Shown here piece after piece: positions 1-64,000 of a stretch of DNA of 64,000 bases. Position numbers and translations under genes: made by a program. Under the pieces are notes generated by a model. It was not told the DNA's origin. It did no database searches and worked only from the letters and a program-made list of their open reading frames with translations. The DNA is from Reichenbachiella carrageenanivorans (lineage in GTDB: Bacteria > Bacteroidota > Bacteroidia > Cytophagales > Cyclobacteriaceae). The number at the start of each line of letters is the position of its first letter. Position 1 is the stretch's first letter. The stretch is from contig NZ_CP106735.1 in NCBI RefSeq assembly GCF_025639805.1, positions 1,738,001 to 1,802,000 on the forward strand, given 5' to 3'.

Positions 1-1059
1 ACCAGCTACTTCACCTATAGCTGTATAGCCTATACCATCGGTAGACTTATATAACGTAAAGAAGTCATTGTTGATCTCGATAAGCGTTGCCCAGTTGAGT
101 GTAACCATACGGTCACTAGCTGTTGCCTCAAAATATTTGAGTATTATAGGAAGCGAGATGTCTCCACAAGCAATACCCGAGCACTTACCATTTGAAGTTA
201 CGCTGCCTGGGCCAGTAATAGTGGCATCGCCAGTATCTATATCTCCTTCTACATGTATGGATCCTCCATTGTCTACAGTGATAGCACCGTCTTTAATATT
301 TGCGTTGCCCGCTATGTCTATACTTCCTCCAGACCCAACATTGATGTTAGAGCCACTAGCAAGGCTGATATCACCATCTATGTTTAAATCTCCATCTATA
401 TCTAGAGTACTATTGTTTTTTGCATCAATTCCAGATATAATGGTGAGAACTGAGCCTGGTTCCACATTAAGCGTAAGGTTGTTTTGTAGTATTAGTTGAC
501 CACTGATGATAAGTGTAGCGTTGTTTATCACATTAATAGTTGCGCCATTGCTTGTCACATCACCATGTATTGTTACTACAACACCTGACCCGTCAACTGT
601 TAAATATTTGTTGTTATTGATAGTTGAATTGAGGTAATCTGCGTTTGTGGTTATACTTGTGTTATTAAATCCCCCATTCGTAAAAGAGGTGTTTGAAGCT
701 AGTATACCTGTGCTATTTTTTAAAGGTGTGCCAGTCTCTGGAGTATCATCTTTAGGAGTTACTTCTACAAACAAATATAAGTTTACATCGCTTGGTTGAA
801 TCGTGTAACGAGAACCAGTAGCTCCACTAATCGAAGAGTAGCCACTGCTGCCATCTGATGAGGAAGAAGTGTACCACTGGTATTCTGATAAGTCAGTAGC
901 TCCATCGTCATTGGAAAATGTATATTTAGCCGTGAGAGAGGTGGAGTTTCCTCCATTGATAAGCGCGTCTCCTAGTACTTCCATATTAGAAATCAATGGG
1001 TTAGTCGCAGATGTCTGATGACAGGCTACGATTAATAAAAAACTTAATAAAGCTTTCAT
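1..1059 (-). CDS. Secreted/lipoprotein with Ig-like region and glycine/aspartate repeats (C-terminus cut off by window edge)
   Basis: An open frame runs without stop from ATG at 1059-1057 to the left edge (353 codons seen), so the gene is partial at its 3' end. Residues 1-18 form a hydrophobic signal with a possible lipobox (IVAC, Cys13). Residues about 25-115 look Ig-like, ending in the LFVEVTPKD pattern common in cell-surface adhesins. Residues 150-300 are a low-complexity beta-helix-like stretch rich in D, G, N and I (INVGSGGSIDIAGNANI type repeats). From about residue 305 the sequence (YFEATASDRMVTLNWAT, then INNDFFTLYKSTDG) is the fibronectin-like module that in Bacteroidota usually sits just before a type IX secretion C-terminal signal. 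I infer an exported surface protein; substrate unknown. Confidence 0.75.
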   Translation of the reverse strand, partial: MKALLSFLLIVACHQTSATNPLISNMEVLGDALINGGNSTSLTAKYTFSNDDGATDLSEYQWYTSSSSDGSSGYSSISGATGSRYTIQPSDVNLYLFVEVTPKDDTPETGTPLKNSTGILASNTSFTNGGFNNTSITTNADYLNSTINNNKYLTVDGSGVVVTIHGDVTSNGATINVINNATLIISGQLILQNNLTLNVEPGSVLTIISGIDAKNNSTLDIDGDLNIDGDISLASGSNINVGSGGSIDIAGNANIKDGAITVDNGGSIHVEGDIDTGDATITGPGSVTSNGKCSGIACGDISLPIILKYFEATASDRMVTLNWATLIEINNDFFTLYKSTDGIGYTAIGEVAG

Positions 1060-1232
1060 GTTATGATGATGATTATGTGTATAATAAATAGGTTAGAGAA
1101 GGGGTCTCTAGGAGAGGGTAAGGCAAATTTATGCTATTCTATGTGAGACTAATATGTCTTTTTAAATAAAAGATTGATATGTCTAGCCCTATATGGTACG
1201 AAGCGAAGTCTTCCCTCTTGTTGTGTAACGTT

Positions 1233-1739
1233 TTAGAGGAGCTGTGCCCTACTTCCGAGTTTGACAACTTCCAAATCTTTTATTTTTCCCATTTCGATAG
1301 TAAACCTCAATAGGGTGCGTTCTTTGTGAAAACCATGTCGGCCAGCGGCACCAGGATTCATATATAATATGCCCGGTCGTTTGGGGTCATGCATTACAGC
1401 TAGTATGTGTGAATGTCCGCAGATAAATAATTGAGGTAGCCATTTGTTGATCAGAGGCCTGACTCTAGGATTGTACCTAGGGGGCTTGCCGCCAATATGA
1501 GTCATCCAAACACGGACTCCCTCGCAGTCGAACTTCTGATCTTCGGGAAAGAGCTGGCGAACGTCATGCCCGTCTATATTGCCATATACGCCTAATGTGG
1601 GTTTGAATGCCCCCAGTTCTTCGATAATAGACACAGTACCTACGTCGCCTGCATGCCAGATTTGATCCACTTCTGCGAAGTAATCAAATACCTTGGGATC
1701 TAAAAAACCGTGTGTATCTGAGATCAGTCCTATGCGCAA
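1233..1739 (-). CDS. YfcE/MJ0936-type metallophosphoesterase
   Basis: 168 residues, usual length for the small YfcE-like calcineurin-fold phosphodiesterases. The metal-binding blocks are all visible in order: SDTHG at the N-terminus, HAGDVG near residue 31, GNIDG near residue 55, MTHIGG near residue 81 and GHSH near residue 110. These bind two divalent metals in the family. Substrate is not deducible; relatives hydrolyse phosphodiesters or cyclic nucleotides in vitro. It is a single gene, transcribed away from the kynurenine genes, with start ATG at 1739. Confidence 0.9.
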   Translation of the reverse strand: MRIGLISDTHGFLDPKVFDYFAEVDQIWHAGDVGTVSIIEELGAFKPTLGVYGNIDGHDVRQLFPEDQKFDCEGVRVWMTHIGGKPPRYNPRVRPLINKWLPQLFICGHSHILAVMHDPKRPGILYMNPGAAGRHGFHKERTLLRFTIEMGKIKDLEVVKLGSRAQLL

Positions 1740-1851
1740 TTTTATTAAATTTGAGAGTCAAGCAATCTATTTTCAAATTCAGTATATTCGGTTTAACCCG
1801 CCGTAACTGGACTTCGAAGTTGACACTTTTTTTTAATTAAACAACAACATT

Positions 1852-2379
1852 ATGCCCATACGCAGACCTTTCAATTTGCAGCAATGGATCGATGACAATC
1901 GAGCGCTGCTGAAGCCTCCAGTCGGAAATAAAAACCTCTATATAGAATCTGAGGATTATATCGTGATGATTGTAGGTGGCCCCAATGCTCGTAAAGATTA
2001 TCATTATAATGAAACCGAAGAACTGTTTTACCAGATTCAGGGAGAAATTACTGTGAGAATTCAGGAAGATCACAAAGCCGTAGATATTGTTATCAAAGAA
2101 GGAGAGATGTATTTGCACCCCGCACGTGTACCCCATTCTCCGATTCGAGGAGAAAATACTGTGGGTTTGGTCATTGAGCGAAAGCGTCATAGAGAAATGG
2201 ATGACGGACTCATGTGGTTTTGTGACAAGTGCAACACCAAATTGTATGACGCGTATTTCTACCTTACCAATATAGAAAAGGATTTTTTGCCTCGGTTCAA
2301 AGAATTTTATGCTTCAGAAGAACTTCGTACCTGCAAAAACTGCGGTCATGTCATGGAGGTAGACACTCGGTTTGTCTGA
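1852..2379 (+). CDS. haaO: 3-hydroxyanthranilate 3,4-dioxygenase
   Basis: 175-residue cupin that opens the ring of 3-hydroxyanthranilate to 2-amino-3-carboxymuconate semialdehyde, the precursor of quinolinate and NAD. The N-terminal cupin has the family pattern: NARKDYHYNETEELFYQIQG carries the iron ligands (His and Glu), and LHPARVPHSP carries the later His. The C-terminus has the extra rubredoxin-like metal site of bacterial enzymes, CDKC near residue 124 and CKNC near residue 161. The start ATG at 1852 gives MPIRRPFNLQQWI, typical of the family. Kynureninase follows 79 bases later on the same strand, so the two probably act together in tryptophan-to-NAD or tryptophan degradation. The rest of the pathway is not in this window. 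Confidence 0.95.
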   Translation: MPIRRPFNLQQWIDDNRALLKPPVGNKNLYIESEDYIVMIVGGPNARKDYHYNETEELFYQIQGEITVRIQEDHKAVDIVIKEGEMYLHPARVPHSPIRGENTVGLVIERKRHREMDDGLMWFCDKCNTKLYDAYFYLTNIEKDFLPRFKEFYASEELRTCKNCGHVMEVDTRFV

Positions 2380-2458
2380 CTCATACAGTTGATCTTCATC
2401 GCCATTAAAAAGTGATTCATAAGCTATACTGGCATACCTTCTTAAATTCTTTTCAGTG

Positions 2459-3756
2459 ATGCAATATCAAAACACCCTAGCATTCGCACGCGAATGCGAT
2501 GCCAAAGACCCACTTCGCTCCTATCGGGCACAATTTTACATACCGCAGCACGAGGGAAAGGACTGCATCTACCTTGTGGGAAATTCTCTAGGCTTGCAGC
2601 CAAAAACTGCGAGAGCATTTATCGAACAAGAACTACTAGACTGGCAAAACCTAGGCGTGGAGGGACATTTTGATGTGCGAGCCAAACGGCCTTGGTTCCA
2701 TTATCATAAATATTTAAAAACTCATTTGGCTACTTTAGCAGGAGCCAATGAATCTGAGGTAGTATCTATGAATAGTCTCACCACGAATCTGCATCTGATG
2801 ATGGTATCTTTTTATCGGCCTACGACAGAGCGTTTCAAAATTATCACAGAAGCAGGGGCTTTTCCTTCCGATCAATATGCGCTAGAAACGCAAATACATT
2901 TTCATGCAAATAAAGGAGGTACGACACTTTTTAATCCCAAAGAGGCTATGGTCGAACTCGTCCCAAGGCCAGGGAGGAGACTTTGAGAACGGAAGACATA
3001 TTGGCTGCTATAGCAGAGCACAAGGATCAACTGGCTTTGGTTATGATGCCCGGTGTGCAATATTATACAGGGCAGTACTTCGACATTAAAGCGATTACGA
3101 AGCAAGGACATGACTGTGGGGCATTGGTGGGTTTTGATTTGGCTCATGCTTTTGGCAATGTGCCGCTACAGCTGCACGACGACGGCGTTGATTTTGCTGT
3201 TTGGTGTTCGTATAAGTATCTCAATTCTGGACCAGGGGCAGTGTCAGGTGTTTTTGTACATGAGCGGCACAGCAGCAATCCGGATTTGCCTCGGTTTGCC
3301 GGCTGGTGGGGTCACGACGAAGCTGAGAGGTTTCAGATGAAGAAAGGGTTCGTGCCTATGGAGGGTGCGGACGCTTGGCAGCTTAGCAATGTGAATGTAA
3401 TACCGAGTGCTGCTCACTTGGCTTCGTTGGAAATGTTTTCGAAAGCAGGTATCTACAACCTTAGAGAAAAAAGCATACTGCTCACAGGTTACATGGAGTA
3501 TTTAATTAATGAATTGAATACTGGAGGAGAAGTGATAAAAATAATTACACCGAGTGACTCAGGTCAAAGAGGAGCCCAACTGTCCTTGTGCTTGTCTAGC
3601 GGAGGCAAAGAGGTGTTTATTCAGTTAGGTAAAAATGGAATTGTTGCGGACTGGCGTGAACCGAATGTGATACGTGTAGCAGCTGTGCCTATGTACAATT
3701 CTTTCGAAGAGGTCTGGCTTTTTGCAGATCAATTGAAGCGATTAGTACGTAATTAA
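2459..3756 (+). pseudogene. kynU: Kynureninase, interrupted by a one-base deletion at about 2972-2974
   Basis: PLP enzyme that cleaves (3-hydroxy)kynurenine to (3-hydroxy)anthranilate and alanine, feeding the dioxygenase just upstream. The first frame (2459-2986) gives residues 1-175 with YLVGNSLGLQPKTAR and HFDVRAKRPWFHYH; the second (to 3756) gives the PLP part, with VGFDLAHAFGNVPL and the lysine motif WCSYKYLNSGPG. Both halves are well conserved and together give about 433 residues, the normal length. The join needs one extra base: the run of three G at 2972-2974 should be four, giving PGEETLRTED. So it is either a sequencing error in a homopolymer or a recent real frameshift. GTG at 2456 immediately precedes the ATG chosen. 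Confidence 0.9.
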
Positions 3757-3809
3757 AAGGGGAATTTCACAGGTAATTACTTAGATAGGGTTAATTTTTT
3801 AAAATTAAC

Positions 3810-3860
3810 TACGTATAAATTTGACATACTTAGAAAAAACTACGTACTTTTACGTAATAA
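3810..3860 (+). promoter_or_regulatory. Operator/promoter region of nirBD with TACGTA inverted repeat
   Basis: TACGTA occurs at 3810-3815, 3841-3846 and 3851-3856. The last two form an inverted repeat with a 4-base gap (TACGTA-CTTT-TACGTA). The same arrangement lies upstream of the nitrate reductase gene at 9057-9070. A TTTG at 3820-3823 and TACTTTTA at 3845-3852 resemble a Bacteroidota -33/-7 promoter, imperfectly. The repeat ends 13 bases before the nirB ATG. I infer a binding site for a nitrogen regulator, possibly the response regulator at 8178-8858. Confidence 0.55.
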
Positions 3861-3869
3861 ATCTAAGAT

Positions 3870-6374
3870 ATGGAAAAGATCATAGTTATTGGTAATGGTA
3901 TGGTGGGGTATAAGTTTTGCGAAAAGCTTAGATCCAAAGCCACAAAGGAACAATTTTCAATTAAAGTATTCGGAGAAGAGCCTCATCCGGCATATGACAG
4001 AGTGCATTTGAGTGAGTACTTTTCTAATCGATCAGTCGAGGATTTAGAAATGGCGCCTCGCAGTTGGTACGTAGAAAATGACGTAGAGCTGATTACTGGA
4101 GAGCTGATCGTGAATATCGATAGAGAAAACAAAGTGATCAAGAGTCATACAGGGCTTGAAGAATCTTACGATAAGTTGATTTTGGCTACTGGTTCAAGTG
4201 CTTTTGTCCCTCCTATCAAAGGGTCGGAAATGCAAGGTGTGTTTGTCTATCGTACCATCGAAGACTTAGAGGCTATTATTGAGTATAGCAAGCATTCCAA
4301 AAAAGCGGCTGTACTTGGAGGTGGGTTGTTGGGGTTAGAAGCTGCCAAGGCTATGCTAGACCTCAATCAAGAGACGCATGTGATCGAATTTGCTTCGCGA
4401 TTAATGCCACGGCAGTTGGATCAGGCAGGATCCGATGCGTTGAAATATAAGATGGAAGAGCTGGATGTGAATATTCATATGAATAGAAACACGGCCAGTA
4501 TCTTAGGAGAAGACAAGATGACGGGGTTAGAATTTACCGACGGTCAATTGATGGCTGCCGATATGCTGGTGATCTCTTGTGGAATAAAACCTCGCGACGA
4601 GCTGGCCAAGCAATGTGGATTGGAAGTAGGACACAGAGGTGGAATAGTGGTCAATGATCACTTGGAAACCACCGACAAAGATATTTTTGCCATAGGTGAG
4701 TGCGCCTTGCACAAGGAATTTATCTATGGTCTAGTCGCTCCTGGCTATGAAATGGCTGAAGTAGTAGCGGATAGACTTATTGGTGGTGATGAGAAAACCT
4801 TTGAAAGTTTTGACATGTCTACCAAATTGAAGTTGATAGGTGTGGATGTAGCTAGCTTTGGCGATGCGCTTTGTGAAAACACACCACACAAGCCGATCGT
4901 TTTCGAAGATAGCTTAGAAGGTATTTACAAAAGAATTAATCTCTCCGAGGATGGTAAAACCCTTCTGGGAGGCATATTAGTAGGAGATGCAGAAGCCTAC
5001 GGCATGCTACTTCAAATCACCCTTAATGGTATGGCATTGCCTCCTAGCCCTGAAGACCTCATCTTGGGAAGTAGAGGTGGAGAGTCTGCGGATATGGAGC
5101 TGCCCGATACCGCTCAGATTTGCTCATGTGAAAACGTGACAAAAGGCGATATCTGCAAGGCCGTAGTGGACAACAACCTAGAGCATGTGGCTGATGTGAA
5201 GTCGTGTACCAAAGCAGGGACTGGCTGTGGAGCATGTAGCCCAATGGTTGCGGATATTTTTAATGCCCAGCTCAAGTCTATGGGCAAGACGGTCAAAAAA
5301 GTATTGTGTGAGCATTTCGATTATTCTCGTCAAGAGTTGTTCGATTTGATCAAAATAAAAGGAATCAAGAGTTACGATGACCTCCTAGATGCACATGGAT
5401 CGGGCGATGGTTGTGAAGTTTGTAAGCCAGCAGTGGCTTCATTGATGGCCAGTATCTGGAATGAATTGATTTTGAATCAAGATACGATTCAAGACACGAA
5501 CGATAGATTTTTGGCTAATATCCAAAAAGGAGGGTCGTACTCTGTGGTGCCTAGAATTCCTGGAGGTGAGATTACACCAGACAAACTGATTGTGATTGGG
5601 CAAGTGGCTAAAAAATATGACCTGTATACCAAAATCACTGGAGGGCAGCGTATCGATCTGTTTGGCGCAAGTGTCAATCAGTTGCCAGACATTTGGGAAG
5701 AATTGATTGAGGCGGGTTTCGAGAGTGGTCATGCCTATGGAAAATCACTCCGAACAGTGAAAAGCTGTGTAGGGTCTTCTTGGTGTAGATTTGGGTTGCA
5801 CGACTCTGTGTCGTTCGCTATCGAAATAGAAGAAAGATACAGAGGACTCCGGTCTCCACATAAGCTAAAAAGCGCCGTGTCGGGTTGTAGAAGAGAATGT
5901 GCAGAAGCATTGAGCAAGGATTTTGGTATCATCGCTACCGAGCTAGGTTGGAATCTATACGTATGTGGCAATGGTGGAGCTAATCCACAGCATGCCTTAC
6001 TGCTGGCTGGCGACATAGATTCAGAAACTTGTAAAAAGTACATTGATCGATTCTTGATGTTTTACATCAAAACAGCTGAGCCACTCAACAGAACGTCTAC
6101 TTGGCTGAACAAACTAGAAGGCGGCATAGAGTACCTCAAGCAAGTAGTTGTAGGGGATTCATTAGGCATAGCGGCAGATTTGGAGCGAGAGATGGACTTT
6201 ATGGTTGAAACATACAAGTGTGAATGGAAAGAAGTGGTAAACAACCCTGAGTTGAGAAAGAAATTTAGCCATTTCGTAAACACTGAAATTCCTGATCCTA
6301 CGATGCAATTCGAAGACTTTAGAGGGCAGAAGAAGCCAGTAGATTGGGACAAAGAATTAGTAGAGAGTAAATAA
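3870..6374 (+). CDS. nirB: Assimilatory nitrite reductase [NAD(P)H], large subunit
   Basis: 834 residues, the usual NirB length; reduces nitrite to ammonium in the cytoplasm. Domain order: FAD/NAD(P)-binding reductase (residues 1-about 320, VIGNGMVGYKF and later VLGGGLLGLEAA), a rubredoxin/NirB C-terminal-like linker, a BFD-type [2Fe-2S] domain near 417-460 (CSCEN, then CTKAGTGCGAC), a second BFD-like segment near 477-525, then the sulfite/nitrite reductase half-domains. The siroheme/4Fe-4S ligands are visible as CVGSSWC near residue 632 and CRREC near residue 673. nirD begins 10 bases after the stop. A TACGTA operator lies directly upstream. Very well supported. Confidence 0.97.
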   Translation: MEKIIVIGNGMVGYKFCEKLRSKATKEQFSIKVFGEEPHPAYDRVHLSEYFSNRSVEDLEMAPRSWYVENDVELITGELIVNIDRENKVIKSHTGLEESYDKLILATGSSAFVPPIKGSEMQGVFVYRTIEDLEAIIEYSKHSKKAAVLGGGLLGLEAAKAMLDLNQETHVIEFASRLMPRQLDQAGSDALKYKMEELDVNIHMNRNTASILGEDKMTGLEFTDGQLMAADMLVISCGIKPRDELAKQCGLEVGHRGGIVVNDHLETTDKDIFAIGECALHKEFIYGLVAPGYEMAEVVADRLIGGDEKTFESFDMSTKLKLIGVDVASFGDALCENTPHKPIVFEDSLEGIYKRINLSEDGKTLLGGILVGDAEAYGMLLQITLNGMALPPSPEDLILGSRGGESADMELPDTAQICSCENVTKGDICKAVVDNNLEHVADVKSCTKAGTGCGACSPMVADIFNAQLKSMGKTVKKVLCEHFDYSRQELFDLIKIKGIKSYDDLLDAHGSGDGCEVCKPAVASLMASIWNELILNQDTIQDTNDRFLANIQKGGSYSVVPRIPGGEITPDKLIVIGQVAKKYDLYTKITGGQRIDLFGASVNQLPDIWEELIEAGFESGHAYGKSLRTVKSCVGSSWCRFGLHDSVSFAIEIEERYRGLRSPHKLKSAVSGCRRECAEALSKDFGIIATELGWNLYVCGNGGANPQHALLLAGDIDSETCKKYIDRFLMFYIKTAEPLNRTSTWLNKLEGGIEYLKQVVVGDSLGIAADLEREMDFMVETYKCEWKEVVNNPELRKKFSHFVNTEIPDPTMQFEDFRGQKKPVDWDKELVESK

Positions 6375-6384
6375 TCGTAGGGCA

Positions 6385-6759
6385 ATGACTGATATATTAG
6401 AGTATAAAACAGTAACAGAAAGTGAAGTAGGTGCTTGGATAAAAGTAGCTGCGGTAGCAGATTTTCCAGCCAATGGCGGTGTCTGTGCAGATCACAAAGG
6501 GTTGCAAGTGGCGGTATTCAATTTTAGCCGTAGAGATGAATGGTACGCTACTCAAAATTTGTGCCCACACAAAAAACAAATGATCTTGAGTCGGGGTATG
6601 TTGGGTTCGTCTGGAGAGGAGCCCAAGGTTGCATGTCCGTTTCATAAGCAAACATTTTCGTTGAAAAATGGAAATAACCTAAACGGCGACCATTGTGCAC
6701 TAGCTACGTATCCTGTAAAAGTAGAAGAAGGGTATGTTTATGTAGGTTTTAAAAACTAA
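6385..6759 (+). CDS. nirD: Nitrite reductase small subunit (Rieske-like)
   Basis: 124-residue partner of NirB with the Rieske fold. One Cys-Pro-His and one Cys-Pro-Phe-His pair are present (LCPHKKQ near residue 52 and CPFHKQTF near residue 84), so a [2Fe-2S] cluster is possible; many assimilatory NirD lack some of these ligands, so retention is worth noting. The gene follows nirB by 10 bases and must be co-transcribed. Confidence 0.95.
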   Translation: MTDILEYKTVTESEVGAWIKVAAVADFPANGGVCADHKGLQVAVFNFSRRDEWYATQNLCPHKKQMILSRGMLGSSGEEPKVACPFHKQTFSLKNGNNLNGDHCALATYPVKVEEGYVYVGFKN

Positions 6760-6799
6760 GTCAACAAAATTGTTAAATTTTGTATCAAAAATATAGACG

Positions 6800-8173
6800 T
6801 TGAAAAAAACACAAGCACTTAGCAAACTGGTAAGAATTTTAATGGCAGCTTCATTTGGAGTTGCCATTTTGGCCGTTATTGGTCAGTATTCTTTGATGCA
6901 ACATGTGGCGAATAAGGAGCTATATCAGTTGCAGTTCGGGTTGTTTGGAGGGCTCGTTTTGTTGGGCGTGATTGCTTTTTTTGTAATTGTCAAACCGGCA
7001 TATATGAAATTTCGATCTGTTTATCAGGCACTGATCGAATCAGAAGAATCGGCCAAACAAATGACACAGGAACTCAATAGGCTCTACAATGAGTTGGGCA
7101 AGTCTTATCAAGACCTGGAAGCTGTCAACCTCGTGCCAGAGGAGCCTTCCACACTCATGAAACTTGATAGTGATGGCAACGTGATTTATGTTTCTGATCG
7201 CTTTAAACAAATCATGTCTGTGAATGGCGAGGGGTTTTCTAAAAACCTATTTGAGTGGTTCAAAGAGGAAAATCTAAATGAAGATTTTATCACCAGCTTG
7301 CGAAATATTCTTTCTCGTGGGGAATCTTGGAATGGTGAATTAGATTTAACTAACCAAGATGGTGATTTGATATGGTTGGATATTTCGATGCAGCCCGTGA
7401 TGAGTGGAGCCAATAGCAGTTTGAAGACCTTGGTTATCGGGCGAGATGTGACCGAAATGAAGGAAGCCAAGCAGCGGTCTAGAGAGATCAACCGTGAAGC
7501 GATCGAAAAACGAGTGAAAGAACAACAATACCGGTCGGTGTTGATTCTTGAAGGACAAGAAGAAGAAAGAAAACGCATTTCACAAGAAATACACGATGGG
7601 ATTGGTCAGATGTTGACTGGTCTGAAACTCAACCTTGAAGGCATCGTGCCATCAGACTCTCCACACATGAAAAAACGATTGAGGGATACGAAAGACCTCA
7701 TGAAAAGTGTGATCAAAGAGGTGAGAAGAGTATCCTTTAATTTGACCCCAAGTAGCTTGGTGGATTTTGGTATCACACCAGCGATGAAAAAAATCAGTCA
7801 GGAAGTTTCCGCATTGACTAATACAAAGGTAGAATTCGATAATCGAACGAATTTTATCAATAGATTAGATAAAAATGTAGAGACCAATTTGTACCGTATC
7901 GTACAAGAAGCCGTAAACAACGGCATCAAATATGCCCAAGCTGATAAAATAGTTATTAGTTTTGAACACAACCCTTCGCATTTGATCGTGACAGTAGCGG
8001 ACAACGGCAAAGGCTTTGAGTTTGAAAAATTGCAAAAAACTGGACATTTTGGAGCGTCTGGGCATGGAATATTTAATATGAAAGAAAGAGCGGCCTTTAT
8101 AAATGGCTCTTTCGACATTCAAACAGAACTCGGGGTAGGGACGAAAATTATAATCAAACTACCGTTAAGCTAG
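6800..8173 (+). CDS. Membrane sensor histidine kinase with PAS domain (NarX/NreB class, HisKA_3)
   Basis: 457 residues. The TTG at 6800 is chosen because it yields a basic N-terminus followed by two membrane helices (about 13-33 and 45-67) with only a very short loop between them. Then come a coiled coil, a PAS domain (about 115-225, with PAC ending VIGRDVTEMKEAK), a second coiled coil, the HisKA_3 dimer domain with phospho-acceptor His265 in QEIHDGIGQ, and a HATPase (YRIVQEAVNN, DNGKGF, GHGIFNMKERA). The response regulator starts 4 bases after its stop. Sitting between nirBD and the nitrate reductase, the pair probably senses nitrate/nitrite or redox state. No cysteine cluster as in NreB is seen. 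Confidence 0.9.
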   Translation: MKKTQALSKLVRILMAASFGVAILAVIGQYSLMQHVANKELYQLQFGLFGGLVLLGVIAFFVIVKPAYMKFRSVYQALIESEESAKQMTQELNRLYNELGKSYQDLEAVNLVPEEPSTLMKLDSDGNVIYVSDRFKQIMSVNGEGFSKNLFEWFKEENLNEDFITSLRNILSRGESWNGELDLTNQDGDLIWLDISMQPVMSGANSSLKTLVIGRDVTEMKEAKQRSREINREAIEKRVKEQQYRSVLILEGQEEERKRISQEIHDGIGQMLTGLKLNLEGIVPSDSPHMKKRLRDTKDLMKSVIKEVRRVSFNLTPSSLVDFGITPAMKKISQEVSALTNTKVEFDNRTNFINRLDKNVETNLYRIVQEAVNNGIKYAQADKIVISFEHNPSHLIVTVADNGKGFEFEKLQKTGHFGASGHGIFNMKERAAFINGSFDIQTELGVGTKIIIKLPLS

Positions 8174-8177
8174 ACTT

Positions 8178-8858
8178 ATGAATACGATAAAAGTAATCTT
8201 AGCCGACGACCACGTCATTGTTAGAAATGGAATCAAAATTTTGCTTGAAAGCGAAGGTGAAGTCGAAGTAATCGCTGAAGCTTCTAACGGGCAGGAAGCC
8301 GTTGAAAAGGTTAAGCAGTTTAAGCCAGATATTCTGATCTCAGATATTCGTATGCCGATTATGAACGGACTCGAAGCCACTGCTGAGCTCAAAAAAGTAT
8401 CTCCAGATACCAAGACATTGATCCTCTCCATGCATGATGATGAGGAGTATATCATCAAAAGCGTAGAATGTGGGGCGTCTGGTTATCTGCTCAAAGACAC
8501 CACCAAAGAGGAGTTTGTAAAAGCACTCAGAAGTATCTTGGATGGGCATAAGTATTTTAGTGGTGATATCTCAGATGTTTTAGTAAATGGTTATTTAAAT
8601 AAAGGCGCACAAGGTTCCTCAGATTCCAATCGTGAAGGAGATGTTTTAGTCAAAACAGATTACCATATTACTAAACGTGAAAAGCAAATTTTACAGTTGG
8701 TATACGAAGGTCATAGCAACAAAGAAATTGCAGATGAACTGCAAAAAAGTATCCGTACAGTAGAAACTCACCGTTTCAACATCATGAAAAAACTGGAGGT
8801 GGGCAATATCACCGAACTTATCAGAAAAATAGATAACGAGCTTTACATCCTAGACTAA
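8178..8858 (+). CDS. NarL/LuxR-family response regulator
   Basis: 226 residues. The receiver domain has the acidic pair DD at 10-11, phospho-acceptor Asp56 in DILISDIRMP, Ser/Thr near 84 and Lys106 in YLLKDT. A C-terminal LuxR-type helix-turn-helix follows (about 165-215, ITKREKQILQLVYEGHSNKEIADEL, RTVETHRFNIMKKL). Partner of the kinase immediately upstream. The DNA palindromes before nirB and the nitrate reductase gene have 7-2-7-like spacing as known for NarL sites, so I infer it controls both transcription units. Confidence 0.93.
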   Translation: MNTIKVILADDHVIVRNGIKILLESEGEVEVIAEASNGQEAVEKVKQFKPDILISDIRMPIMNGLEATAELKKVSPDTKTLILSMHDDEEYIIKSVECGASGYLLKDTTKEEFVKALRSILDGHKYFSGDISDVLVNGYLNKGAQGSSDSNREGDVLVKTDYHITKREKQILQLVYEGHSNKEIADELQKSIRTVETHRFNIMKKLEVGNITELIRKIDNELYILD

Positions 8859-9044
8859 CTCGTTTATTAACGTATTTTTTTAATTGTTTGCATGTGTTAA
8901 AATACGATCGATTATTTATACTGCCTGCATTTTTATAACCATCCAGTACGGAGTATAATGCATAATTATACTTCATGACATTTAGAGTGAGGTCTCGAGG
9001 CATCCCTTCTTTAAGTTTCAAACCAAATAAGAGCTACTTAAAAC

Positions 9045-9082
9045 AAATAATTAATTACGTATTTATACGTAATTAATTATTT
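9045..9082 (+). promoter_or_regulatory. Perfect 18-bp inverted repeat: candidate NarL-type operator of the nitrate reductase operon
   Basis: Arms at 9045-9062 and 9065-9082 are exact reverse complements with a 2-base centre (TT). The core reads TACGTAT-TT-ATACGTA, which matches the NarL 7-2-7 consensus (TACYYMT-NN-AKRRGTA) except for one base per half. A further palindrome AATACGTATT lies at 9086-9095. The operator centre is about 42 bases before the predicted start point (see the promoter entry), the usual place for a class II activator. Binding protein is inferred. Confidence 0.6.
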
Positions 9083-9091
9083 CAAAATACG

Positions 9092-9099
9092 TATTTTTG
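9092..9099 (+). promoter_or_regulatory. Bacteroidota -7 box (TATTTTTG)
   Basis: TATTTTTG matches the Bacteroidota -7 consensus TAnnTTTG exactly and lies 41 bases before the ATG at 9140. No TTTG is seen where a -33 box should be, as expected for an activator-dependent promoter; the palindrome occupies that place. Confidence 0.55.
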
Positions 9100-9139
9100 T
9101 ATATGATCTTGAATGTAATCAAGACTCGGTTCAAAAACT

Positions 9140-12100
9140 ATGGATATGAGTACATCACAAAAGAACCTTCCAGTAAAAGCTAAAACGACTTGCTCCTATT
9201 GTGGTGTAGGTTGTGGAATCGATATAAGTGTCAATTTAAAAGGCAATATAGAAGTCGAAGGCACATCTGATCATCCAGTGAATAGAGGTATGCTTTGTTC
9301 AAAAGGCAGAAGTCTCAACTACGTAGTTCAAGATCAATCCGATCGCTTGCTCTATCCGCAAATGCGTGGAGCTAAAAATCACCCCTTGCAGCGAGTGAGT
9401 TGGGATGCAGCGATCGATCGAGCAGCTGCGGTATTCAAGACATTCATAGAAAAGCATGGCCCCAATTCCGTAGGGTTTTATATCTCAGGCCAGTGCCTCA
9501 CAGAGGAGTACTATTTGGTAAACAAACTGACCAAAGGTTATATAGGTACTAATAATATCGACACGAATTCAAGACTTTGTATGAGCTCGGCAGTGGTAGG
9601 CTATACCAAGACTTTGGGAGAAGACGCTGTGCCAATTGCATATGAAGATATCGAACTGGCTGATTGCTTCCTGATCGCAGGAGCCAATCCCGCTTGGTGT
9701 CACCCTATTCTGTTTAGAAGAATAGAACAGCACAAAGAAAAAAATCCCAATACCAAGATCGTAGTGATCGATCCACGGGTCACAGATTCGTGCGCATTGG
9801 CAGATTTGCATTTGCAACTCACGCCAGGCACAGACGAAGTACTTCTACATGCCATAGGTAGGGTATTGATCGAAAGTGGAAATTTTGATCTCAAATTTAT
9901 CCAAAGCTATACTGATGGCTTTGAAGATTATAAAGAAAAAGTACTGAAAACCTCACTCGAGGAGGCGGCTGTGATTTGTGATGTGCCCGTTGATCAAATC
10001 CAGCTGGCTGCTCAGTACATTGGCGATGCCAAAGGGTTTTTGTCTCTCTGGACCATGGGGCTAAATCAGAGTACGCAAGGGGTAAACAACAATCTTGCAC
10101 TCATCAATCTCAATCTAATTACAGGTCATATTGGCAAACCAGGCTCTGGGCCATTCTCACTGACTGGTCAGCCTAATGCCATGGGAGGTAGAGAAGTAGG
10201 AGGTATGGCTTCTTTGCTTGCGGCGCACCGTGTGCAGGCCAACGAAGACCATAGAAAAGAGGTAGCAGATTTTTGGGGAGTAGAGACCTTGCCAGACAAG
10301 CCAGGGCTCACAGCCACACAGATGTTTGATGCGTTGGATTCGGGAGAGATGAAGGCCGTTTGGATCATCTGTACCAACCCATCTGTGAGTATGCCTAATG
10401 CGGATTTGGTAGATCGTGCCTTGAAGAAAGCCAAATTTGTGGTGGTGCAAGACATCTCATCCAAGTCGGACACGGTAAAATATGCCGATCTCGTATTGCC
10501 AGCTGCAGGATGGTTGGAGAAGGAAGGTACCATGACGAATTCCGAACGAAGAATTAGCTATTTGCCTAAGGTGGTGGATGCACCTGGAGAAGCCTTATCA
10601 GACAATGAAATTTTGATCCGATTTGCCAGACGAATGGGATACGAAGGATTCAATTTTCATTCAATAGAAGAAATTTATGCGGAGCATTGTCGCTTGACTA
10701 AAGGGACTAATATTGACATCTCGGGATTGACTTACCAGCGACTCAAAGCTGCTGGTACTATGCAGTGGCCAGTGCCATCTGCGGACCACCCAGGCACGCC
10801 TAGATTGTTTGAGGATAAGAAATTTTATACACCATCTGGCAAAGCACAAATTTTGCCTGGTGGCAATAAGAACGAATGTGATCAGCTGTCCGAAGAATAT
10901 CCATTGATCCTGACTACTGGGCGTGTGCGCGATCAGTGGCATACCATGACCCGTACGGGCAAAGTGAATAAGCTTAATAAACATATTCCTAAACCGTTTC
11001 TTGAAATTCATCCAGAGGATGCCAAAGTGAGAGGCATCGAAGATGGCATGCCTGTCTTGATACAGAATGATCGTGGAGAAGTACGAGTGAATGCCACAGT
11101 CACAGAAAAGATTAAAAAGGGAGTTGTGTTTTTGCCTATGCACTGGGGTAAAATATTGCAAAACAGTTTCGGTAGAGCTAATAACATCACCAGCAAGACT
11201 TTCGACCCTACATCTAAACAACCAGGTTTCAAATATTCGGCCGTACGGGTGGAAAAATACAAGAAGCCCAAGGAAAAGATCGTGATCGTTGGGGCAGGCG
11301 CTGCGGCGTATCGTTTTATCAATTCTTATCGCACGTTGAATGCCGAAGATGAAATTCATGTTTTTTCGAAAGAGGAATACCCATTCTACAATCGAGTATT
11401 ACTACCCGAGTATGTAAATGAGCATAAAGAGTGGGAAGACTTGCTCAAGTTCAAGTATGGTGAATTCGAGGAGTTGAATGTGACACTGCACAACGCCACC
11501 AGTATCGAAGATGTAGATAAGGTGAAAAAAACGGTTGTAGATTCCAATGGTATTACCCATACTTATGATAAGCTGATATTAGGTACAGGCTCGCGGGCTT
11601 TTGTGCCAAACAACATCCCGATGGAGCTGCCAGGGCTATTTACCATGCGTGATAGACACAGCGCTGATGGGCTCAAAAAATACATTGACAACAAAGGGCA
11701 TGTATTGATAGTAGGCGGAGGTCTGCTGGGATTGGAATTGGCTTCTGCACTGAGAGAGATAGACGTGGAAGTGTCTATAGTGCAGTTGTCCACCCGCCTC
11801 ATGGAGCGTCAGCTCGATACGATGGCCAGTACCTTGCTTCGTCAAATGATCGAAGAAATGGGTGTGCATGTGTATACCAACGATGAAGTGCACAACATCA
11901 ATGTGAAGGGAGAAAAGGATATTAGAATAGATCTTAAAAGTGGTAAAAAGATCGACTGTCAGGCTGCCGTATTTGCGATCGGCACCAGACCCAACGATCA
12001 GCTGGCAAGGATCGCTAGTCTCAAGTGTGCCAGAGGCATCATTGTGAACGACTACATGCAAACGAGCCATCCAGAAATATACGCCATTGGCGAAATAGCC

Positions 12101-12679
12101 GAGCACAATCAGAAATTGAATGGTACTACGGCAGCAGCGGAGGATCAGGCAGACATTGCTGCAAGGCATATCGCAGGAGATCTGAGTGCGCTCTACAAGG
12201 GCACCGTGCCTATGAATATTCTCAAATTCCCAGACTTGGATCTGTGTTCGATAGGGATGCCAGATGCTCCACTCAATATGAAAGACTTTGATGAAATCAT
12301 CTTTATCGATAAGTCGATGAAGTACTACAAAAAGTGTATCATTCATCAAGATCGACTTATAGGAGCGGTGTTGATGGGAGACAAAGCCGAATTTGCCGAG
12401 TTTAAAGAGTTGATCGAAAACGAAGTAGAGCTGTCCGAAAAACGGAAAGAACTTTTGCGCTCGGGGCAAGCAGCTGAGCCTATGTTGGGCAACCTGGTTT
12501 GCTCTTGTAGCAACGTCGGTACAGGCAATCTCGAAAAAGCATTCGCGGGCGGATGCCAAACCCTAGCCGAAGCTTGCCAGTCTACTGGTGCAGGGTTGGG
12601 CTGTGGCAGTTGCAAAGGTGAAGTGCAGCAGATGCTCAAAAAGCATTTAGAAGACAAAGAAATGGCGCTCGTATCCTGA
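9140..12679 (+). CDS. nasC: Assimilatory nitrate reductase fused to FAD/NAD(P) reductase and BFD [2Fe-2S] domain
   Basis: 1179 residues, far longer than a typical NasA/NarB catalytic subunit of about 700. Residues 1-710 are a molybdopterin enzyme: a [4Fe-4S] motif with Cys18, Cys21, Cys25 and Cys53 (CSYCGVGC, GMLCSKG), the likely Mo-ligand Cys in NSRLCMSSAV near residue 150, and a dinucleotide-binding C-terminal domain. Residues about 712-1090 are a pyridine-nucleotide-disulfide-type FAD reductase (KIVIVGAGAAAYRF, LIVGGGLLGLELA) like the N-terminus of NirB. Residues about 1118-1165 are a BFD cluster (CSCSN, then GLGCGSCKGE). The chain therefore can carry electrons from NAD(P)H to nitrate alone. 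A second in-frame ATG is at 9146. The symbol denotes role rather than proven orthology. Confidence 0.92.
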   Translation: MDMSTSQKNLPVKAKTTCSYCGVGCGIDISVNLKGNIEVEGTSDHPVNRGMLCSKGRSLNYVVQDQSDRLLYPQMRGAKNHPLQRVSWDAAIDRAAAVFKTFIEKHGPNSVGFYISGQCLTEEYYLVNKLTKGYIGTNNIDTNSRLCMSSAVVGYTKTLGEDAVPIAYEDIELADCFLIAGANPAWCHPILFRRIEQHKEKNPNTKIVVIDPRVTDSCALADLHLQLTPGTDEVLLHAIGRVLIESGNFDLKFIQSYTDGFEDYKEKVLKTSLEEAAVICDVPVDQIQLAAQYIGDAKGFLSLWTMGLNQSTQGVNNNLALINLNLITGHIGKPGSGPFSLTGQPNAMGGREVGGMASLLAAHRVQANEDHRKEVADFWGVETLPDKPGLTATQMFDALDSGEMKAVWIICTNPSVSMPNADLVDRALKKAKFVVVQDISSKSDTVKYADLVLPAAGWLEKEGTMTNSERRISYLPKVVDAPGEALSDNEILIRFARRMGYEGFNFHSIEEIYAEHCRLTKGTNIDISGLTYQRLKAAGTMQWPVPSADHPGTPRLFEDKKFYTPSGKAQILPGGNKNECDQLSEEYPLILTTGRVRDQWHTMTRTGKVNKLNKHIPKPFLEIHPEDAKVRGIEDGMPVLIQNDRGEVRVNATVTEKIKKGVVFLPMHWGKILQNSFGRANNITSKTFDPTSKQPGFKYSAVRVEKYKKPKEKIVIVGAGAAAYRFINSYRTLNAEDEIHVFSKEEYPFYNRVLLPEYVNEHKEWEDLLKFKYGEFEELNVTLHNATSIEDVDKVKKTVVDSNGITHTYDKLILGTGSRAFVPNNIPMELPGLFTMRDRHSADGLKKYIDNKGHVLIVGGGLLGLELASALREIDVEVSIVQLSTRLMERQLDTMASTLLRQMIEEMGVHVYTNDEVHNINVKGEKDIRIDLKSGKKIDCQAAVFAIGTRPNDQLARIASLKCARGIIVNDYMQTSHPEIYAIGEIAEHNQKLNGTTAAAEDQADIAARHIAGDLSALYKGTVPMNILKFPDLDLCSIGMPDAPLNMKDFDEIIFIDKSMKYYKKCIIHQDRLIGAVLMGDKAEFAEFKELIENEVELSEKRKELLRSGQAAEPMLGNLVCSCSNVGTGNLEKAFAGGCQTLAEACQSTGAGLGCGSCKGEVQQMLKKHLEDKEMALVS

Positions 12680-12709
12680 TTAAATTATATTTGACACAAA
12701 GAATTAGTA

Positions 12710-14134
12710 ATGGAGAAAAAAAATTTGGTCAGGGTATTTGTAAAGGGAGGAATACTGTCTCCTGGCGATTTTTTAAAAATATTGACAACGGCTAAAGAAT
12801 TGGGTTCAGAATTCATCCATTTGGGTTCGAGACAGGACATCCTATTTCCGGCCAAGGACAGAAGCAAAGCCCTGCTCGAAAATATTTTTAGGTCGATCAA
12901 TACTGAATATGAGGTCAATGAATTTACGCACCAAAACATAGTAAGCTCCTATGTGGCACTGGATGTCATGCCCAACAAAAAATGGTTGGTGCCTCATGTC
13001 TATCATTATATTCTCGATAGCTTTGATTTTCGTGCTAAGTACCGGATCAATCTGGTAGACCCTTCGCAGAGCATGGTGCCGCTTTTTACAGGCAACATCA
13101 ATTTTATTGCTTCTACCACGGACAATTACTGGTACATGTACTTGCGTCTAAAACAGTATGAAAATCGTCCGATCCCATATACCAAGCTCATTCATGGGTA
13201 TGATTTGTCCAAGGTGGCGAGCTGCCTCAATGCTATGGATTTGGAGAAAGAGGATCTTCAGCTCGAAGGGTTATTTACCACAGTAGATCAATTGGAAGTA
13301 AATACACTCAACCCTGTGGAAGAACTGAAATACCCAGATGCGGCGTTTCCATACTACGAAGGACTGAACCGTGAGCCAGGGGGCAACTACTGGCTAGGGC
13401 TCTACTGGAGAAACAACAAATTCACGATCAATTTTTTAATTGAGCTGTGCCGCAGGTGCATGGATACCAACGTGGGAAAAATTAGCTTGACGCCTTGGAA
13501 GTCTTTAATTATCAAAGGTATTGAGGAAAACTATTTTGTGGGTTGGGAAAAGCTTATGGGACGGTTTGGGATTAATTTGCGCCACTCTTCGCTAGAGCTC
13601 AACTGGCATTTGCCCGTGCTGAGCGATGAGGCATTGGAGTTGAAAAACTATCTGGTTAGGGCACTGGATCAGCAAGACATCAGTACCTCGGGGTTGACCT
13701 TTACCATCAAGCCAAACAATGATATTTACTTGTTTACTTCTGTGGTGATAGAGATCAATACCGAAGATGGTGATGGAGGCAATACCTACAATATTTTGTA
13801 TTCGAAGGACTTTAACCCCAACTCGGCGGAGTATTTGACCTACGTTAAAAATGTAACTAAAAATGTACTACCAGCCCTACTGATGGAACTGAGTGTGATG
13901 TACTTTGATCAGATCGATGATCAACCCAAAGTCATCACTAAGAAAAAGGACAGTGCGCCGAAAGCAGAGCGAGTCAGTGAGCGCTATCAGTGCAAGCAGT
14001 GTCTAAGTATCTACGATGCTCAGTACGGAGACGAAGCTGCAAACGTGGCGCCAGGCACCCCTTTCGATAGTCTGCCGGATGCATACATCTGCCCAACTTG
14101 CGAAGCCAAGAAAACGGAATTTGTATTGGTGTAA
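12710..14134 (+). CDS. Nitrite/sulfite-reductase-like protein without siroheme cysteines, with C-terminal rubredoxin
   Basis: 474 residues, 30 bases behind the nitrate reductase and surely in its operon. Residues 1-about 400 resemble two ferredoxin-like half-domains of siroheme reductases (GGILSPGDFLKI, FIHLGSRQDILFP, later KISLTPWKSLIIKGI), but no C-x5-C/C-x3-C siroheme set exists; the only internal pair is LCRRC. Residues about 427-474 form a rubredoxin: CKQC, then YICPTCEAKK. I infer an electron carrier or assembly/partner protein for nitrate reductase or NirBD rather than an enzyme. Similar proteins next to nitrate reductase in other Bacteroidota are known to me only as rubredoxin-domain proteins. 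Confidence 0.75.
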   Translation: MEKKNLVRVFVKGGILSPGDFLKILTTAKELGSEFIHLGSRQDILFPAKDRSKALLENIFRSINTEYEVNEFTHQNIVSSYVALDVMPNKKWLVPHVYHYILDSFDFRAKYRINLVDPSQSMVPLFTGNINFIASTTDNYWYMYLRLKQYENRPIPYTKLIHGYDLSKVASCLNAMDLEKEDLQLEGLFTTVDQLEVNTLNPVEELKYPDAAFPYYEGLNREPGGNYWLGLYWRNNKFTINFLIELCRRCMDTNVGKISLTPWKSLIIKGIEENYFVGWEKLMGRFGINLRHSSLELNWHLPVLSDEALELKNYLVRALDQQDISTSGLTFTIKPNNDIYLFTSVVIEINTEDGDGGNTYNILYSKDFNPNSAEYLTYVKNVTKNVLPALLMELSVMYFDQIDDQPKVITKKKDSAPKAERVSERYQCKQCLSIYDAQYGDEAANVAPGTPFDSLPDAYICPTCEAKKTEFVLV

Positions 14135-14439
14135 TAGTAGGGTTGTAATTAGACTTGGCTTATTATAAGACGAGTATCCCCCTGTATAGTAGTTTTGGTT
14201 TATGTCTTATGACGAGTAGGATTAAGACGGGGTATACGAGCTGAACTTTTTCTTTTATTAGTTCGAATAATTTCTTCTTTAATTTTTGATACAGACGAAA
14301 AAATCCACTTAATTCGGTGGATTTATACCTGTTCATAAAAAGGACTTTCATAAAGGGGCGAAATCATTAATTTTTTTTTAAACAAGAATAATTATTTAGG
14401 TATTGATGAGTCACCTTTGGTGAACAACTTTTCATTGAT
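14135..14439. other. 305-base gap without a convincing gene; one hairpin
   Basis: AT-rich. The only structure I see is an 8-bp inverted repeat AAATCCAC (14301-14308) / GTGGATTT (14317-14324). Read on the minus strand it is followed by a T run, so it would terminate a minus-strand transcript, although no minus gene is evident here. A weak 62-codon minus frame at 14163-14351 has no recognisable features. Confidence 0.4.
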
Positions 14440-15066
14440 ATGATACACCCTAAAACAGAACTTAAATTAATTAATCAGGAAGTCGGATACGGAGTATTCG
14501 CTACAGATTTTATTCCTGAAGGTACTATCGTCTACGTGAAGGATAGTTTAGAATTGGTCATATCTCCTACCGACTATCTGGTGCATTCCAGCGAAATGCA
14601 AGAGGCCATAGAGAAGTATTCATATATGGATGAAAATGGAAATAGGATTGTAAGTTGGGATTTTGCTAAATATGTCAATCACTGCTGCAACTGCAACACG
14701 ATCAGCACGGGTTATGGTTTTGAAATGGCCATTCGAGATATTCACAAAGGAGATCAGATCACGGATGAATATGGTATTTTCAACATAGACAAAGAAATGG
14801 AGCTGGTCTGTGGAGAAAGCAAGTGTAGAAAAAAAATCCGCCCAGAAGACTTTGATCTACTGTATCAAAAATGGGATGATAAGATTAAAAAATCAATTGG
14901 CAAATTGTTTAACGTGGAGCAACCTCTCTTGCCACTGCTAGACCATGCAGTACGGAGTGAACTGGATCAGTTTTTTACCAATCCAGAATTTTACAAATCC
15001 GTCTATGCACTCAAGTACAAGCAGCACGACTTGATAGCCGAGACAAAAAATAATTCAGTGTTTTAG
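14440..15066 (+). CDS. SET-domain protein (putative protein-lysine methyltransferase)
   Basis: 208 residues. The SET fold is shown by GYGVFATDFIPEGTIV near residue 16 and the SAM/lysine-channel block YVNHCCNCNT near residue 80, followed by ITDEYG near residue 105. A post-SET-like Cys-rich patch (CGESKCRKKI) follows. Family members methylate lysines; bacterial substrates are mostly unknown. Stand-alone gene ending at a good terminator. Nothing in the context suggests a target. Confidence 0.85.
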   Translation: MIHPKTELKLINQEVGYGVFATDFIPEGTIVYVKDSLELVISPTDYLVHSSEMQEAIEKYSYMDENGNRIVSWDFAKYVNHCCNCNTISTGYGFEMAIRDIHKGDQITDEYGIFNIDKEMELVCGESKCRKKIRPEDFDLLYQKWDDKIKKSIGKLFNVEQPLLPLLDHAVRSELDQFFTNPEFYKSVYALKYKQHDLIAETKNNSVF

Positions 15067-15078
15067 CATAAGCAATAG

Positions 15079-15123
15079 AAGCCTTCGGTGATTCGGCTAG
15101 TAGCCTTGCAGAAGGCTTTTTTT
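15079..15123. terminator. Bidirectional terminator between convergent genes
   Basis: Stem AAGCCTTC (15079-15086) / GAAGGCTT (15111-15118), with a smaller internal hairpin GGCTA/TAGCC at 15095-15105, followed by a T run to 15123. Serves the SET gene and perhaps the transporter gene that ends at 15133. Confidence 0.75.
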
Positions 15124-15132
15124 AGAACTGGG

Positions 15133-17355
15133 TTACTTTATTATCTTGGATTTCGTACTGTTCACAAACAAGACATCGCCGATGGCATCATAACCTTGGA
15201 AAATTTCTGTTCCAAGTTGTTTCACTGCCTCAGATCGGAAACCCAGAATGGTCAGGTCGGCATCTTTGGAGTGCTCGTTGATAATCTGGCGATTGTCGAT
15301 ACCCTCGGAGCGTTCGATAATACGGACGTTATTGGCAGAGATGGGAAGTCGACCCGTTTTGATCAGGTCGAGTAGTTCTTGTTTTTGCTGCTCTAGCTCT
15401 GCGTCGTTCACGATCGCTGATATTTTGATTTCCGCTTTTTTCCATTGGGGGTGACCCAATATCACAAAACCGAGTAAGATCATCAGATTGGCATTGTTGA
15501 AATCCGACGGCATGATCCAGATGTGAATCTCCGCTTTAGATTCTAGTCCACGATGGCTACTGGCGAGTATACAGGTGTCAAATCCAGAAGCGCGTACCAT
15601 GGCATAGTTGTCCATGATGTCTTTCAGCTCTTCGGGATGCTGCTTCGAAAATTCGAAAAGCATCATGTTGATATCTTTACCCGAAACGCTTGGTAGCTGC
15701 AAGGCCTGAGCTACCGCCGTAGTGTATGATGGCGACACCATTGTATCTACATAGACATTGCTTTCGGAGATATTGGCCACACGGATGAGTCTGGCTAGCT
15801 CCTCTTTAGATTCTTGGTTGGTCTCGCTAGAATAGTAGCCATTGATGAAATGGAGGTAGGTGCCAAATCCATAGCGATGCGAGATCCAGCTCATCATTTC
15901 AAAAGCTGTAGGTCTTTCGAATGATGAACCAGAGATACAGATTACAGAAGGTCTCCAGTTGTCATCGTCTTTGTCGGCTTTTTGTATAAATACCTGTATC
16001 TGCCGAATCAATTGGAAGATAACACCTTGGAAAATATTGGCCATTCCTGCTTTTTCTTCATTGAATTTGGACAAACCAAAATAGATTAAAATCATGATGA
16101 CAATAGATGCGATGGCATAGGCCGCATCCATTTTAAAAATCAAAAATAAGCACATGATAGCACCTAGTAGAGAGATATACCATTTAGACCTAAAGGCTGG
16201 TCGGTACGAGGGATCGGCTGCAAAATGCTGAAAGAAAGAAATGGTACATATGGCTCCGTACGTGACCATAAAGAACATAGAGATTACTTTGGCTACGGTA
16301 TCGATACTACCTAAACTCACAAAAAACAAGGCCAAACCAACTGTGACAACGGTAGAATTTACGGGTTCATTGGTATTTGCTTTTCCTTTGGATAAAAAAT
16401 TGTTGATGCCTTGAGTGGGGAAAATATGATCTGCGGCCAACGCTTGAAGTGTACGAGGTGCCACCATGATAGAACCTAGTGCGGAGGAGATGGTGGCTGC
16501 CGCCAATCCAATCGGGATAATAGGCCCCCATAATGCAATCTTAGACATGATCAATTGGTCATTCACTAGATCTTCTGGGCTGGCATTCACTGCCAATTTG
16601 TAACCAATAAACACATAAATCACCATGCCGATCAACGTGGCAGAAAGTGTGCCCCAAGGAATTGACTTTTTAGGATCTTTGAGATCTCCCGATAGACCTA
16701 CACCAGCTGTCATACCGGTGAAGGCTGGAAAAATAATGGCGAAAACGATAAAGAAGTCTTGGCTTTCGGTTGCCCGTGCCATGATGTCGAATTCATTTAG
16801 GCTGGCATTATAGTCCGTACTGCCAAGGAAGAAAAACGTAAGAGAAACAAACAATGTAGCTACCACGATATAGAGGGCTTTCATACCCAGGTCAGCACCC
16901 TTGGTGAGCATGAGTATGCTCAGTAGCAATACCGCAGGGATAGTGATCCAGCGCTTGTCGGCTATGCCTAGATGGTAGACGTCATTGGCCCATGCGATCA
17001 CAGGATCAAAAGCTTCACCGAAGGCAATGACATAAAAAGCCACACTAATAGCCTGCGATAGGTATAGCGCAATCCCAATTGATGCTCCGATATTGATCCC
17101 AAATGAGCGAGAAATAATGTAATACTCGCCGCCGCCTTCTACTTTTTGATTGGTTGCGATTTCTGCTATGGCCATTGCTGTAGGGATGGTGATCAGGTGT
17201 CCGATGAGTACGATGGCCACCGTGCCTAAAAAACCCACACTACCCACTGCAAAGCCAAATCTCAAGAACATCACAGCTCCTAGAATGGTAGAGATAGCAG
17301 TCAAAAACACAGGTAAAGTGCCAAAATTAGCCTTTTTAGAGAGTAGGTCGTTCAT
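15133..17355 (-). CDS. SLC12-like cation-chloride cotransporter (APC superfamily)
   Basis: 740 residues. The N-terminal 450 or so form about 12 membrane helices with the APC-type unwound helix 1 (TAISTILGAVMFLRFGFAVG) and the EGGGEYYIISRSFG segment typical of SLC12/cation-chloride carriers. The last 280 residues are a cytoplasmic domain (VICISGSSFERPTAFEMMSWISHRYGFG) like that of Na-K-Cl cotransporters and contain a UspA-like arrangement. It starts 3 bases after the stop of the 908-residue gene upstream, so the two are co-transcribed. Ion specificity cannot be read from sequence; an amino-acid carrier is less likely because of the cytoplasmic domain. Confidence 0.82.
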   Translation of the reverse strand: MNDLLSKKANFGTLPVFLTAISTILGAVMFLRFGFAVGSVGFLGTVAIVLIGHLITIPTAMAIAEIATNQKVEGGGEYYIISRSFGINIGASIGIALYLSQAISVAFYVIAFGEAFDPVIAWANDVYHLGIADKRWITIPAVLLLSILMLTKGADLGMKALYIVVATLFVSLTFFFLGSTDYNASLNEFDIMARATESQDFFIVFAIIFPAFTGMTAGVGLSGDLKDPKKSIPWGTLSATLIGMVIYVFIGYKLAVNASPEDLVNDQLIMSKIALWGPIIPIGLAAATISSALGSIMVAPRTLQALAADHIFPTQGINNFLSKGKANTNEPVNSTVVTVGLALFFVSLGSIDTVAKVISMFFMVTYGAICTISFFQHFAADPSYRPAFRSKWYISLLGAIMCLFLIFKMDAAYAIASIVIMILIYFGLSKFNEEKAGMANIFQGVIFQLIRQIQVFIQKADKDDDNWRPSVICISGSSFERPTAFEMMSWISHRYGFGTYLHFINGYYSSETNQESKEELARLIRVANISESNVYVDTMVSPSYTTAVAQALQLPSVSGKDINMMLFEFSKQHPEELKDIMDNYAMVRASGFDTCILASSHRGLESKAEIHIWIMPSDFNNANLMILLGFVILGHPQWKKAEIKISAIVNDAELEQQKQELLDLIKTGRLPISANNVRIIERSEGIDNRQIINEHSKDADLTILGFRSEAVKQLGTEIFQGYDAIGDVLFVNSTKSKIIK

Positions 17356-17358
17356 GAT

Positions 17359-20085
17359 TTATTTTTTCAGGGTCACGATGTTGAGCTGGTTGCCATTACT
17401 GCAATATAGGTCATACTGGCCTTTACTCTCTTGATAAAGTACCGCCATTTGATGCCCCACTGCGAGCGGTTCGTAGTGAAGGAGTCGACCTTCTTGATTG
17501 TATAGATAGCCTTTGTTGGCGGCTTGATCGATCACGATAATGAGCTGATTGTCCACCCCAAAATAATAGTATTGGTAGGTCAGGTTTTCTGAGTCTACTT
17601 CTAGTTTGAATTGCTCTACTAGTGCCTCGCTATAGACCGTTAGGGTCTCTTTGTTTTTCTTGATTACAATAAATTCTTTTTCGGTACCAGAGTTGACGAG
17701 TGCAAATGATACGTTTTCGTCTTCCCTGACCAACTGGCCTCTGTCGGTGATCACTCCTCCCAAATTGAAGGACACGAGTTCTCCTAGGTCCGTTAGTGCC
17801 GAGATTTCAGTGTTGGCAGGTTTGCTGCCTTTGCTGATAAAGTAATCTTGTGATATAGATCCTTTCAGGTCGATTGGAAATCCTTCTTTGGTATCTCCTC
17901 GTCTGGATAGACTTTGGAAGATGCCATTTTTTTGTACCAAGAGCATGTAGTCGTTGGACTGTACTCGGACGTGGCGTCCTAGAGTGGCAGGGCTGCTACC
18001 CATTTTCTTCGGATTCCAACCTTCGAGTAGCCGACCTGTTTTGTCGTATAGGTAGTAGTTGCCTTTATTATCGGCAGCCATGATGCGATAGTTTTTAGAC
18101 TTGTCGTAATCGATAAGCGACAATTCTAAAATTTGATTTTCAGATTGTAATTCTACGGGGTATCCGGGGATCGATGTACCAGTTCTATCGATCATATGAA
18201 TGGTTTTGTCCAGTGCAAAGAGGTATTGTAGCTTGCCGTTTTTGTAGTAGTCTACCTGATAGATTTTGCTCTTCAGTTTGCCATCAAGAGGGATTTGGAG
18301 CACAGGTTTCAGGTTTACATCCAACAAATGGAGGGTGAAAGCTTCGTCTTGTACGATCATTTCTAGTGTGCGATCGTTGTGGTTGCGTACCGCATAGGGT
18401 TTTGATATGAGGTTGTTGGCAAAACCTTGTTGGGTTTTGACCTCAAAAGACTGTGGTTTGACTTGCTTGACCAGATCGCCAGGATGCTGAAGCAGCAAGC
18501 TGGTATAGTATTGCCCATCTACATGGGTAAACTGTACGGCACCATATTCGATTTGTGCCAAGATAGTTTTGTTTTCTTCGAGGTATTTGGCCCAGTTATC
18601 GTTGAGAATTTTGCCTACTTGGTTGAGTGCTCCGTTTGATTTTACAAACATGCTAAAGTTGGCGTCTTCGTGTGTAGACGAAAGAAAAGCATGGGTGCGT
18701 ACAGACCGTCTCCAAGTGTTTTCATTGTCGATGTCGTCGATTAGGGTTTCGAGTACCTGTTGGCTATTGCCAAAATAGACATAGCTCCCATCTATAAAAT
18801 AATAGGCAGTAGGGAAACCTTCATACATCGACCCAAAAAGCCGAGCGGGGATTTCATCTATTTGTATATGTTTGATTACGTGATCGGCATAGTTTTCTTT
18901 GAAAGAAGCCGTGTCGGTATTTGATTTTTGTGCGAGAGATTCGAAAAACTGATCGGCTAGCTCTTGGCTTTTGTGCTCGATACAAAATATCAAATCAGTA
19001 TTGAATGAGCGGCTAGACTCTAGAACAAAGTACCCTACTTCGTTGCCCATAAAGGCATAAAAATCTCGAATATTGAAATCGAATCTATTTTCCAGTTCTC
19101 CGATTTTGGTGAGCTGTGTAGGTTCGTGCTTGCGCCAATAGTTTTTTAAGCCTTTGTGCCATAGGCTGACATCTTCTACTGAAGTATGAAGCACATAAGA
19201 AGTACTAGCGGGCACGATGTTTTTCATATCAAATCCGACGCCACTGATGCCGTCGAAAGCCGACAGGTAGTTGATCGTAGAGGTGTCGTTGATGGCAAAT
19301 CCAGAAAGATGAATTTTGTCATTGTCGAAAGACAGATCGAGGTACATCAAATGTGTGAGCCACTTGAGAGGCGTGGTATCTATCTCTACAGGGTCAGCAA
19401 ATATGCCAGCTAGTTTGTTCAGGTAGTTGGTATTGATATAGCACCTGCCTGCACCAGTGGGAGCGTTGGTCACTTCGGCTACATGGTGCTCGGTTTCTTG
19501 ATAGGTGTTCACCTTGCCGTCCTTGATCATCCGAATAGCATCTTCCACTAAGAAGGGGGAGAAGCTGGCGATCAGGTAGTTCTTATGAAAAATATAAGTG
19601 AGTGTTTTTTGATTTTTTTTAAATTCTGTGATCAGGTAATCTTGATACAAACGCTCACTTTGTACGAAACCAAGGCTGTCTTTTAGGTACAGCTGCAGGT
19701 TGCTGAGTAGGCTGTGCTGTTGGAGCTCTTTGACTTCTAGCAGATACAGCGCCGCCAGCGATTCGTTGGTGTTTTGGTGAAACGAAATAAGCAAATGACC
19801 TTGATCTACTACTTTCGAAAACTGATGACCAGTGGCGGAGTCTAGTCGGTTGATCACACGTTGAATCGTATCCAACTCTGGTAGTGATTTGAGGTTCTTC
19901 ACTATCTTTCGCTTATCGTCTGGATGCCAGAGATAGGCAAAATCATTGGGCTCGAAAACCAAGATGGAGTTGTCTGGTACAAACGACCAAATGGTGATTC
20001 TACTTTGCTTCCAAAAATAGAAGCCACCCACACTTGCCCCAGCTAAAAGGAGGCCTACAAGAATAATAATCAGTACTTTTTTCAA
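17359..20085 (-). CDS. Large membrane-anchored protein of unknown function (DUF3352-like)
   Basis: 908 residues with one N-terminal membrane anchor (about residues 4-25) and the rest presumably periplasmic. The N-terminal half resembles DUF3352-type proteins (SFVPDNSILVFEPNDFAYLW; repeated phrases on residual energy-like terms). The C-terminal third is rich in beta-strand repeats of WD/PQQ style (YYLYDKTGRLLEGW, GYLYNQEGRLLHYE), suggesting a beta-propeller. Operon with the cotransporter downstream, so a role linked to ion homeostasis or envelope is possible but unproven. Confidence 0.7.
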   Translation of the reverse strand: MKKVLIIILVGLLLAGASVGGFYFWKQSRITIWSFVPDNSILVFEPNDFAYLWHPDDKRKIVKNLKSLPELDTIQRVINRLDSATGHQFSKVVDQGHLLISFHQNTNESLAALYLLEVKELQQHSLLSNLQLYLKDSLGFVQSERLYQDYLITEFKKNQKTLTYIFHKNYLIASFSPFLVEDAIRMIKDGKVNTYQETEHHVAEVTNAPTGAGRCYINTNYLNKLAGIFADPVEIDTTPLKWLTHLMYLDLSFDNDKIHLSGFAINDTSTINYLSAFDGISGVGFDMKNIVPASTSYVLHTSVEDVSLWHKGLKNYWRKHEPTQLTKIGELENRFDFNIRDFYAFMGNEVGYFVLESSRSFNTDLIFCIEHKSQELADQFFESLAQKSNTDTASFKENYADHVIKHIQIDEIPARLFGSMYEGFPTAYYFIDGSYVYFGNSQQVLETLIDDIDNENTWRRSVRTHAFLSSTHEDANFSMFVKSNGALNQVGKILNDNWAKYLEENKTILAQIEYGAVQFTHVDGQYYTSLLLQHPGDLVKQVKPQSFEVKTQQGFANNLISKPYAVRNHNDRTLEMIVQDEAFTLHLLDVNLKPVLQIPLDGKLKSKIYQVDYYKNGKLQYLFALDKTIHMIDRTGTSIPGYPVELQSENQILELSLIDYDKSKNYRIMAADNKGNYYLYDKTGRLLEGWNPKKMGSSPATLGRHVRVQSNDYMLLVQKNGIFQSLSRRGDTKEGFPIDLKGSISQDYFISKGSKPANTEISALTDLGELVSFNLGGVITDRGQLVREDENVSFALVNSGTEKEFIVIKKNKETLTVYSEALVEQFKLEVDSENLTYQYYYFGVDNQLIIVIDQAANKGYLYNQEGRLLHYEPLAVGHQMAVLYQESKGQYDLYCSNGNQLNIVTLKK

Positions 20086-20207
20086 ACCAGCGCTTTTGAT
20101 GCAAATTATCGAGAGGACGGCTAGAAAGCAAGAAAACTACCCGGCATCTCTGGGGTAATTGAAGGAGAAAATTATAACTGGGGAATGACGGGTTTTAAAT
20201 TAGCGAA

Positions 20208-21353
20208 TCATGATCGTCTGCTTCCTGCATACAGTTCATACTCTAGCAATCGGCATTCGATTCGGGCATTTAAAAATTCTGTTCGGCTTTTGGTACGTAG
20301 CCCGATTGCCTTAGCAAGGCTGGAGTTGCCAGTGAAGATGTAGCCCATCTTGCCACCACAGGATTGTTTGAAGAAGTCGCCGATATCTTTGTAGACAGAT
20401 TTGAGCATGTTTTCTTCCCCTAGTCTTTCGCCATACTCAGGGTTGAGCATCACGATACCAGGCCCTGATGGTACAAAAGTTTTTTCGAAAGGTACTTTGT
20501 CGAACGATATCATATGCGATACGCCTGCAGTCCTTGCGTTGGCTTGTGCAGCAGCTATGGCGTCGCCGTTCCAGTCTGTAGCGATAATGGCTGATTTGAT
20601 TTCGTCTTTGTATACTGCCTTTTTGCGTGTTTCTTGCCACAAGCTTGGGTCATAGCCATCGATGTGCATAAAACCGAAGTTTTCGCGATGAAGTCCAGGA
20701 GGAATGCCTGCCGCCATTAGTGCAGCTTCGATAGCCAGTGTGCCACTGCCACACATGGGATTGATGAAGGTACCTTTGGTGTCGTTCCAGCCAGCGGAGA
20801 TCAAACAGGCAGAAGCCAAGGATTCGAGCATTGGCGCTTTGTAAGGTAACTTGCGATAGCCGTGTTTGGTGATGGTCTCTCCAGAAGTGTCGAAGTAGAC
20901 ATGCACTTTGTTCAAATACCAAAACATATAAATCACAGAGTGATCCTTTTCGTTTCCAGAGTCTGGCCGCAAGCCCGTTTCTTCTTGCATACGGTCTACA
21001 ATGGCGTCTTTCAGCTTTAAGTTGGCGAATCGCCCATCACGGATGTAGTCATTTTTTACGTACGACTGTACCGAAATTTTGGTGTTTTTTGGAAGCAATT
21101 TATGCCATGGTATTTTCTTGGCTTCTTCGTAGAGTTTGTCTGGGTGGTTGGCTTCGAAGGATTTGATGAGCCAGAGTACCCTAGACGCTGTGCGTAAATT
21201 CAAATTGAGATGCATTACCTCTTTCCATCCACCTTCTACAGTGACGCCGCTTTTCTCAGCTTTTATGATTCTATAGCCCAGCTCCTCTACTTCTTTTTTA
21301 AGAAAAGGAGATAATGAAGGCTGACAGTTGATGACTAGTTTGGATTGACGCAC
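20208..21353 (-). CDS. THUMP-domain class I rRNA/tRNA methyltransferase (RlmL N-half/Trm14-like)
   Basis: 381 residues. Residues 1-about 160 hold the THUMP RNA-binding domain; the Rossmann methyltransferase follows with FINPMCGSGTLAIEAALMA (SAM-binding motif I) near 195 and the catalytic motif NPEYGERLGEE near 298, where most homologues read NPPYGER. This corresponds to the guanine-N2-methylating half of RlmL (m2G2445 in E. coli 23S rRNA). Start ATG at 21353 gives a basic N-terminus. Single gene. Confidence 0.88.
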   Translation of the reverse strand: MRQSKLVINCQPSLSPFLKKEVEELGYRIIKAEKSGVTVEGGWKEVMHLNLNLRTASRVLWLIKSFEANHPDKLYEEAKKIPWHKLLPKNTKISVQSYVKNDYIRDGRFANLKLKDAIVDRMQEETGLRPDSGNEKDHSVIYMFWYLNKVHVYFDTSGETITKHGYRKLPYKAPMLESLASACLISAGWNDTKGTFINPMCGSGTLAIEAALMAAGIPPGLHRENFGFMHIDGYDPSLWQETRKKAVYKDEIKSAIIATDWNGDAIAAAQANARTAGVSHMISFDKVPFEKTFVPSGPGIVMLNPEYGERLGEENMLKSVYKDIGDFFKQSCGGKMGYIFTGNSSLAKAIGLRTKSRTEFLNARIECRLLEYELYAGSRRS

Positions 21354-21475
21354 GGAGCAATGATTTAATTTGAAAATGAATGAGCCTTATTGGCACACGA
21401 CTATGGGTATTAAAGTTTCAGGTTCAAAGTTGAAATTTTAGTTTTAAACATTGAACCTGAAGTATTGAATCGAAT

Positions 21476-22837
21476 TTATTTTTCCGAAAAGAATTTGTAA
21501 AACCATGTAATGGTCTCTATTCCTTTGATGTAATTGAATACGCCGTAGCTTTCGTTGGGTGAGTGTATGGCATCTTCGTCTAGCCCAAATCCAAGCATCA
21601 CTGAATCCAATCCAAGTTCTTTTTGAAACAGTGCTACGATGGGTATACTGCCCCCATCTCTCATTGGTATTGGTTCTTTGCCCCAAGCTTGTACAAAAGC
21701 TTTGCTTGCCGCTCTGAATCCATCCGAGTCGGTAGGGATTACGGCTGCTTCGCCACCGTGGTGGGGGGTTACCGTTACTTTCACATGTGCTGGAGCTATG
21801 CTTTCTATGTGGTTTTTCACCAATTGAGTAATTTCGCTGCTGTCCTGATTGGGAACTAATCGAGTAGAGATTTTGGCGTAAGCCTTTGAAGGCAGTACTG
21901 TTTTGGCACCTTGCCCGATGTAGCCGCCCCAAATGCCATTCACATCTAGTGTGGGGCGTATGCCGATTCTTTCTAAGGTGGTGTACCCGTCCTCTCCTTT
22001 TACTGCATCTATGCCGAGTTCTTTTTTGTATGCTTCAAGGTCGAAAGGAGCTTTGGCCATGGCTGCACGTTCTGCTGCGGTGAGTTCCAGCACTTTGTCG
22101 TAAAACCCTGGAATGGTGATGCATCCTTTGTCGTCGATCAGGCTCGATATCATATCGCAAAGTGTATTGATAGGATTGCCTACGGCGCCGCCATACATGC
22201 CCGAGTGTAAGTCTCTGTTGGGGCCTACTACCTCTACTTCTAGATAGCTGAGTCCGCGCAAACCTACGGTCATCGATGGGCAGTCGTTGCTGAGGATGCC
22301 TGTGTCTGAGATCACAATCACATCGGCTTTGAGCAATTCTTTATTTGCTTTTACAAAGTCACCTAAGTGTTTGGAGCCTACTTCTTCTTCGCCTTCGATC
22401 ATAAATTTGACGTTGCACGAAAGTTCGTTATTGGCCATCATAGATTCGAAGGCCTTTACGTGCATATACATCTGGCCTTTGTCGTCGCATGCGCCACGGG
22501 CATAGATTTTTTCGTTTTTGATTACGGGTTCGAAAGGTGGCGAATCCCATAGTTCGTATGGATCGGCTGGCTGTACGTCGTAGTGTCCGTAGACCAAGAC
22601 GGTAGGCCATGTTGGGTCGATGATCTTTTCGGCAAATACGATTGGGTGACCAGCGGTTTCAAACAGTTGAGCTTTGTCGACACCTGCATTTTCGAATTTT
22701 TCTTTGATAAACTCGGCTGCATTTCTGACGTCCTTATCGAATTTGGAATCAGCACTTACAGAAGGAATTCTAAGTAGGTCGAATAGCTCGTCGAGAAATC
22801 GTTGTTTGTTGGATTGTATGTAGTTTATGGATTTCAT
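21476..22837 (-). CDS. M20-family dipeptidase (CNDP/PepV-like)
   Basis: 453 residues. The di-zinc site is visible: YGHYDVQP (His and Asp) near residue 85, GACDDKGQ (bridging Asp) near 117, EGEEEVGS (catalytic Glu and ligand Glu) near 148 and VISDTG near 177. The dimerisation domain with HSGMYGGAVGNP follows, and the C-terminal His ligand lies in DEDAIHSPNE. Such enzymes cleave Xaa-dipeptides in the cytoplasm. Stand-alone gene. Confidence 0.92.
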   Translation of the reverse strand: MKSINYIQSNKQRFLDELFDLLRIPSVSADSKFDKDVRNAAEFIKEKFENAGVDKAQLFETAGHPIVFAEKIIDPTWPTVLVYGHYDVQPADPYELWDSPPFEPVIKNEKIYARGACDDKGQMYMHVKAFESMMANNELSCNVKFMIEGEEEVGSKHLGDFVKANKELLKADVIVISDTGILSNDCPSMTVGLRGLSYLEVEVVGPNRDLHSGMYGGAVGNPINTLCDMISSLIDDKGCITIPGFYDKVLELTAAERAAMAKAPFDLEAYKKELGIDAVKGEDGYTTLERIGIRPTLDVNGIWGGYIGQGAKTVLPSKAYAKISTRLVPNQDSSEITQLVKNHIESIAPAHVKVTVTPHHGGEAAVIPTDSDGFRAASKAFVQAWGKEPIPMRDGGSIPIVALFQKELGLDSVMLGFGLDEDAIHSPNESYGVFNYIKGIETITWFYKFFSEK

Positions 22838-22971
22838 TTTGGGGCAATTAGGGGTTTCTAAAGTTTAATGTTCTTAAAAAGTTATAAAATTTCACGGTTA
22901 ACCCCGTGAGTTGTTTTGCTTTCTACCAAGAGGGTCTATTTTCAAACTTTTCTGCGATTATCTGTCACTTG

Positions 22972-23784
22972 TTATTTTATGTTTTCAACAAAAGTTGCCA
23001 TTTGTTGTTGAAGTTTTTTGGCTTCTTCATGAGCTGCTTCCGCGAAATCTTTGCCCGAAGAGGCGTATATGATGCCACGGGTCGAATTGATAAGCAGGCC
23101 GCATTGGCTGTTGATGCCGTTTTTGCATACGGCTTCTAGGTCTCCACCCTGGGCACCTACACCTGGCACGAGTAGGAAGTGATTTGGGATTGTTTTTCTG
23201 ATGTCTTGCAAGTATTCTGGGCGTGTAGCCCCCACTACATACATCATGTTTTGATCCGAACCCCAGGTTGAGGAAGTCTCCATTACGTGTTGGTATAGTG
23301 GCTTGCCGTCTGATTCTAAGAATTGGAAATCTTTGCCGCCTTCATTGGAAGTGACACCTAAAAGAATGACCCACTTGTCTTTAAACTCAAGGAATGGTTT
23401 GACGGAATCGGAGCCCATGTAGGGAGCTACTGTGACCGAATCGAAGTTCATATTGTCGAAAAAGGCTCTGGCGTAGAGCAAAGAGGTATTGCCGATGTCA
23501 CCTCTTTTTGCATCGGCGATGGTGAATATATCCTTAGGGATATAGTTGATTGTTTTTTCTAACGAGGCCCAGCCGGCAGCTCCCATGGCTTCGTAGAAGG
23601 CAATGTTGGGTTTGTAGGCTACAGCGAATGCTTTGGTAGCGTCTATGATTTGCTTGTTGAATTCGAAGATGGGGTCTTCGGTATCCAAAAGGTGAGTAGG
23701 TATTTTTTTGATGTCAGTATCTAACCCCACGCAGAGAAAAGATTTCTTCTGCTGGATTTGTTCGAATAGCGCCTCTTTTGTCAT
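22972..23784 (-). CDS. pyrF: Orotidine 5'-phosphate decarboxylase
   Basis: 270 residues, the long form found in Bacteroidota and actinobacteria. The catalytic D-x-K-x-x-D motif is intact as DAKRGDIGN near residue 89; FLCVGLDTD near the N-terminus binds the substrate; [10 protein letters not shown] near 207 contacts the phosphate. Makes UMP from OMP, the last step of pyrimidine synthesis. Stands alone with a short upstream region. Confidence 0.95.
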
Positions 23785-23913
23785 GCTGCAAAAATAGGCT
23801 AAAGCAGATAATTTATCTTTTGATGCGAAGGGAGATTTGATTAATTCCGATCATTATCCGAATGGATAGTGATCGGCTCTTTTGTTTCAAATAAAAATCA
23901 ATAATTTTGACTC

Positions 23914-24213
23914 ATGGATTCTATTCTCATTAGTCCCAAAACGGAAAAGGAACTACAGTATGTGCTGGAGCTGCTGCATACATTGGAGATCGATGCTAAG
24001 AAAATCAGTGAAGCCGATCGCGATGATTTTGAATTGGCTCAATTGCTGAAAAACGTAGACGCTTCGGGCATTGTGAGAGAAGAAACACAACCCATCAAAC
24101 TGAATGCGAAGCAAGTCAAGCTGCTTGAGCAAAGTGAATCAGAAATGGCAGGTAAGACCGTAGTTCCAGAAAAAGTCATCCAAGTAGAAGAAGACGAATG
24201 GCTAAGCAAATAA
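23914..24213 (+). CDS. Putative type II antitoxin
   Basis: 99 acidic residues with no family I recognise with certainty. It precedes and overlaps (16 bases) a ParE/RelE-like toxin gene, the common arrangement of type II toxin-antitoxin operons. The C-terminal half (QVKLLEQSESEMAGKTVVPEKVI) could be the toxin-wrapping segment; no clear DNA-binding fold is visible, though the N-terminal helix pair may serve. Confidence 0.6.
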   Translation: MDSILISPKTEKELQYVLELLHTLEIDAKKISEADRDDFELAQLLKNVDASGIVREETQPIKLNAKQVKLLEQSESEMAGKTVVPEKVIQVEEDEWLSK

Positions 24214-24476
24214 TTTGGACCCATACAGCGCGAGTAGAAAGACAGAAAATTTTGGAAAAATATTTCAAAAGGGATGGTCATAAAAAGGAATGCATGAAAC
24301 TGGCTTTTTTGATTCGATCTAATGTCAAATTTTTATCTAATTACAACTTTGGAGGTATTGAATCGAGCTATTCAGGTATGAGAGAAACTACTTGTGGACA
24401 GTGTACCCTTTTCTACAAAATACGCTCTTCCTCTTTGACCATTACTGGAATATTCGAAAATTCATCTAAGAAATAA
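24198..24476 (+). CDS. ParE/RelE-superfamily toxin
   Basis: 92 residues with the family layout: IIWTHTARVERQKILEKYF (strand 1 then helical hairpin), a long helix, a segment ending in MRETTCGQCTLFYKIRSSSL and the last strand ITGIFENSSKK. Conserved Trp, Arg (MRET) and Tyr (FYKI) positions match ParE/RelE. Overlaps the antitoxin gene by 16 bases. Target (gyrase or ribosome-bound mRNA) cannot be told. Confidence 0.72.
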   Translation: MAKQIIWTHTARVERQKILEKYFKRDGHKKECMKLAFLIRSNVKFLSNYNFGGIESSYSGMRETTCGQCTLFYKIRSSSLTITGIFENSSKK

Positions 24477-24485
24477 GCGGTAGGG

Positions 24486-25460
24486 ATGCGACTGATCAAA
24501 CATCCCGTCCTTTGTAATTATTACGTGACCTATCGCTGCAATGCCAAGTGTGGTTTTTGTGATATTTGGGAAAAGCCATCGCCATACGTAACGCTAGAAA
24601 ATGTCCGGGAGAACCTACTTTCGCTCAGGCAATTAGGTGTGAAGGTGGTCGATTTTACGGGTGGCGAGCCGCTTCTGCATCAGCAAATAGATCAATTTTT
24701 CGCATTGGCTAAAGAGTTGAAATTCATCACTACACTTACTTCTAATGCTCTTTTGTATCCAAAATTTGCCGAAAGGCTAAGGGGCAAAGTAGACATGCTT
24801 CATTTCAGTCTGGATACGGCCGACAAAGAAAAGCACGATACGATGCGAGGGGTGGCTTGTTTCGATTTTGTAATGGAGTCGATCACGTTGGCCAAATCGC
24901 TCGGAGAACGACCCGATATTTTGTTTACAGTATTCGAAGATAATAAGACAGACATACAAGCCGTATACGAACAAATATGCTTGCCAAATGATTTGATGCT
25001 GATTCTGAATCCTGCTTTTGAATACAATCAGGTGGGGGATCAGCTGTCTGATGAAACCCTTGATGAATTGGAGGCTTGGGGAAGGAAGAAGAATGTTTTT
25101 TTGAATCAGGCTTTTGTGACCCTGCGACGTGATGGGGGCAATCACATCAGTGAGCCTGTATGCAAAGCCGCCAGTACTACTTTGGTGATCAGTCCAGAAA
25201 ATGAGCTGATCTTGCCTTGCTACCATTTGGGTGAAAAGTCATTTCCAATAAACGGAAATCTGGAGGCGGTCTATCGTTCACCAGAAGTTCAGCATCAAAT
25301 CGCAACAGAAGGGAGACTGCCTGCCTGCGAAGGCTGCACGATCAACTGCTACATGCAGCCTAGCTTTGCTGTGGAGACGAGTAAGTACTTCTGGCACTCG
25401 CTGCCCAGCACGCTCAAGTACAATTGGAAAAAGGGAACCTGGAAGCAGGTGTTTGCTTAG
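24486..25460 (+). CDS. Radical SAM protein with SPASM-like C-terminus
   Basis: 324 residues. The SAM-cluster motif is CNAKCGFC (C-x3-C-x2-C) near residue 18, with the GGEPLL motif near 59. The C-terminal region has CKAAS near 228, LPCYHLGEKS near 244 and CEGCTINCYM near 282, an auxiliary FeS cluster arrangement as in SPASM/twitch enzymes. It lies 9 bases after the toxin gene but unrelated in function. Its substrate is unknown; no peptide precursor is seen next to it. The last 4 bases overlap the convergent DUF2490 gene. Confidence 0.82.
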   Translation: MRLIKHPVLCNYYVTYRCNAKCGFCDIWEKPSPYVTLENVRENLLSLRQLGVKVVDFTGGEPLLHQQIDQFFALAKELKFITTLTSNALLYPKFAERLRGKVDMLHFSLDTADKEKHDTMRGVACFDFVMESITLAKSLGERPDILFTVFEDNKTDIQAVYEQICLPNDLMLILNPAFEYNQVGDQLSDETLDELEAWGRKKNVFLNQAFVTLRRDGGNHISEPVCKAASTTLVISPENELILPCYHLGEKSFPINGNLEAVYRSPEVQHQIATEGRLPACEGCTINCYMQPSFAVETSKYFWHSLPSTLKYNWKKGTWKQVFA

Positions 25461-26212
25461 TTTCCGATGGTCTTTTTGATTTTCAGTTGATAGATAATGT
25501 CTGAAATTTGTTGGTACTCATCGGAGGAAATGGAATTTTGCCAATTTGCCAAAAAGATGTATTGCCAAGTGTTGGCAGGATCGTATCCTAGCCCTACACC
25601 ACTTCTTACTCTGTTTTTTAGAAACTTGTGAGTGTCATCATCTCCTCCTAAGAAAACTTCGGCATAGAAAGGTAGGAACCAAAAATTTCCTGTTTTTCTA
25701 AGTTTGAAATCGAAAGTACCGTCAAGTTTATACCTTATCCTCAGGTTTAAAGTATGTGACCAGTCAGATGTTTGATAAGAGAACCTTTCTTCTATTCTTA
25801 TCAAATGGCTAAAACTAAATCTAACAAAAGACGGCCAGTCAAGTTTAATCCCTTGTCTAGGTGTGACAATCAAATAATCAATATTATTTTTAGACCAATC
25901 GTAGGAGACACCTATGTCAGCTTGTATGCTCAGGATTTCGTTGAGTTGATGTCTAACAGCAGGTCTTAGGAATATTCTTGCCCAGCTGTCGTCGTCTACA
26001 ATTTTCCTAAACCCAAAGTCTCCTATGTACTTGGTTTGCTCACCTAACTTGAAATGAGGCGACAGATCAATCCAGATTTGTTGGGAGGAAGCGCCTTCTA
26101 TATCGTTATTAGATTGTGCTTGAGTTAGCGTTGAAAACGCAAGCGCTATGATCAAACTAATGAGCCATTTTGTAGGAGAAGAGGAAAGCGATATGGGGAG
26201 AATTGAATACAA
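25457..26212 (-). CDS. DUF2490 outer-membrane-like protein
   Basis: 251 residues with an N-terminal signal sequence (about 1-32). The rest alternates polar and aromatic residues as in beta-barrels and matches the DUF2490 style: IWIDLSPHFKLGEQTKYIGDFGFRK and FRFSHLIRIEERF blocks, ending in YQLKIKKTIGN. It starts 3 bases after modC, so it is the last gene of the molybdate operon. I infer an outer-membrane protein, perhaps aiding oxyanion entry, but nothing proves it. Confidence 0.75.
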   Translation of the reverse strand: MYSILPISLSSSPTKWLISLIIALAFSTLTQAQSNNDIEGASSQQIWIDLSPHFKLGEQTKYIGDFGFRKIVDDDSWARIFLRPAVRHQLNEILSIQADIGVSYDWSKNNIDYLIVTPRQGIKLDWPSFVRFSFSHLIRIEERFSYQTSDWSHTLNLRIRYKLDGTFDFKLRKTGNFWFLPFYAEVFLGGDDDTHKFLKNRVRSGVGLGYDPANTWQYIFLANWQNSISSDEYQQISDIIYQLKIKKTIGN

Positions 26213-26215
26213 GGC

Positions 26216-27001
26216 TTAATCTTTTAACGTTATCCCAACTACTTGACCATCTATGAGTAAGGTCATGGTCTGATTGTTTTTTTCGTTTTTATCTGACAAT
26301 ACTTCCCCGATTAGTTGAGTGGAGGTGTTGTTCATGAAAACTTGCGAAGCAGTACCTCTTTGCGTGATTGAGCCATTTTCTAAAATTAGCACTTCATCGG
26401 CCATTTTAAAAACCTCAGGAAGGTGATGGCTCACGAAGACGACTGTAGTTTTAATTATGCGTTGCATAGCCAATATCTCTTCTTGGAGTTTGACTCTCAT
26501 ATCACTGTCTAGTGCAGACAAGGGCTCGTCGAGTAGCAAGAGGTTAGGTTTTCTCACAATGGCTCGAGCCAGTGCTACTCGCTGTTGCTGACCTCCCGAT
26601 AGGCTGGCGGGTCTTCGGTCTAAGAGCTGGTGCAGGTCTGCGATCTCTATAATTCTCGTAAATAGCTCTTCATCATATGGGTGACTTAATCCATATCTAA
26701 TATTTTTCAGCACACTCATATTGGGAAACAGTGAGTATTCCTGTGAGAGAAAACCTACATTTCTTTTATTGGTTTTCACATCCAGGCTTTTGGATGTATT
26801 TAGCCATATGTCTTTCCCAATATTGATCGTCCCCTCGTCTGGCTTCATCAGGCCAGCGAGCATTCGGAGTAGGCTGGTTTTGCCTACGCCAGATTTACCA
26901 TAGATGGCGTAAATTTTGCCTTGAGCCAGTTTTGCTTTCACATGGATGTGAATAGGGCGATCTTTTGAAGAAAAGGTTTTATGTAAATCAAAATCAATCA
27001 T
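26216..27001 (-). CDS. modC: Molybdate ABC transporter, ATP-binding protein
   Basis: 261 residues. Walker A GKSGVGKTS near residue 35, signature LSGGQQQRVALARA near 132 and Walker B LLLLDEPLSALD near 156, then the H-loop VSHHLPEV. The C-terminal extension after residue 215 is shorter than the TOBE/MOP domain of E. coli ModC. Overlaps modB by 4 bases and is followed by DUF2490. Confidence 0.9.
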   Translation of the reverse strand: MIDFDLHKTFSSKDRPIHIHVKAKLAQGKIYAIYGKSGVGKTSLLRMLAGLMKPDEGTINIGKDIWLNTSKSLDVKTNKRNVGFLSQEYSLFPNMSVLKNIRYGLSHPYDEELFTRIIEIADLHQLLDRRPASLSGGQQQRVALARAIVRKPNLLLLDEPLSALDSDMRVKLQEEILAMQRIIKTTVVFVSHHLPEVFKMADEVLILENGSITQRGTASQVFMNNTSTQLIGEVLSDKNEKNNQTMTLLIDGQVVGITLKD

Positions 27002-27666
27002 CTGACAGAGGTAAACCCTTTTTTGTTGAAAATATAAACCAGGATCAGAATCACAAAACTGAAAAGCAGAAGAATCAACGAATAGGAATGTGCACTACTA
27101 TAATCCAGACGGTTGACACTGTCGTATATGGCAATGGAGGCAACTCGGGTTTTGTTAAGATTGCCACCGATCATAAGCACTACGCCAAATTCACCAATGG
27201 TATGAGCAAAACTGAGCACGATACCTGTAAGCAATGAGTTCTTTATGTTGGGTAGCAGTATGTTGATTAAGGTCTGCCATCGGGATTTGCCCAATACATA
27301 AGAGGCTTCCTTGAGGACGGGGGGCAATTGCTGAAAGCCAGCCTGAATCGGTTGAACCATAAATGGCATACTATATATAATGGAGCCAATAACTAGCCCT
27401 GTGAATGTGAAGGGGATATTAAGGTCGAAGTGCGTGGCCAAAAAGGCACCTAACATGCTCTGGCTACTAAGACCTACCAATAGATAAAAGCCAAGTACGG
27501 ATGGAGGAAGCACTAGCGGAAGAGCAACAATAGCTTCAAACAGCACGGTAAGCTTCGACCGGCCATAGGCCAGCCAATAGGCTACGGGTACCGCAATCAG
27601 AAACAAGATGCTGGTGGTAATCAGCGCTAACTTTAGCGTAATCAGAAGAGGACTCCAGCTTATCAT
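26998..27666 (-). CDS. modB: Molybdate ABC transporter, permease
   Basis: 222 residues with about five membrane helices and the cytoplasmic EAA loop (EASYVLGKSRWQTLINILLPNIK near residue 135) that docks on ModC. Homologues pair with ModA and ModC in exactly this gene order. The start is directly adjacent to the modA stop (27667). Confidence 0.92.
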   Translation of the reverse strand: MISWSPLLITLKLALITTSILFLIAVPVAYWLAYGRSKLTVLFEAIVALPLVLPPSVLGFYLLVGLSSQSMLGAFLATHFDLNIPFTFTGLVIGSIIYSMPFMVQPIQAGFQQLPPVLKEASYVLGKSRWQTLINILLPNIKNSLLTGIVLSFAHTIGEFGVVLMIGGNLNKTRVASIAIYDSVNRLDYSSAHSYSLILLLFSFVILILVYIFNKKGFTSVR

Positions 27667-28425
27667 TTAGTTGATTTTATATCCATAGTTAGACAATATA
27701 GTCTGTGCTTCTTCGGAAAACATAAACTGATAAAACTGCTTAGCGTTTTCAGGGTTTTTTTCTTTTCCATGCTGGAGCATCACAATGCCTTGGTCGATGG
27801 AGCCGTAATAACTTTTTGGGATTTCTATATAATAGCCTTGGTTTTTTACAAAAGGAGAAAAAAGTACTGATTTGCTCGTGAGGCCTGCATCTACCGTTTG
27901 GGAAAGCACATACTGGTTCACTTGTGCTATGCTTTCGCCAATGACCAGTTTGGGAGCTATGACCTCATAAATCTGGGTATGGCGGAGCACCTCTAGAGCA
28001 GCTATGCCATAAGGAGCCGTTTCTGGATTAGCTAGGGCTATTTTTTGCGTAGGCTCACCTAGGAGCGCAGATATACCTTTTTTCAAATCAATTTCTGGAT
28101 TCATCGTCCACAAAATCAGAGTGCCAGAAGCATAGGTGCTTGGTGGCGAGGTGGCTAGCCCTTCTTCGTACAAGGTGTTGGGGTATTTTATATTGGCAGA
28201 CATAAAAATGTCGAATGGAGCACCCTGTCTGATTTGAGTAGTAAGTACGCCTGACGAACTGCTCGATACTTCTACTGCGATATCATATTTGCGTTCGAAC
28301 TGCTCAACAAGCGCTTGTGTGGCATATTGCATATTTGCTGCCACAGCTACGGTCACTTTAGACCCTTTGCTTGATTGACAGGCACTGGCTAATACAAGGA
28401 TCAATAAGATGAGTAGTCTGTTCAT
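27667..28425 (-). CDS. modA: Molybdate-binding lipoprotein
   Basis: The ATG at 28425-28423 is chosen because it gives the lipoprotein signal MNRLLILLILVLASACQSS (lipobox ASAC); a longer frame up to 28521 adds a charged, non-signal stretch. The mature part shows the ModA pattern VAVAANMQYATQALVEQF, then SSSSSGVLTTQI with an anion-binding Ser, and PFDIFMSANIKY. First gene of the modABC-DUF2490 operon. It would supply molybdenum for the nitrate reductase at 9140-12679. No ModE-box was found upstream. Confidence 0.93.
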   Translation of the reverse strand: MNRLLILLILVLASACQSSKGSKVTVAVAANMQYATQALVEQFERKYDIAVEVSSSSSGVLTTQIRQGAPFDIFMSANIKYPNTLYEEGLATSPPSTYASGTLILWTMNPEIDLKKGISALLGEPTQKIALANPETAPYGIAALEVLRHTQIYEVIAPKLVIGESIAQVNQYVLSQTVDAGLTSKSVLFSPFVKNQGYYIEIPKSYYGSIDQGIVMLQHGKEKNPENAKQFYQFMFSEEAQTILSNYGYKIN

Positions 28426-28634
28426 GGGGTGTTTCGGGGAGTTATTGACCCGTTTAAAATTCAAAGCTAATAATAAATATATGTGCCAAAATATTCCTCT
28501 CAGACACAATTTAAAGAACACTTTACGGAATGAAAGAGAAGAAATGGTGATACCACCTGTTTTTACATCAAATAATTGGAGAATACCGCTATTTAAATGA
28601 ATAAGTCAGAAGGATTTTTTACTATTTATTCTTT

Positions 28635-28642
28635 TATATTTG
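28635..28642 (+). promoter_or_regulatory. Bacteroidota -7 box (TATATTTG) before nqrF
   Basis: Exact TAnnTTTG match 40 bases before the nqrF ATG. A weak T-rich -33 region lies near 28612-28618. Confidence 0.5.
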
Positions 28643-28681
28643 TGCTCGAAAATTGGAGATGGAAAATTTAATTAAAGAAAG

Positions 28682-29986
28682 ATGTCCTTTATCATATTAA
28701 CATCAATAGTAGCCTTTACGCTCGTAATCCTTCTATTGGTATTTATCCTGCTTTTTGCACAATCCAAACTAGTCCAGTCAGGCGATGTCAACATTATTAT
28801 TAATGGTGATTCTGGTAGCCCAATCGTTGCTTCGGCAGGTTCTACTTTGCTTTCCACTTTGAGTGGACAAAAAATATTCTTGCCATCTGCTTGTGGAGGT
28901 GGAGGTACTTGCGCCATGTGTAAGTGTAAAGTCATCGACGGTGGCGGAGATGTGTTGCCTACAGAAGTAGGACACTTGAGCAGATCAGAGCAAAAAGAGC
29001 ACGTGCGACTAGCCTGTCAGGTGAAAGTAAAACAAGACATGGATATCGAGATACCTGAGGAAATCTTCGGTATCAAGAAGTGGGAGTGTGAAGTAATCTC
29101 CAACTACAACGTAGCTACTTTTATCAAGGCTTTTATTGTGAGATTGCCTGAGGGCGAAAATCTTGATTTTGAAGCGGGGGGTTATATCCAAATCGATGTA
29201 CCTAAGGTAGAAGTAGACTTCAAAGATATTGATATCAAGCCAGATCCAAGCGATCCAGCTGGTCCAGACAAATTCAAAGAAGATTGGGATAAATTCGGTC
29301 TTTGGGATTTGAAAATGAAAAATGACGAGGAAATATTCCGAGCGTATTCTATGGCCAACCACCCTGCAGAGGGCAACATTGTGATGTTGACGATCAGAAT
29401 CGCTACACCACCATGGGATAGAGCCAAAAATGCTTGGATGGACGTAAATCCTGGTATTTGTTCTTCATACGTATTCTCTAGAAAGCCAGGTGATAAGGTG
29501 ACTATTTCAGGACCATATGGTGAGTTCTTTATCAAAGAGACTGAAGCAGAAATGATCTACGTAGGTGGTGGTGCTGGTATGGCACCCATGAGATCTCATT
29601 TGTTCCACTTGTTCCACACCTTGAAAACAGGAAGAAAAGTAACCTACTGGTACGGCGGTAGATCTAAGAGAGAATTATTCTACGAAGAAGATTTTAGACA
29701 AATCGAAAAAGAGTTTCCTAACTTCCAATTCGAAATTGTACTATCTGAACCACTACCTGAAGACAACTGGGTAGAGAAAAAATCTATTGATGACAAAGAA
29801 GGCGATGGTTTCTTAGGGTTCGTTCACGATGCGGTGATCAACAATCAGTTGAAAAACCATGATTCGCCTGAGGATATTGAATTCTATTTCTGTGGACCTC
29901 CAATGATGAACCAGGCCGTTCTCAAAATGTGTGACGACTGGGGTGTGCCAGATGAAAATGTATCATTTGACGACTTCGGAGGATAA
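28682..29986 (+). CDS. nqrF: Na+-translocating NADH:quinone reductase subunit F
   Basis: 434 residues: N-terminal membrane helix (about 3-27), a plant-type [2Fe-2S] ferredoxin domain with Cys ligands in [16 protein letters not shown] near residue 70 and a later RLACQV near 108, then FAD- and NADH-binding reductase domains (RAYSMANHP near 222, [15 protein letters not shown] near 290, FYFCGPPMM near 400). It delivers electrons from NADH into the Nqr complex. nqrA-E are not next to it, and its own promoter and terminator are evident. Confidence 0.95.
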
Positions 29987-30014
29987 TCAGAGGTTTAGAT
30001 TAATAAAAAGTATG

Positions 30015-30043
30015 AAATCCCTAGCTTATGCAGCTAGGGATTT
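30015..30043 (+). terminator. Rho-independent terminator of nqrF
   Basis: Perfect 11-bp stem AAATCCCTAGC / GCTAGGGATTT with a 7-base loop, followed by a T run (30041-30048). Confidence 0.9.
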
Positions 30044-30165
30044 TTTTTGTTCAAAATGGTCTATACAATTCAAAAATTATCTGGATTCTTGTAAAATAAA
30101 ATCTCTCAGTTCATCTTGGTTTTATGTAGTTTTGACCAAGTCATCACCTTAACAAAGCCTGTAGT

Positions 30166-31317
30166 ATGGACTTGAAACTTTATTTCGATCCTGTAGATCA
30201 AAGCCTTTCTAATCGTCGGTTTTCAACCGATTCCTTCATCCAATCGGTCTACCTCAATGAAAGCAAGATGCCAGACATCAAGCTCATGGATGTGGCGATT
30301 GTCGGCTTGTTAGAAACGAGGGGTAGTCAGACGATGAGCGAAACAGGTGTGCGGTTGATCAGAGAGAAACTATACAACCTGAAAAAAGGCGAAGGCACTT
30401 GCAATGTGGTGGACCTGGGTAACCTGAGAAATGGCCCTGATTTGGATGAGACCTACAAGCGGATTCAATCTGTTTGTCATTATCTCATGACTAAAGATAT
30501 TTTGCCTATCCTCATTGGCGGCTCGCATGATTTGGACTTGGGGCAGTATTTAGCCTATCAAGAAGAGGATAAGATGGTGAGCATTCTTAATGTGGATTCG
30601 CGGTTTGATCTCGACGACAAAGCCGAATCTGATCCCAACGAGAATCATATTCATAGAATTTTCACTCACGAACCCAATTTTTTATTCAACTATAGTCAAC
30701 TGGCTCATCAGTCTTATCTGGTAAATGCCTCGGCTACCAAAGTCTTGCAGCAGTTGGGCTTTAGTCCAGTGAGGCTGGGTACACTCAGAGATGACATCAA
30801 ACGTATGGAGCCACTGATCAGAGAGGCAGATATGCTGAGCTTTGACTTATCGGCTATTCAGAGTATTTATGGTCCAGGAGGGCATAGGAGTGAAATCTTT
30901 GGACTTACTGGAGAGGAGGCTTGTCAGATTATGTGGTATGCCGGAATGAACGACAAACTCAGTTCGGTAGGCATCTATGAATACAGCCCAGAAAAAGATG
31001 CCGTAGAGTACCCCACGGCCATGGTAGTCGCTACAATGATTTGGTATTTTATTGAAGGATTCAAAAACAGAAAAGACGAAAAAGGTTTCCAGACGAACGA
31101 CTATATGAAATATGTAGTGACTATGGATGTTGAGCCAGAGATGATCGTATTCTATAAAAGTAGGCTGTCGGACAAATGGTGGATGGAAGTGCCTAATGCT
31201 ACTCACATAGGTATCTATGACCGACACCATATTGTGCCGTGCGACTACTCAGATTATCAACAGGCGACAAAAGGAGAGGTACCAGAGCGCTGGATCAATA
31301 CTTACTCAAAAATTTGA
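30166..31317 (+). CDS. Arginase/formimidoylglutamase-fold protein with degenerate metal site
   Basis: 383 residues with the ureohydrolase fold. Expected manganese-binding blocks are present but altered: ILIGGSHDLDLG (usual GGxH[DE]) is kept; NVDSRFDLDD replaces the usual DAHxD, with Arg where His should be; SFDLSAIQS replaces the DxDxxDP block, leaving only the first Asp. Full-length and otherwise conserved, so a maintained but probably non-classical enzyme. Such divergent homologues are common in Bacteroidota, often called formimidoylglutamase, without proof of activity. Confidence 0.75.
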   Translation: MDLKLYFDPVDQSLSNRRFSTDSFIQSVYLNESKMPDIKLMDVAIVGLLETRGSQTMSETGVRLIREKLYNLKKGEGTCNVVDLGNLRNGPDLDETYKRIQSVCHYLMTKDILPILIGGSHDLDLGQYLAYQEEDKMVSILNVDSRFDLDDKAESDPNENHIHRIFTHEPNFLFNYSQLAHQSYLVNASATKVLQQLGFSPVRLGTLRDDIKRMEPLIREADMLSFDLSAIQSIYGPGGHRSEIFGLTGEEACQIMWYAGMNDKLSSVGIYEYSPEKDAVEYPTAMVVATMIWYFIEGFKNRKDEKGFQTNDYMKYVVTMDVEPEMIVFYKSRLSDKWWMEVPNATHIGIYDRHHIVPCDYSDYQQATKGEVPERWINTYSKI

Positions 31318-31339
31318 GCAAGCGATTAGATTTTTAAAG

Positions 31340-33106
31340 TTAAACTTCTGACAATACGGCATTACTTTCTTGCGCTGTTGGTTCGTGTATAAGTGTAAAT
31401 TTTCCAAGCTCTGCTTTTAAGTCATTTGAGATATTGCTGAGCCAGTTAGATTTTAGTATATAATTGTTCATTCCAGCAGAGAGTTCTACTGCTGAGCTAG
31501 CTACTTCTTCTGTGCCAGCTGCTGTTTGTTCTGCGATTACCACTACCTCTTCTGTGATACCTACTACCTTCACAATGCTTTCTGCTTGCGAAGAGGCAGA
31601 TTTCAAAATAGTCTCTGAGTATTCTAGTGTATTGGAAGATGATACTTCTATTTCATTGAATACGGCTGTTGCTTTGCTGGAGGCTTCTACGCTTGTTTCC
31701 ACTACCTGACTCATGGTGTTGATCACCTGAGCGGCATCTGTGGTGTCTTGTTGAACTGCTATTATTAAATCTTCGATTTCTTTGGCAGATTGGCGTGAGC
31801 CTTCGGCTAGTTTTCGGATCTCTTCGGCAACTACCGCAAAGCCTCTACCCGAATCCCCCGCTTGTGCTGCTTCTATGGCTGCGTTGAGTGCCAATAGGTT
31901 GGTTTGAGAAGCAATGTCTGTAATGACCCGCAGCACTCTCGATATTTCTTGAGACCGCTCTGTAAGGATACGCATAGATTCTGTAGTAGTTTTAGAGTAT
32001 CCAGAAATCTCTTTCACACTATTTACTACAGATTTGGTGATTTGAGCACCTTCTTCACTCTTCACCTTTCCTTGTAGAGCGGCTTGGTTGATGGCTTGAG
32101 ATTGCACTTCCATTTCAGTAGCATTTTGTCTCATGACTTCGACCAGTGTCGAGGACTCATCTACTCGGCGTACTTGTGTTTGTGCGCCATCGCTCATCTC
32201 CTCTATGGCATTGGCTATTTCTGAGGTGTTTAGGTTCATTTCTTTGCCAGAATTGAGCATTTCTGCGGCAGCGATATTCATATCGACTGTATGCTGATTG
32301 ATTTTGACAAGGAGTAGATTAAGATGATCTAAAGCTTGATTGAGGTCATTGGTCATTTGGAGCATTTGCCCTTTGGTATTCATAGTGAATCGGCGAGACA
32401 AGTTGCCCTGAGCCATAGCATTGACTACCTTGTTGATTTCTAATATAGGAGTGGCAATGGAAGCAAGTAAAGTGTTGATTTCTGTGCCAAGGTCTTTCCA
32501 TACCCCTTTTTTTCCTTCTACATTTACTTTAGCCAAAAGATTGCCTTCAGCCCCTGCACTGCGGACAACTTCCTGGGTTTCTGTGATGACATTATTTAGT
32601 TTTGACCGGAGTAGAAGCAAAGCATGTCCTAAGACATCCTCATCGCCAAGCGCATCGAAACGAGCCGACAATTCCCCATCTCCTATGGCTGCGGCAAAAT
32701 TAGATGCTTCATTGAGTTTTTCAAGAAAGAGATGGAGGGACCTGAAAAAGTCACCAACTTCGTCTTTTCTTTCTAAATCCTGTTTTTTGATTCCTACATC
32801 TATTTTCCCGCGACGCAGTTGCTCAAATGCGCCATTTATTCTGGCAATGGGTCGTTCGATACTGTTGCGCAATGCTCTAAAAGTAAGAAATACAGCAATG
32901 ACCCCAATAGGTATGCTATAGACCAAGTGGATTAACCCAAATGCTCCAGTGGCATAGGCTTCGGTTACCACAATAAACAACGTGGCAATGACCCAGATGC
33001 CAGCTTTGTAAATAATGGACTTTCGGAAGATTAACCAGTTGATAAGTAATAAGATGGGGAGAACTCCCAAATAAATGATGGCAAGGAATACTATAAATTC
33101 GTGCAT
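31340..33106 (-). CDS. Methyl-accepting chemotaxis-type signalling protein without periplasmic sensor domain
   Basis: 588 residues. Three or so closely spaced N-terminal membrane helices (1-75) are followed by HAMP-like repeats (to about residue 270; [19 protein letters not shown], then [14 protein letters not shown]) and a C-terminal coiled-coil with the MCP hairpin tip ([38 protein letters not shown]). No ligand-binding periplasmic domain fits between the helices. A gliding bacterium could use it to steer motility or another Che-like output; no che genes are in the window. Confidence 0.88.
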
Positions 33107-33221
33107 GATAGGTTAGGTTGTATAAATATTCAGCAAAATAATATTTACTGAATATAGGCATTTATACGAGATAATAAAATGCGTTGAATTTACTTACTAT
33201 AAAAGTAATGGCTCGGCTAGC

Positions 33222-33404
33222 CTAGTCGGGCATGATCAGCCAAAGAATACCGTAGACCAATAGCCCAGGAAATCCAGCAGAAAAAATAGAAAGAATCACA
33301 TATCCTATTCTGACAAGGGTAGGGTCCAAATCAAAATAGTTGGCTATACCGCCACATACGCCGGCGAGCATTCGGTCTGAGGATCTGGTGAGTCGTTTAG
33401 TCAT
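33222..33404 (-). CDS. PspC-domain membrane protein
   Basis: 60 residues, almost exactly one PspC domain: RSSDRMLAGVCGGIANYF, then DPTLVRIGYVIL and the glycine-containing membrane helix GLLVYGILWLIMPD. The family is tied to envelope stress. A stand-alone minimal PspC gene. Confidence 0.9.
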   Translation of the reverse strand: MTKRLTRSSDRMLAGVCGGIANYFDLDPTLVRIGYVILSIFSAGFPGLLVYGILWLIMPD

Positions 33405-33477
33405 ATTCTTGGTGTTTGAATAGTAATTTATGATGCTTTTAGATAATCTGAAAATACGAACTGTACATTTCCATTTC

Positions 33478-33675
33478 TTACTTTAGTAAACTCAAAAGTT
33501 TGAAATGTAGTTTTTCAGGCCGTTGGTTCGTTGGAGTGCCTTGTGCCGATTCTGTATCAGGTTCCCACTCAGAATCAAAACCCACTGCACTGGATTGTAA
33601 ACCAATTAAGATAGCCACTAATACACCTAATATAATCAGGAGCATTTTAGAGTATCTGGTTTTCAATCGTTTCAT
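33478..33675 (-). CDS. Small membrane-anchored protein, unknown
   Basis: 65 residues with a basic N-terminus (MKRLKTRYSK) and one hydrophobic helix (11-28), followed by a polar Pro/Glu-rich tail. No family recognised. Lies 70 bases upstream of the PspC gene on the same strand, so an operon is possible. Confidence 0.5.
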   Translation of the reverse strand: MKRLKTRYSKMLLIILGVLVAILIGLQSSAVGFDSEWEPDTESAQGTPTNQRPEKLHFKLLSLLK

Positions 33676-33805
33676 GACAGTGAGTTTAAATTCTAGAGTA
33701 AAAGGTTTGAGTTTTTGACCTGTCTGGGTTTTGGCAATAGCTATGCCAATTTATCTATATCTCAGAAAATCAATTGGTTACGATTTAAAAGTAAAAAACA
33801 CAAAA

Positions 33806-33834
33806 AAAGAGTGTCTCGATTTCGGACACTCTTT
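33806..33834 (-). terminator. Terminator of the M19 dipeptidase gene
   Basis: 10-bp stem AAAGAGTGTC / GACACTCTTT with a 9-base loop; on the minus strand the stem is followed by a run of T. It lies 25 bases past the stop at 33859. Confidence 0.85.
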
Positions 33835-33858
33835 GTGGTCAAGGTGTTCGCTTTAGCC

Positions 33859-35094
33859 TTATGATTTTCCTGCGGCGGACAGTGTGGCACTCCAAACACG
33901 GAAAACGTTCTTGTAGCATATTTTCTCAATGTCTGTTTCGGTATATCCTCTTTCAAGCAATTCGGCTATCAATTTGGGGTAGTCTGCGGCTGTCTTGAGA
34001 CTGGTGGGGAGCGAGTTGCCCACGCCGTCGAAATCTGACCCAAGTCCTACATAGTCTATACCTACCAATTGTACCACGTGGTCTATGTGATCTGCAGCAT
34101 CTTTTACATCTGCAAAGAAATTGTGGTCTATCAACCATTGGTTGCTAAATGCTGTTATCGCGGAGTCACTGGCTTGTGGGTACTCCGTTTTAAATGTATT
34201 CAATGCTACTTTGGCAGAATCGTAAAGTTGTCGAGATTTTTGGGATAGGAAGGTCGAACCAAAATTGATTTGAATGACTCCACCTTTTTTAGCCAGCATT
34301 TTAATCATATCATCGCTCATATTTCTTTCAAACCCTGGGGTAAATTTTCTAACCGAAGAGTGGGAAGCAATACATGGTACGTCAGTCATAGCCATGATTT
34401 GATAAAAAGTGCTATCCGAGACATGAGATACATCTACCATGATTCCTTGGGCATTCATTTCTCTGACCACTTCTTGTCCGAATGGACTGAGGCCATTCCA
34501 TTTTCTGTTGGGGTCGTAAGACGAGTCGCAGATCAAATTATTTTTGGAATGTGTGAGCGTGATATAACGAATGCCGCGCTCATAGAAGTATTTAATATTG
34601 GATAAGTCATCCCCTAGCGGAGAACCATTTTCCATGCCCATGGGCAATGATATCAGTCCTTTCTCAAAGTTTTGCTGTACTTCTGTTGGGCTTCCTGCTA
34701 GCGAAAAGTGCTTAGGGTATGTAGTGGCGATCTGCTCTACCATGGTGATGAGTGAGTCTGCTAGCGCCTTAGAAGCACCAGCAGTTTTTTGCAACGAAGC
34801 AGGGATGTATATGGACATAAATGGCGCATCGAGTCCGCCTTTGTGCGCTTTTTCATAATCAAAGTTGCCATCTATTTCACCAGACAAGTTTGGGATTTCT
34901 CCTTTGGCCATGTAGCCTTCTTTGGCCAACTTGTAGGGTAGATCTATGTGCCCATCTGTGATGATGTAAGTGTGAGCGAGTGTTTCTGCCTGTGTTTTTA
35001 GGTCTGGTGGAGTAGTGGCTGTCTCTTTGGGAGGAGGGTTGCAGCCTGTAAGTACGATAACAACTAGAGCAGCGTTGAGTATTAAATCTTTCAT
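33859..35094 (-). CDS. Membrane dipeptidase (peptidase M19, renal dipeptidase family), lipoprotein
   Basis: 411 residues beginning with a lipoprotein signal (MKDLILNAALVVIVLTGCNPP; lipobox LTGC). The di-zinc site is seen: TDGHIDLPY near residue 46 (His and Asp), Glu in GMENGSPL near 157, VDVSHVSDS near 227 and CIASHSSVRKF near 250, then GLGSDFDGVG near 357. Such enzymes hydrolyse dipeptides and some beta-lactams at the cell surface. Own terminator at 33806-33834. Confidence 0.92.
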   Translation of the reverse strand: MKDLILNAALVVIVLTGCNPPPKETATTPPDLKTQAETLAHTYIITDGHIDLPYKLAKEGYMAKGEIPNLSGEIDGNFDYEKAHKGGLDAPFMSIYIPASLQKTAGASKALADSLITMVEQIATTYPKHFSLAGSPTEVQQNFEKGLISLPMGMENGSPLGDDLSNIKYFYERGIRYITLTHSKNNLICDSSYDPNRKWNGLSPFGQEVVREMNAQGIMVDVSHVSDSTFYQIMAMTDVPCIASHSSVRKFTPGFERNMSDDMIKMLAKKGGVIQINFGSTFLSQKSRQLYDSAKVALNTFKTEYPQASDSAITAFSNQWLIDHNFFADVKDAADHIDHVVQLVGIDYVGLGSDFDGVGNSLPTSLKTAADYPKLIAELLERGYTETDIEKICYKNVFRVWSATLSAAGKS

Positions 35095-35185
35095 GGTTTG
35101 TTCTTTTTTCCTTTATGGAAATTAGATAATTCTTCAGACGAAAGAAAAAATACTTGCTCGTCGGCCTATATCGTCGATGGTCGGT

Positions 35186-37060
35186 TTAGGCCATCTCTGA
35201 CAATTCTAACCAGCGTATTTCCAACTCGTCAAGTTTTTCTACGATTTGCTCTACCTCGTTAGACCATTCGGTCAGTTGGATATGATCTGTTTCGCCAGAG
35301 TTGAGCAGGCCAGCCAATTCTTCTTTTCTGGCTTCGAGCTTGGGCATTTCTTTTTCTATAGACTCAAACTCTTGTTTTTCTTTGTAGGTGAGTTTTCGCT
35401 TTTCTTCGGCCTTTACTGGTGCTTCTTGTTTGGTTGGAGTAGCGGTTTTGGAGGGCGTTTTTTTCTCTACAGGTTCTAGACGATAGTCGGTATAGTTGCC
35501 ATGAAAATCACGAACCTTTACTCCTTCGTCTAGCACAAATAGGTGATCTACCAATTTGTCCATAAAGTACCTGTCGTGAGATACGATGAGTAAGCATCCG
35601 CCAAAATTCTGGAGATAGTCTTCCAGTATGTTCAGCGTTACTATGTCCAAATCATTGGTAGGTTCATCCAGAATTAGAAAATTAGGATTGGCCATCAATA
35701 CTTTGAGCAATTGCAGCCTCCTTTTTTCTCCACCGCTCAGTTTAGAAATATGCGAATATTGAGATTTAGGAGGAAAAAGGAACTGATTGAGCAGTTGGGA
35801 TGCAGTGACTGTGCTGCCATCTTCTAGGGTGATTACTTCCGCTATTTCTTTGATGGCATCAATCACCGTTTTGCCGCCGTCTTCTTGGATAGTGTCCTGC
35901 GTATAGTAGCCAAAGGCCGTGTTGATACCTTTGTCAATTTTGCCAGAATCGGCTTCTAATACACCTGTGAGTACGTTGAGGAAGGTGGACTTGCCACAGC
36001 CATTTTTGCCCACTACGCCTACTTTTTCGCCTCGGGTGAAGATGTGTGAGAAGTCAGCAAATATGGGTTTGTCTCCAAAGGATTTGGACACCTTGTCGAG
36101 TTCCAATATTTTCTTGCCCTGCCGTTTACCGCTTATTTTGATTTCCATTTCAGACTTGCGCAAGTCTACATTGGCTTTTTCTTTGGTGTCGTAGAAGGCG
36201 TCTATTCTGTATTTGGCCTTGGTGCCACGTGCTTTTGGCTGTCGGCGCATCCATTCCAGTTCTTTGGAAAGCAGGTTTTTGGCTTTGTCTTTGGCTTGTT
36301 GCTGCCACTCTTCTCGCTCAGATTTTTTCTCTAGAAACTGACTGTAGTTGCCATTGTATTTGAATATCTGCCCTTGGTCTATTTCTAGAATTTGATTGCA
36401 TACTTTGTCGAGAAAGTATCTGTCGTGAGTCACCATCAGAATGGCCAGATTCTGCGAGGAGAGGTATTCTTCCATCCACTCGATGATGTCTAGGTCGAGG
36501 TGGTTGGTGGGTTCATCGAGTACCAGAAAGTCTGGCTCGTCGAGCAGGGCTTTCGCCAAAGCGATACGCTTTTGTTGTCCGCCAGACATGTCTTTGATGG
36601 GCTGATTGAGATCGGTGATGCCCAGTTTGCCTAGTATTTCTTTGAGTCTGTACTCATAATCCCAAGCGTTTAGGGTATCGATCTTCTCGATGAGTCCTTC
36701 CACTTTTTTGAGTTCTTGTTCGGTTGGTTCGGGTTTTTCTATCAGTTTCCAATACTCATTGAGCACTTTTGCCGCAGGGTGCGACGATTCGAAAATAGAA
36801 TCCAATACGGTATGATACCCACTGAGATCTGGTGCTTGATCTAAAATCGAAACTTTCAAATCTCTAGAAAAGGACACCACACCTTCGTCGGGATTTAGTT
36901 TTTTGGCTACGATATTGAGTAGCGTAGATTTGCCACAGCCATTCACACCTACGAGTGCCACTTTTTGGCCTTGTTCGATCCCAAAGGTGATATTCTCAAA
37001 AAGTTGTTTTTCGTTGAAACTCTTACTGAGTTTTTCTACTGATAGTGCGATTGGGGGCAT
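35186..37060 (-). CDS. uup: ABC-F family ATPase (Uup-like)
   Basis: 624 residues with two ATP cassettes: Walker A GVNGCGKST near residue 38 and GKNGCGKST near 350; signatures MSGGQQKRIALAKA and LSGGEKRRLQLLKV; Walker B LVLDEPTNHLD and LILDEPTNDLD. The linker has the ABC-F pattern (RRQPKARGTKAKYRI). A C-terminal coiled coil (about 545-620) marks the Uup branch. These soluble proteins act on the ribosome or on branched DNA, not in transport. Paralogue assignment beyond Uup-like is tentative. Confidence 0.88.
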   Translation of the reverse strand: MPPIALSVEKLSKSFNEKQLFENITFGIEQGQKVALVGVNGCGKSTLLNIVAKKLNPDEGVVSFSRDLKVSILDQAPDLSGYHTVLDSIFESSHPAAKVLNEYWKLIEKPEPTEQELKKVEGLIEKIDTLNAWDYEYRLKEILGKLGITDLNQPIKDMSGGQQKRIALAKALLDEPDFLVLDEPTNHLDLDIIEWMEEYLSSQNLAILMVTHDRYFLDKVCNQILEIDQGQIFKYNGNYSQFLEKKSEREEWQQQAKDKAKNLLSKELEWMRRQPKARGTKAKYRIDAFYDTKEKANVDLRKSEMEIKISGKRQGKKILELDKVSKSFGDKPIFADFSHIFTRGEKVGVVGKNGCGKSTFLNVLTGVLEADSGKIDKGINTAFGYYTQDTIQEDGGKTVIDAIKEIAEVITLEDGSTVTASQLLNQFLFPPKSQYSHISKLSGGEKRRLQLLKVLMANPNFLILDEPTNDLDIVTLNILEDYLQNFGGCLLIVSHDRYFMDKLVDHLFVLDEGVKVRDFHGNYTDYRLEPVEKKTPSKTATPTKQEAPVKAEEKRKLTYKEKQEFESIEKEMPKLEARKEELAGLLNSGETDHIQLTEWSNEVEQIVEKLDELEIRWLELSEMA

Positions 37061-37186
37061 GAATAAGGATTAAAAAATTCAGCTGCAAATATAGAGACTA
37101 GCCGCCTTAAAAAGGTTGGATTCTACTAATTAGAAAGTTTGAGGTGATTGCTAGCGTAGGTGCTAAAAAGATAAGGTGATGAATAG

Positions 37187-37396
37187 GTGATTGTAGATTT
37201 CGGGTCTACATTCGGTTTCTATCCAAGAATTGGATTTGATGTTGGACATTTCAATATGAATCTTGATTATAATATCGTTGGGAAAAGTGAAGCTGAATTA
37301 AAGAACAGCTATATCGGTATCAGATTAGGCGTCTTCTTATTTGGAGGAAAAAATAAGCGTAGTTTAGCGAGATTTCAAAAGCCTGAATTTCTATGA
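37187..37396 (+). pseudogene. Remnant of an outer-membrane beta-barrel gene (C-terminal fragment)
   Basis: About 69 codons resembling the last strands of a small beta-barrel (GFYPRIGFDVGHFNMNLDY, then NSYIGIRLGVFLFGGK). An in-frame TAG at 37184 lies directly before the only possible start (GTG 37187), no signal peptide exists, and the neighbouring bases hold no upstream part. I read it as a gene remnant. Its final codons lie inside the terminator hairpin 37378-37408. Confidence 0.6.
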
Positions 37397-37408
37397 AATT
37401 CAGGCTTT
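37378..37408. terminator. Bidirectional terminator
   Basis: 14-bp perfect stem AAAGCCTGAATTTC / GAAATTCAGGCTTT with a 3-base loop; T runs on both strands. Serves the remnant and the convergent coiled-coil gene. Confidence 0.85.
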
Positions 37409-37410
37409 TT

Positions 37411-37695
37411 TTATCCATTCTTTTTTCTGAATGCCGCTTCGGCTGCTAGTTTGATCTCATCAGCTGCAGAACTTAGGTGCGTTTTTATTTCTGCCCATTT
37501 GCCCTCATTTTTTTCTTTGAAGGTCTGGTATTCGTCGTCGAGCTTGCTTTTCTTCTTTTTTAGCTCTTTGATTTTGTCTTCTACTTCATCACGTATGTCA
37601 TCTTTCGCATCTTTGGCTTCTAAGATCAGGTCGTCTATTCGTTTGCCGAGCTCCTTTAAAATTTTTTCAACTTGTCCTTGATGGTCTGTACTCAT
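37411..37695 (-). CDS. Small charged coiled-coil protein, unknown
   Basis: 94 residues, about half Lys/Glu/Asp, predicted to be nearly all helix (ILKELGKRIDDLILEAK, then VEDKIKELKKKKSKLDDEY). No signal or membrane segment. Similar small proteins in Bacteroidota are annotated only as hypothetical; a stress or DNA-associated role would be a guess. Confidence 0.65.
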   Translation of the reverse strand: MSTDHQGQVEKILKELGKRIDDLILEAKDAKDDIRDEVEDKIKELKKKKSKLDDEYQTFKEKNEGKWAEIKTHLSSAADEIKLAAEAAFRKKNG

Positions 37696-37824
37696 GGTGG
37701 TAATTGTTTTTCAATAAATTTAGTGAATTATGTGGAATATTGATTTTTCGGAATCAGAAGATCCGAACTAATATTTTATCTAAAATTGCATAACTTTTTA
37801 ATTTAGAAATTAATACTTCACCAC

Positions 37825-38442
37825 ATGACCACTCCGTATATCGTCGGTATCACTGGCGGCAGTGCCTCAGGAAAAACCCTTTTGCTTAACGAACTTAGAA
37901 AACCATTTAAGGATGATGAGTTGTGCGTGTTGTCGCAAGACAACTATTATCGCCCGATGCAAGAGCAGCTAGTGGATGATCATGGGGTGGAAAATTTTGA
38001 TATTCCTAGTTCGATAGATCATGAGGCTTTTGCGAGAGATATCGCTCGGCTGAAGCGGGGCGAAACGGTGGAACTATACGAATACACCTTCAATAAGGCC
38101 AATCAAGAGCCAAAGGTGCTTGTTCACAAGCCTGCGCCTATAATAGTGATTGAAGGCATTTTTGTCTTCTATTATCAGGAAGTGGTAGATCAGCTAGATT
38201 TGAAGGTTTTTGTAGATGCTAGAGAGTATTTGATGATCAAGCGTAGAATACTGCGTGATGCGAAGGAGAGAGGATATGATTTGGATGATGTACTCTATCG
38301 ATTCGAAAACCACATCATGCCAGCATATAAGAAGTATATCAAGCCATTCAAACACGATTCGGATATCATCATCCCAAATAACAATGACTCGTTCAAAAAT
38401 GGACTGGGTGTACTTACAGGTTTTTTGAAAGGAAAGATCTAA
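37825..38442 (+). CDS. udk: Uridine kinase
   Basis: 205 residues. P-loop GGSASGKT at residues 9-16, VLSQDNYYRP near 35 (catalytic Asp and Tyr), FDIPSSID near 54, and IVIEGIF near 110. Phosphorylates uridine/cytidine to the monophosphate with ATP/GTP in pyrimidine salvage. Ends at a palindromic terminator shared with rocD. Confidence 0.95.
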   Translation: MTTPYIVGITGGSASGKTLLLNELRKPFKDDELCVLSQDNYYRPMQEQLVDDHGVENFDIPSSIDHEAFARDIARLKRGETVELYEYTFNKANQEPKVLVHKPAPIIVIEGIFVFYYQEVVDQLDLKVFVDAREYLMIKRRILRDAKERGYDLDDVLYRFENHIMPAYKKYIKPFKHDSDIIIPNNNDSFKNGLGVLTGFLKGKI

Positions 38443-38490
38443 TATGCCCGAAGCCTTTGATTGTTTACAGATCAAATGAATCGCAGGTTT

Positions 38491-38538
38491 AAACAAAAAG
38501 CCCTTTCAAAGTCTAGACTTTGAAAGGGCTTTTTGTTT
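38491..38538. terminator. Bidirectional terminator, perfect 48-base palindrome
   Basis: 24-base arms that are exact reverse complements with no spacer (core AAGCCCTTTCAAAGTC, then its complement), T runs on both sides. It lies between convergent udk and rocD. Confidence 0.92.
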
Positions 38539-38554
38539 TGCGGAAGGCGTATAA

Positions 38555-39790
38555 TTACTTTTTGAAAGTATTTATCGTTTTTTCAATAATGTCGCAGCAC
38601 TCGTGGAGTTGCTCTTCGGTCATGACCAACGGAGGGGCAAATCGGATGATATTACCATGCGTCGGCTTGGCGAGCAAGCCGTTATCTTTTAGCGCTACGC
38701 AGATATCCCAGGCCGTAGAGCTGTCGGGCGTGTCGTTGATGATGATGGCGTTGAGCAGACCTTTGCCCCTCACCAAACTGACCATATCAGTAGTCTCGAT
38801 GAATTTGTTCATTCGAGCTCTGAAGATCTCTCCTAGTTTTTCAGAATTCTCAGCTAGCTTTTCTTCTACCACTACGTCGAGTGCAGCCATGGCTACTTTG
38901 GCTGCGATTGGGTTGCCACCGAATGTAGATCCATGCTGCCCAGGCTTGATCACATTCATGATACGATCGTCGGCCATCACAGCAGATACTGGATATACGC
39001 CACCAGAAAGTGCCTTGCCTAGGATGACCATGTCAGGCTTCACATTTTCATGATCACAGGCTAGTATTTTACCTGTACGGGCAATGCCTGTTTGCACTTC
39101 ATCTGCGATGAAGAGTGCATTGGCAGCAGTACATGCTGCTTTGGCTGCGGTCAAATATCCTTCGTCTGGTACGAATACACCCGCTTCGCCTTGGATCGGC
39201 TCTACTAGGAATCCAGCTACATTAGGATCTTTCAGTGCTTCTTTCAAAGCATCGATGTCGTTGTGAGGGATCTTGACAAATCCGCCAGTGTATGGGCCAA
39301 AGTTTTTCTGTGCGTCTGGGTCGTTAGAAAACGAAATGATCGTGGTGGTACGCCCGTGGAAGTTGTCTTCGCACACGATGATTTTGGCTTCGTTTTCTGG
39401 CGTGCCTTTTACTTCGTATGCCCACTTACGGGTCAGTTTGATGGCTGTTTCTACCGCTTCGGCACCAGTATTCATCGGCAAGATTTTGTCGAAGCCAAAA
39501 AACTCAGACATATACTTTTCATATTCGCCTAGGGTGTCATTGTAAAAAGCCCGTGAGGTCAAAGTCAAGGTTTGTGCTTGCTTGGTTAGTGCTTCTACGA
39601 TTTTGGGGTGGCAGTGTCCTTGGTTGACTGCTGAGTAGGCAGAAAGGAAATCGTAATATTTTTTACCTTCTACATCCCATACATATACACCTTCGCCACG
39701 AGAAAGTACTACAGGTAATGGATGATAGTTGTGTGCGCCGTATTTATCTTCTAGGGCAATTGCCTGCTCGCTTGTGATTTCTTTGACCAT
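38555..39790 (-). CDS. rocD: Ornithine aminotransferase
   Basis: 411 residues from the ATG at 39790-39788 (MVKEITSEQ), chosen over an upstream frame extension because homologues begin there. Class III PLP aminotransferase: [12 protein letters not shown] near 104 and [15 protein letters not shown] near 255 (PLP lysine), [14 protein letters not shown] near 225, [12 protein letters not shown] near 285. Converts ornithine and 2-oxoglutarate to glutamate semialdehyde and glutamate, linking arginine to proline. Confidence 0.96.
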
Positions 39791-39902
39791 GATTGTAAAT
39801 TTTGGGTTGTTCAAACAAAAATGAGTTCTTTGTACAGAACTCATTATTTTCGTTCAAAATTACGAAAAGCATTTCGAATAACACAACAGAAACCCTTTTG
39901 CT

Positions 39903-40082
39903 TTGAGCGACAAAAACACCGATCATCTTTCAGAATCAGGCCATTCGCCAGACTATTATTTCAATGAACAGGGGCTAATGGTCTTTACGGCAGCCTATCA
40001 TTTGAAAAGAGGGTATTGTTGCAAGAATGGGTGCAAACATTGCCCGTATGGGTTTATCAATAAAAGACAAGAATCAGACTAA
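39903..40082 (+). CDS. DUF5522 small Cys-rich protein
   Basis: 59 residues from a TTG at 39903 to TAA at 40080-40082. The sequence YYFNEQGLMVFTAAYHLKRG followed by YCCKNGCKHCPYGF has the C-C-x3-C-x2-C cluster characteristic of DUF5522 proteins, likely a zinc or FeS site. Role unknown. The frame is closed by a stop at 39879, so the TTG (or another non-ATG codon near it) must start it. Confidence 0.82.
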   Translation: MSDKNTDHLSESGHSPDYYFNEQGLMVFTAAYHLKRGYCCKNGCKHCPYGFINKRQESD

Positions 40083-40119
40083 ATTTCAATAGTCGTAGAA
40101 CCATTAAAATCATTACCCA

Positions 40120-41577
40120 ATGAGTGAAGAAGTAAGAAATCTCGAACCTAAAGCCTTGTGGAACTGCTTTGCCGACCTGAATGCAGTGCCGAGGCCATCC
40201 AAGAAAGAAGAGCGTGTGATCGTCTTTGTCAAAAATTTTGGCGAAAGCCTAAACTTGGATACCTATGTAGATGAGGTAGGCAATATCATCATCAAAAAAC
40301 CAGCTACGCCCGGTATGGAAAATCGCAAAACGGTGTGCATCCAGAGCCATATCGACATGGTGCATCAGAAGAATGCCGACACGGTATTTGATTTTGATAC
40401 GCAAGGCATAGAGATGTATGTGGAAGGCGACTGGGTGAAAGCGAAAGGAACGACACTGGGTGCCGACAACGGCATAGGAGCGGCGTCTATTATGGCGCTT
40501 TTGGCTGCTACGGATATTGCACACCCTGCACTAGAAGGTTTGTTTACTATCGACGAAGAGACTGGGATGACTGGAGCGATGGGCTTGAAAGGTGGTTTGT
40601 TAGACGCCAGCATCATGCTCAACCTCGACACCGAAGACGATCACGAATTGACGATCGGTTGTGCTGGGGGTGTAGATGTAACAGGCGAAGGACGTTATAC
40701 TGAAGAGTCGGCGATAGGAGATCGCGTGGGCTTGGAAGTTACATTGAAAGGGTTGTCTGGTGGGCATTCGGGCATGCAGATCCATGAAGGGTTGGGCAAT
40801 GCCAATAAACTCATGAATAGACTGCTTTATGCGTTGGATTCTCAGTTTGATATACGAATCGCTAGCATAGAGGGAGGAGGTTTGAGAAATGCGATCCCTC
40901 GTGAATCGGTGGTAGTACTGTCCGTGTTGGCTGAGGAGCTTGAGGAGCTGGAAGAAGAAATTATTGGCTTGGCCGAAATGATGATCGAAGAGCACGACAC
41001 CACAGATCCAGAAATGGAGGTGCTCATCGAAGAAGTGGACGCACCCACGCAGGTGATGAACAAGGATTTTCAATTTAAACTTTTGCGAGCAGTCTATGCC
41101 TTGCCCAACGGCATCTATCGCATGAGTCCCGACATGGAAGGCCTCGTACAGACGTCCAATAATGTGGCGCGTGTAACAGCGGCCAACGGAAAATACAGCA
41201 TGCAATGTCTGACCAGAAGCTCTGTAGATACAGAAAAGGTGGATCTGGCACTGAACATACAGGCGATTTTTGAATGGCTAGGTGCCACATCCACCATGGA
41301 TGGAGACTATCCTGGCTGGGAGCCCAAGCCAGAGGCGGCCATTGTGAAGTTGATGGATGAGTTGTATCAGAAGCAATTTGGTCATAAGGCTGACGTAAGC
41401 GCTTGTCATGCTGGGTTGGAGTGTGGAATTCTTGGGACTAATTATCCAGAAATGGAAATGATCAGCTTTGGCCCCAACATCCGTGGCGCACATTCACCAG
41501 ACGAATGCGTACAGATCAGCTCGGTACAGAAGTATTGGCCGTTTTTGTTGGAGACGTTAAAGAACATTCCAATGTAG
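40120..41577 (+). CDS. pepD: Aminoacyl-histidine dipeptidase (PepD, M20)
   Basis: 485 residues. Zinc-site blocks: IQSHIDMVHQKN near 73 (His, Asp), LGADNGIGAA near 116, IDEETGMTGAMG near 147 (catalytic and ligand Glu), MLNLDTED near 172, and the distal HSGMQIHEGLGNAN near 210. The last His ligand is in GAHSPDE near the C-terminus. Cleaves carnosine-like and other dipeptides in the cytoplasm. Confidence 0.95.
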   Translation: MSEEVRNLEPKALWNCFADLNAVPRPSKKEERVIVFVKNFGESLNLDTYVDEVGNIIIKKPATPGMENRKTVCIQSHIDMVHQKNADTVFDFDTQGIEMYVEGDWVKAKGTTLGADNGIGAASIMALLAATDIAHPALEGLFTIDEETGMTGAMGLKGGLLDASIMLNLDTEDDHELTIGCAGGVDVTGEGRYTEESAIGDRVGLEVTLKGLSGGHSGMQIHEGLGNANKLMNRLLYALDSQFDIRIASIEGGGLRNAIPRESVVVLSVLAEELEELEEEIIGLAEMMIEEHDTTDPEMEVLIEEVDAPTQVMNKDFQFKLLRAVYALPNGIYRMSPDMEGLVQTSNNVARVTAANGKYSMQCLTRSSVDTEKVDLALNIQAIFEWLGATSTMDGDYPGWEPKPEAAIVKLMDELYQKQFGHKADVSACHAGLECGILGTNYPEMEMISFGPNIRGAHSPDECVQISSVQKYWPFLLETLKNIPM

Positions 41578-41651
41578 TCTTCCATACGTACATTATTCAA
41601 GTTAAATTAGTAGCTTTTTAATCGCAGGGCGATAGCCCATTGGGTTTAATT

Positions 41652-41717
41652 CCCCCGACCCTCGGGTCGAAGTAATTAACCGATTAGAAAGTTAATGCCT
41701 CGTGGCTTGTCCCGAGG
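41652..41717 (+). repeat. Two small palindromes at the edge of the accessory region
   Basis: CGACC/GGTCG (41656-41660 and 41665-41669, 4-base loop) and CCTCG/CGAGG (41698-41702 and 41713-41717). Both are GC-rich in an AT-rich surrounding and lie just where ordinary genes give way to conflict modules. They could be part of a REP-like repeat; no second copy is recognised in this window. Confidence 0.35.
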
Positions 41718-41745
41718 ATCATTTATTTATCTCGACCACCAACCT

Positions 41746-44181
41746 ATGTGCTACGCAGACAAAGAAGAAAAAACCAGGGATCAAATACCCAAAGACAAGA
41801 CAGATACACCAGATAGAGAGAAGGAGAAAGAAATTCTCAAGCGAGAGGCTGAGCGAATGAATGAAATTCGAGCATACGAATTGGCACACCCAGAAGAAAG
41901 CGCACGAGAATTAAGGGAACTAGTAGAGCAAGAACTAAAGCAGAAGCAAGCACGCACACAGCAAGAAGCTGAAAAGGCGGAAGCCAAAAGGCTCGAAGCA
42001 GAACGCCAACCCAAACCAACTCCAGAAGAAATCCAAGCAGAGTCGTTGGTAAGAGAAAGAGCCATCATACAACGTCAAGTAGATGCGAAGCTTAGAATCT
42101 ACTACTCTAAGCTGCAAAAAGACTACATCCTCAGGGCTAAATCTAAATTTCCAGAAGTCAATCGATACTTTATTGATTTCGACAGGAGTATGATCAAGCA
42201 AGGGTTCAAAGTGGGCTATAGGCCGTTTGTAGAAGCTCTTGAGAAAGGTTTTGGAGGGATCAAATGGGGTATCATGATTCATGAAGAAGAGACTACGGCT
42301 TCACCTGCCCAAGAAACGCTAGTAGAGCAAGAGACCAAAAAGGTAACACCTGCTAACACCCAAATAACAGCAGGGGTAGGTGCTGACGCCAAAAATCTCA
42401 AATCAGATGTATTGGTCATTCAAAGAGCATTGCTTCGATTGGGACTTCTGAGCGAATCAGAATTTAATACAGAATCAAAGGCTGTGAGTGATACGGCTAC
42501 GCCATCTGTAGAGCAAGAGAAAATTGTAAAGACGATTGCTGCCATCAAAAAATTCCAAGAAGAGGTGCTTCATTGGAAAAAATGGGATGGAAATATATCT
42601 GGGTCAGATAGCGAAACACTCAAAGAGATGCGAGCCGAAGGTATGGATTGTGACAAGGCCCAAAAGAAAATAGCAGAGTACCCAGCTTTTAAAGCCAAAC
42701 GAGAAGCAGAGAAGGGAGCAGCAGAAAAGAAAAAGAAAGCAGCCGAAGAAGCCAAACAAAAAGCAGAAGAGGAAGCAGATAGAATCAAGTGCATTCAGCA
42801 AGCGCCCGCAACGGCTGAAAATGCATCAAAGTTTATCAATGATTTTTCCGACGTACTTGACCTTGCGGATGTACTAAAAGAATATACGCGACTAAATCCA
42901 GCATTGGTTTCTCTAATACTCAGTGAATCAGGCAGAACAAAACGTGATAATATCGTCTATGCCCTAATGCAACGGCTTGAAGATGCTGAACTCGCCAGCG
43001 TCAATAAAGACCTGTTGGAGGATATGAAGTCCGCCCTTGAGGCGTGGTTGGTAACCAATAGTGATTATTCTAAGGAGATAGAAAGGTTGGAAAGGTTTAC
43101 AAGCACGACACTCACGCCGCAAGCTTTATTGGTCGAATTAAAAATAGAGGGGCTTAGCGATGAAGCATCTCAGGCTGAAATTCTTGAACTCACAGAGTTG
43201 GTTAGGGAACAATTAGACATTTACCCGTCGCTCGTCAAGGCATTCAAAGCCTCTCCGTATTTCACAGCAGACGAAAAAGTAAAGGTTTTTGGTCAAGTCG
43301 CTTTTGAGGCTGCCAAGACGGAATTTTTGTTGGGGACTATGGCATATCGAGGTAAAAAATGGGAAACAGAAACCAACAGCGGAAAATTTGTAGATGTGTA
43401 TACGACTCATAGTAATGGCAAGGAAGAAAAATCTACGGCTGCATGGTGTGCCAAATTTGTGGGGTATATCTATAGCGACATCTTAGGGGCTTACCCTATG
43501 AAAAAAAAATCAGAGCAATATCGAGGAGTTTGGGGTGGCTCACAAATCTCTAACGGCTATGAGGAGTTTTGGGATAAGGATGAGAAGCAAGGGGGCAAGC
43601 AGGTAGGTCAAAAGAAAGTGGGCCAAGCGAACCTATGGAAGACACTGAGGTTGCAAGTGGCAGCGGAAACAGATACACCCAAAAAGATAAAACTCATTAA
43701 TGACTTTTTTGGGGCACACATCATGCCTCAGACAGGGGACATTATGATAGTATCTCGTAAGCATAATAATTCATTTAGTGAAAGCAAACACGACAACTTT
43801 GATGAAAGCCACACGGCCATGATCGAAAAAGTAGAGATTAGCGATACGGGTGTTTATATCTATACCATCGAAGGAAATGCAGGGGATAAAGTGACGGGCA
43901 AAAAGTATGATTTGTTGAAGACGACAGAGGAGGCCAACTCACTTGCCAGTATTGTCAATATCTCTAGGTTTAGTTCATACAACTTTGGAGAATCCACAGC
44001 GCTAAGAGAGAAGGAAGAAATAATCACCGCAGCTCCTCAAGAAGTATCACCTGACCTGCTGCTATTGCCAGTCAAACAAATGAATGAATTGCTGATACAG
44101 TATGGGCAATCTTCTGATATGTTTATGTCAGGCGAAACCTTAAGTGATATTTCATCAGAATTAAATGATAAAGTTGATTAA
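41746..44181 (+). CDS. Large coiled-coil effector with peptidoglycan-binding-like and CHAP/NlpC-like hydrolase domains
   Basis: 811 residues from ATG 41746 (MCYADKEEKTRD); a longer frame begins at 41695, but its first 17 codons overlap a DNA palindrome and look non-coding (residues below are numbered from 41695). Glu/Lys/Ala coiled coil at about 40-105; peptidoglycan-binding-like domain at 226-312 (VGADAKNLKSDVLVIQRALLRLG); a second coiled coil near 330-370; then a papain-like domain with likely catalytic Cys585 (AAWCAKFVGYIY), His706 (SHTAMIEKVE) and Asn728 (IEGNAG). No signal peptide. The YADK N-terminus recalls proteins loaded in contractile injection systems (weak). A lipoprotein gene follows at once, as an immunity protein would. 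I infer a cell-wall-cleaving toxin. Confidence 0.65.
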   Translation: MCYADKEEKTRDQIPKDKTDTPDREKEKEILKREAERMNEIRAYELAHPEESARELRELVEQELKQKQARTQQEAEKAEAKRLEAERQPKPTPEEIQAESLVRERAIIQRQVDAKLRIYYSKLQKDYILRAKSKFPEVNRYFIDFDRSMIKQGFKVGYRPFVEALEKGFGGIKWGIMIHEEETTASPAQETLVEQETKKVTPANTQITAGVGADAKNLKSDVLVIQRALLRLGLLSESEFNTESKAVSDTATPSVEQEKIVKTIAAIKKFQEEVLHWKKWDGNISGSDSETLKEMRAEGMDCDKAQKKIAEYPAFKAKREAEKGAAEKKKKAAEEAKQKAEEEADRIKCIQQAPATAENASKFINDFSDVLDLADVLKEYTRLNPALVSLILSESGRTKRDNIVYALMQRLEDAELASVNKDLLEDMKSALEAWLVTNSDYSKEIERLERFTSTTLTPQALLVELKIEGLSDEASQAEILELTELVREQLDIYPSLVKAFKASPYFTADEKVKVFGQVAFEAAKTEFLLGTMAYRGKKWETETNSGKFVDVYTTHSNGKEEKSTAAWCAKFVGYIYSDILGAYPMKKKSEQYRGVWGGSQISNGYEEFWDKDEKQGGKQVGQKKVGQANLWKTLRLQVAAETDTPKKIKLINDFFGAHIMPQTGDIMIVSRKHNNSFSESKHDNFDESHTAMIEKVEISDTGVYIYTIEGNAGDKVTGKKYDLLKTTEEANSLASIVNISRFSSYNFGESTALREKEEIITAAPQEVSPDLLLLPVKQMNELLIQYGQSSDMFMSGETLSDISSELNDKVD

Positions 44182-44182
44182 T

Positions 44183-44851
44183 ATGATAAGCACACGAATA
44201 ATATTTTTGGTATGTCTGATAGTTTTCTGTTCATGTCAAAAACAACAACAATTAACTCCAAAGCAGCAAGAAAGGGTTGATGATCTTTTTAAAGGGACAC
44301 GACATGATAAGTACCCATATTCGTTTGATACGCTCAGTTTCAAAGGAAGGCTTTATAGAACCATTACTGCACGAGCTGTCCATCACTTCATCGACTCTAC
44401 TATGTATCCAGAAAACCAAAGGCTCTTTGCTATTATGGATTCGCTCAATGAGCTTAGACGCAAGAATAATTTCGAACCATTAGGTTCAGTCTATGATGCA
44501 AAGTATTGGGATGATGAGGATTTAGAATATTTGGCAAGTGGGTTTAGATATGTGAGAAATAAGCTTTTTGAATTTGATGAATTTAATATTCTATCTTATA
44601 CAAAAGAGGATATTGATATTAGTTGTAGTGAAGGATGCTTCACCTCTGATTTGTACCTATCCTCCCACGATAAGCATACGGGTCAGCTGATAGACCGGGT
44701 GTCTTTTGATTTTTATGGTATGTATGAAGCTATCAAAGAGAATAGAGGGTCCCTTATCGTGTATCAAGACAGCATCGTGGGAGTCATCGATGACCAGAAG
44801 TGGAAGTATGCCATTAGCGCTGAGGGAAAGTTTGAGCTGCTTAATAAGTAG
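44183..44851 (+). CDS. Lipoprotein, possible immunity protein of the upstream hydrolase
   Basis: 222 residues from ATG 44183, one base after the stop of the upstream gene; this start gives a lipoprotein signal MISTRIIFLVCLIVFCSCQK (Cys at 18). The rest is unfamiliar, acidic and mixed alpha/beta. Location, spacing and export to the periplasm fit an immunity protein against a peptidoglycan hydrolase, which is inference only. Confidence 0.6.
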   Translation: MISTRIIFLVCLIVFCSCQKQQQLTPKQQERVDDLFKGTRHDKYPYSFDTLSFKGRLYRTITARAVHHFIDSTMYPENQRLFAIMDSLNELRRKNNFEPLGSVYDAKYWDDEDLEYLASGFRYVRNKLFEFDEFNILSYTKEDIDISCSEGCFTSDLYLSSHDKHTGQLIDRVSFDFYGMYEAIKENRGSLIVYQDSIVGVIDDQKWKYAISAEGKFELLNK

Positions 44852-45163
44852 GAGGGAGGCAGCTGTTTTAAGACTGTGGTCTTGAAACTTTGAATGAAAA
44901 GCAGTGTCTGAGACACGGAGGGGGTTGCAGAGACTTAGATTGGTCACGCTTTGCAAAAGCGCGGCAGAGGAGGTAAAACAAAAAAAGCAGACTAGAAAGT
45001 CTGCTTTTCGTGACCTTGTCAGGATTCAATCACATTTATTTATTCAATTGATAACCAGCTAATTGTAAAGGATAATTGCCTTTTGGGTACAACAAAGGTA
45101 CAATGTGAATGCAGCGATCTGCCTTTAGATGCTTTGAAGTGACTAATTGGTTTGAAAAGTTTT
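44852..45163. other. 312-base gap with a terminator hairpin at 44983-45008
   Basis: Contains the 11-bp stem AAAAGCAGACT (44983-44993) / AGTCTGCTTTT (44998-45008), which terminates the upstream lipoprotein gene and works on both strands. Nothing else recognisable. Confidence 0.7.
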
Positions 45164-45577
45164 TTATTCTTTTAATGGAACCTCAAGAGATTTTAAGCCA
45201 AGAATTGATTGGTTCTTTTTTAACTCCATCATTTCTTTATAATTGAGCGAAATCTGATCTACAACTATTCCCTTCAAATTGAGGTTTTGAGGAATATGTG
45301 ATGTCTTGGTCGTGTAAATTTTTATTGTGTCGTTGACCATTTTGTAATAAAACCCTGCACTCCCATAAAACATAAAATAACTGCTACTATCAATTTGATC
45401 TCCAATACCTACGTATATCTTATCATTGCTTCCTGTTAATCCATAAACTTCTCTTCGAATATTTAAAGTATGCCCTGAACTTGAAGTTACTTTTTCTTCG
45501 ATTACAGTGCCATCTAATCCCGAATTGCAAGAGGGAATAGAAAATATCAATATTGCCAGAATTAGTGTATGCCTCAT
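45164..45577 (-). CDS. Small lipoprotein, possible immunity protein of the mini-RHS toxin
   Basis: 137 residues with lipoprotein signal (MRHTLILAILIFSIPSCNS, Cys17). The mature part is probably all beta (IYVGIGDQIDSSSYFMFYGSAGF). No family recognised. It begins 10 bases after the stop of the toxin gene and is the last gene of the operon, the usual immunity position. Confidence 0.6.
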   Translation of the reverse strand: MRHTLILAILIFSIPSCNSGLDGTVIEEKVTSSSGHTLNIRREVYGLTGSNDKIYVGIGDQIDSSSYFMFYGSAGFYYKMVNDTIKIYTTKTSHIPQNLNLKGIVVDQISLNYKEMMELKKNQSILGLKSLEVPLKE

Positions 45578-45587
45578 ACCTTAAAGG

Positions 45588-46565
45588 TTATTGATCCCAT
45601 CCTAAAAGGATCATGCGACCAGCGTATGGAACTTCTCCATAATATGGAGCTGGTCCATATTCTGTGCCATTAAAAATTACATTTTTTGCAGCTCTCCAAG
45701 CAGGCAGCCCTTTATGCAATCCCCCAGCAATATTCATAAACGCCCATTTGCTAACTCCACCTTTTCCGCCAATTGTAGTTGCATATCTTCCATTCCAACC
45801 TGCCAAATAGTTACCAGCCGATCTTGCGCTTGCATATTTCCCATTGAGTAGGCGTCCATTAAAGGCATCAGTTGTATATCCATTTTTTGGGTGCTTTATA
45901 TCATATTCTCCGCCAGGGCTAGAGGCTAATGCCACTGTAGCTACATTATCTCCATGGGCACGATCATGAAGAATGCTAAGAAGATCATCCCAACTTCTTC
46001 CGAATTCGATTCGTCCAGATATTACACCAGATTCGGGATTTATAAATTCATTCCAAAACGACGTCTCACCTCTAAGAATACCACCGGCTGAGATATTTGT
46101 CTCCGAATAATTAGAAACATCAAATCCATTTAGGTGCTGATAAACTCCTAGATCTCCATCATTAAAGACAGCTTGCACATTGCCATCTTTATCTGTATGT
46201 GTGGATAAAGCTCCATCAGGGTCAATCTGATTAACTGGATCATTTCCCATCCCCACATATGGACTAGCATATTGCCGCATAGGATCATCAGTGAGCCAAC
46301 GGCTTGTGACCTCTGGTTCTAGAGTGGCTTCACTGTATGCAGTATCCACATAGTTCATCTGAGCGATTAACATGGTCTCGGTATCGAACAACACCGAACC
46401 AATTTGTACAAAACGTTCCTGATCATGAAACTCCTGGAACTCTCCATTGCTCAATGTGAGGACGGGAACTTCACTGTCCGGTATGCCAATATCGTCAAAA
46501 GGGTTTTGCGAATAACTAAGTGTTGTGATGGAAAACAAAAAAACTAATCCAAGTATTCTTTTCAT
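45588..46565 (-). CDS. Secreted mini-RHS polymorphic toxin (RHS-core stub plus toxin domain)
   Basis: 325 residues. Residues 1-20 are a cleavable signal peptide. A short linker (21-88) leads to the RHS-associated core ending, RWLTDDPMRQYASPY then NDPVNQIDPDGA (89-119), normally found at the end of a long YD-repeat shell; here no YD repeats exist at all. Residues about 120-325 are the variable tip: DIKHPKNG near 222, LNGKYASARSAGNYLAGW near 240-257, KWAFMNIAGGLHKG near 273. The GKYASAR..GN..AG layout resembles toxin-44-like nuclease tips (low certainty). Start overlaps the gene upstream by 4 bases. Confidence 0.72.
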   Translation of the reverse strand: MKRILGLVFLFSITTLSYSQNPFDDIGIPDSEVPVLTLSNGEFQEFHDQERFVQIGSVLFDTETMLIAQMNYVDTAYSEATLEPEVTSRWLTDDPMRQYASPYVGMGNDPVNQIDPDGALSTHTDKDGNVQAVFNDGDLGVYQHLNGFDVSNYSETNISAGGILRGETSFWNEFINPESGVISGRIEFGRSWDDLLSILHDRAHGDNVATVALASSPGGEYDIKHPKNGYTTDAFNGRLLNGKYASARSAGNYLAGWNGRYATTIGGKGGVSKWAFMNIAGGLHKGLPAWRAAKNVIFNGTEYGPAPYYGEVPYAGRMILLGWDQ

Positions 46566-47659
46566 TTCGATGGTGTTTGGATGGCTTTAAATTCGTTCGA
46601 TATTTTTTGGTTGATGTACTTCTCTTTTTCGGTTTCCAACTTACCAAGCCAGTCAAGATACATATCCTTTGGCATCTGTCGATAACCTAAGCGGTGAAGA
46701 TAAGCATATTGTAGATTTAATGCTGCAAATAACTTTGACATTTCATCGTCATGCGCCCATCCATCGGGTTCATATCCGCGTAGTTTGATTTCATATTGAA
46801 ACTGTTGCATACAAATCTCAGCTTTCATAAGTAAGGCGTTTATGTTCTTTGGATGAATTTCTAATGCCCTATCAATGCATTTTTCCCTGAAGCTTATTTG
46901 GGTTGGAAATAGACGCTCAAAACCTTTGGCCAAATCTACATAGCACTGAGCCAGACTTTCTTGATTGCCAAGTGTATCAAGGTAAATGGAATTTTTAACT
47001 GCATCAACATGTGTATAACCTGACACTAATAACCAGGCATCGGAAGGAAATGATGCATTGGTTAGCTCTGTGTTATACCAGCCATTCTGTTGAAAATATT
47101 GTTTGATAAATATGTGGTTGGGAGCAAATGCCATATAGGCTGGGACATTTAGTTCTTCTGCGATGATCTTATACAGATAGGGCAATGAGTGGCAGTTTCC
47201 TTTATGAGTTTTCAATAATTTGGAAACAAACATTTGACTCCAATCTTGCTCACCCCAGATGTCATCAAAATTATAGGTATAGGGATCAAAATAGACAGTA
47301 TCGGTATGGCTTTTCATCCATGTTGTGCGTTGCGTCATGGCATAAAATATTTTACCAGCTAGCTCCATCGTGGATTTGTCAGGATAATCATCTCCTCCTA
47401 ATTTAAGTGTCAGGGATCGGCTTAAGGTAGCTAAATGTTCTATCTGGCTGTCGAACCAAACGCTATTCAACGTATCAAAATGGAAAGCATTTTCTGTAAT
47501 GAAAACAGCATCCTTGAAATTATACGGTTTCATTTTTAAGGCCATGCTATCCAGTTGAGCGAAAGCATTTTTGTAAATCATTTGATGATCATTACTCTGA
47601 GCAAGACCATGAATACATAGAAATAATGCTAGTATAGCGGAGTATAAGGTTTTTTTCAA
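46562..47659 (-). CDS. Secreted transglutaminase-like protein (paralogue B)
   Basis: 365 residues with a signal peptide (1-20). The core has the transglutaminase-like Cys and His: HKGNCHSLPYLYKIIAEEL near 150-168 and AYMAFAPNHIFIK near 173. The C-terminal third has helical repeat character (ALEIHPKNINALLMKAEI), TPR-like. Clearly homologous to the next gene upstream (47662-48954). Two bases separate it from that gene and it overlaps the toxin gene by 4. Function unknown; protein cross-linking, proteolysis or toxin processing are all possible. Confidence 0.7.
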   Translation of the reverse strand: MKKTLYSAILALFLCIHGLAQSNDHQMIYKNAFAQLDSMALKMKPYNFKDAVFITENAFHFDTLNSVWFDSQIEHLATLSRSLTLKLGGDDYPDKSTMELAGKIFYAMTQRTTWMKSHTDTVYFDPYTYNFDDIWGEQDWSQMFVSKLLKTHKGNCHSLPYLYKIIAEELNVPAYMAFAPNHIFIKQYFQQNGWYNTELTNASFPSDAWLLVSGYTHVDAVKNSIYLDTLGNQESLAQCYVDLAKGFERLFPTQISFREKCIDRALEIHPKNINALLMKAEICMQQFQYEIKLRGYEPDGWAHDDEMSKLFAALNLQYAYLHRLGYRQMPKDMYLDWLGKLETEKEKYINQKISNEFKAIQTPSK

Positions 47660-47661
47660 GG

Positions 47662-48954
47662 TCAGAATTTTTGAATATTGTTCATTTTTATATCCTTCTT
47701 TTGCTCTTCAGCTTTTTCCTCAACAGATTGTAGCCATGCATTGTAAGCCTCTTTTGGCATATCCTGATGACCCAATTGAACCAGTTTCTGGTGCTGCCTT
47801 TGCCATAAATGATCAAGGTACTTACCATATTCGTCGTTTTCAGTAAAAGTTTTGATATCGGGATAGCCACGACTTTCTGCTTCATGTCTCATGGTCTGTA
47901 GAATGCCATTGGATTTATTCATTAGAGCGATCACATTGTTTGGGTCTTCTTTGAGTATAGTTTCAATTTGTGAAATGGCGTAGTCGTCCCAACCAAATTT
48001 TTTAAGATAACCTTCATTGAGATCATTGAACAATTGTAAGATTAATTGACTTTTGCTCAAGGTGTCCATATAAATGTTGTTTTGCAGTGCAGTCGATGTA
48101 ATATAGCCAGAACCCATCATGAACCCGTCAGAAACAAACTGTCCTCGGGTCAATTCAAGATTGTAGAACTCTCCACGCTCATCCTTAATTTTGATATATG
48201 AATGATTCGGGGCTAATGCAAGGTAGGCTTCGATGTCTAGCTCTTCTGCTAATATGAGATACAAAAGAGGAAGAGAATGACATTGGCCACTTCCGTCGCT
48301 CATCAACTTGGTAACAAATTGTTTTGTGAAGTCATATTCCGCTCTGAAATCCTCAAAATCATATTGAAAAGGATAATGGGTAAGTATGCCCTCTGAATAG
48401 GGAGATTTAACTTTTAGAGTATCACTCATAAATTTAAAAAGCATGTATTGCCTGGAGCTTTCCTTGTCTGGATCTAGTCCCGCTTCGTCAATCGCGGTTA
48501 GAATAAAGTCTATATAATCCATGATGCTATTTTCAAATGAGGTATAATCCATGCGATTTTCTAAAAAGGCATTTTCTATAGCAAACACCGCTTTTTTCAA
48601 ACTGAAGTGTTCAGGGCTTTGCTTCATTCTCAAAAGCTCGGAGCGAGTGATCCTGTAGATTGAATCGTATTTTTCAACGTGCTTTTGACTCTTTTGGATC
48701 ACGTATTTTTTTGGTACTATTTTTCCATTTTCAATCTTTGGTACTCCATGGCGTTGACTTCCATGGCTTACATTTGTAGACTCTAAAATTGATTCTTTTG
48801 AATGTGTAGTTATTCCAGCATTAACTTTTAATCCAGATTTTTGTTCCTGGCATATTGCATGAAAATTACCACAAACTAACATTAACAAAACACAAGGGTT
48901 CATTAACAGTTTTCTAATGCTGGTTTTCTTAAATGTGGATAATTTCATTGGCAC
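47662..48954 (-). CDS. Transglutaminase-like protein (paralogue A)
   Basis: 430 residues, first gene of the mini-RHS operon. Same blocks as its paralogue: SGQCHSLPLLYLILAEELDI and LALAPNHSYIKI, followed by TPR-like ETILKEDPNNVIALMNKSN. The N-terminus has a hydrophobic segment near residues 14-35 (LLMNPCVLLMLVCGNF) after a basic stretch, so it is probably exported or anchored. Roughly 35-40% similar by eye to paralogue B, showing a duplication. Confidence 0.7.
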   Translation of the reverse strand: MPMKLSTFKKTSIRKLLMNPCVLLMLVCGNFHAICQEQKSGLKVNAGITTHSKESILESTNVSHGSQRHGVPKIENGKIVPKKYVIQKSQKHVEKYDSIYRITRSELLRMKQSPEHFSLKKAVFAIENAFLENRMDYTSFENSIMDYIDFILTAIDEAGLDPDKESSRQYMLFKFMSDTLKVKSPYSEGILTHYPFQYDFEDFRAEYDFTKQFVTKLMSDGSGQCHSLPLLYLILAEELDIEAYLALAPNHSYIKIKDERGEFYNLELTRGQFVSDGFMMGSGYITSTALQNNIYMDTLSKSQLILQLFNDLNEGYLKKFGWDDYAISQIETILKEDPNNVIALMNKSNGILQTMRHEAESRGYPDIKTFTENDEYGKYLDHLWQRQHQKLVQLGHQDMPKEAYNAWLQSVEEKAEEQKKDIKMNNIQKF

Positions 48955-49042
48955 TTATATCCTGCAAAGAACTATTTTATTTTGAATAATATCAATTTGA
49001 CAATCATATATGACGGTATCATTTAGTATTCTTAGGAAGGAA

Positions 49043-50134
49043 TTATTCTCGATCATGGTATAGCCCCAGTATTTTGTCGTTTCTATTAATGCATGGATCA
49101 ACCCACTCAGCTTTTTCTTTAGACCATTGAAGCCAAGACATCAATTCATCGGTTGGATTGGGATTGCTTTTTGCCATTTCATAAACAAGGCCACGAATAT
49201 CTTCTGCATCACGCCATCTTTTGGCCAAAATCAAAAGATGATTGTATTTCTCTTTCTCCTCCTTTTTACGATTTGCGATTTCTTCTTTGAGGCGTCTTGC
49301 TTCTTCCCATTTTCTATTTTCTTCCTCCCTCTTTTTTTGACGAATTTCGAGAACATTGGCTTGCAACTCCGACCAAGCCAATATTTCAGGGAGGTATTCT
49401 TCGAATGGTGCCTTCCCCTCAGACCAACCCCTTTCGCCGACACTCAGACTTAATATGCCAGTTGGAATAAGGTAGGGTTCCCAATTCAAAATACTTCTGG
49501 TATCACGATTTTTATTCACTTTACAAGCTTCACCGATGCTTATATCCATCTTTTGTCCATTGACAATCAATTTACTCTTTGCATCTTCAACCACGATTTC
49601 ATGACCTCTTTGTATTATTAAGCCAATGATTGCATCAAATACCCTCAAAGCTCTTGGAAGATTTTTAGGAGCGACCTTTATGGTTAGAACATCGTGTCTT
49701 GCAATTGTACAACCATTATTCAGGTGTGACCATGATATTCTCTCATTGTAAAACTCTTTGGCTTGTTTGACCAACGGATGAGGTTTGGTTAATTTCTTTT
49801 TGATGGTAAAATCAAGACGTTTATCCTTTAGGATCAATTCGGTTTGAGCGTTCAATTCCTTTCTTTCCCAATCCCGTTGTTGGCCTTTGTTTTCAACAAT
49901 GGAAATTGTGATTGAATCGCTATCTTCTATTTCTGGCAGTGGTGGTTGTGGCTTTAACTTTTTACCATGTTTGAGTTTTGACCAGTAGCCCAGGTAGGGT
50001 ATGGGAATCTTATATTTTTTACAAATTTTCCTCAAGCCATTATCTGAGAGATGATATTTTTTGGCCAGTCGGATCATGGGTGTAGACCAGACCAAACGAT
50101 AGAGCTCTTCACGGGTAAGTTTGACTTCTTCCAT
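49043..50134 (-). CDS. Unknown protein with N-terminal helix-turn-helix
   Basis: 363 residues. Residues 5-45 read like a resolvase/recombinase-type helix-turn-helix (LYRLVWSTPMIRLAKKYHLS, DNGLRKICKKYKIP). The middle is mixed, and residues 255-300 are a Lys/Glu/Arg coiled coil. Homologues of this layout occur in mobile regions; I know no function. Confidence 0.6.
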   Translation of the reverse strand: MEEVKLTREELYRLVWSTPMIRLAKKYHLSDNGLRKICKKYKIPIPYLGYWSKLKHGKKLKPQPPLPEIEDSDSITISIVENKGQQRDWERKELNAQTELILKDKRLDFTIKKKLTKPHPLVKQAKEFYNERISWSHLNNGCTIARHDVLTIKVAPKNLPRALRVFDAIIGLIIQRGHEIVVEDAKSKLIVNGQKMDISIGEACKVNKNRDTRSILNWEPYLIPTGILSLSVGERGWSEGKAPFEEYLPEILAWSELQANVLEIRQKKREEENRKWEEARRLKEEIANRKKEEKEKYNHLLILAKRWRDAEDIRGLVYEMAKSNPNPTDELMSWLQWSKEKAEWVDPCINRNDKILGLYHDRE

Positions 50135-50374
50135 AGGGGTTGGTTTAAATGGTAATTTCCCTTAAAAATAAAAAGGAATCAGTTTTACATAACTGAAAAT
50201 TATATAACAAGGTAAACCTTGAATAAACAACCGTGACGCCCTTTGAACTAAAAACCATCGATTATCAAACCCCTAATTTGCACTATTCATAGAAATTGAG
50301 ATGCAGTGGCAGTAATTCGTGTATCAAACATGATTCTGTAATCATTCAACAATCACTCCTTTTTCAATAGAAAA

Positions 50375-50405
50375 ATAATATGGCCCCAAAATGGGGCCAT
50401 ATTAT
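50375..50405 (-). terminator. Terminator of the 393-residue gene
   Basis: 14-bp stem ATAATATGGCCCCA / TGGGGCCATATTAT with a 3-base loop, followed on the minus strand by a T run. It directly abuts the stop codon at 50405. Confidence 0.85.
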
Positions 50406-51586
50406 CACCTAGCTTTCATGAAATTTGAATAAACTTCGCTTTGCCTTTGATTAATCATTTCTCGCTGATCTGAAGCAATTCTTTGATACATTGCGTTCAT
50501 TTCAATTGAATCGGTGGGAATAAAGACTTCCAAATCATAAGTCATATTACTAAAATCATCCTCAAATCGTTCTTTGATACATTGAGAAAAATACTCTGAA
50601 TCCAGCCTATTGTAGGATATCCTTGTTACATATTCATAATGAGTACTATTGACTGACTCAAACAAGTAAACTATAAACTCATCTTCAGGGTGCCTATCGA
50701 TCATCTTATTTAGCTTTCCATGCTTACTCAATAAATCGTCCTTCCTAACTTTTACTCCTTGTTGTCTTGTGGAAACAAATTTCAAAAAGAATAATTCAGA
50801 CCTAGGAATAAACAATGACCTTATACATTGATCTATGTACTTGCCTCCAACGTATTGAGCAATGTTTAATTCAACACGTATCCCTGCTTGTTCCTGACTA
50901 AAAACGTGCATTAGGTCTTCTTGTATTTCACTAAGGAATTGAGAAAAATTGGTGTAAGAAGTGTATAAACGATAGTACCTATTCACATGCTTTACCCAAC
51001 AACCGTTTTCTTTTATTGTATAAAAGCTTATTGAATGATGTTTCGAGCATAACCTATTGGACAACTCCTCTTGGTGATTAATTAATTTCTTGATAAGATG
51101 ATCAGAACTATTTAAGTTAATGATTTCAGGCGTTCTGAATATCATTTGAGTATCGGTGACCACATCTCCCTCCGTTGCTTCAAGTAGCATTGTGCCCACT
51201 GTCAATTGATAATCTACATCATCTGACGTTAACAACTTTGATAGATCAATACCCTTGACAACAGCTACGACCTTTCCCGAAAATAGTTCATTCGTATAAC
51301 TACTATAATCACCTGATTCCAAAACCCCAGTGAAAACATCTGAATCCCACGTTGAATCTTTGACAATTAGGTTGATTTGTAAATCCTCATGAAGGATCAT
51401 ACTGTTTGATTCAAGAGACTTAGTACTAGTCTTTCGATTTGCACATGCTCTTGAAATGTGAGAGATCAATAGCCTATTTACATTTGCTATTCGTTCATTT
51501 TTTGTAGTTCCTGCTATCGTCCATACGGCATTAAATAGTTCGTATTCGTCTGAAGCAACTTCTTCTAATTTTCTAAAATTTGACAT
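50405..51586 (-). CDS. Unknown protein (393 residues)
   Basis: Full-length frame with no signal or membrane segment and no motif I recognise. Mixed alpha/beta with several Cys; a block ITPRS-like is absent. Ends in a helical tail (MYQRIASDQREMINQRQSE). Independent transcription unit (own terminator; 450 bases upstream are empty). Codon use and AT content match the accessory neighbourhood. Possibly a stand-alone defence or regulatory gene, unproven. Confidence 0.55.
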   Translation of the reverse strand: MSNFRKLEEVASDEYELFNAVWTIAGTTKNERIANVNRLLISHISRACANRKTSTKSLESNSMILHEDLQINLIVKDSTWDSDVFTGVLESGDYSSYTNELFSGKVVAVVKGIDLSKLLTSDDVDYQLTVGTMLLEATEGDVVTDTQMIFRTPEIINLNSSDHLIKKLINHQEELSNRLCSKHHSISFYTIKENGCWVKHVNRYYRLYTSYTNFSQFLSEIQEDLMHVFSQEQAGIRVELNIAQYVGGKYIDQCIRSLFIPRSELFFLKFVSTRQQGVKVRKDDLLSKHGKLNKMIDRHPEDEFIVYLFESVNSTHYEYVTRISYNRLDSEYFSQCIKERFEDDFSNMTYDLEVFIPTDSIEMNAMYQRIASDQREMINQRQSEVYSNFMKAR

Positions 51587-52036
51587 AATTATTTTTTGCT
51601 TTTTGTAAAAAGAGCAATTGTAATTATGCTTGTAATAAGTCTCTTTATTTAGACAAAGGCCAATACACAGATGCTACTAGATACTATTAGGTGCGTTACC
51701 TTAACCGTTGAAATAGTTCTATTTCAATTGAGAGTAGTTATTCTTTAGAAGAAACTATACTTTCCTATATTGCAGTTTTTAAAAAGATCTATCACCTGAT
51801 TATAGATGTTCTATATCTACGAAAAAAAGTTGAAGAACTCATTGAATTGAGATTAGAGATAGTATTAATATCTACTACAGAATAACGAACATTAAGTTGA
51901 TTGATCTTGAACAAGATAAAGCACGCCTACCTTATTTTTCAAACTTTTATTTTGAGACCTTACCGAATAAATGAATCAGATTTCATAAAAATGGGCTGAA
52001 TACTATAGGAATGTATTTGCTAATCAACCTGCTTTT
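51587..52036. other. 450-base AT-rich gap with one perfect inverted repeat
   Basis: TTGAAATAG (51708-51716) / CTATTTCAA (51719-51727) with a 2-base centre could be an operator for the gene at 50405-51586, 122 bases from its start. No gene, tRNA or repeat array seen in the rest. Confidence 0.4.
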
Positions 52037-52855
52037 TTAATCAGTAAGCCAGTGATGAGCTAACCCACTAATCAGTAAAAATGACAGTAAGTTAAGTGTA
52101 GCACTTATAAACAAAATATGAATTGGTTTCGAAAAGTTACGAGTAATCTTATTGAACCATAAAAACATTGAGTTATTTCGATGTTGAATTAATCTTATAG
52201 ATACGTTGTAATAGATTAAAACAGGAAGTAACACAACAACTGAAATGAGAAGGAGAACCATTCCAAACATCTGATACATTAGCCAAGTTGCTTTATACCC
52301 ACCGTCCAAGATGAAAGAAGAAAAAGTATCTGCTGAGGCTAGAAGCATATTTTGAGAAACAGAATACTCCTGAATGTAAGGGTCTCTTACCAATTGCAAA
52401 AGGTAAAAGTTGAACATAGAAATTAATGCCGAAAAAACCATAAATAAAATCCAATCACTACCGTTGATTACTTTGAGTTTATACTGATGTATCAATGTTA
52501 GAATTAAAAATGTGACAATGGTTGCTAAGAGGTATTGATAGGTGATTATTATTTCATCCATGTACCGGACAAAAAGATAAGTAAGAAACAGGCAACCTGC
52601 TATAATAAGAATCAACATACTTCCGCCATCATCGGTGTGATTTGACTTTTTACTAGGGTGGTGGTGGTGAATGGAAGTGCGTTTGCTTTGATCTAATTCT
52701 ATTTGAATACTTTTTACTTGTTTCATGGAGTAATTTGTACCTGTTGTATGTTTATTTTGAGAAAACAATTTTGTTAAATACATCAGGATTACACCAGATG
52801 TTATACCCGCAATGAAACTGGCCAGTGTGTTTGATATAAAGGTCTCGTTGATCAT
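52037..52855 (-). CDS. Six-helix membrane protein at the end of the CBASS operon, unknown
   Basis: 272 residues with membrane helices near 9-29, 79-97, 103-124, 134-156, 192-215 and 246-267. A polar segment between the first two contains HHHH (63-66). No family recognised. The gene follows STING by 54 bases on the same strand, so it may be a co-effector, an ancillary regulator or simply a neighbour. Confidence 0.6.
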   Translation of the reverse strand: MINETFISNTLASFIAGITSGVILMYLTKLFSQNKHTTGTNYSMKQVKSIQIELDQSKRTSIHHHHPSKKSNHTDDGGSMLILIIAGCLFLTYLFVRYMDEIIITYQYLLATIVTFLILTLIHQYKLKVINGSDWILFMVFSALISMFNFYLLQLVRDPYIQEYSVSQNMLLASADTFSSFILDGGYKATWLMYQMFGMVLLLISVVVLLPVLIYYNVSIRLIQHRNNSMFLWFNKITRNFSKPIHILFISATLNLLSFLLISGLAHHWLTD

Positions 52856-52909
52856 GTTTTTTTGTTTTGTTATAGTGTTGGTTAATCATAAGGTCTACTC
52901 AATAGAGAG

Positions 52910-53554
52910 TTAAAAAGACAAAGACTTTTCTGCAAAGCTCACTGCATCGGTCAAGTTCTTTTTCTCGATCAGTCGCCGTACCTCTTTATTGAAGGCTTCT
53001 ATTAGTTTATTACCTAGTACCTGCTTTTTAGAATCTGTAGATTCATTACGTGAGGATGCCACTTTATAATCTATATAAGACTGTAGGGACAATAATGTTC
53101 TTGGGAAATCAAAATAAGAAACTGATCCTTCTTGCTTTTCAACAGTCAATATATCGTGTGGTCTTCCTGTTTTTCTTTTAAGCTTAATTTGGTTCAGTTG
53201 ATATCCTTTGGATTGTATTTGCAGTTTCATTCGCTCTATCTGCTGATCTGATAATTCTTCTAGTTCACTTGGGATGTATACTTTGAAGTCCAGATTGGCC
53301 GATCCGTTTTTTTGGAGGAGTTCACTAATCGCTGGCTCTAAGAAGTTATTGACATAGCCATGAGCCAAAGAAATAGCTGGGGAGAATTCTAACTTTTCTA
53401 TTCGACGCTTTTGAAAATAAATTACAACTCCCTGTAGTACCATCCAAACACCAATAATAGGTTCCCATTGTGTCAGTTCTGGATAAAAAAACCAAAAAAT
53501 TAATAATATAAAAGTGATTGCTCTTCCGGCTATATGATTTCTATTTGAGTTCAT
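52910..53554 (-). CDS. Transmembrane STING effector (TM-STING) of a CBASS system
   Basis: 214 residues from ATG 53554 (MNSNRNHIAGRA), 8 bases after the E2 stop; a longer frame to 53611 would overlap E2 by 49 bases. Two membrane helices (about 11-27 and 32-47) are followed by a cytosolic STING domain: FSPAISLAHGYVNNFLEP (57-74), FKVYIPSELEEL (80-91), a lid-like GRPHDILTV with Arg131, and YFDFPRTLLSL (147-157). The pattern parallels animal STING (GLAWSYY, YILLP, YATPLQTL). Bacterial STING binds cyclic di-GMP made by its partner CD-NTase and oligomerises; here killing would be by membrane disruption. Preceded by E2-like and CD-NTase genes. Confidence 0.85.
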   Translation of the reverse strand: MNSNRNHIAGRAITFILLIFWFFYPELTQWEPIIGVWMVLQGVVIYFQKRRIEKLEFSPAISLAHGYVNNFLEPAISELLQKNGSANLDFKVYIPSELEELSDQQIERMKLQIQSKGYQLNQIKLKRKTGRPHDILTVEKQEGSVSYFDFPRTLLSLQSYIDYKVASSRNESTDSKKQVLGNKLIEAFNKEVRRLIEKKNLTDAVSFAEKSLSF

Positions 53555-53562
53555 AAGTTTTA

Positions 53563-53964
53563 TTATTGTGGGTGAATACCTCCTCCTTTCCATTCTCCTG
53601 TTACTAACCATATTTCATAGAAAAACAGCCACAAGGAAACCCAAGGAATGATGTAGTCAACTATTAGTTTTTTTGAATTAAATTCTTTTGCCTTAGGAAA
53701 AAATAGGCAAAGGCTTCCATCCTTATATAGGTGCTCTGCCTTCTTTCCATTTACTTCCATTTTTATTTTAGGGTTTAAAATGAGTATTTTGATATTATCT
53801 CGAAATCTATACTTGATTTCATAGCTGTACCAGCAGCTTCTGGGAGAGGGTTTTAGTTGCCCTCTGGCTCTCAGGTAATTCTTATCTAAAAAAAGATCAC
53901 ACTCAGGAATTTTTGACTTCAATGCTGCTTCCTGAAGGTGTATTGGAATATCTTTAATCTCCAT
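53563..53964 (-). CDS. CBASS E2-like conjugation protein (type II-short Cap2-like)
   Basis: 133 residues. The E2-like motif is clear: EHLYKDGSLCLFFPK with His78 and candidate catalytic Cys86, then IIPWVSLWLFFYEIWLVTG and EWKGGGIHP at the end. This matches the stand-alone E2-type proteins of type II-short CBASS, which attach the C-terminus of the CD-NTase to targets and tune its activity. Overlaps the CD-NTase gene by 11 bases. No separate E1 or JAB protease gene is next to it. Confidence 0.82.
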   Translation of the reverse strand: MEIKDIPIHLQEAALKSKIPECDLFLDKNYLRARGQLKPSPRSCWYSYEIKYRFRDNIKILILNPKIKMEVNGKKAEHLYKDGSLCLFFPKAKEFNSKKLIVDYIIPWVSLWLFFYEIWLVTGEWKGGGIHPQ

Positions 53965-55084
53965 AGAATGTATTTGGTTTTATTGGAAGACTTTCTTCTG
54001 ATTCTTTACCGACTATGATACCCGAAGGGAGTATTCCTAGTCCGTTACCTCTCCTGTGATTTACCGCATTAGCCTTCGCCTCCATAGCCTTAATGTATGG
54101 CTCTTCACCGAACAAGCCTTTCATGAGTTTACTTTCGTCCACTATGTCATGAGATGCTTTTAAATCTCGCCAATCAATACTAAGCTGTTGAATAAAGGCA
54201 ATAAAGTGTCTATACAGTTCAGGTTTGTCTTCCCACATATCTGCGAGATTCTCTTCGGGGTTTACAGGGTTAGGGAGTTTAAATGGTTTGTTGGGATAAA
54301 GTGTTTCGATATGATTTCGTATCTGCGTTAAGATTCCTTCAAACGTTTCAGAAATGGATGATTGCCCTTCATAAAAATGCGCTGCCAATGTTGTAAGGAC
54401 TATGCTAGTTGGTGCATTTTCAAGTTGTTCATTGAAGTAGATGTTTCTTCTCATTTTTATCAATTGTACAGCCCTTTGAAGTGGCTTCTTCTTAGCATAT
54501 TCTTCGATTTCAGTTTTGCTAGCTGAAAAGGCTTCTTCAAGAAACGTCAACTGAACCCTATTAGCGATATCTAGAAACCATGCCTGATACCCTCTTGGAC
54601 ATGACCTTAACCATATTTTTTGCTTTTGATCAGGTATATCAATCAGGTTTTTATCATAAACTACAACCATACACCCTGGAACAACGTCAAGGTGAAAGTC
54701 TCCTTTATAATTCAGTCTAACACATCGAGATTTAGACTCACTCATTTTTTGATAGGTCTCATTTTCGTTAAGTCTACGAACCACTTCATTAAAAATAGTT
54801 TGAGGTTCGTAATTTGAGGACAGCAATTGGATGTGGATAATTACATCCAAGTCAAACTCTGACTTACCTATTGGTTTCGTGGTAGTCCCAATGGATACTG
54901 ACCCTTGAGGGTATATTTCGATCTCCGCATCTTCAAAAAAATCTGAATCTTCACTGAGCCACTTGCTTATTGCTTCATAGGCACTTTTCAATCTGTTCCA
55001 GCGAGTTTGATCTAATTCTGCAGCCTCTGCCATTTTGGCCAAGGTGTCTTCAAGTTGTGTGTGTGAATCTGATGTGATTAACAT
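53954..55084 (-). CDS. CBASS CD-NTase (cGAS/DncV-like nucleotidyltransferase)
   Basis: 376 residues. The nucleotidyltransferase triad is visible: GSVS at 61-64, Asp78 and Asp80 in EFDLDVIIHI, third Asp133 in FHLDVVPG. Residues 200-300 are the helical OAS1-C-like domain. It would make a cyclic (oligo)nucleotide on phage infection; with a STING effector, cyclic di-GMP is expected. The C-terminal tail ends NTFYGD, with Gly next to last, in keeping with E2-dependent conjugation of the tail. First gene of the operon; only 103 bases from the divergent sigma factor gene. Confidence 0.9.
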   Translation of the reverse strand: MLITSDSHTQLEDTLAKMAEAAELDQTRWNRLKSAYEAISKWLSEDSDFFEDAEIEIYPQGSVSIGTTTKPIGKSEFDLDVIIHIQLLSSNYEPQTIFNEVVRRLNENETYQKMSESKSRCVRLNYKGDFHLDVVPGCMVVVYDKNLIDIPDQKQKIWLRSCPRGYQAWFLDIANRVQLTFLEEAFSASKTEIEEYAKKKPLQRAVQLIKMRRNIYFNEQLENAPTSIVLTTLAAHFYEGQSSISETFEGILTQIRNHIETLYPNKPFKLPNPVNPEENLADMWEDKPELYRHFIAFIQQLSIDWRDLKASHDIVDESKLMKGLFGEEPYIKAMEAKANAVNHRRGNGLGILPSGIIVGKESEESLPIKPNTFYGD

Positions 55085-55136
55085 GGCATTACTTTTAATT
55101 AAACAAAATTTTCCTTTCTTTACTTACATAATGCTC

Positions 55137-55167
55137 AAAGTGTGACACTTCGATCCTGTCACACTTT
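55137..55167. promoter_or_regulatory. 11-bp perfect inverted repeat in the CBASS / sigma-factor divergent promoter region
   Basis: AAAGTGTGACA (55137-55147) / TGTCACACTTT (55157-55167), 9-base centre, in the 103-base gap between the two divergent starts. Each strand carries TGTGACA at a distance that could serve as a -35 element, 34 to 41 bases from either gene's ATG side. I infer a shared operator or a paired sigma-specific promoter. Confidence 0.6.
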
Positions 55168-55187
55168 ATACATTTTATCTTATATAG

Positions 55188-55868
55188 ATGGAGAAAGAAA
55201 AAGAAGTGTCGTTTCAAAATGTTAATGACGAAGAGTTGTTCTTCTATATGGCGTGTAGAGATGAAGATCCTACTACTGCTGACTTGGCCTTTAATGAGTT
55301 TTATTCGCGTTTCAAGAATTACACTTTTTCAGTGTGCAGGGATTTTTTTATTAGTAGAAATCGATTTGACGAAGAGGATTTAAAAAGTTTTTTTCACAAT
55401 GTGTTCTTGAAAATATATGATAAAGCCGGCGAGATTTCAATTGATAGCTCAGTGCCTAATGATGAAAAAGAATTTGTTATTCTAAAAATAATTAGTCGCT
55501 TTGTGAATTATGAAGGGTTAACCTATTTAAAGAGTTCTAAAAATTCCTCTTTGGAAATAAGCTATACGGACGATTTATTAAATGATGTTCCAGAAGAAGG
55601 ATTATCTGAGTATCAGTCTATTGAGAGAAAAACATTAGAGAATGCATTGGCCTCGCTGAGTGATCGAAATAGATTCATTTTGCTGGATTTCTACCGACAT
55701 GAAAACATAAATTCCGAAAAGGCTAATTGGACTCCTCCACAGACATTAACTGAAATGTGCAACTACTATGATACAACCAAACAAGCCCTTAGAAAAATTA
55801 AAGAACGGGCATTGAAGAAAATAATTGAGTACGTTGATCAATCAGAAAAGTTAAAAGTAGTTAAATAG
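55188..55868 (+). CDS. ECF-like sigma factor
   Basis: 226 residues with a region-2-like helix bundle (LAFNEFYSRFKNYTFSVCRDF, DEEDLKSFFHNVFLKIYDKA, about 33-85) and a region-4-like end (LASLSDRNRFILLDFYRH at 148, QTLTEMCNYYDTTKQALRKIKERALKKI at 184-211). The linker is longer than in small ECF factors. Operon with the 100-residue protein (7 bases later) and the metallopeptidase. Divergent from CBASS, so it probably transcribes CBASS and/or itself. Confidence 0.78.
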   Translation: MEKEKEVSFQNVNDEELFFYMACRDEDPTTADLAFNEFYSRFKNYTFSVCRDFFISRNRFDEEDLKSFFHNVFLKIYDKAGEISIDSSVPNDEKEFVILKIISRFVNYEGLTYLKSSKNSSLEISYTDDLLNDVPEEGLSEYQSIERKTLENALASLSDRNRFILLDFYRHENINSEKANWTPPQTLTEMCNYYDTTKQALRKIKERALKKIIEYVDQSEKLKVVK

Positions 55869-55875
55869 ATAAATC

Positions 55876-56178
55876 ATGGAAAAATTTAACAAACGACTGA
55901 CCAAATCTCTAGTGGAAACAGGTAATCTTGTTCCGTCTACAATCGAGGAGATTAAGATTTATCTGAAGAGTAATAAAATTGAGCAGTTGCCTGAACAGTT
56001 TGAGCTCAATATTGATTCAAGATCAAAAAGAGCCGAGTATAAATATAATAACCATCAAGAAAATTATTCAGGTACTGAAGAAAATCTGGCTCAAGCTGCA
56101 AGAGAAGGTCGAGAAGTTCCTACCGATATAAAAAAGAAAATGGAGAATGACAGGAAGAACTCTAATCCAGAAATCTAG
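55876..56178 (+). CDS. Small protein between sigma factor and protease, candidate anti-sigma factor or protease substrate
   Basis: 100 residues, strongly polar, no membrane segment or signal. N-terminal helices (RLTKSLVETGNLVPSTIEEIKIYLKS) precede a disordered-looking acidic tail. No family recognised. It starts 7 bases after the sigma gene and overlaps the peptidase gene by 32 bases, the position where an anti-sigma/substrate would be expected. Role is inference. Confidence 0.6.
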   Translation: MEKFNKRLTKSLVETGNLVPSTIEEIKIYLKSNKIEQLPEQFELNIDSRSKRAEYKYNNHQENYSGTEENLAQAAREGREVPTDIKKKMENDRKNSNPEI

Positions 56179-56965
56179 GAAGGAATTTATCGAAGAACTT
56201 GCTGAAAGTGTTGCAGAGGATTACTGTCCAAAGAATGTAATTCAACCAGAAATAATTGCTGATGAAAATGGTATTACCTATAGCTATAATAATTATGGGC
56301 TATGTTTTGATGGAATGTTAGAACACAGGTTTGGTAAATTTCATATCTATATAAGCTTAAATAAAAGATTAGTTCATGAAACTTCAGCACGTGCGAGATT
56401 TACATTTGCCCACGAACTTGGTCACTATTTCATAGACGAGCATAGGATAAGCTTAAAAAATGGTAAAACACCATCTCACCCAAGCTACACCAATTTTCAA
56501 TCTAAAAACCCAATCGAATTGGAAGCTGATCTATTTGCTGCGTGTCTGTTGATGCCAAAATCAAGATTTGAAGAATTATCCACTGGGCAGATCTTTAGTT
56601 TTAACCTCGTTGACATGATAAGTAAAAAGTTTAATACGAGCTTATCTGCTACCTTGATTCGTTATGCTGCCATCGACAACAATCATCCCATTTGTATAAT
56701 ATGTTCTCAAAATGGCCGGGTAAAATGGCATAGGACAAGCAGTGACTTTGGCTTTAAATATCTAAAGGGATATGATGAAAACATATCTCCATGGACTGTT
56801 GCAGGAGAATACTTTACAAAAAAGATTAAAAGAACATCAGACAAAGAGGAAGTTGAAGCAAAAGAATGGTATAAAATTGGCGAGAACTATAATAGGATGC
56901 TGTATGAAAAATGTATTTATGCGGATGCACAGAATTTGGTAATGAGTGTTCTTTGGGAAGATTAG
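56147..56965 (+). CDS. ImmA/IrrE-family metallopeptidase (COG2856/M78)
   Basis: 272 residues. Zinc motif HELGH at 89-93 with the third ligand in IELEADLFAACLLMP near 124-126. C-terminal extension (about 170-272) as in stand-alone family members (NNHPICIICSQNGRVKWHR). These peptidases cleave repressors on DNA damage or phage signals; the CapP protein of some CBASS operons is one. Last gene of the sigma factor operon. Confidence 0.88.
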   Translation: MTGRTLIQKSRKEFIEELAESVAEDYCPKNVIQPEIIADENGITYSYNNYGLCFDGMLEHRFGKFHIYISLNKRLVHETSARARFTFAHELGHYFIDEHRISLKNGKTPSHPSYTNFQSKNPIELEADLFAACLLMPKSRFEELSTGQIFSFNLVDMISKKFNTSLSATLIRYAAIDNNHPICIICSQNGRVKWHRTSSDFGFKYLKGYDENISPWTVAGEYFTKKIKRTSDKEEVEAKEWYKIGENYNRMLYEKCIYADAQNLVMSVLWED

Positions 56966-57065
56966 CATAACAGGAATTCTTCAAGCTATTGACCATTATT
57001 GTCTAATTACCATAGTTTCTGCGACAATCGATCGTCTAACCTATAGATATCATCAACGGCATCGG

Positions 57066-57833
57066 TTAGAAAATAGGAAAGATTATAGATTTTCCTCCAG
57101 GGTATTCTATTGTTTCTAATTCATCTAAATCATTTGATTTTATTTGAGGTTTGGTTTGGCCTACCTTCAATTTAATATCAAATCTTATCTGATCTATTTT
57201 ACATTCCCCTTGTGAAATGATTTTCAGAAACATGTCAAAATGAGGTTTTGTCAACTTCAATTCTTTATTACTGAATGGTTTTCTTCGCCTGCCTTTGGAA
57301 AAGTAAATTCTATTGTTCTTGTCAAGAACAGCATTATCAATTATGATCAATTCATTTGGTTTGATAGCGCAATCGTCATTTAATGACATAGAATCTACCA
57401 TGACAATAATATCATTGTATAACGTAACCAAGTCCTTTACAGGGAGACCATTATGAATAGTCAATGCTTTAATCGGATGACCCACATTTATTGAATAGCT
57501 TTTTGTGGAAAAGGTAAGGAAGTCAGATTGGTTTTTGACTTGGTCAAAAGTCGTGAAATTAATTTTTTGCTCGTAATCTAGGATAGCTGATTTCCATTGA
57601 CTAAGAAATTCTTCACCGTACCACCACCTAGAGCCAAAGGCGAGATGAGAGTAATTGGTATTTTCCCCATAATAGAGGCCATGATTGATGATATCAAAAT
57701 CTCTTGAAGTCAATTTGTTTTCATTAGCTATATGAAGGAAGCCTTCAAAATATGGAGCAGCTATAAAGTATTGTCCCGTCGTGGTTGTAATGATGTAGGA
57801 GTCTTCTTTGAAATTGTCAATTTGATAGAACAT
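57066..57833 (-). CDS. Unknown protein, third gene of the putative DNA-modification operon
   Basis: 255 residues without signal or membrane segment. Beginning FYQIDNFKEDSYIITTTTGQYF suggests a beta-rich first part; a middle helical part; then a basic patch YFSKGRRRKPFSNKELKLTKPH near 177-198 that could bind nucleic acid. No family recognised. It lies 48 bases downstream of the asparagine-synthetase-like gene on the same strand. Confidence 0.6.
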   Translation of the reverse strand: MFYQIDNFKEDSYIITTTTGQYFIAAPYFEGFLHIANENKLTSRDFDIINHGLYYGENTNYSHLAFGSRWWYGEEFLSQWKSAILDYEQKINFTTFDQVKNQSDFLTFSTKSYSINVGHPIKALTIHNGLPVKDLVTLYNDIIVMVDSMSLNDDCAIKPNELIIIDNAVLDKNNRIYFSKGRRRKPFSNKELKLTKPHFDMFLKIISQGECKIDQIRFDIKLKVGQTKPQIKSNDLDELETIEYPGGKSIIFPIF

Positions 57834-57881
57834 TAAAACGTTTTTTTTGTTTTAGTATTTATCAAAGGAAAATCAATGCCA

Positions 57882-58712
57882 TTATATGGAATGGTATTGA
57901 TTGTACATATCTCTGTAGACATCCATCATTCTTGTTCTCTTATTTTTATTAACTGATGAATTTAGCAGAACAGCAAAGTGTTCTCTCAGCCGGCTATCAC
58001 CCATTTGGAGATTGGCATGATAGAATAGCTCATTTATCGATTCCATTTCATCGAACATTTTGATTAATGGGAATTTAATTTTTGGCCTGTTTATCTCATA
58101 CCAAGTTTTGTCATAGAAATAGTCATAAATAGGTTTACTACAATATGGGCTTTTGATTCTTTTTTCAAAAGCCAGCCCGATTTGTTTCAGTTTTTCAAAT
58201 TGATCAGTCGAGTAGTCCTTAAATATTGACCTCCTATATTCTTGATTTAATTCAAGCGTCTTTTTATAATGAATTAATGCCTCCTTATTTAACAAAAAGT
58301 GATCGTCTGATTCATAACCAGTTAAAATGACCTTTTCTTTTACGTAAGGCATTGAGGCAAGAAACGGATACAAACATTCAATATAGGTTTTCTTTTTACA
58401 TTCATATTTTGTCATCAATTCCTTGATTAAATCTAGGTTAACTTCAGCCCATAGTTCAATACCCACAAAGTTGCAGTTGAGCTTTCTCGAAATTTTCTCT
58501 GAGGTTTTAAAATCAGTTGAGAGTTTGCCAGGTAAAGAAAAGGAATAAACAGTCACTCTTTTTTTAAGTCTCAACAACCCAAAAAGAACAGCGCAAGAAT
58601 CAATACCACCACTCATAAATAGACCAATTTCTTGTTCGCCCTGGCAATCAACTTTCAATTGATAAATAAACCTATTGCGAAGATCAGTGATATCAATTTG
58701 TTGATTTAGCAT
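57882..58712 (-). CDS. Asparagine-synthetase-like (PP-loop) ATP pyrophosphatase, lacks glutaminase domain
   Basis: 276 residues. PP-loop FMSGGIDSCAV at 32-42; IELWAE near 90; KVILTGYESDDHFLL near 133 (corresponding to the GEGADE block of asparagine synthetase); the helical part AFEKRIKSPYCSKPIYDYF and KIKFPLIKMF resembles the C-terminal lid. No N-terminal glutamine amidotransferase domain, so amine donor would be free ammonia or an amino compound. Such enzymes adenylate a carboxylate and form an amide. Its start overlaps the methyltransferase gene by 20 bases. I infer that it amidates the carboxymethyl group made by that enzyme. Confidence 0.8.
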   Translation of the reverse strand: MLNQQIDITDLRNRFIYQLKVDCQGEQEIGLFMSGGIDSCAVLFGLLRLKKRVTVYSFSLPGKLSTDFKTSEKISRKLNCNFVGIELWAEVNLDLIKELMTKYECKKKTYIECLYPFLASMPYVKEKVILTGYESDDHFLLNKEALIHYKKTLELNQEYRRSIFKDYSTDQFEKLKQIGLAFEKRIKSPYCSKPIYDYFYDKTWYEINRPKIKFPLIKMFDEMESINELFYHANLQMGDSRLREHFAVLLNSSVNKNKRTRMMDVYRDMYNQYHSI

Positions 58713-60990
58713 GATTTCTGTAAAGTTTATGGAGCTCTTCTAAAGCCTTGTAAATAACTTCTTGATTCGACTCAACAATTGATCTGTATTTGTTTAAGAA
58801 GTCCTTTAAAAGGTACTGTTTGCCTTTATCAAAGGCCGTATGTTTGATGTCCCAACCTAAATTGTAATAGCGCGAATAGTAATATCTTTTATTGCTACGC
58901 TTTGACTCAGGTTTAGGGAATTGGTTATAATCGGATTGATTTGTTAAGTTCTTGAAAACAGTCATTAAATCTTCCTTGTCAGTGTTCACTACAGCATCAT
59001 CTTTTGATGAAGTAGATGGATTATTAATGGGTTTCAAATATTGTTCTTTGACGATTGACACCAGATGTGCCATTAGAACAGGAGGCACGGCTCTTCCAAT
59101 CATTTCTTCAGGATCAGATTTACCATAGTTATAGTCATGAGGCCATGACCCTGCTCTTTCTAGTTCAGCAAGAGTTAAATGCCTTGGTTGATTATAATGA
59201 TACATCGGTGCATTAGGAATGACGGTCGGAATGACCTTGCTTGCACTCACTTTATTTTTATTATACCAATGTTGTTTAGGATGTACCTTGGCAAAATTAT
59301 TACCTGGTTCGAGTTGGTTCCATAAATCTTTCACCTGTTCACTTGTAATCCATTTTACCTGTTGTGGATTGACTTCTTCAATTTCCCGATAAGGAATAGG
59401 TTTTTCAGTCGATCGTAAATCAAGTTTTGGAAGAACTGATTTCAATTGATCTAAATAAACTTTAGTGTGATCTGTTTCATTGTCAAACATACTGTAATCG
59501 ATCACTGCGTTTGAATCAATACTATTATCAATTCGAGGTGCTAAGTCTTTTCTTACCGCAATAAAGAATACTCGTCTTCTTTTTTGAGGCACCCCAAAGT
59601 TGCTGGCATCCAACAAATAAAAATTAACAAAGTAACCTGCCGCATCAAATGCTTTTAAAACGGGTATCATATAATTCAATTTTGACTTACCGATGATCAA
59701 CCCTCTGACGTTTTCTGCGATGATAATTTTTGGCCTTAATCTTTTGGCTAGATTAATGAAATCGAAGAACAACTCTGACACTAATTGTTTTGGTGTATTT
59801 GCTGTATACTCAATTTCTTTCCCCCAATTTTTCTCTCGCTTACCATTTGTGGAGAATGTTTTACATGGTGGGCTCCCATCTAAAATATCGAGTTCATGTA
59901 ATTCTTTTGGATAATCGTCCCATTTAACAAAGTCCTGAATCATTTCAGTGTATGAGTACTTTGGGTTCATGTTCAAATTATAAGTATCATTCTTTTTTTT
60001 GTCGAATTCTAAATTGGCCACAATATCACACGAGGCAAGTTTATAGCCCATTGAGCTGCCACCCCCACATGAAAATGTACTCATTACTTTAGGGAGAGTA
60101 CTCTTGTGCCCTTCTACTTGCTTATTTACATCAGACAAGTGCCATTCATATGAGAATTTATGAAAGGATTCAGCTTCCGGAATTGTTTCTGTTTTTTCAG
60201 TTTGACAAACGGTATCTTCGTACCCTTTTTCAATAACTGGGGAAACCTTGTCAAGGTGAATAATGGTCTTTGATGGAAGATCACTTTTGATTGCTAAGTA
60301 GCCAACAAACTGTTTGTCTTTGTAAAAGGGTTCGACATGGTCAAACATATCAAGCAGTTCGAGGTTTTCAGAATTTTTGAAGGGTACTAGTACATTTTCG
60401 AGTGCAAGTCGCTTATTGAGTATTTCATCTTCAGAATAGCCCTGCTTCTTTTTATAGCAATAATAGTTATCCATGAAGAGCTTATTGGTTTGTGCCGTTT
60501 CACCCAATATTTTTTCAGTCAAGATGAGAATCCCTCCAGGAACTAAACCATCATAAATTTTCTGAATAACGTGTTTACGGTGAATTGGCCTGACAAACAT
60601 CAATACCCAAAGCATGAGTACAACAGATGCATTAGAAACAGTTTGATTATGCACTAGATCATTGCTAAGTACTTTGACTCTTGAACTATGTTTGACGATC
60701 TTTTTCATGGCCTGTTCTAGCATATCTGCAGATTCATCAATTCCGATCAAGTTGGTTTTGTCATCAACCAGCTTTTCAATATTCAAAAGAGTTGTTGCAG
60801 TTGAACACCCCAAGTCATAAATATTAGTATTGGGTTTTGCGAATTGTTGGACAATTCGAGCAACATCTTCCTGTATACTTTCATAGCCAGGAATACTTCT
60901 GGATGCCATGTCATCAAAGACTGTGGCAACTTCATTTTTGAATGCAAAAGGTTCTTCTTTTGATTCTTTAAACACTTCGTCTTTTTTCAT
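58693..60990 (-). CDS. CmoA-like carboxy-SAM synthase fused to a cytosine-C5 DNA methyltransferase (predicted DNA carboxymethyltransferase)
   Basis: 765 residues from ATG 60990 (MKKDEVFKESKEEPFAF), matching the CmoA start; a frame extension to 61113 looks non-coding. Residues 1-235 follow CmoA closely: VFDDMASRSIPGYESI, YDLGCSTATT (58-67), LVPGGILILTEK, GYSEDEILNKRLALENV (184-200, Arg194 at the conserved KR). CmoA makes carboxy-SAM from SAM and prephenate. Residues 300-650 are a C5-MTase: motif I FSCGGGSS (306), motif IV PPCKTFS with Cys376 (usual PCQ is PCK), ENV (426), QKRRR (469), RHLTLAE (603), motif X GRAVPP (632-637) where GN is usual. The N-to-R change matches the site engineered in M.MpeI to accept carboxy-SAM. 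C-tail 660-765 unknown. Very strong for the domains; activity inferred. Confidence 0.93.
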   Translation of the reverse strand: MKKDEVFKESKEEPFAFKNEVATVFDDMASRSIPGYESIQEDVARIVQQFAKPNTNIYDLGCSTATTLLNIEKLVDDKTNLIGIDESADMLEQAMKKIVKHSSRVKVLSNDLVHNQTVSNASVVLMLWVLMFVRPIHRKHVIQKIYDGLVPGGILILTEKILGETAQTNKLFMDNYYCYKKKQGYSEDEILNKRLALENVLVPFKNSENLELLDMFDHVEPFYKDKQFVGYLAIKSDLPSKTIIHLDKVSPVIEKGYEDTVCQTEKTETIPEAESFHKFSYEWHLSDVNKQVEGHKSTLPKVMSTFSCGGGSSMGYKLASCDIVANLEFDKKKNDTYNLNMNPKYSYTEMIQDFVKWDDYPKELHELDILDGSPPCKTFSTNGKREKNWGKEIEYTANTPKQLVSELFFDFINLAKRLRPKIIIAENVRGLIIGKSKLNYMIPVLKAFDAAGYFVNFYLLDASNFGVPQKRRRVFFIAVRKDLAPRIDNSIDSNAVIDYSMFDNETDHTKVYLDQLKSVLPKLDLRSTEKPIPYREIEEVNPQQVKWITSEQVKDLWNQLEPGNNFAKVHPKQHWYNKNKVSASKVIPTVIPNAPMYHYNQPRHLTLAELERAGSWPHDYNYGKSDPEEMIGRAVPPVLMAHLVSIVKEQYLKPINNPSTSSKDDAVVNTDKEDLMTVFKNLTNQSDYNQFPKPESKRSNKRYYYSRYYNLGWDIKHTAFDKGKQYLLKDFLNKYRSIVESNQEVIYKALEELHKLYRNHAKSTN

Positions 60991-61598
60991 ATTGAAAGTT
61001 TTTAATATTCGAATAAATCGAAGATGGTTAAGCTTGTTGGGTTGCCATATAGAATGCATTTGGGTTGCTTTTACGTTATGCTCTATGCCTGCACACGCAT
61101 AGGTATTACTCAAAATTTCATATTGATTTTGCCTTCCAAAATGGAATGAAAAATGAAGCTTTTAGATGACCTCTGAATCATTGTTTTCAATTGACAACAA
61201 TTCCATCAGTTCAATTAATTTATTCATCTAAGCATCGTTTAAGCCATTGGCTGACGGCCAATGGATGAACTTATGCTACTGGCTAATTGTGAATTGAAAT
61301 TAGGTTAGCCTAACATTCTAATGTGATCCATATTCAATAGTGAATAATTCAATCTCTACCCTATATTTTATTCAATTGGTAACCATTCCATGGAATTAAT
61401 GAATTCATTACCCTACATCAATAGTCTAATCAAAAATTCTATTATAACTATATAATTATCTGCCTGTCCCTCCCATCCATCAATATCTAGTCAAGTTTTA
61501 CAAAGGATCAGTTCCTATTTATTATTGGATCTGACAGGATTTGTTTTAAACAAAACACGATCTGCTGATATAATAATTGAATTTAAAAATTATTAAAA
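60991..61598. other. Divergent intergenic region of the modification and polymerase-like genes
   Basis: About 600 AT-rich bases. One inverted repeat, CCATTGGC (61244-61251) / GCCAATGG (61257-61264) with 5-base loop, may be an operator. No tRNA, attachment repeat or small gene recognised. Confidence 0.45.
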
Positions 61599-62921
61599 AT
61601 GACAGCAGACAATAGGATTATCCTTCCACCATATTTTACAAAGAGCAGGATTCAAGAATTACAGAAATTATTACCTAAGCACGTGGATAGGGTATTACTA
61701 TTTTATAGTTATTTGATGTATAATTATTTAGCAATAGCCAGACGGGAAAAATATGATTATGATGAGTACCGTCTCACCAAATTTATTTCGGTGCACAGCG
61801 AGAAGCTAGCAAAAATATTCGGAAGAACAGAATATAGAACCATCTTATCAATTTTGAAGAATGAAGGGCTTCTAGAAATAAATGAATCCTATCATCAGGC
61901 GATTTCAACTAGTAAAATTCATATCAGTGGAAAAACCAAAGAGTACAAAATACCTAGTAGACTTTTGAATCATACTTTTAAGAAAGGATGGATAAAATAC
62001 GAGTTGACCGATGCTAAATCTATAAATGCAAAAAGCAACTTTGTCAATTTCCTAAGGAGGAGCAAAGAAGATAATATCAAATTATGTGAAACAAGTAAAA
62101 ATGTTTTACTTGAGTCTCTCAAAAAATTAGACTTATCCTTTTTACCAAAAGGTGATTTTTATGATAATTTCACTGGGCCTGGCATGGATAACTTTGGCAA
62201 GAGAATTCACTCTGTACTTACAAATTTGAATAAGAAACTGAGGCCATTAATAAAGTATTCTGATTCTAATGAAACGCTTGTTGAAATTGATATTAGAACA
62301 AGCCAAATATATTTCCTTGCAAATCTATCAATAGATTGGATGTTTAAGGTTCTTCGGCCACAGGATGCTGTAAAGTTCGAATCTACTATCCAGAAACTTG
62401 AAAAGTGTGAGGGCTTCAAATTATTCCGAAAGGATGTATTATTTAGTGATGTTGATATCTATTGTCGATTCGGTGAGGAGTTTGAGATAGAAAGATCAGA
62501 CGCTAAAAATCTAATCTTTTCGATTTTGTTCAGTTCTCCATATGGAGATAAAGGTAGTGAGTTTGATTGCTTTGAGGAAGCATACCCAGGTCTGCTCGAT
62601 ATTTTGAATCAAATAAAGACAGAAAAAATCAACAGTTCTACTAGTAACAAGAGACACAGCAATTTAACATTGATCTTACAAAGAATGGAAAGTAATTTAG
62701 TACTTGACCAAGTAGTTGAAGAAGCAGCTAATTATGATATTACGGATTTACTTACCATACATGACTCTTGGTTGGTTAAAGCATCAGAGGCAGATAAGTT
62801 CATCGCAATTGCAGAAGGTGTATTTGAAAGGGTCTTTGGTAATTCGCCAAATCTGACAATTACTCAATTAGAAGACACAAAAAAGGAGCCCTCAAAAATT
62901 GAAGGCTCCAAAGTTGGATAA
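61599..62921 (+). CDS. Family-A DNA polymerase-like palm protein of mobile/accessory type
   Basis: 440 residues. Three blocks resemble polymerase motifs: LVEIDIRTSQIYFLANL (motif A; Asp231), ERSDAKNLIFSILFSSPYGD (motif B, R-x3-K and YG, with a longer K-to-YG gap than PolI), and DLLTIHDSWLV (motif C, HD at 388-389). The N-terminal 120 residues have no exonuclease motifs; they hold a winged-helix-like stretch (KLAKIFGRTEYRTILSILKNEGLLE). Relatives appear in Bacteroidota islands. Could be a replication, repair or template-independent polymerase. Last codons form a terminator for the opposite strand. Confidence 0.6.
   Translation: MTADNRIILPPYFTKSRIQELQKLLPKHVDRVLLFYSYLMYNYLAIARREKYDYDEYRLTKFISVHSEKLAKIFGRTEYRTILSILKNEGLLEINESYHQAISTSKIHISGKTKEYKIPSRLLNHTFKKGWIKYELTDAKSINAKSNFVNFLRRSKEDNIKLCETSKNVLLESLKKLDLSFLPKGDFYDNFTGPGMDNFGKRIHSVLTNLNKKLRPLIKYSDSNETLVEIDIRTSQIYFLANLSIDWMFKVLRPQDAVKFESTIQKLEKCEGFKLFRKDVLFSDVDIYCRFGEEFEIERSDAKNLIFSILFSSPYGDKGSEFDCFEEAYPGLLDILNQIKTEKINSSTSNKRHSNLTLILQRMESNLVLDQVVEEAANYDITDLLTIHDSWLVKASEADKFIAIAEGVFERVFGNSPNLTITQLEDTKKEPSKIEGSKVG
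62885..62909 (-). terminator. Minus-strand terminator overlapping the end of the polymerase-like gene
   Basis: Stem GGAGCC-x-TCAA (62885-62895) / TTGA-x-GGCTCC (62899-62909), one mismatch. On the minus strand it is followed by six T. It would end transcripts coming from 62950 upwards. Confidence 0.65.
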
Positions 62922-62949
62922 TTAAATCTCAAAAAAGAGGCTACTGGCT

Positions 62950-63108
62950 CTAGGCTGCTGTTGCGTTGATCATCCTTTTCAATTCATTTCGAGACAAGGT
63001 TTTATCCTCCTTGCTCGATTTAGAATTTTCTAAAATGTTCAATAATAAATCTACCATTCCACCAGAGGCTTGAGTAGCATTTGATTTGATTTCTTTTTTG
63101 TCATTCAT
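62950..63108 (-). CDS. Small protein of unknown function (52 residues)
   Basis: ATG at 63108-63106, stop TAG at 62952-62950. Sequence MNDKKEIKSNATQASGGMVD then LLLNILENSKSS and a Lys-rich helix LSRNELKRMI. A Gly-Gly pair at 16-17 leaves a hydrophobic stretch afterwards, as in double-glycine leader peptides, but it is too little to claim. A terminator follows 41 bases later. Confidence 0.5.
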   Translation of the reverse strand: MNDKKEIKSNATQASGGMVDLLLNILENSKSSKEDKTLSRNELKRMINATAA

Positions 63109-63209
63109 GATATTCAAAATTTAGTTTAAAACATTTGATTACCAGACAATTGTAACCATCCACTCAATGCATGTCAATGGAATGATGAAAAATATGAGGA
63201 CCGTTGGTC

Positions 63210-64000
63210 TTAGTTGACTTTTTGAGTTCTGATCAACTGACCAAAACGATACTCTTCAATCTCAATTAACTTTCCTGTCTCAGAATAGTAGCGCCATTCA
63301 CCGACTTGTAACCCACCGTTGTACTTTTCGCTTTGCCTCATAGTTCCATTCTCATCATAGTATTTGACCTCACCATGTAATTGTCCTTGTCTGTACGATG
63401 CATCCATTTGCAAATGTCCTGTCTCATAATACTTTATGTATCTATTAATCTGACCATGTTGATATGTTGCTTCTGTTTTCTTGTTTCCACTCTCGTAATA
63501 GAATGTGCAATGTCCATCTTGTTTGTCTGGATCAATAGAGGTTAAATACCCTTCAAACTGTTTAGTTCCATCTGAATAATAATCAATCACCATACCCGTC
63601 GGCTTACAGGAATTGTCAAACGTTATTTCTCGTTTATAGGTAATGTCTCGATAATCGATGACTGATTTCCATTCTTCATCATAGAACAAAACAAATGATC
63701 CTACCCGACAACCATTTACATAGTTACCACCTCCTATCACTTCACCGTTTTCATTGAATATTTCACTCAAACCATTTGCAACACCATTGTTTATAGTTTG
63801 ACTATATAGCTTTTGACCATCTTCGGTATAGCTGACTTGCAAGCCTTCCGGAACCAATTCCTTAACCCTTCTATTGTAGATCAGCTCTTCATAAGAAGTA
63901 GTATTTCCATTAACCGCAAACTGTTCTTTGATATAAGAACCACTATCAGTTTTGTATTGTAATGACTTTTTTGAACCATCGTCATAAAAGTTAGCTATTC
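63210..64000 (-). CDS. MORN-like repeat protein of the YwqK antitoxin family (5' end beyond window)
   Basis: The frame is open to the right edge, at least 263 residues. It consists of repeats of the type GEVKYYDENGTMRQSEKYNG, YYSETGKLIEIEEYRFG, FYYESGNKKTEATYQHG, i.e. MORN_2/YwqK repeats of about 23 residues. Such proteins are annotated as antitoxin/immunity components of polymorphic toxin loci, but also occur in other surface settings. Stop at 63212-63210. Any partner toxin would lie outside the window. Confidence 0.72.
   Translation of the reverse strand, partial: IANFYDDGSKKSLQYKTDSGSYIKEQFAVNGNTTSYEELIYNRRVKELVPEGLQVSYTEDGQKLYSQTINNGVANGLSEIFNENGEVIGGGNYVNGCRVGSFVLFYDEEWKSVIDYRDITYKREITFDNSCKPTGMVIDYYSDGTKQFEGYLTSIDPDKQDGHCTFYYESGNKKTEATYQHGQINRYIKYYETGHLQMDASYRQGQLHGEVKYYDENGTMRQSEKYNGGLQVGEWRYYSETGKLIEIEEYRFGQLIRTQKVN

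Follow-up and report, generated by a model that had tools for sequence, protein, structure and literature searches.

DNA carboxymethylation is known from phages. In Synechococcus phage S-B43, CmoA makes carboxy-SAM (Cx-SAM), CmoX makes 5-carboxymethylcytosine in GC motifs and CmoY ligates glycine, and in native phage DNA the glycyl form was seen and the bare form was not (Yang et al., Nat Commun, Dec 2025, PMC12783734). According to the main text of that paper, Arg350 of CmoX replaces Asn304 of HhaI and contacts the Cx-SAM carboxylate (PDB 8YF3); the wild-type enzyme (SpCmoX) uses Cx-SAM only, and the R350N variant uses neither cofactor. The phage candidates comprise 5,615 CmoX proteins (SPPC motif and Arg350), 4,257 CmoA proteins and 2,251 ligases; ligases with a glutaminase domain are linked to ammonia, and the system is regarded as evasion of restriction (PMC12783734, main text).

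In the window (the whole 64,000-nucleotide stretch of the Reichenbachiella carrageenanivorans chromosome that was analysed), a minus-strand ORF uninterrupted by stops over 765 aa joins a predicted CmoA to a complete C5-cytosine methyltransferase (MTase), as the initial annotation had proposed (Table 1). It matches TIGR00740 in its N-terminal half, and TIGR00675 (dcm; residues 302–643, 127 bits against a cut-off of 100.65) and PF00145 (residues 301–644, 151 bits) in its C-terminal half. Motif IV reads SPPCK (SPPC being residues 373–376) and motif X reads GRAVPP, and the codons of Cys376, Lys377 and Arg633 were verified in the DNA, in agreement with the motifs first described. The AlphaFold2 model of the fusion had a mean pLDDT of 80.9 and a pTM of 0.61. 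A search for further fusions of this kind found a second one in R. faecimaris DSM 26133, with 77% identity, the same ATG position and the same following gene, and the fusion is therefore not an assembly or reading-frame artefact. Between the two genes dN was 0.16 and dS 3.3 (saturated), giving a dN/dS of about 0.05, which indicates that the fusion is under purifying selection. Its C-terminal extension is kept in R. faecimaris and is missing from viral contig L013 (IMGVR_UViG_2077657008_000038).

Table 1. Positions of the cmo genes, key codons and neighbouring features in the window.
Feature	Position	Strand	Remarks
cmoA-cmoX fusion gene	58693..60990	-	765 aa; ATG start at 60990; conserved in R. 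faecimaris
CmoA half (predicted carboxy-SAM synthase)	60271..60990	-	residues 1-240
CmoX half (predicted C5-cytosine carboxymethyltransferase)	59026..60138	-	residues 285-655
Arg194 codon of CmoA half	60409..60411	-	aligned with E. coli CmoA Arg199
Catalytic Cys376, motif IV SPPC	59863..59865	-	corresponds to Cys98 of 8YF3
Arg633, motif X GRAVPP	59092..59094	-	corresponds to Arg350 of 8YF3
C-terminal extension of fusion	58693..59010	-	residues 661-765 and stop; mostly helical in AlphaFold2 model, low confidence
cmoY-like gene (predicted asparagine-synthase-type ATP-dependent amide ligase)	57882..58712	-	276 aa; PF00733; phrog_26038; SGGIDS loop
Gene 3	57066..57833	-	255 aa; no family match
CBASS	52910..56965		prokaryotic STING effector, E2-like and CD-NTase genes (-); sigma-like gene and CapP-like peptidase (+)
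440-aa gene	61599..62921	+	no Pfam family; similar ORFs in related islands
Left 20-bp repeat of tRNA-Arg 3' end, presumed attL	45010..45029	+	partner and tRNA gene 5.6 kb past the window's right edge

Matches to the fusion at E <= 1e-40 were found in 13 of 390 genomes of the family, two over the whole length (the window's genome and R. faecimaris) and 11 over the CmoA half only; across the phylum 5 of 395 genomes matched, with full-length coverage in the window's genome and coverage of the CmoA half only in the other four. In viral contigs, two stretches matched the pattern of a whole fusion and neither was confirmed by tblastn. Among 386 loci, ORFs matching both the CmoA and the MTase families came only from the window, its copies and R. 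faecimaris.

The N-terminal half has the CmoA fold, and residues 3–235 pass the NCBIfam model TIGR00740 narrowly, by 0.3 bits (193.6 against a cut-off of 193.3; 196.3 bits in the whole-genome search). They fail PRK15451 (NF011995; 137 bits against 285), a second model of the CmoA name that we did not take as defining. In a tree of 65 chosen CmoA rows, this half grouped with E. coli CmoA and the CmoAs of cellular genomes (support 99/88), separately from the viral and plasmid CmoAs linked to CmoX. We assign it to CmoA because of the TIGR00740 pass, the fold and the tree. Its Arg194 aligns with Arg199 of E. coli CmoA (numbering provisional), which we take to bind the carboxylate. This is consistent with the claim that the half keeps carboxy-SAM features; an Arg at this position is not decisive for CmoA identity, since the CmoA of phage S-B05 has none there. 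In the window's genome (4.81 Mb, one contig) the fusion is the single CmoA match, prephenate dehydratase is present and no CmoB scored above the cut-off.

The C-terminal half has the fold of 8YF3 and, when aligned with the PDB sequence, EEMIGRAVPP of the fusion falls on TERVGRMVPP, placing Arg633 on Arg350. As Arg350 replaces HhaI Asn304 (PMC12783734, main text), Arg633 stands at the place of the motif X Asn, as the initial annotation had proposed. Phe306, Glu328, Phe329, Cys376 and Arg633 correspond to Phe25, Glu47, Phe48, Cys98 and Arg350 of 8YF3, as read via the S-B05 copy, which was aligned with the fusion and is numbered in line with 8YF3; the cofactor contacts Phe25, Glu47, Phe48 and Arg350 are thus kept, and Asp69 is replaced by Met350. 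The half carries both features used in the published search (SPPC and the Arg350 equivalent) and has a CmoA encoded alongside, in the same polypeptide, although its identity with the characterised enzyme, as represented by the S-B05 copy, is only about 33%. Lys377, which the initial annotation had also read as evidence for carboxymethyl chemistry, was ruled out as a carboxy-SAM marker by the variation at that position, where Arg-type relatives read PCS, PCA, PCV, PCC or PCK. In a tree of 82 chosen or randomly drawn CmoX rows (80 different), the fusion grouped with L013 and a family with Met at motif X (100/100), apart from the S-B43-type CmoX proteins (99/90). With its CmoA half in the cellular clade and its CmoX half with a phage enzyme, the fusion seems to have been put together from a CmoA of cellular origin and a CmoX of phage type.

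We scanned viral contigs in four ways, reading motif X by profile alignment and leaving out MTase ORFs below 120 aa. A generic C5-MTase alignment scan (best 80 of 509) gave 93 ORFs. No CmoA accompanied the ORFs with Asn (72), Lys (1) or Asp (1) or the 15 unread ones, and all four Arg ORFs had one; CmoA thus occurred with 0 of 72 Asn controls. With an R-type MTase query (best 80 of 576), 7 of 87 MTase ORFs, all with Arg, had a CmoA in the locus; those without one read Met (73), Asn (2) or Arg (1) or were unread (4). Counting weak CmoA matches too left both results unchanged. A CmoA alignment scan (best 80 of 546) gave 19 MTase ORFs, 18 with Arg and one unread. Many of its loci lacked an MTase, and 75 of 186 loci collected had CmoA and no MTase. 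The fourth scan, a DNA-pattern search for Arg (CGN) at motif X irrespective of CmoA, returned at least 120 loci; among the matches listed, 107 held an Arg MTase and 13 did not, and a CmoA-family gene was present in 99 of the 107 (65 strong, 34 weaker at 62–127 bits on our own CmoA profile, 8 none), the nearest lying within 1.5 kb in 98 of the 99. Also among these matches, two Asn ORFs had a weak CmoA match 4.7 kb off, in loci also holding an Arg MTase. For 7 of the 34 weaker ORFs tested, the CmoA model was the best NCBIfam match in all, and 10 of 10 viral CmoA-family ORFs tested (7 weaker, 3 strong) scored below the curated cut-off.

Together, these scans indicate that, in viral loci, an Arg at motif X goes with a CmoA-family gene close by. 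The Fisher values of 7e-7 and 2e-9 for this association are too optimistic because the sequences are related; CmoX-linked sequences made up the CmoA profile, three CmoA-linked MTases were part of the generic query, and 1.5 kb on both sides was available for only 46 of 74 non-Arg ORFs of the generic scan (best 80 of 509). A strict Arg rule is weakened by Bacillales megaplasmid MTases beside CmoA (L008–L010), whose motif X (TSGIPS or CSGIPS) has neither Asn nor Arg.

The large family nearest to the window's CmoX has Met at motif X and no CmoA apart from one distant weak match. A scan of genome contigs confirmed 167 relatives (best 80 kept). Motif X in the MTase ORFs of loci L386–L475 was Met in 79, Asn in 2 and Arg in 4, those with Arg being copies or fragments of the genes of the window and of R. 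faecimaris. The same-clade Met relatives, presumably SAM enzymes, would fit an ordinary 5-methylcytosine MTase that was fused to CmoA by chance, with the CmoA product used elsewhere. We regard this as very improbable: Arg633 is the equivalent of the residue contacting the Cx-SAM carboxylate in an enzyme that takes only Cx-SAM (PMC12783734, main text), and no CmoB in the genome scored above the cut-off.

The four Arg ORFs of the generic scan (best 80 of 509; L309, L311, L313 and L316) read GFPCA and GRTISIP-like motifs, and the MTase of L169, on a long branch, reads GFPCQ and SRSVSIP. In the tree of sampled sequences all five sit among Asn-type MTases, apart from the SPPC CmoX proteins, and therefore Arg at motif X probably arose independently in this lineage, which the SPPC filter described in the main text of PMC12783734 would have missed. 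That a second MTase lineage has this Arg and a neighbouring CmoA suggests more than one origin of the chemistry. Separately, three giant-phage records (L160, L162 and L167) have CmoA and a ligase, with a CmoX-like ORF of 723–742 aa elsewhere in each; no GRxVP was found by pattern at motif X in the pieces of these records examined. ParB-MTase proteins were considered as partners of lone viral CmoAs and rejected, as a PDB profile search listed six sequences, all of the ParB or nucleoid-occlusion type, and not one methyltransferase.

Directly after the fusion, overlapping it by 20 bases, lies a cmoY-like gene that is retained in R. faecimaris. Its product matches PF00733 (6.9e-9), has an SGGIDS loop of the SGGxDS type and is an asparagine-synthase-type ATP-pyrophosphatase without a glutaminase domain; it belongs to phrog_26038, as does the S-B05 phage ligase, to which it is 31% identical. 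Since the overlapping neighbour is a CmoY homologue, the modified base is probably amidated 5-carboxymethylcytosine. The initial annotation had the fusion making carboxy-SAM and leaving free 5-carboxymethylcytosine in DNA; the chemistry is upheld by the match of Arg633 to Arg350, the CmoA half and the Arg–CmoA association, and the bare end product gives way to an amide. A bare base, with the cmoY-like protein acting elsewhere, is quite improbable. It would fit L004–L007, four of ten annotated loci (L002–L011), where CmoA and an Arg MTase occur without a ligase match, and the pattern scan, where among the matches listed ligases were found in 37 of 107 Arg loci (on contigs that are often short). 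L002 and L003, two of the same ten, have CmoA, Arg MTase and ligase together. Against a bare base stand the gene overlap, the retention of the ligase gene in R. faecimaris and the shared phrog. Alternatively, the ligase might use ammonia to form 5-carbamoylmethylcytosine, given its asparagine-synthase fold and the TurkishDelight ligase, which has a glutaminase domain, a type linked to ammonia (PMC12783734, main text). We think this unlikely for the window's ligase, as its 276 aa include no such domain.

The 20-bp repeat to the left of the cmo genes matches a tRNA-Arg(acg) gene at its 3′ end, this gene adjoining a tyrosine integrase, and it is the only exact run of at least 14 bases common to the stretches compared. 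The enclosed ∼24.6 kb has a GC content of 0.352, compared with 0.427 and 0.408 outside. Joined flanks were not found together in any genome, and for the other 7 genomes in the genus the best match covered the tRNA side only; the insertion is thus read from the repeat, the tRNA gene, the integrase and the GC content and not from an empty site. On this basis, the fusion is carried by a putative mobile element of ∼24.6 kb at tRNA-Arg.

Searches of Pfam, NCBIfam, PHROGs and PADLOC gave no family for gene 3. It occurs in 4 of 8 genomes of the genus, and in three genomes other than the window's it lies near a DNA methyltransferase: the fusion in R. faecimaris, an N4/N6-type enzyme in a second and an Eco57I-type enzyme in a third. 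Because two of the four genomes have no fusion match, and gene 3 lies there near other DNA methyltransferases, we rejected a pathway enzyme as its likeliest reading; it probably belongs to the element.

This neighbourhood bears on the role of the modification. With the same chemistry, the cmo genes might be the modification half of a restriction-modification-like defence that marks self DNA against a nuclease. The adjoining CBASS, the other DNA methyltransferases near gene 3 in related islands, a possible nuclease gene (L476:6591-7475, our own reading, no family match) or HNH-like gene (L477:6915-7526, our own reading) in such islands, and the type II MTases that are the best PADLOC matches of the CmoX half would all fit. 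We consider this a less likely alternative, because none of the operon's genes was recognised as a restriction enzyme, gene 3 matches no family and is present without the fusion in two genomes, and the phage system is seen as restriction evasion (PMC12783734, main text).

The analysis directly shows the two halves with their key residues, the order of the genes, the repeat and tRNA gene at the flanks, the conservation and the Arg–CmoA association. Taken together, it is very likely that the fusion is a natural carboxy-SAM synthase and DNA C5-carboxymethyltransferase carried as cargo of the putative tRNA-Arg element. The N-terminal half would make Cx-SAM from SAM and prephenate, and the C-terminal half would attack the target cytosine via Cys376 while Arg633 holds the Cx-SAM carboxylate, moving the carboxymethyl group to C5. 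As cargo of an element integrated at tRNA-Arg in Reichenbachiella, the cmo gene set would most likely protect the DNA of the cell or of the element from restriction. We infer the activity, product, target sequence and role of the fusion and the mobility of the element. A broader picture is plausible but more tentative: chromosomal DNA may contain amidated 5-carboxymethylcytosine, placed by a hypermodification system that is cellular and not viral. Its self-sufficient enzyme, combining a CmoA of cellular origin with a CmoX of phage type and maintained on a mobile defence island, would make its own cofactor and might pass it directly from one domain to the other; the mark would either identify self DNA for a restriction system that has escaped recognition or serve the island as common protection. 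If active, the fusion would extend DNA carboxymethylation from phages to bacterial chromosomes, provide a tool in one protein for placing a ligatable carboxylate on DNA, with SAM and prephenate as its only requirements, and give a natural case in which to test whether a basic motif X residue selects carboxy-SAM, as the rule has it.

The statement that no natural enzyme of this kind had been described has been overtaken, as the chemistry, a crystal structure and the distribution among phages have been in print since December 2025 (PMC12783734). The main text of that paper mentions no fused CmoA-CmoX and no prophage or Bacteroidota setting, its single use of 'fusion' concerning ParB domains. In the open-licence literature, which holds few subscription papers and no preprints, we found no further paper on DNA carboxymethylation, no CmoA and CmoX in one polypeptide and no such system in a bacterial chromosome. 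As far as this literature goes, the one-polypeptide fusion, its setting in an island of a bacterial chromosome and the second Arg lineage appear to be new.

Compared with known systems, the E. coli CmoA/CmoB pathway for tRNA cmo5U shares the TIGR00740 CmoA, which here is joined to a DNA enzyme, in a genome with no CmoB above the cut-off. The M.MpeI N374K carboxymethyltransferase, as cited in the main text of PMC12783734, acts at CG sites and was engineered in the laboratory. Viral contig L013 has CmoA, a CmoY-like ligase and CmoX in one run, like the window, and its CmoX is the nearest separate Arg-type CmoX found (42%), with SPPCK in one copy; this CmoX is a tandem double domain and its CmoA is separate, whereas the window's are fused, and our guess is that its host belongs to the Bacteroidota. 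The S-B43 CmoA-CmoX-CmoY system shares all three functions, the motif X Arg, SPPC and a ligase in phrog_26038 (tested with the S-B05 copy). In S-B43 these are separate phage genes and its CmoX belongs to a different clade, whereas the window has a fused gene with a C-terminal extension in a bacterial chromosome and a CmoA half from the cellular branch.

Presence of CmoA, the predicted carboxy-SAM synthase, was compared with the motif X residue of C5-cytosine methyltransferases in loci (L-numbers) from scans of viral contigs, plasmids and genome contigs. In a large family (L012–L085, L088, L089 and L390–L468), the usual motif X Asn is replaced by Met (GMSVPP), and in a tree of 82 chosen or randomly drawn rows this Met-type family nests together with the CmoX half of the CmoA–CmoX fusion. 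CmoA was found in none of the loci of the 73 viral Met-type ORFs (best 80 of 576 matches), and one of the 79 ORFs in genome loci (best 80 of 167 relatives) had a weak CmoA match ∼8 kb away. GFPC-type C5 methyltransferases with a motif X Arg and an adjacent CmoA (L309, L311, L313, L316 and L169) probably represent a second origin of CmoX-like enzymes. C5 methyltransferases also lie beside CmoA on Bacillales plasmids (L008–L010), where motif X reads TSGIPS or CSGIPS, i.e. neither Asn nor Arg. A single viral ORF matched both CmoX and a CmoY-type amide ligase and, judged by these matches, is a CmoX–CmoY fusion.

Near the fusion in the window lie CBASS genes and gene 3, whose family occurs in 4 of the 8 genomes of the genus, with a DNA methyltransferase gene nearby every time.

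Coordinates of features in the window and in related loci
Feature	Location	Coordinates
CBASS: prokaryotic STING effector, E2-like protein, CD-NTase, CapP-like peptidase and sigma-like gene	window	52910-56965
Gene 3	window	57066-57833
PF01555 N6/N4 DNA methyltransferase	L100	2906-4627
CmoA	L100	5968-6678
Predicted CmoX–CmoY fusion	L157	3351-5933

One cluster included 30 viral loci with a lone CmoA. No CmoX match was found in 13 of the 18 records searched, among them L122, L127, L131, L133, L142, L145, L163, L164 and L171; these records may be fragments. ParB-domain proteins are encoded near CmoA in these nine and other viral loci. One such neighbour type (∼520 aa; phrog_5475) is class-I-methyltransferase-like in its C-terminal part, with a Methyltransf_23 match in L163. 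Such loci are a candidate for another carboxy-SAM-using DNA modification.

In 12 loci from Bacteroidota genomes and an Ensifer plasmid (L174–L183, L185 and L011), CmoA is adjoined by a related membrane protein that might carboxymethylate lipids or small molecules; that of L185, the sole one of the 12 scanned, matched PEMT and ICMT.

According to the phage S-B43 study (Yang et al., Nat Commun, 2025; PMC12783734), a preliminary search for N6/N4-type candidates with CmoA found none. In L100, a 25.9-kb record with no CmoX match along its length, ∼1.3 kb separates CmoA from a PF01555 methyltransferase of this type.
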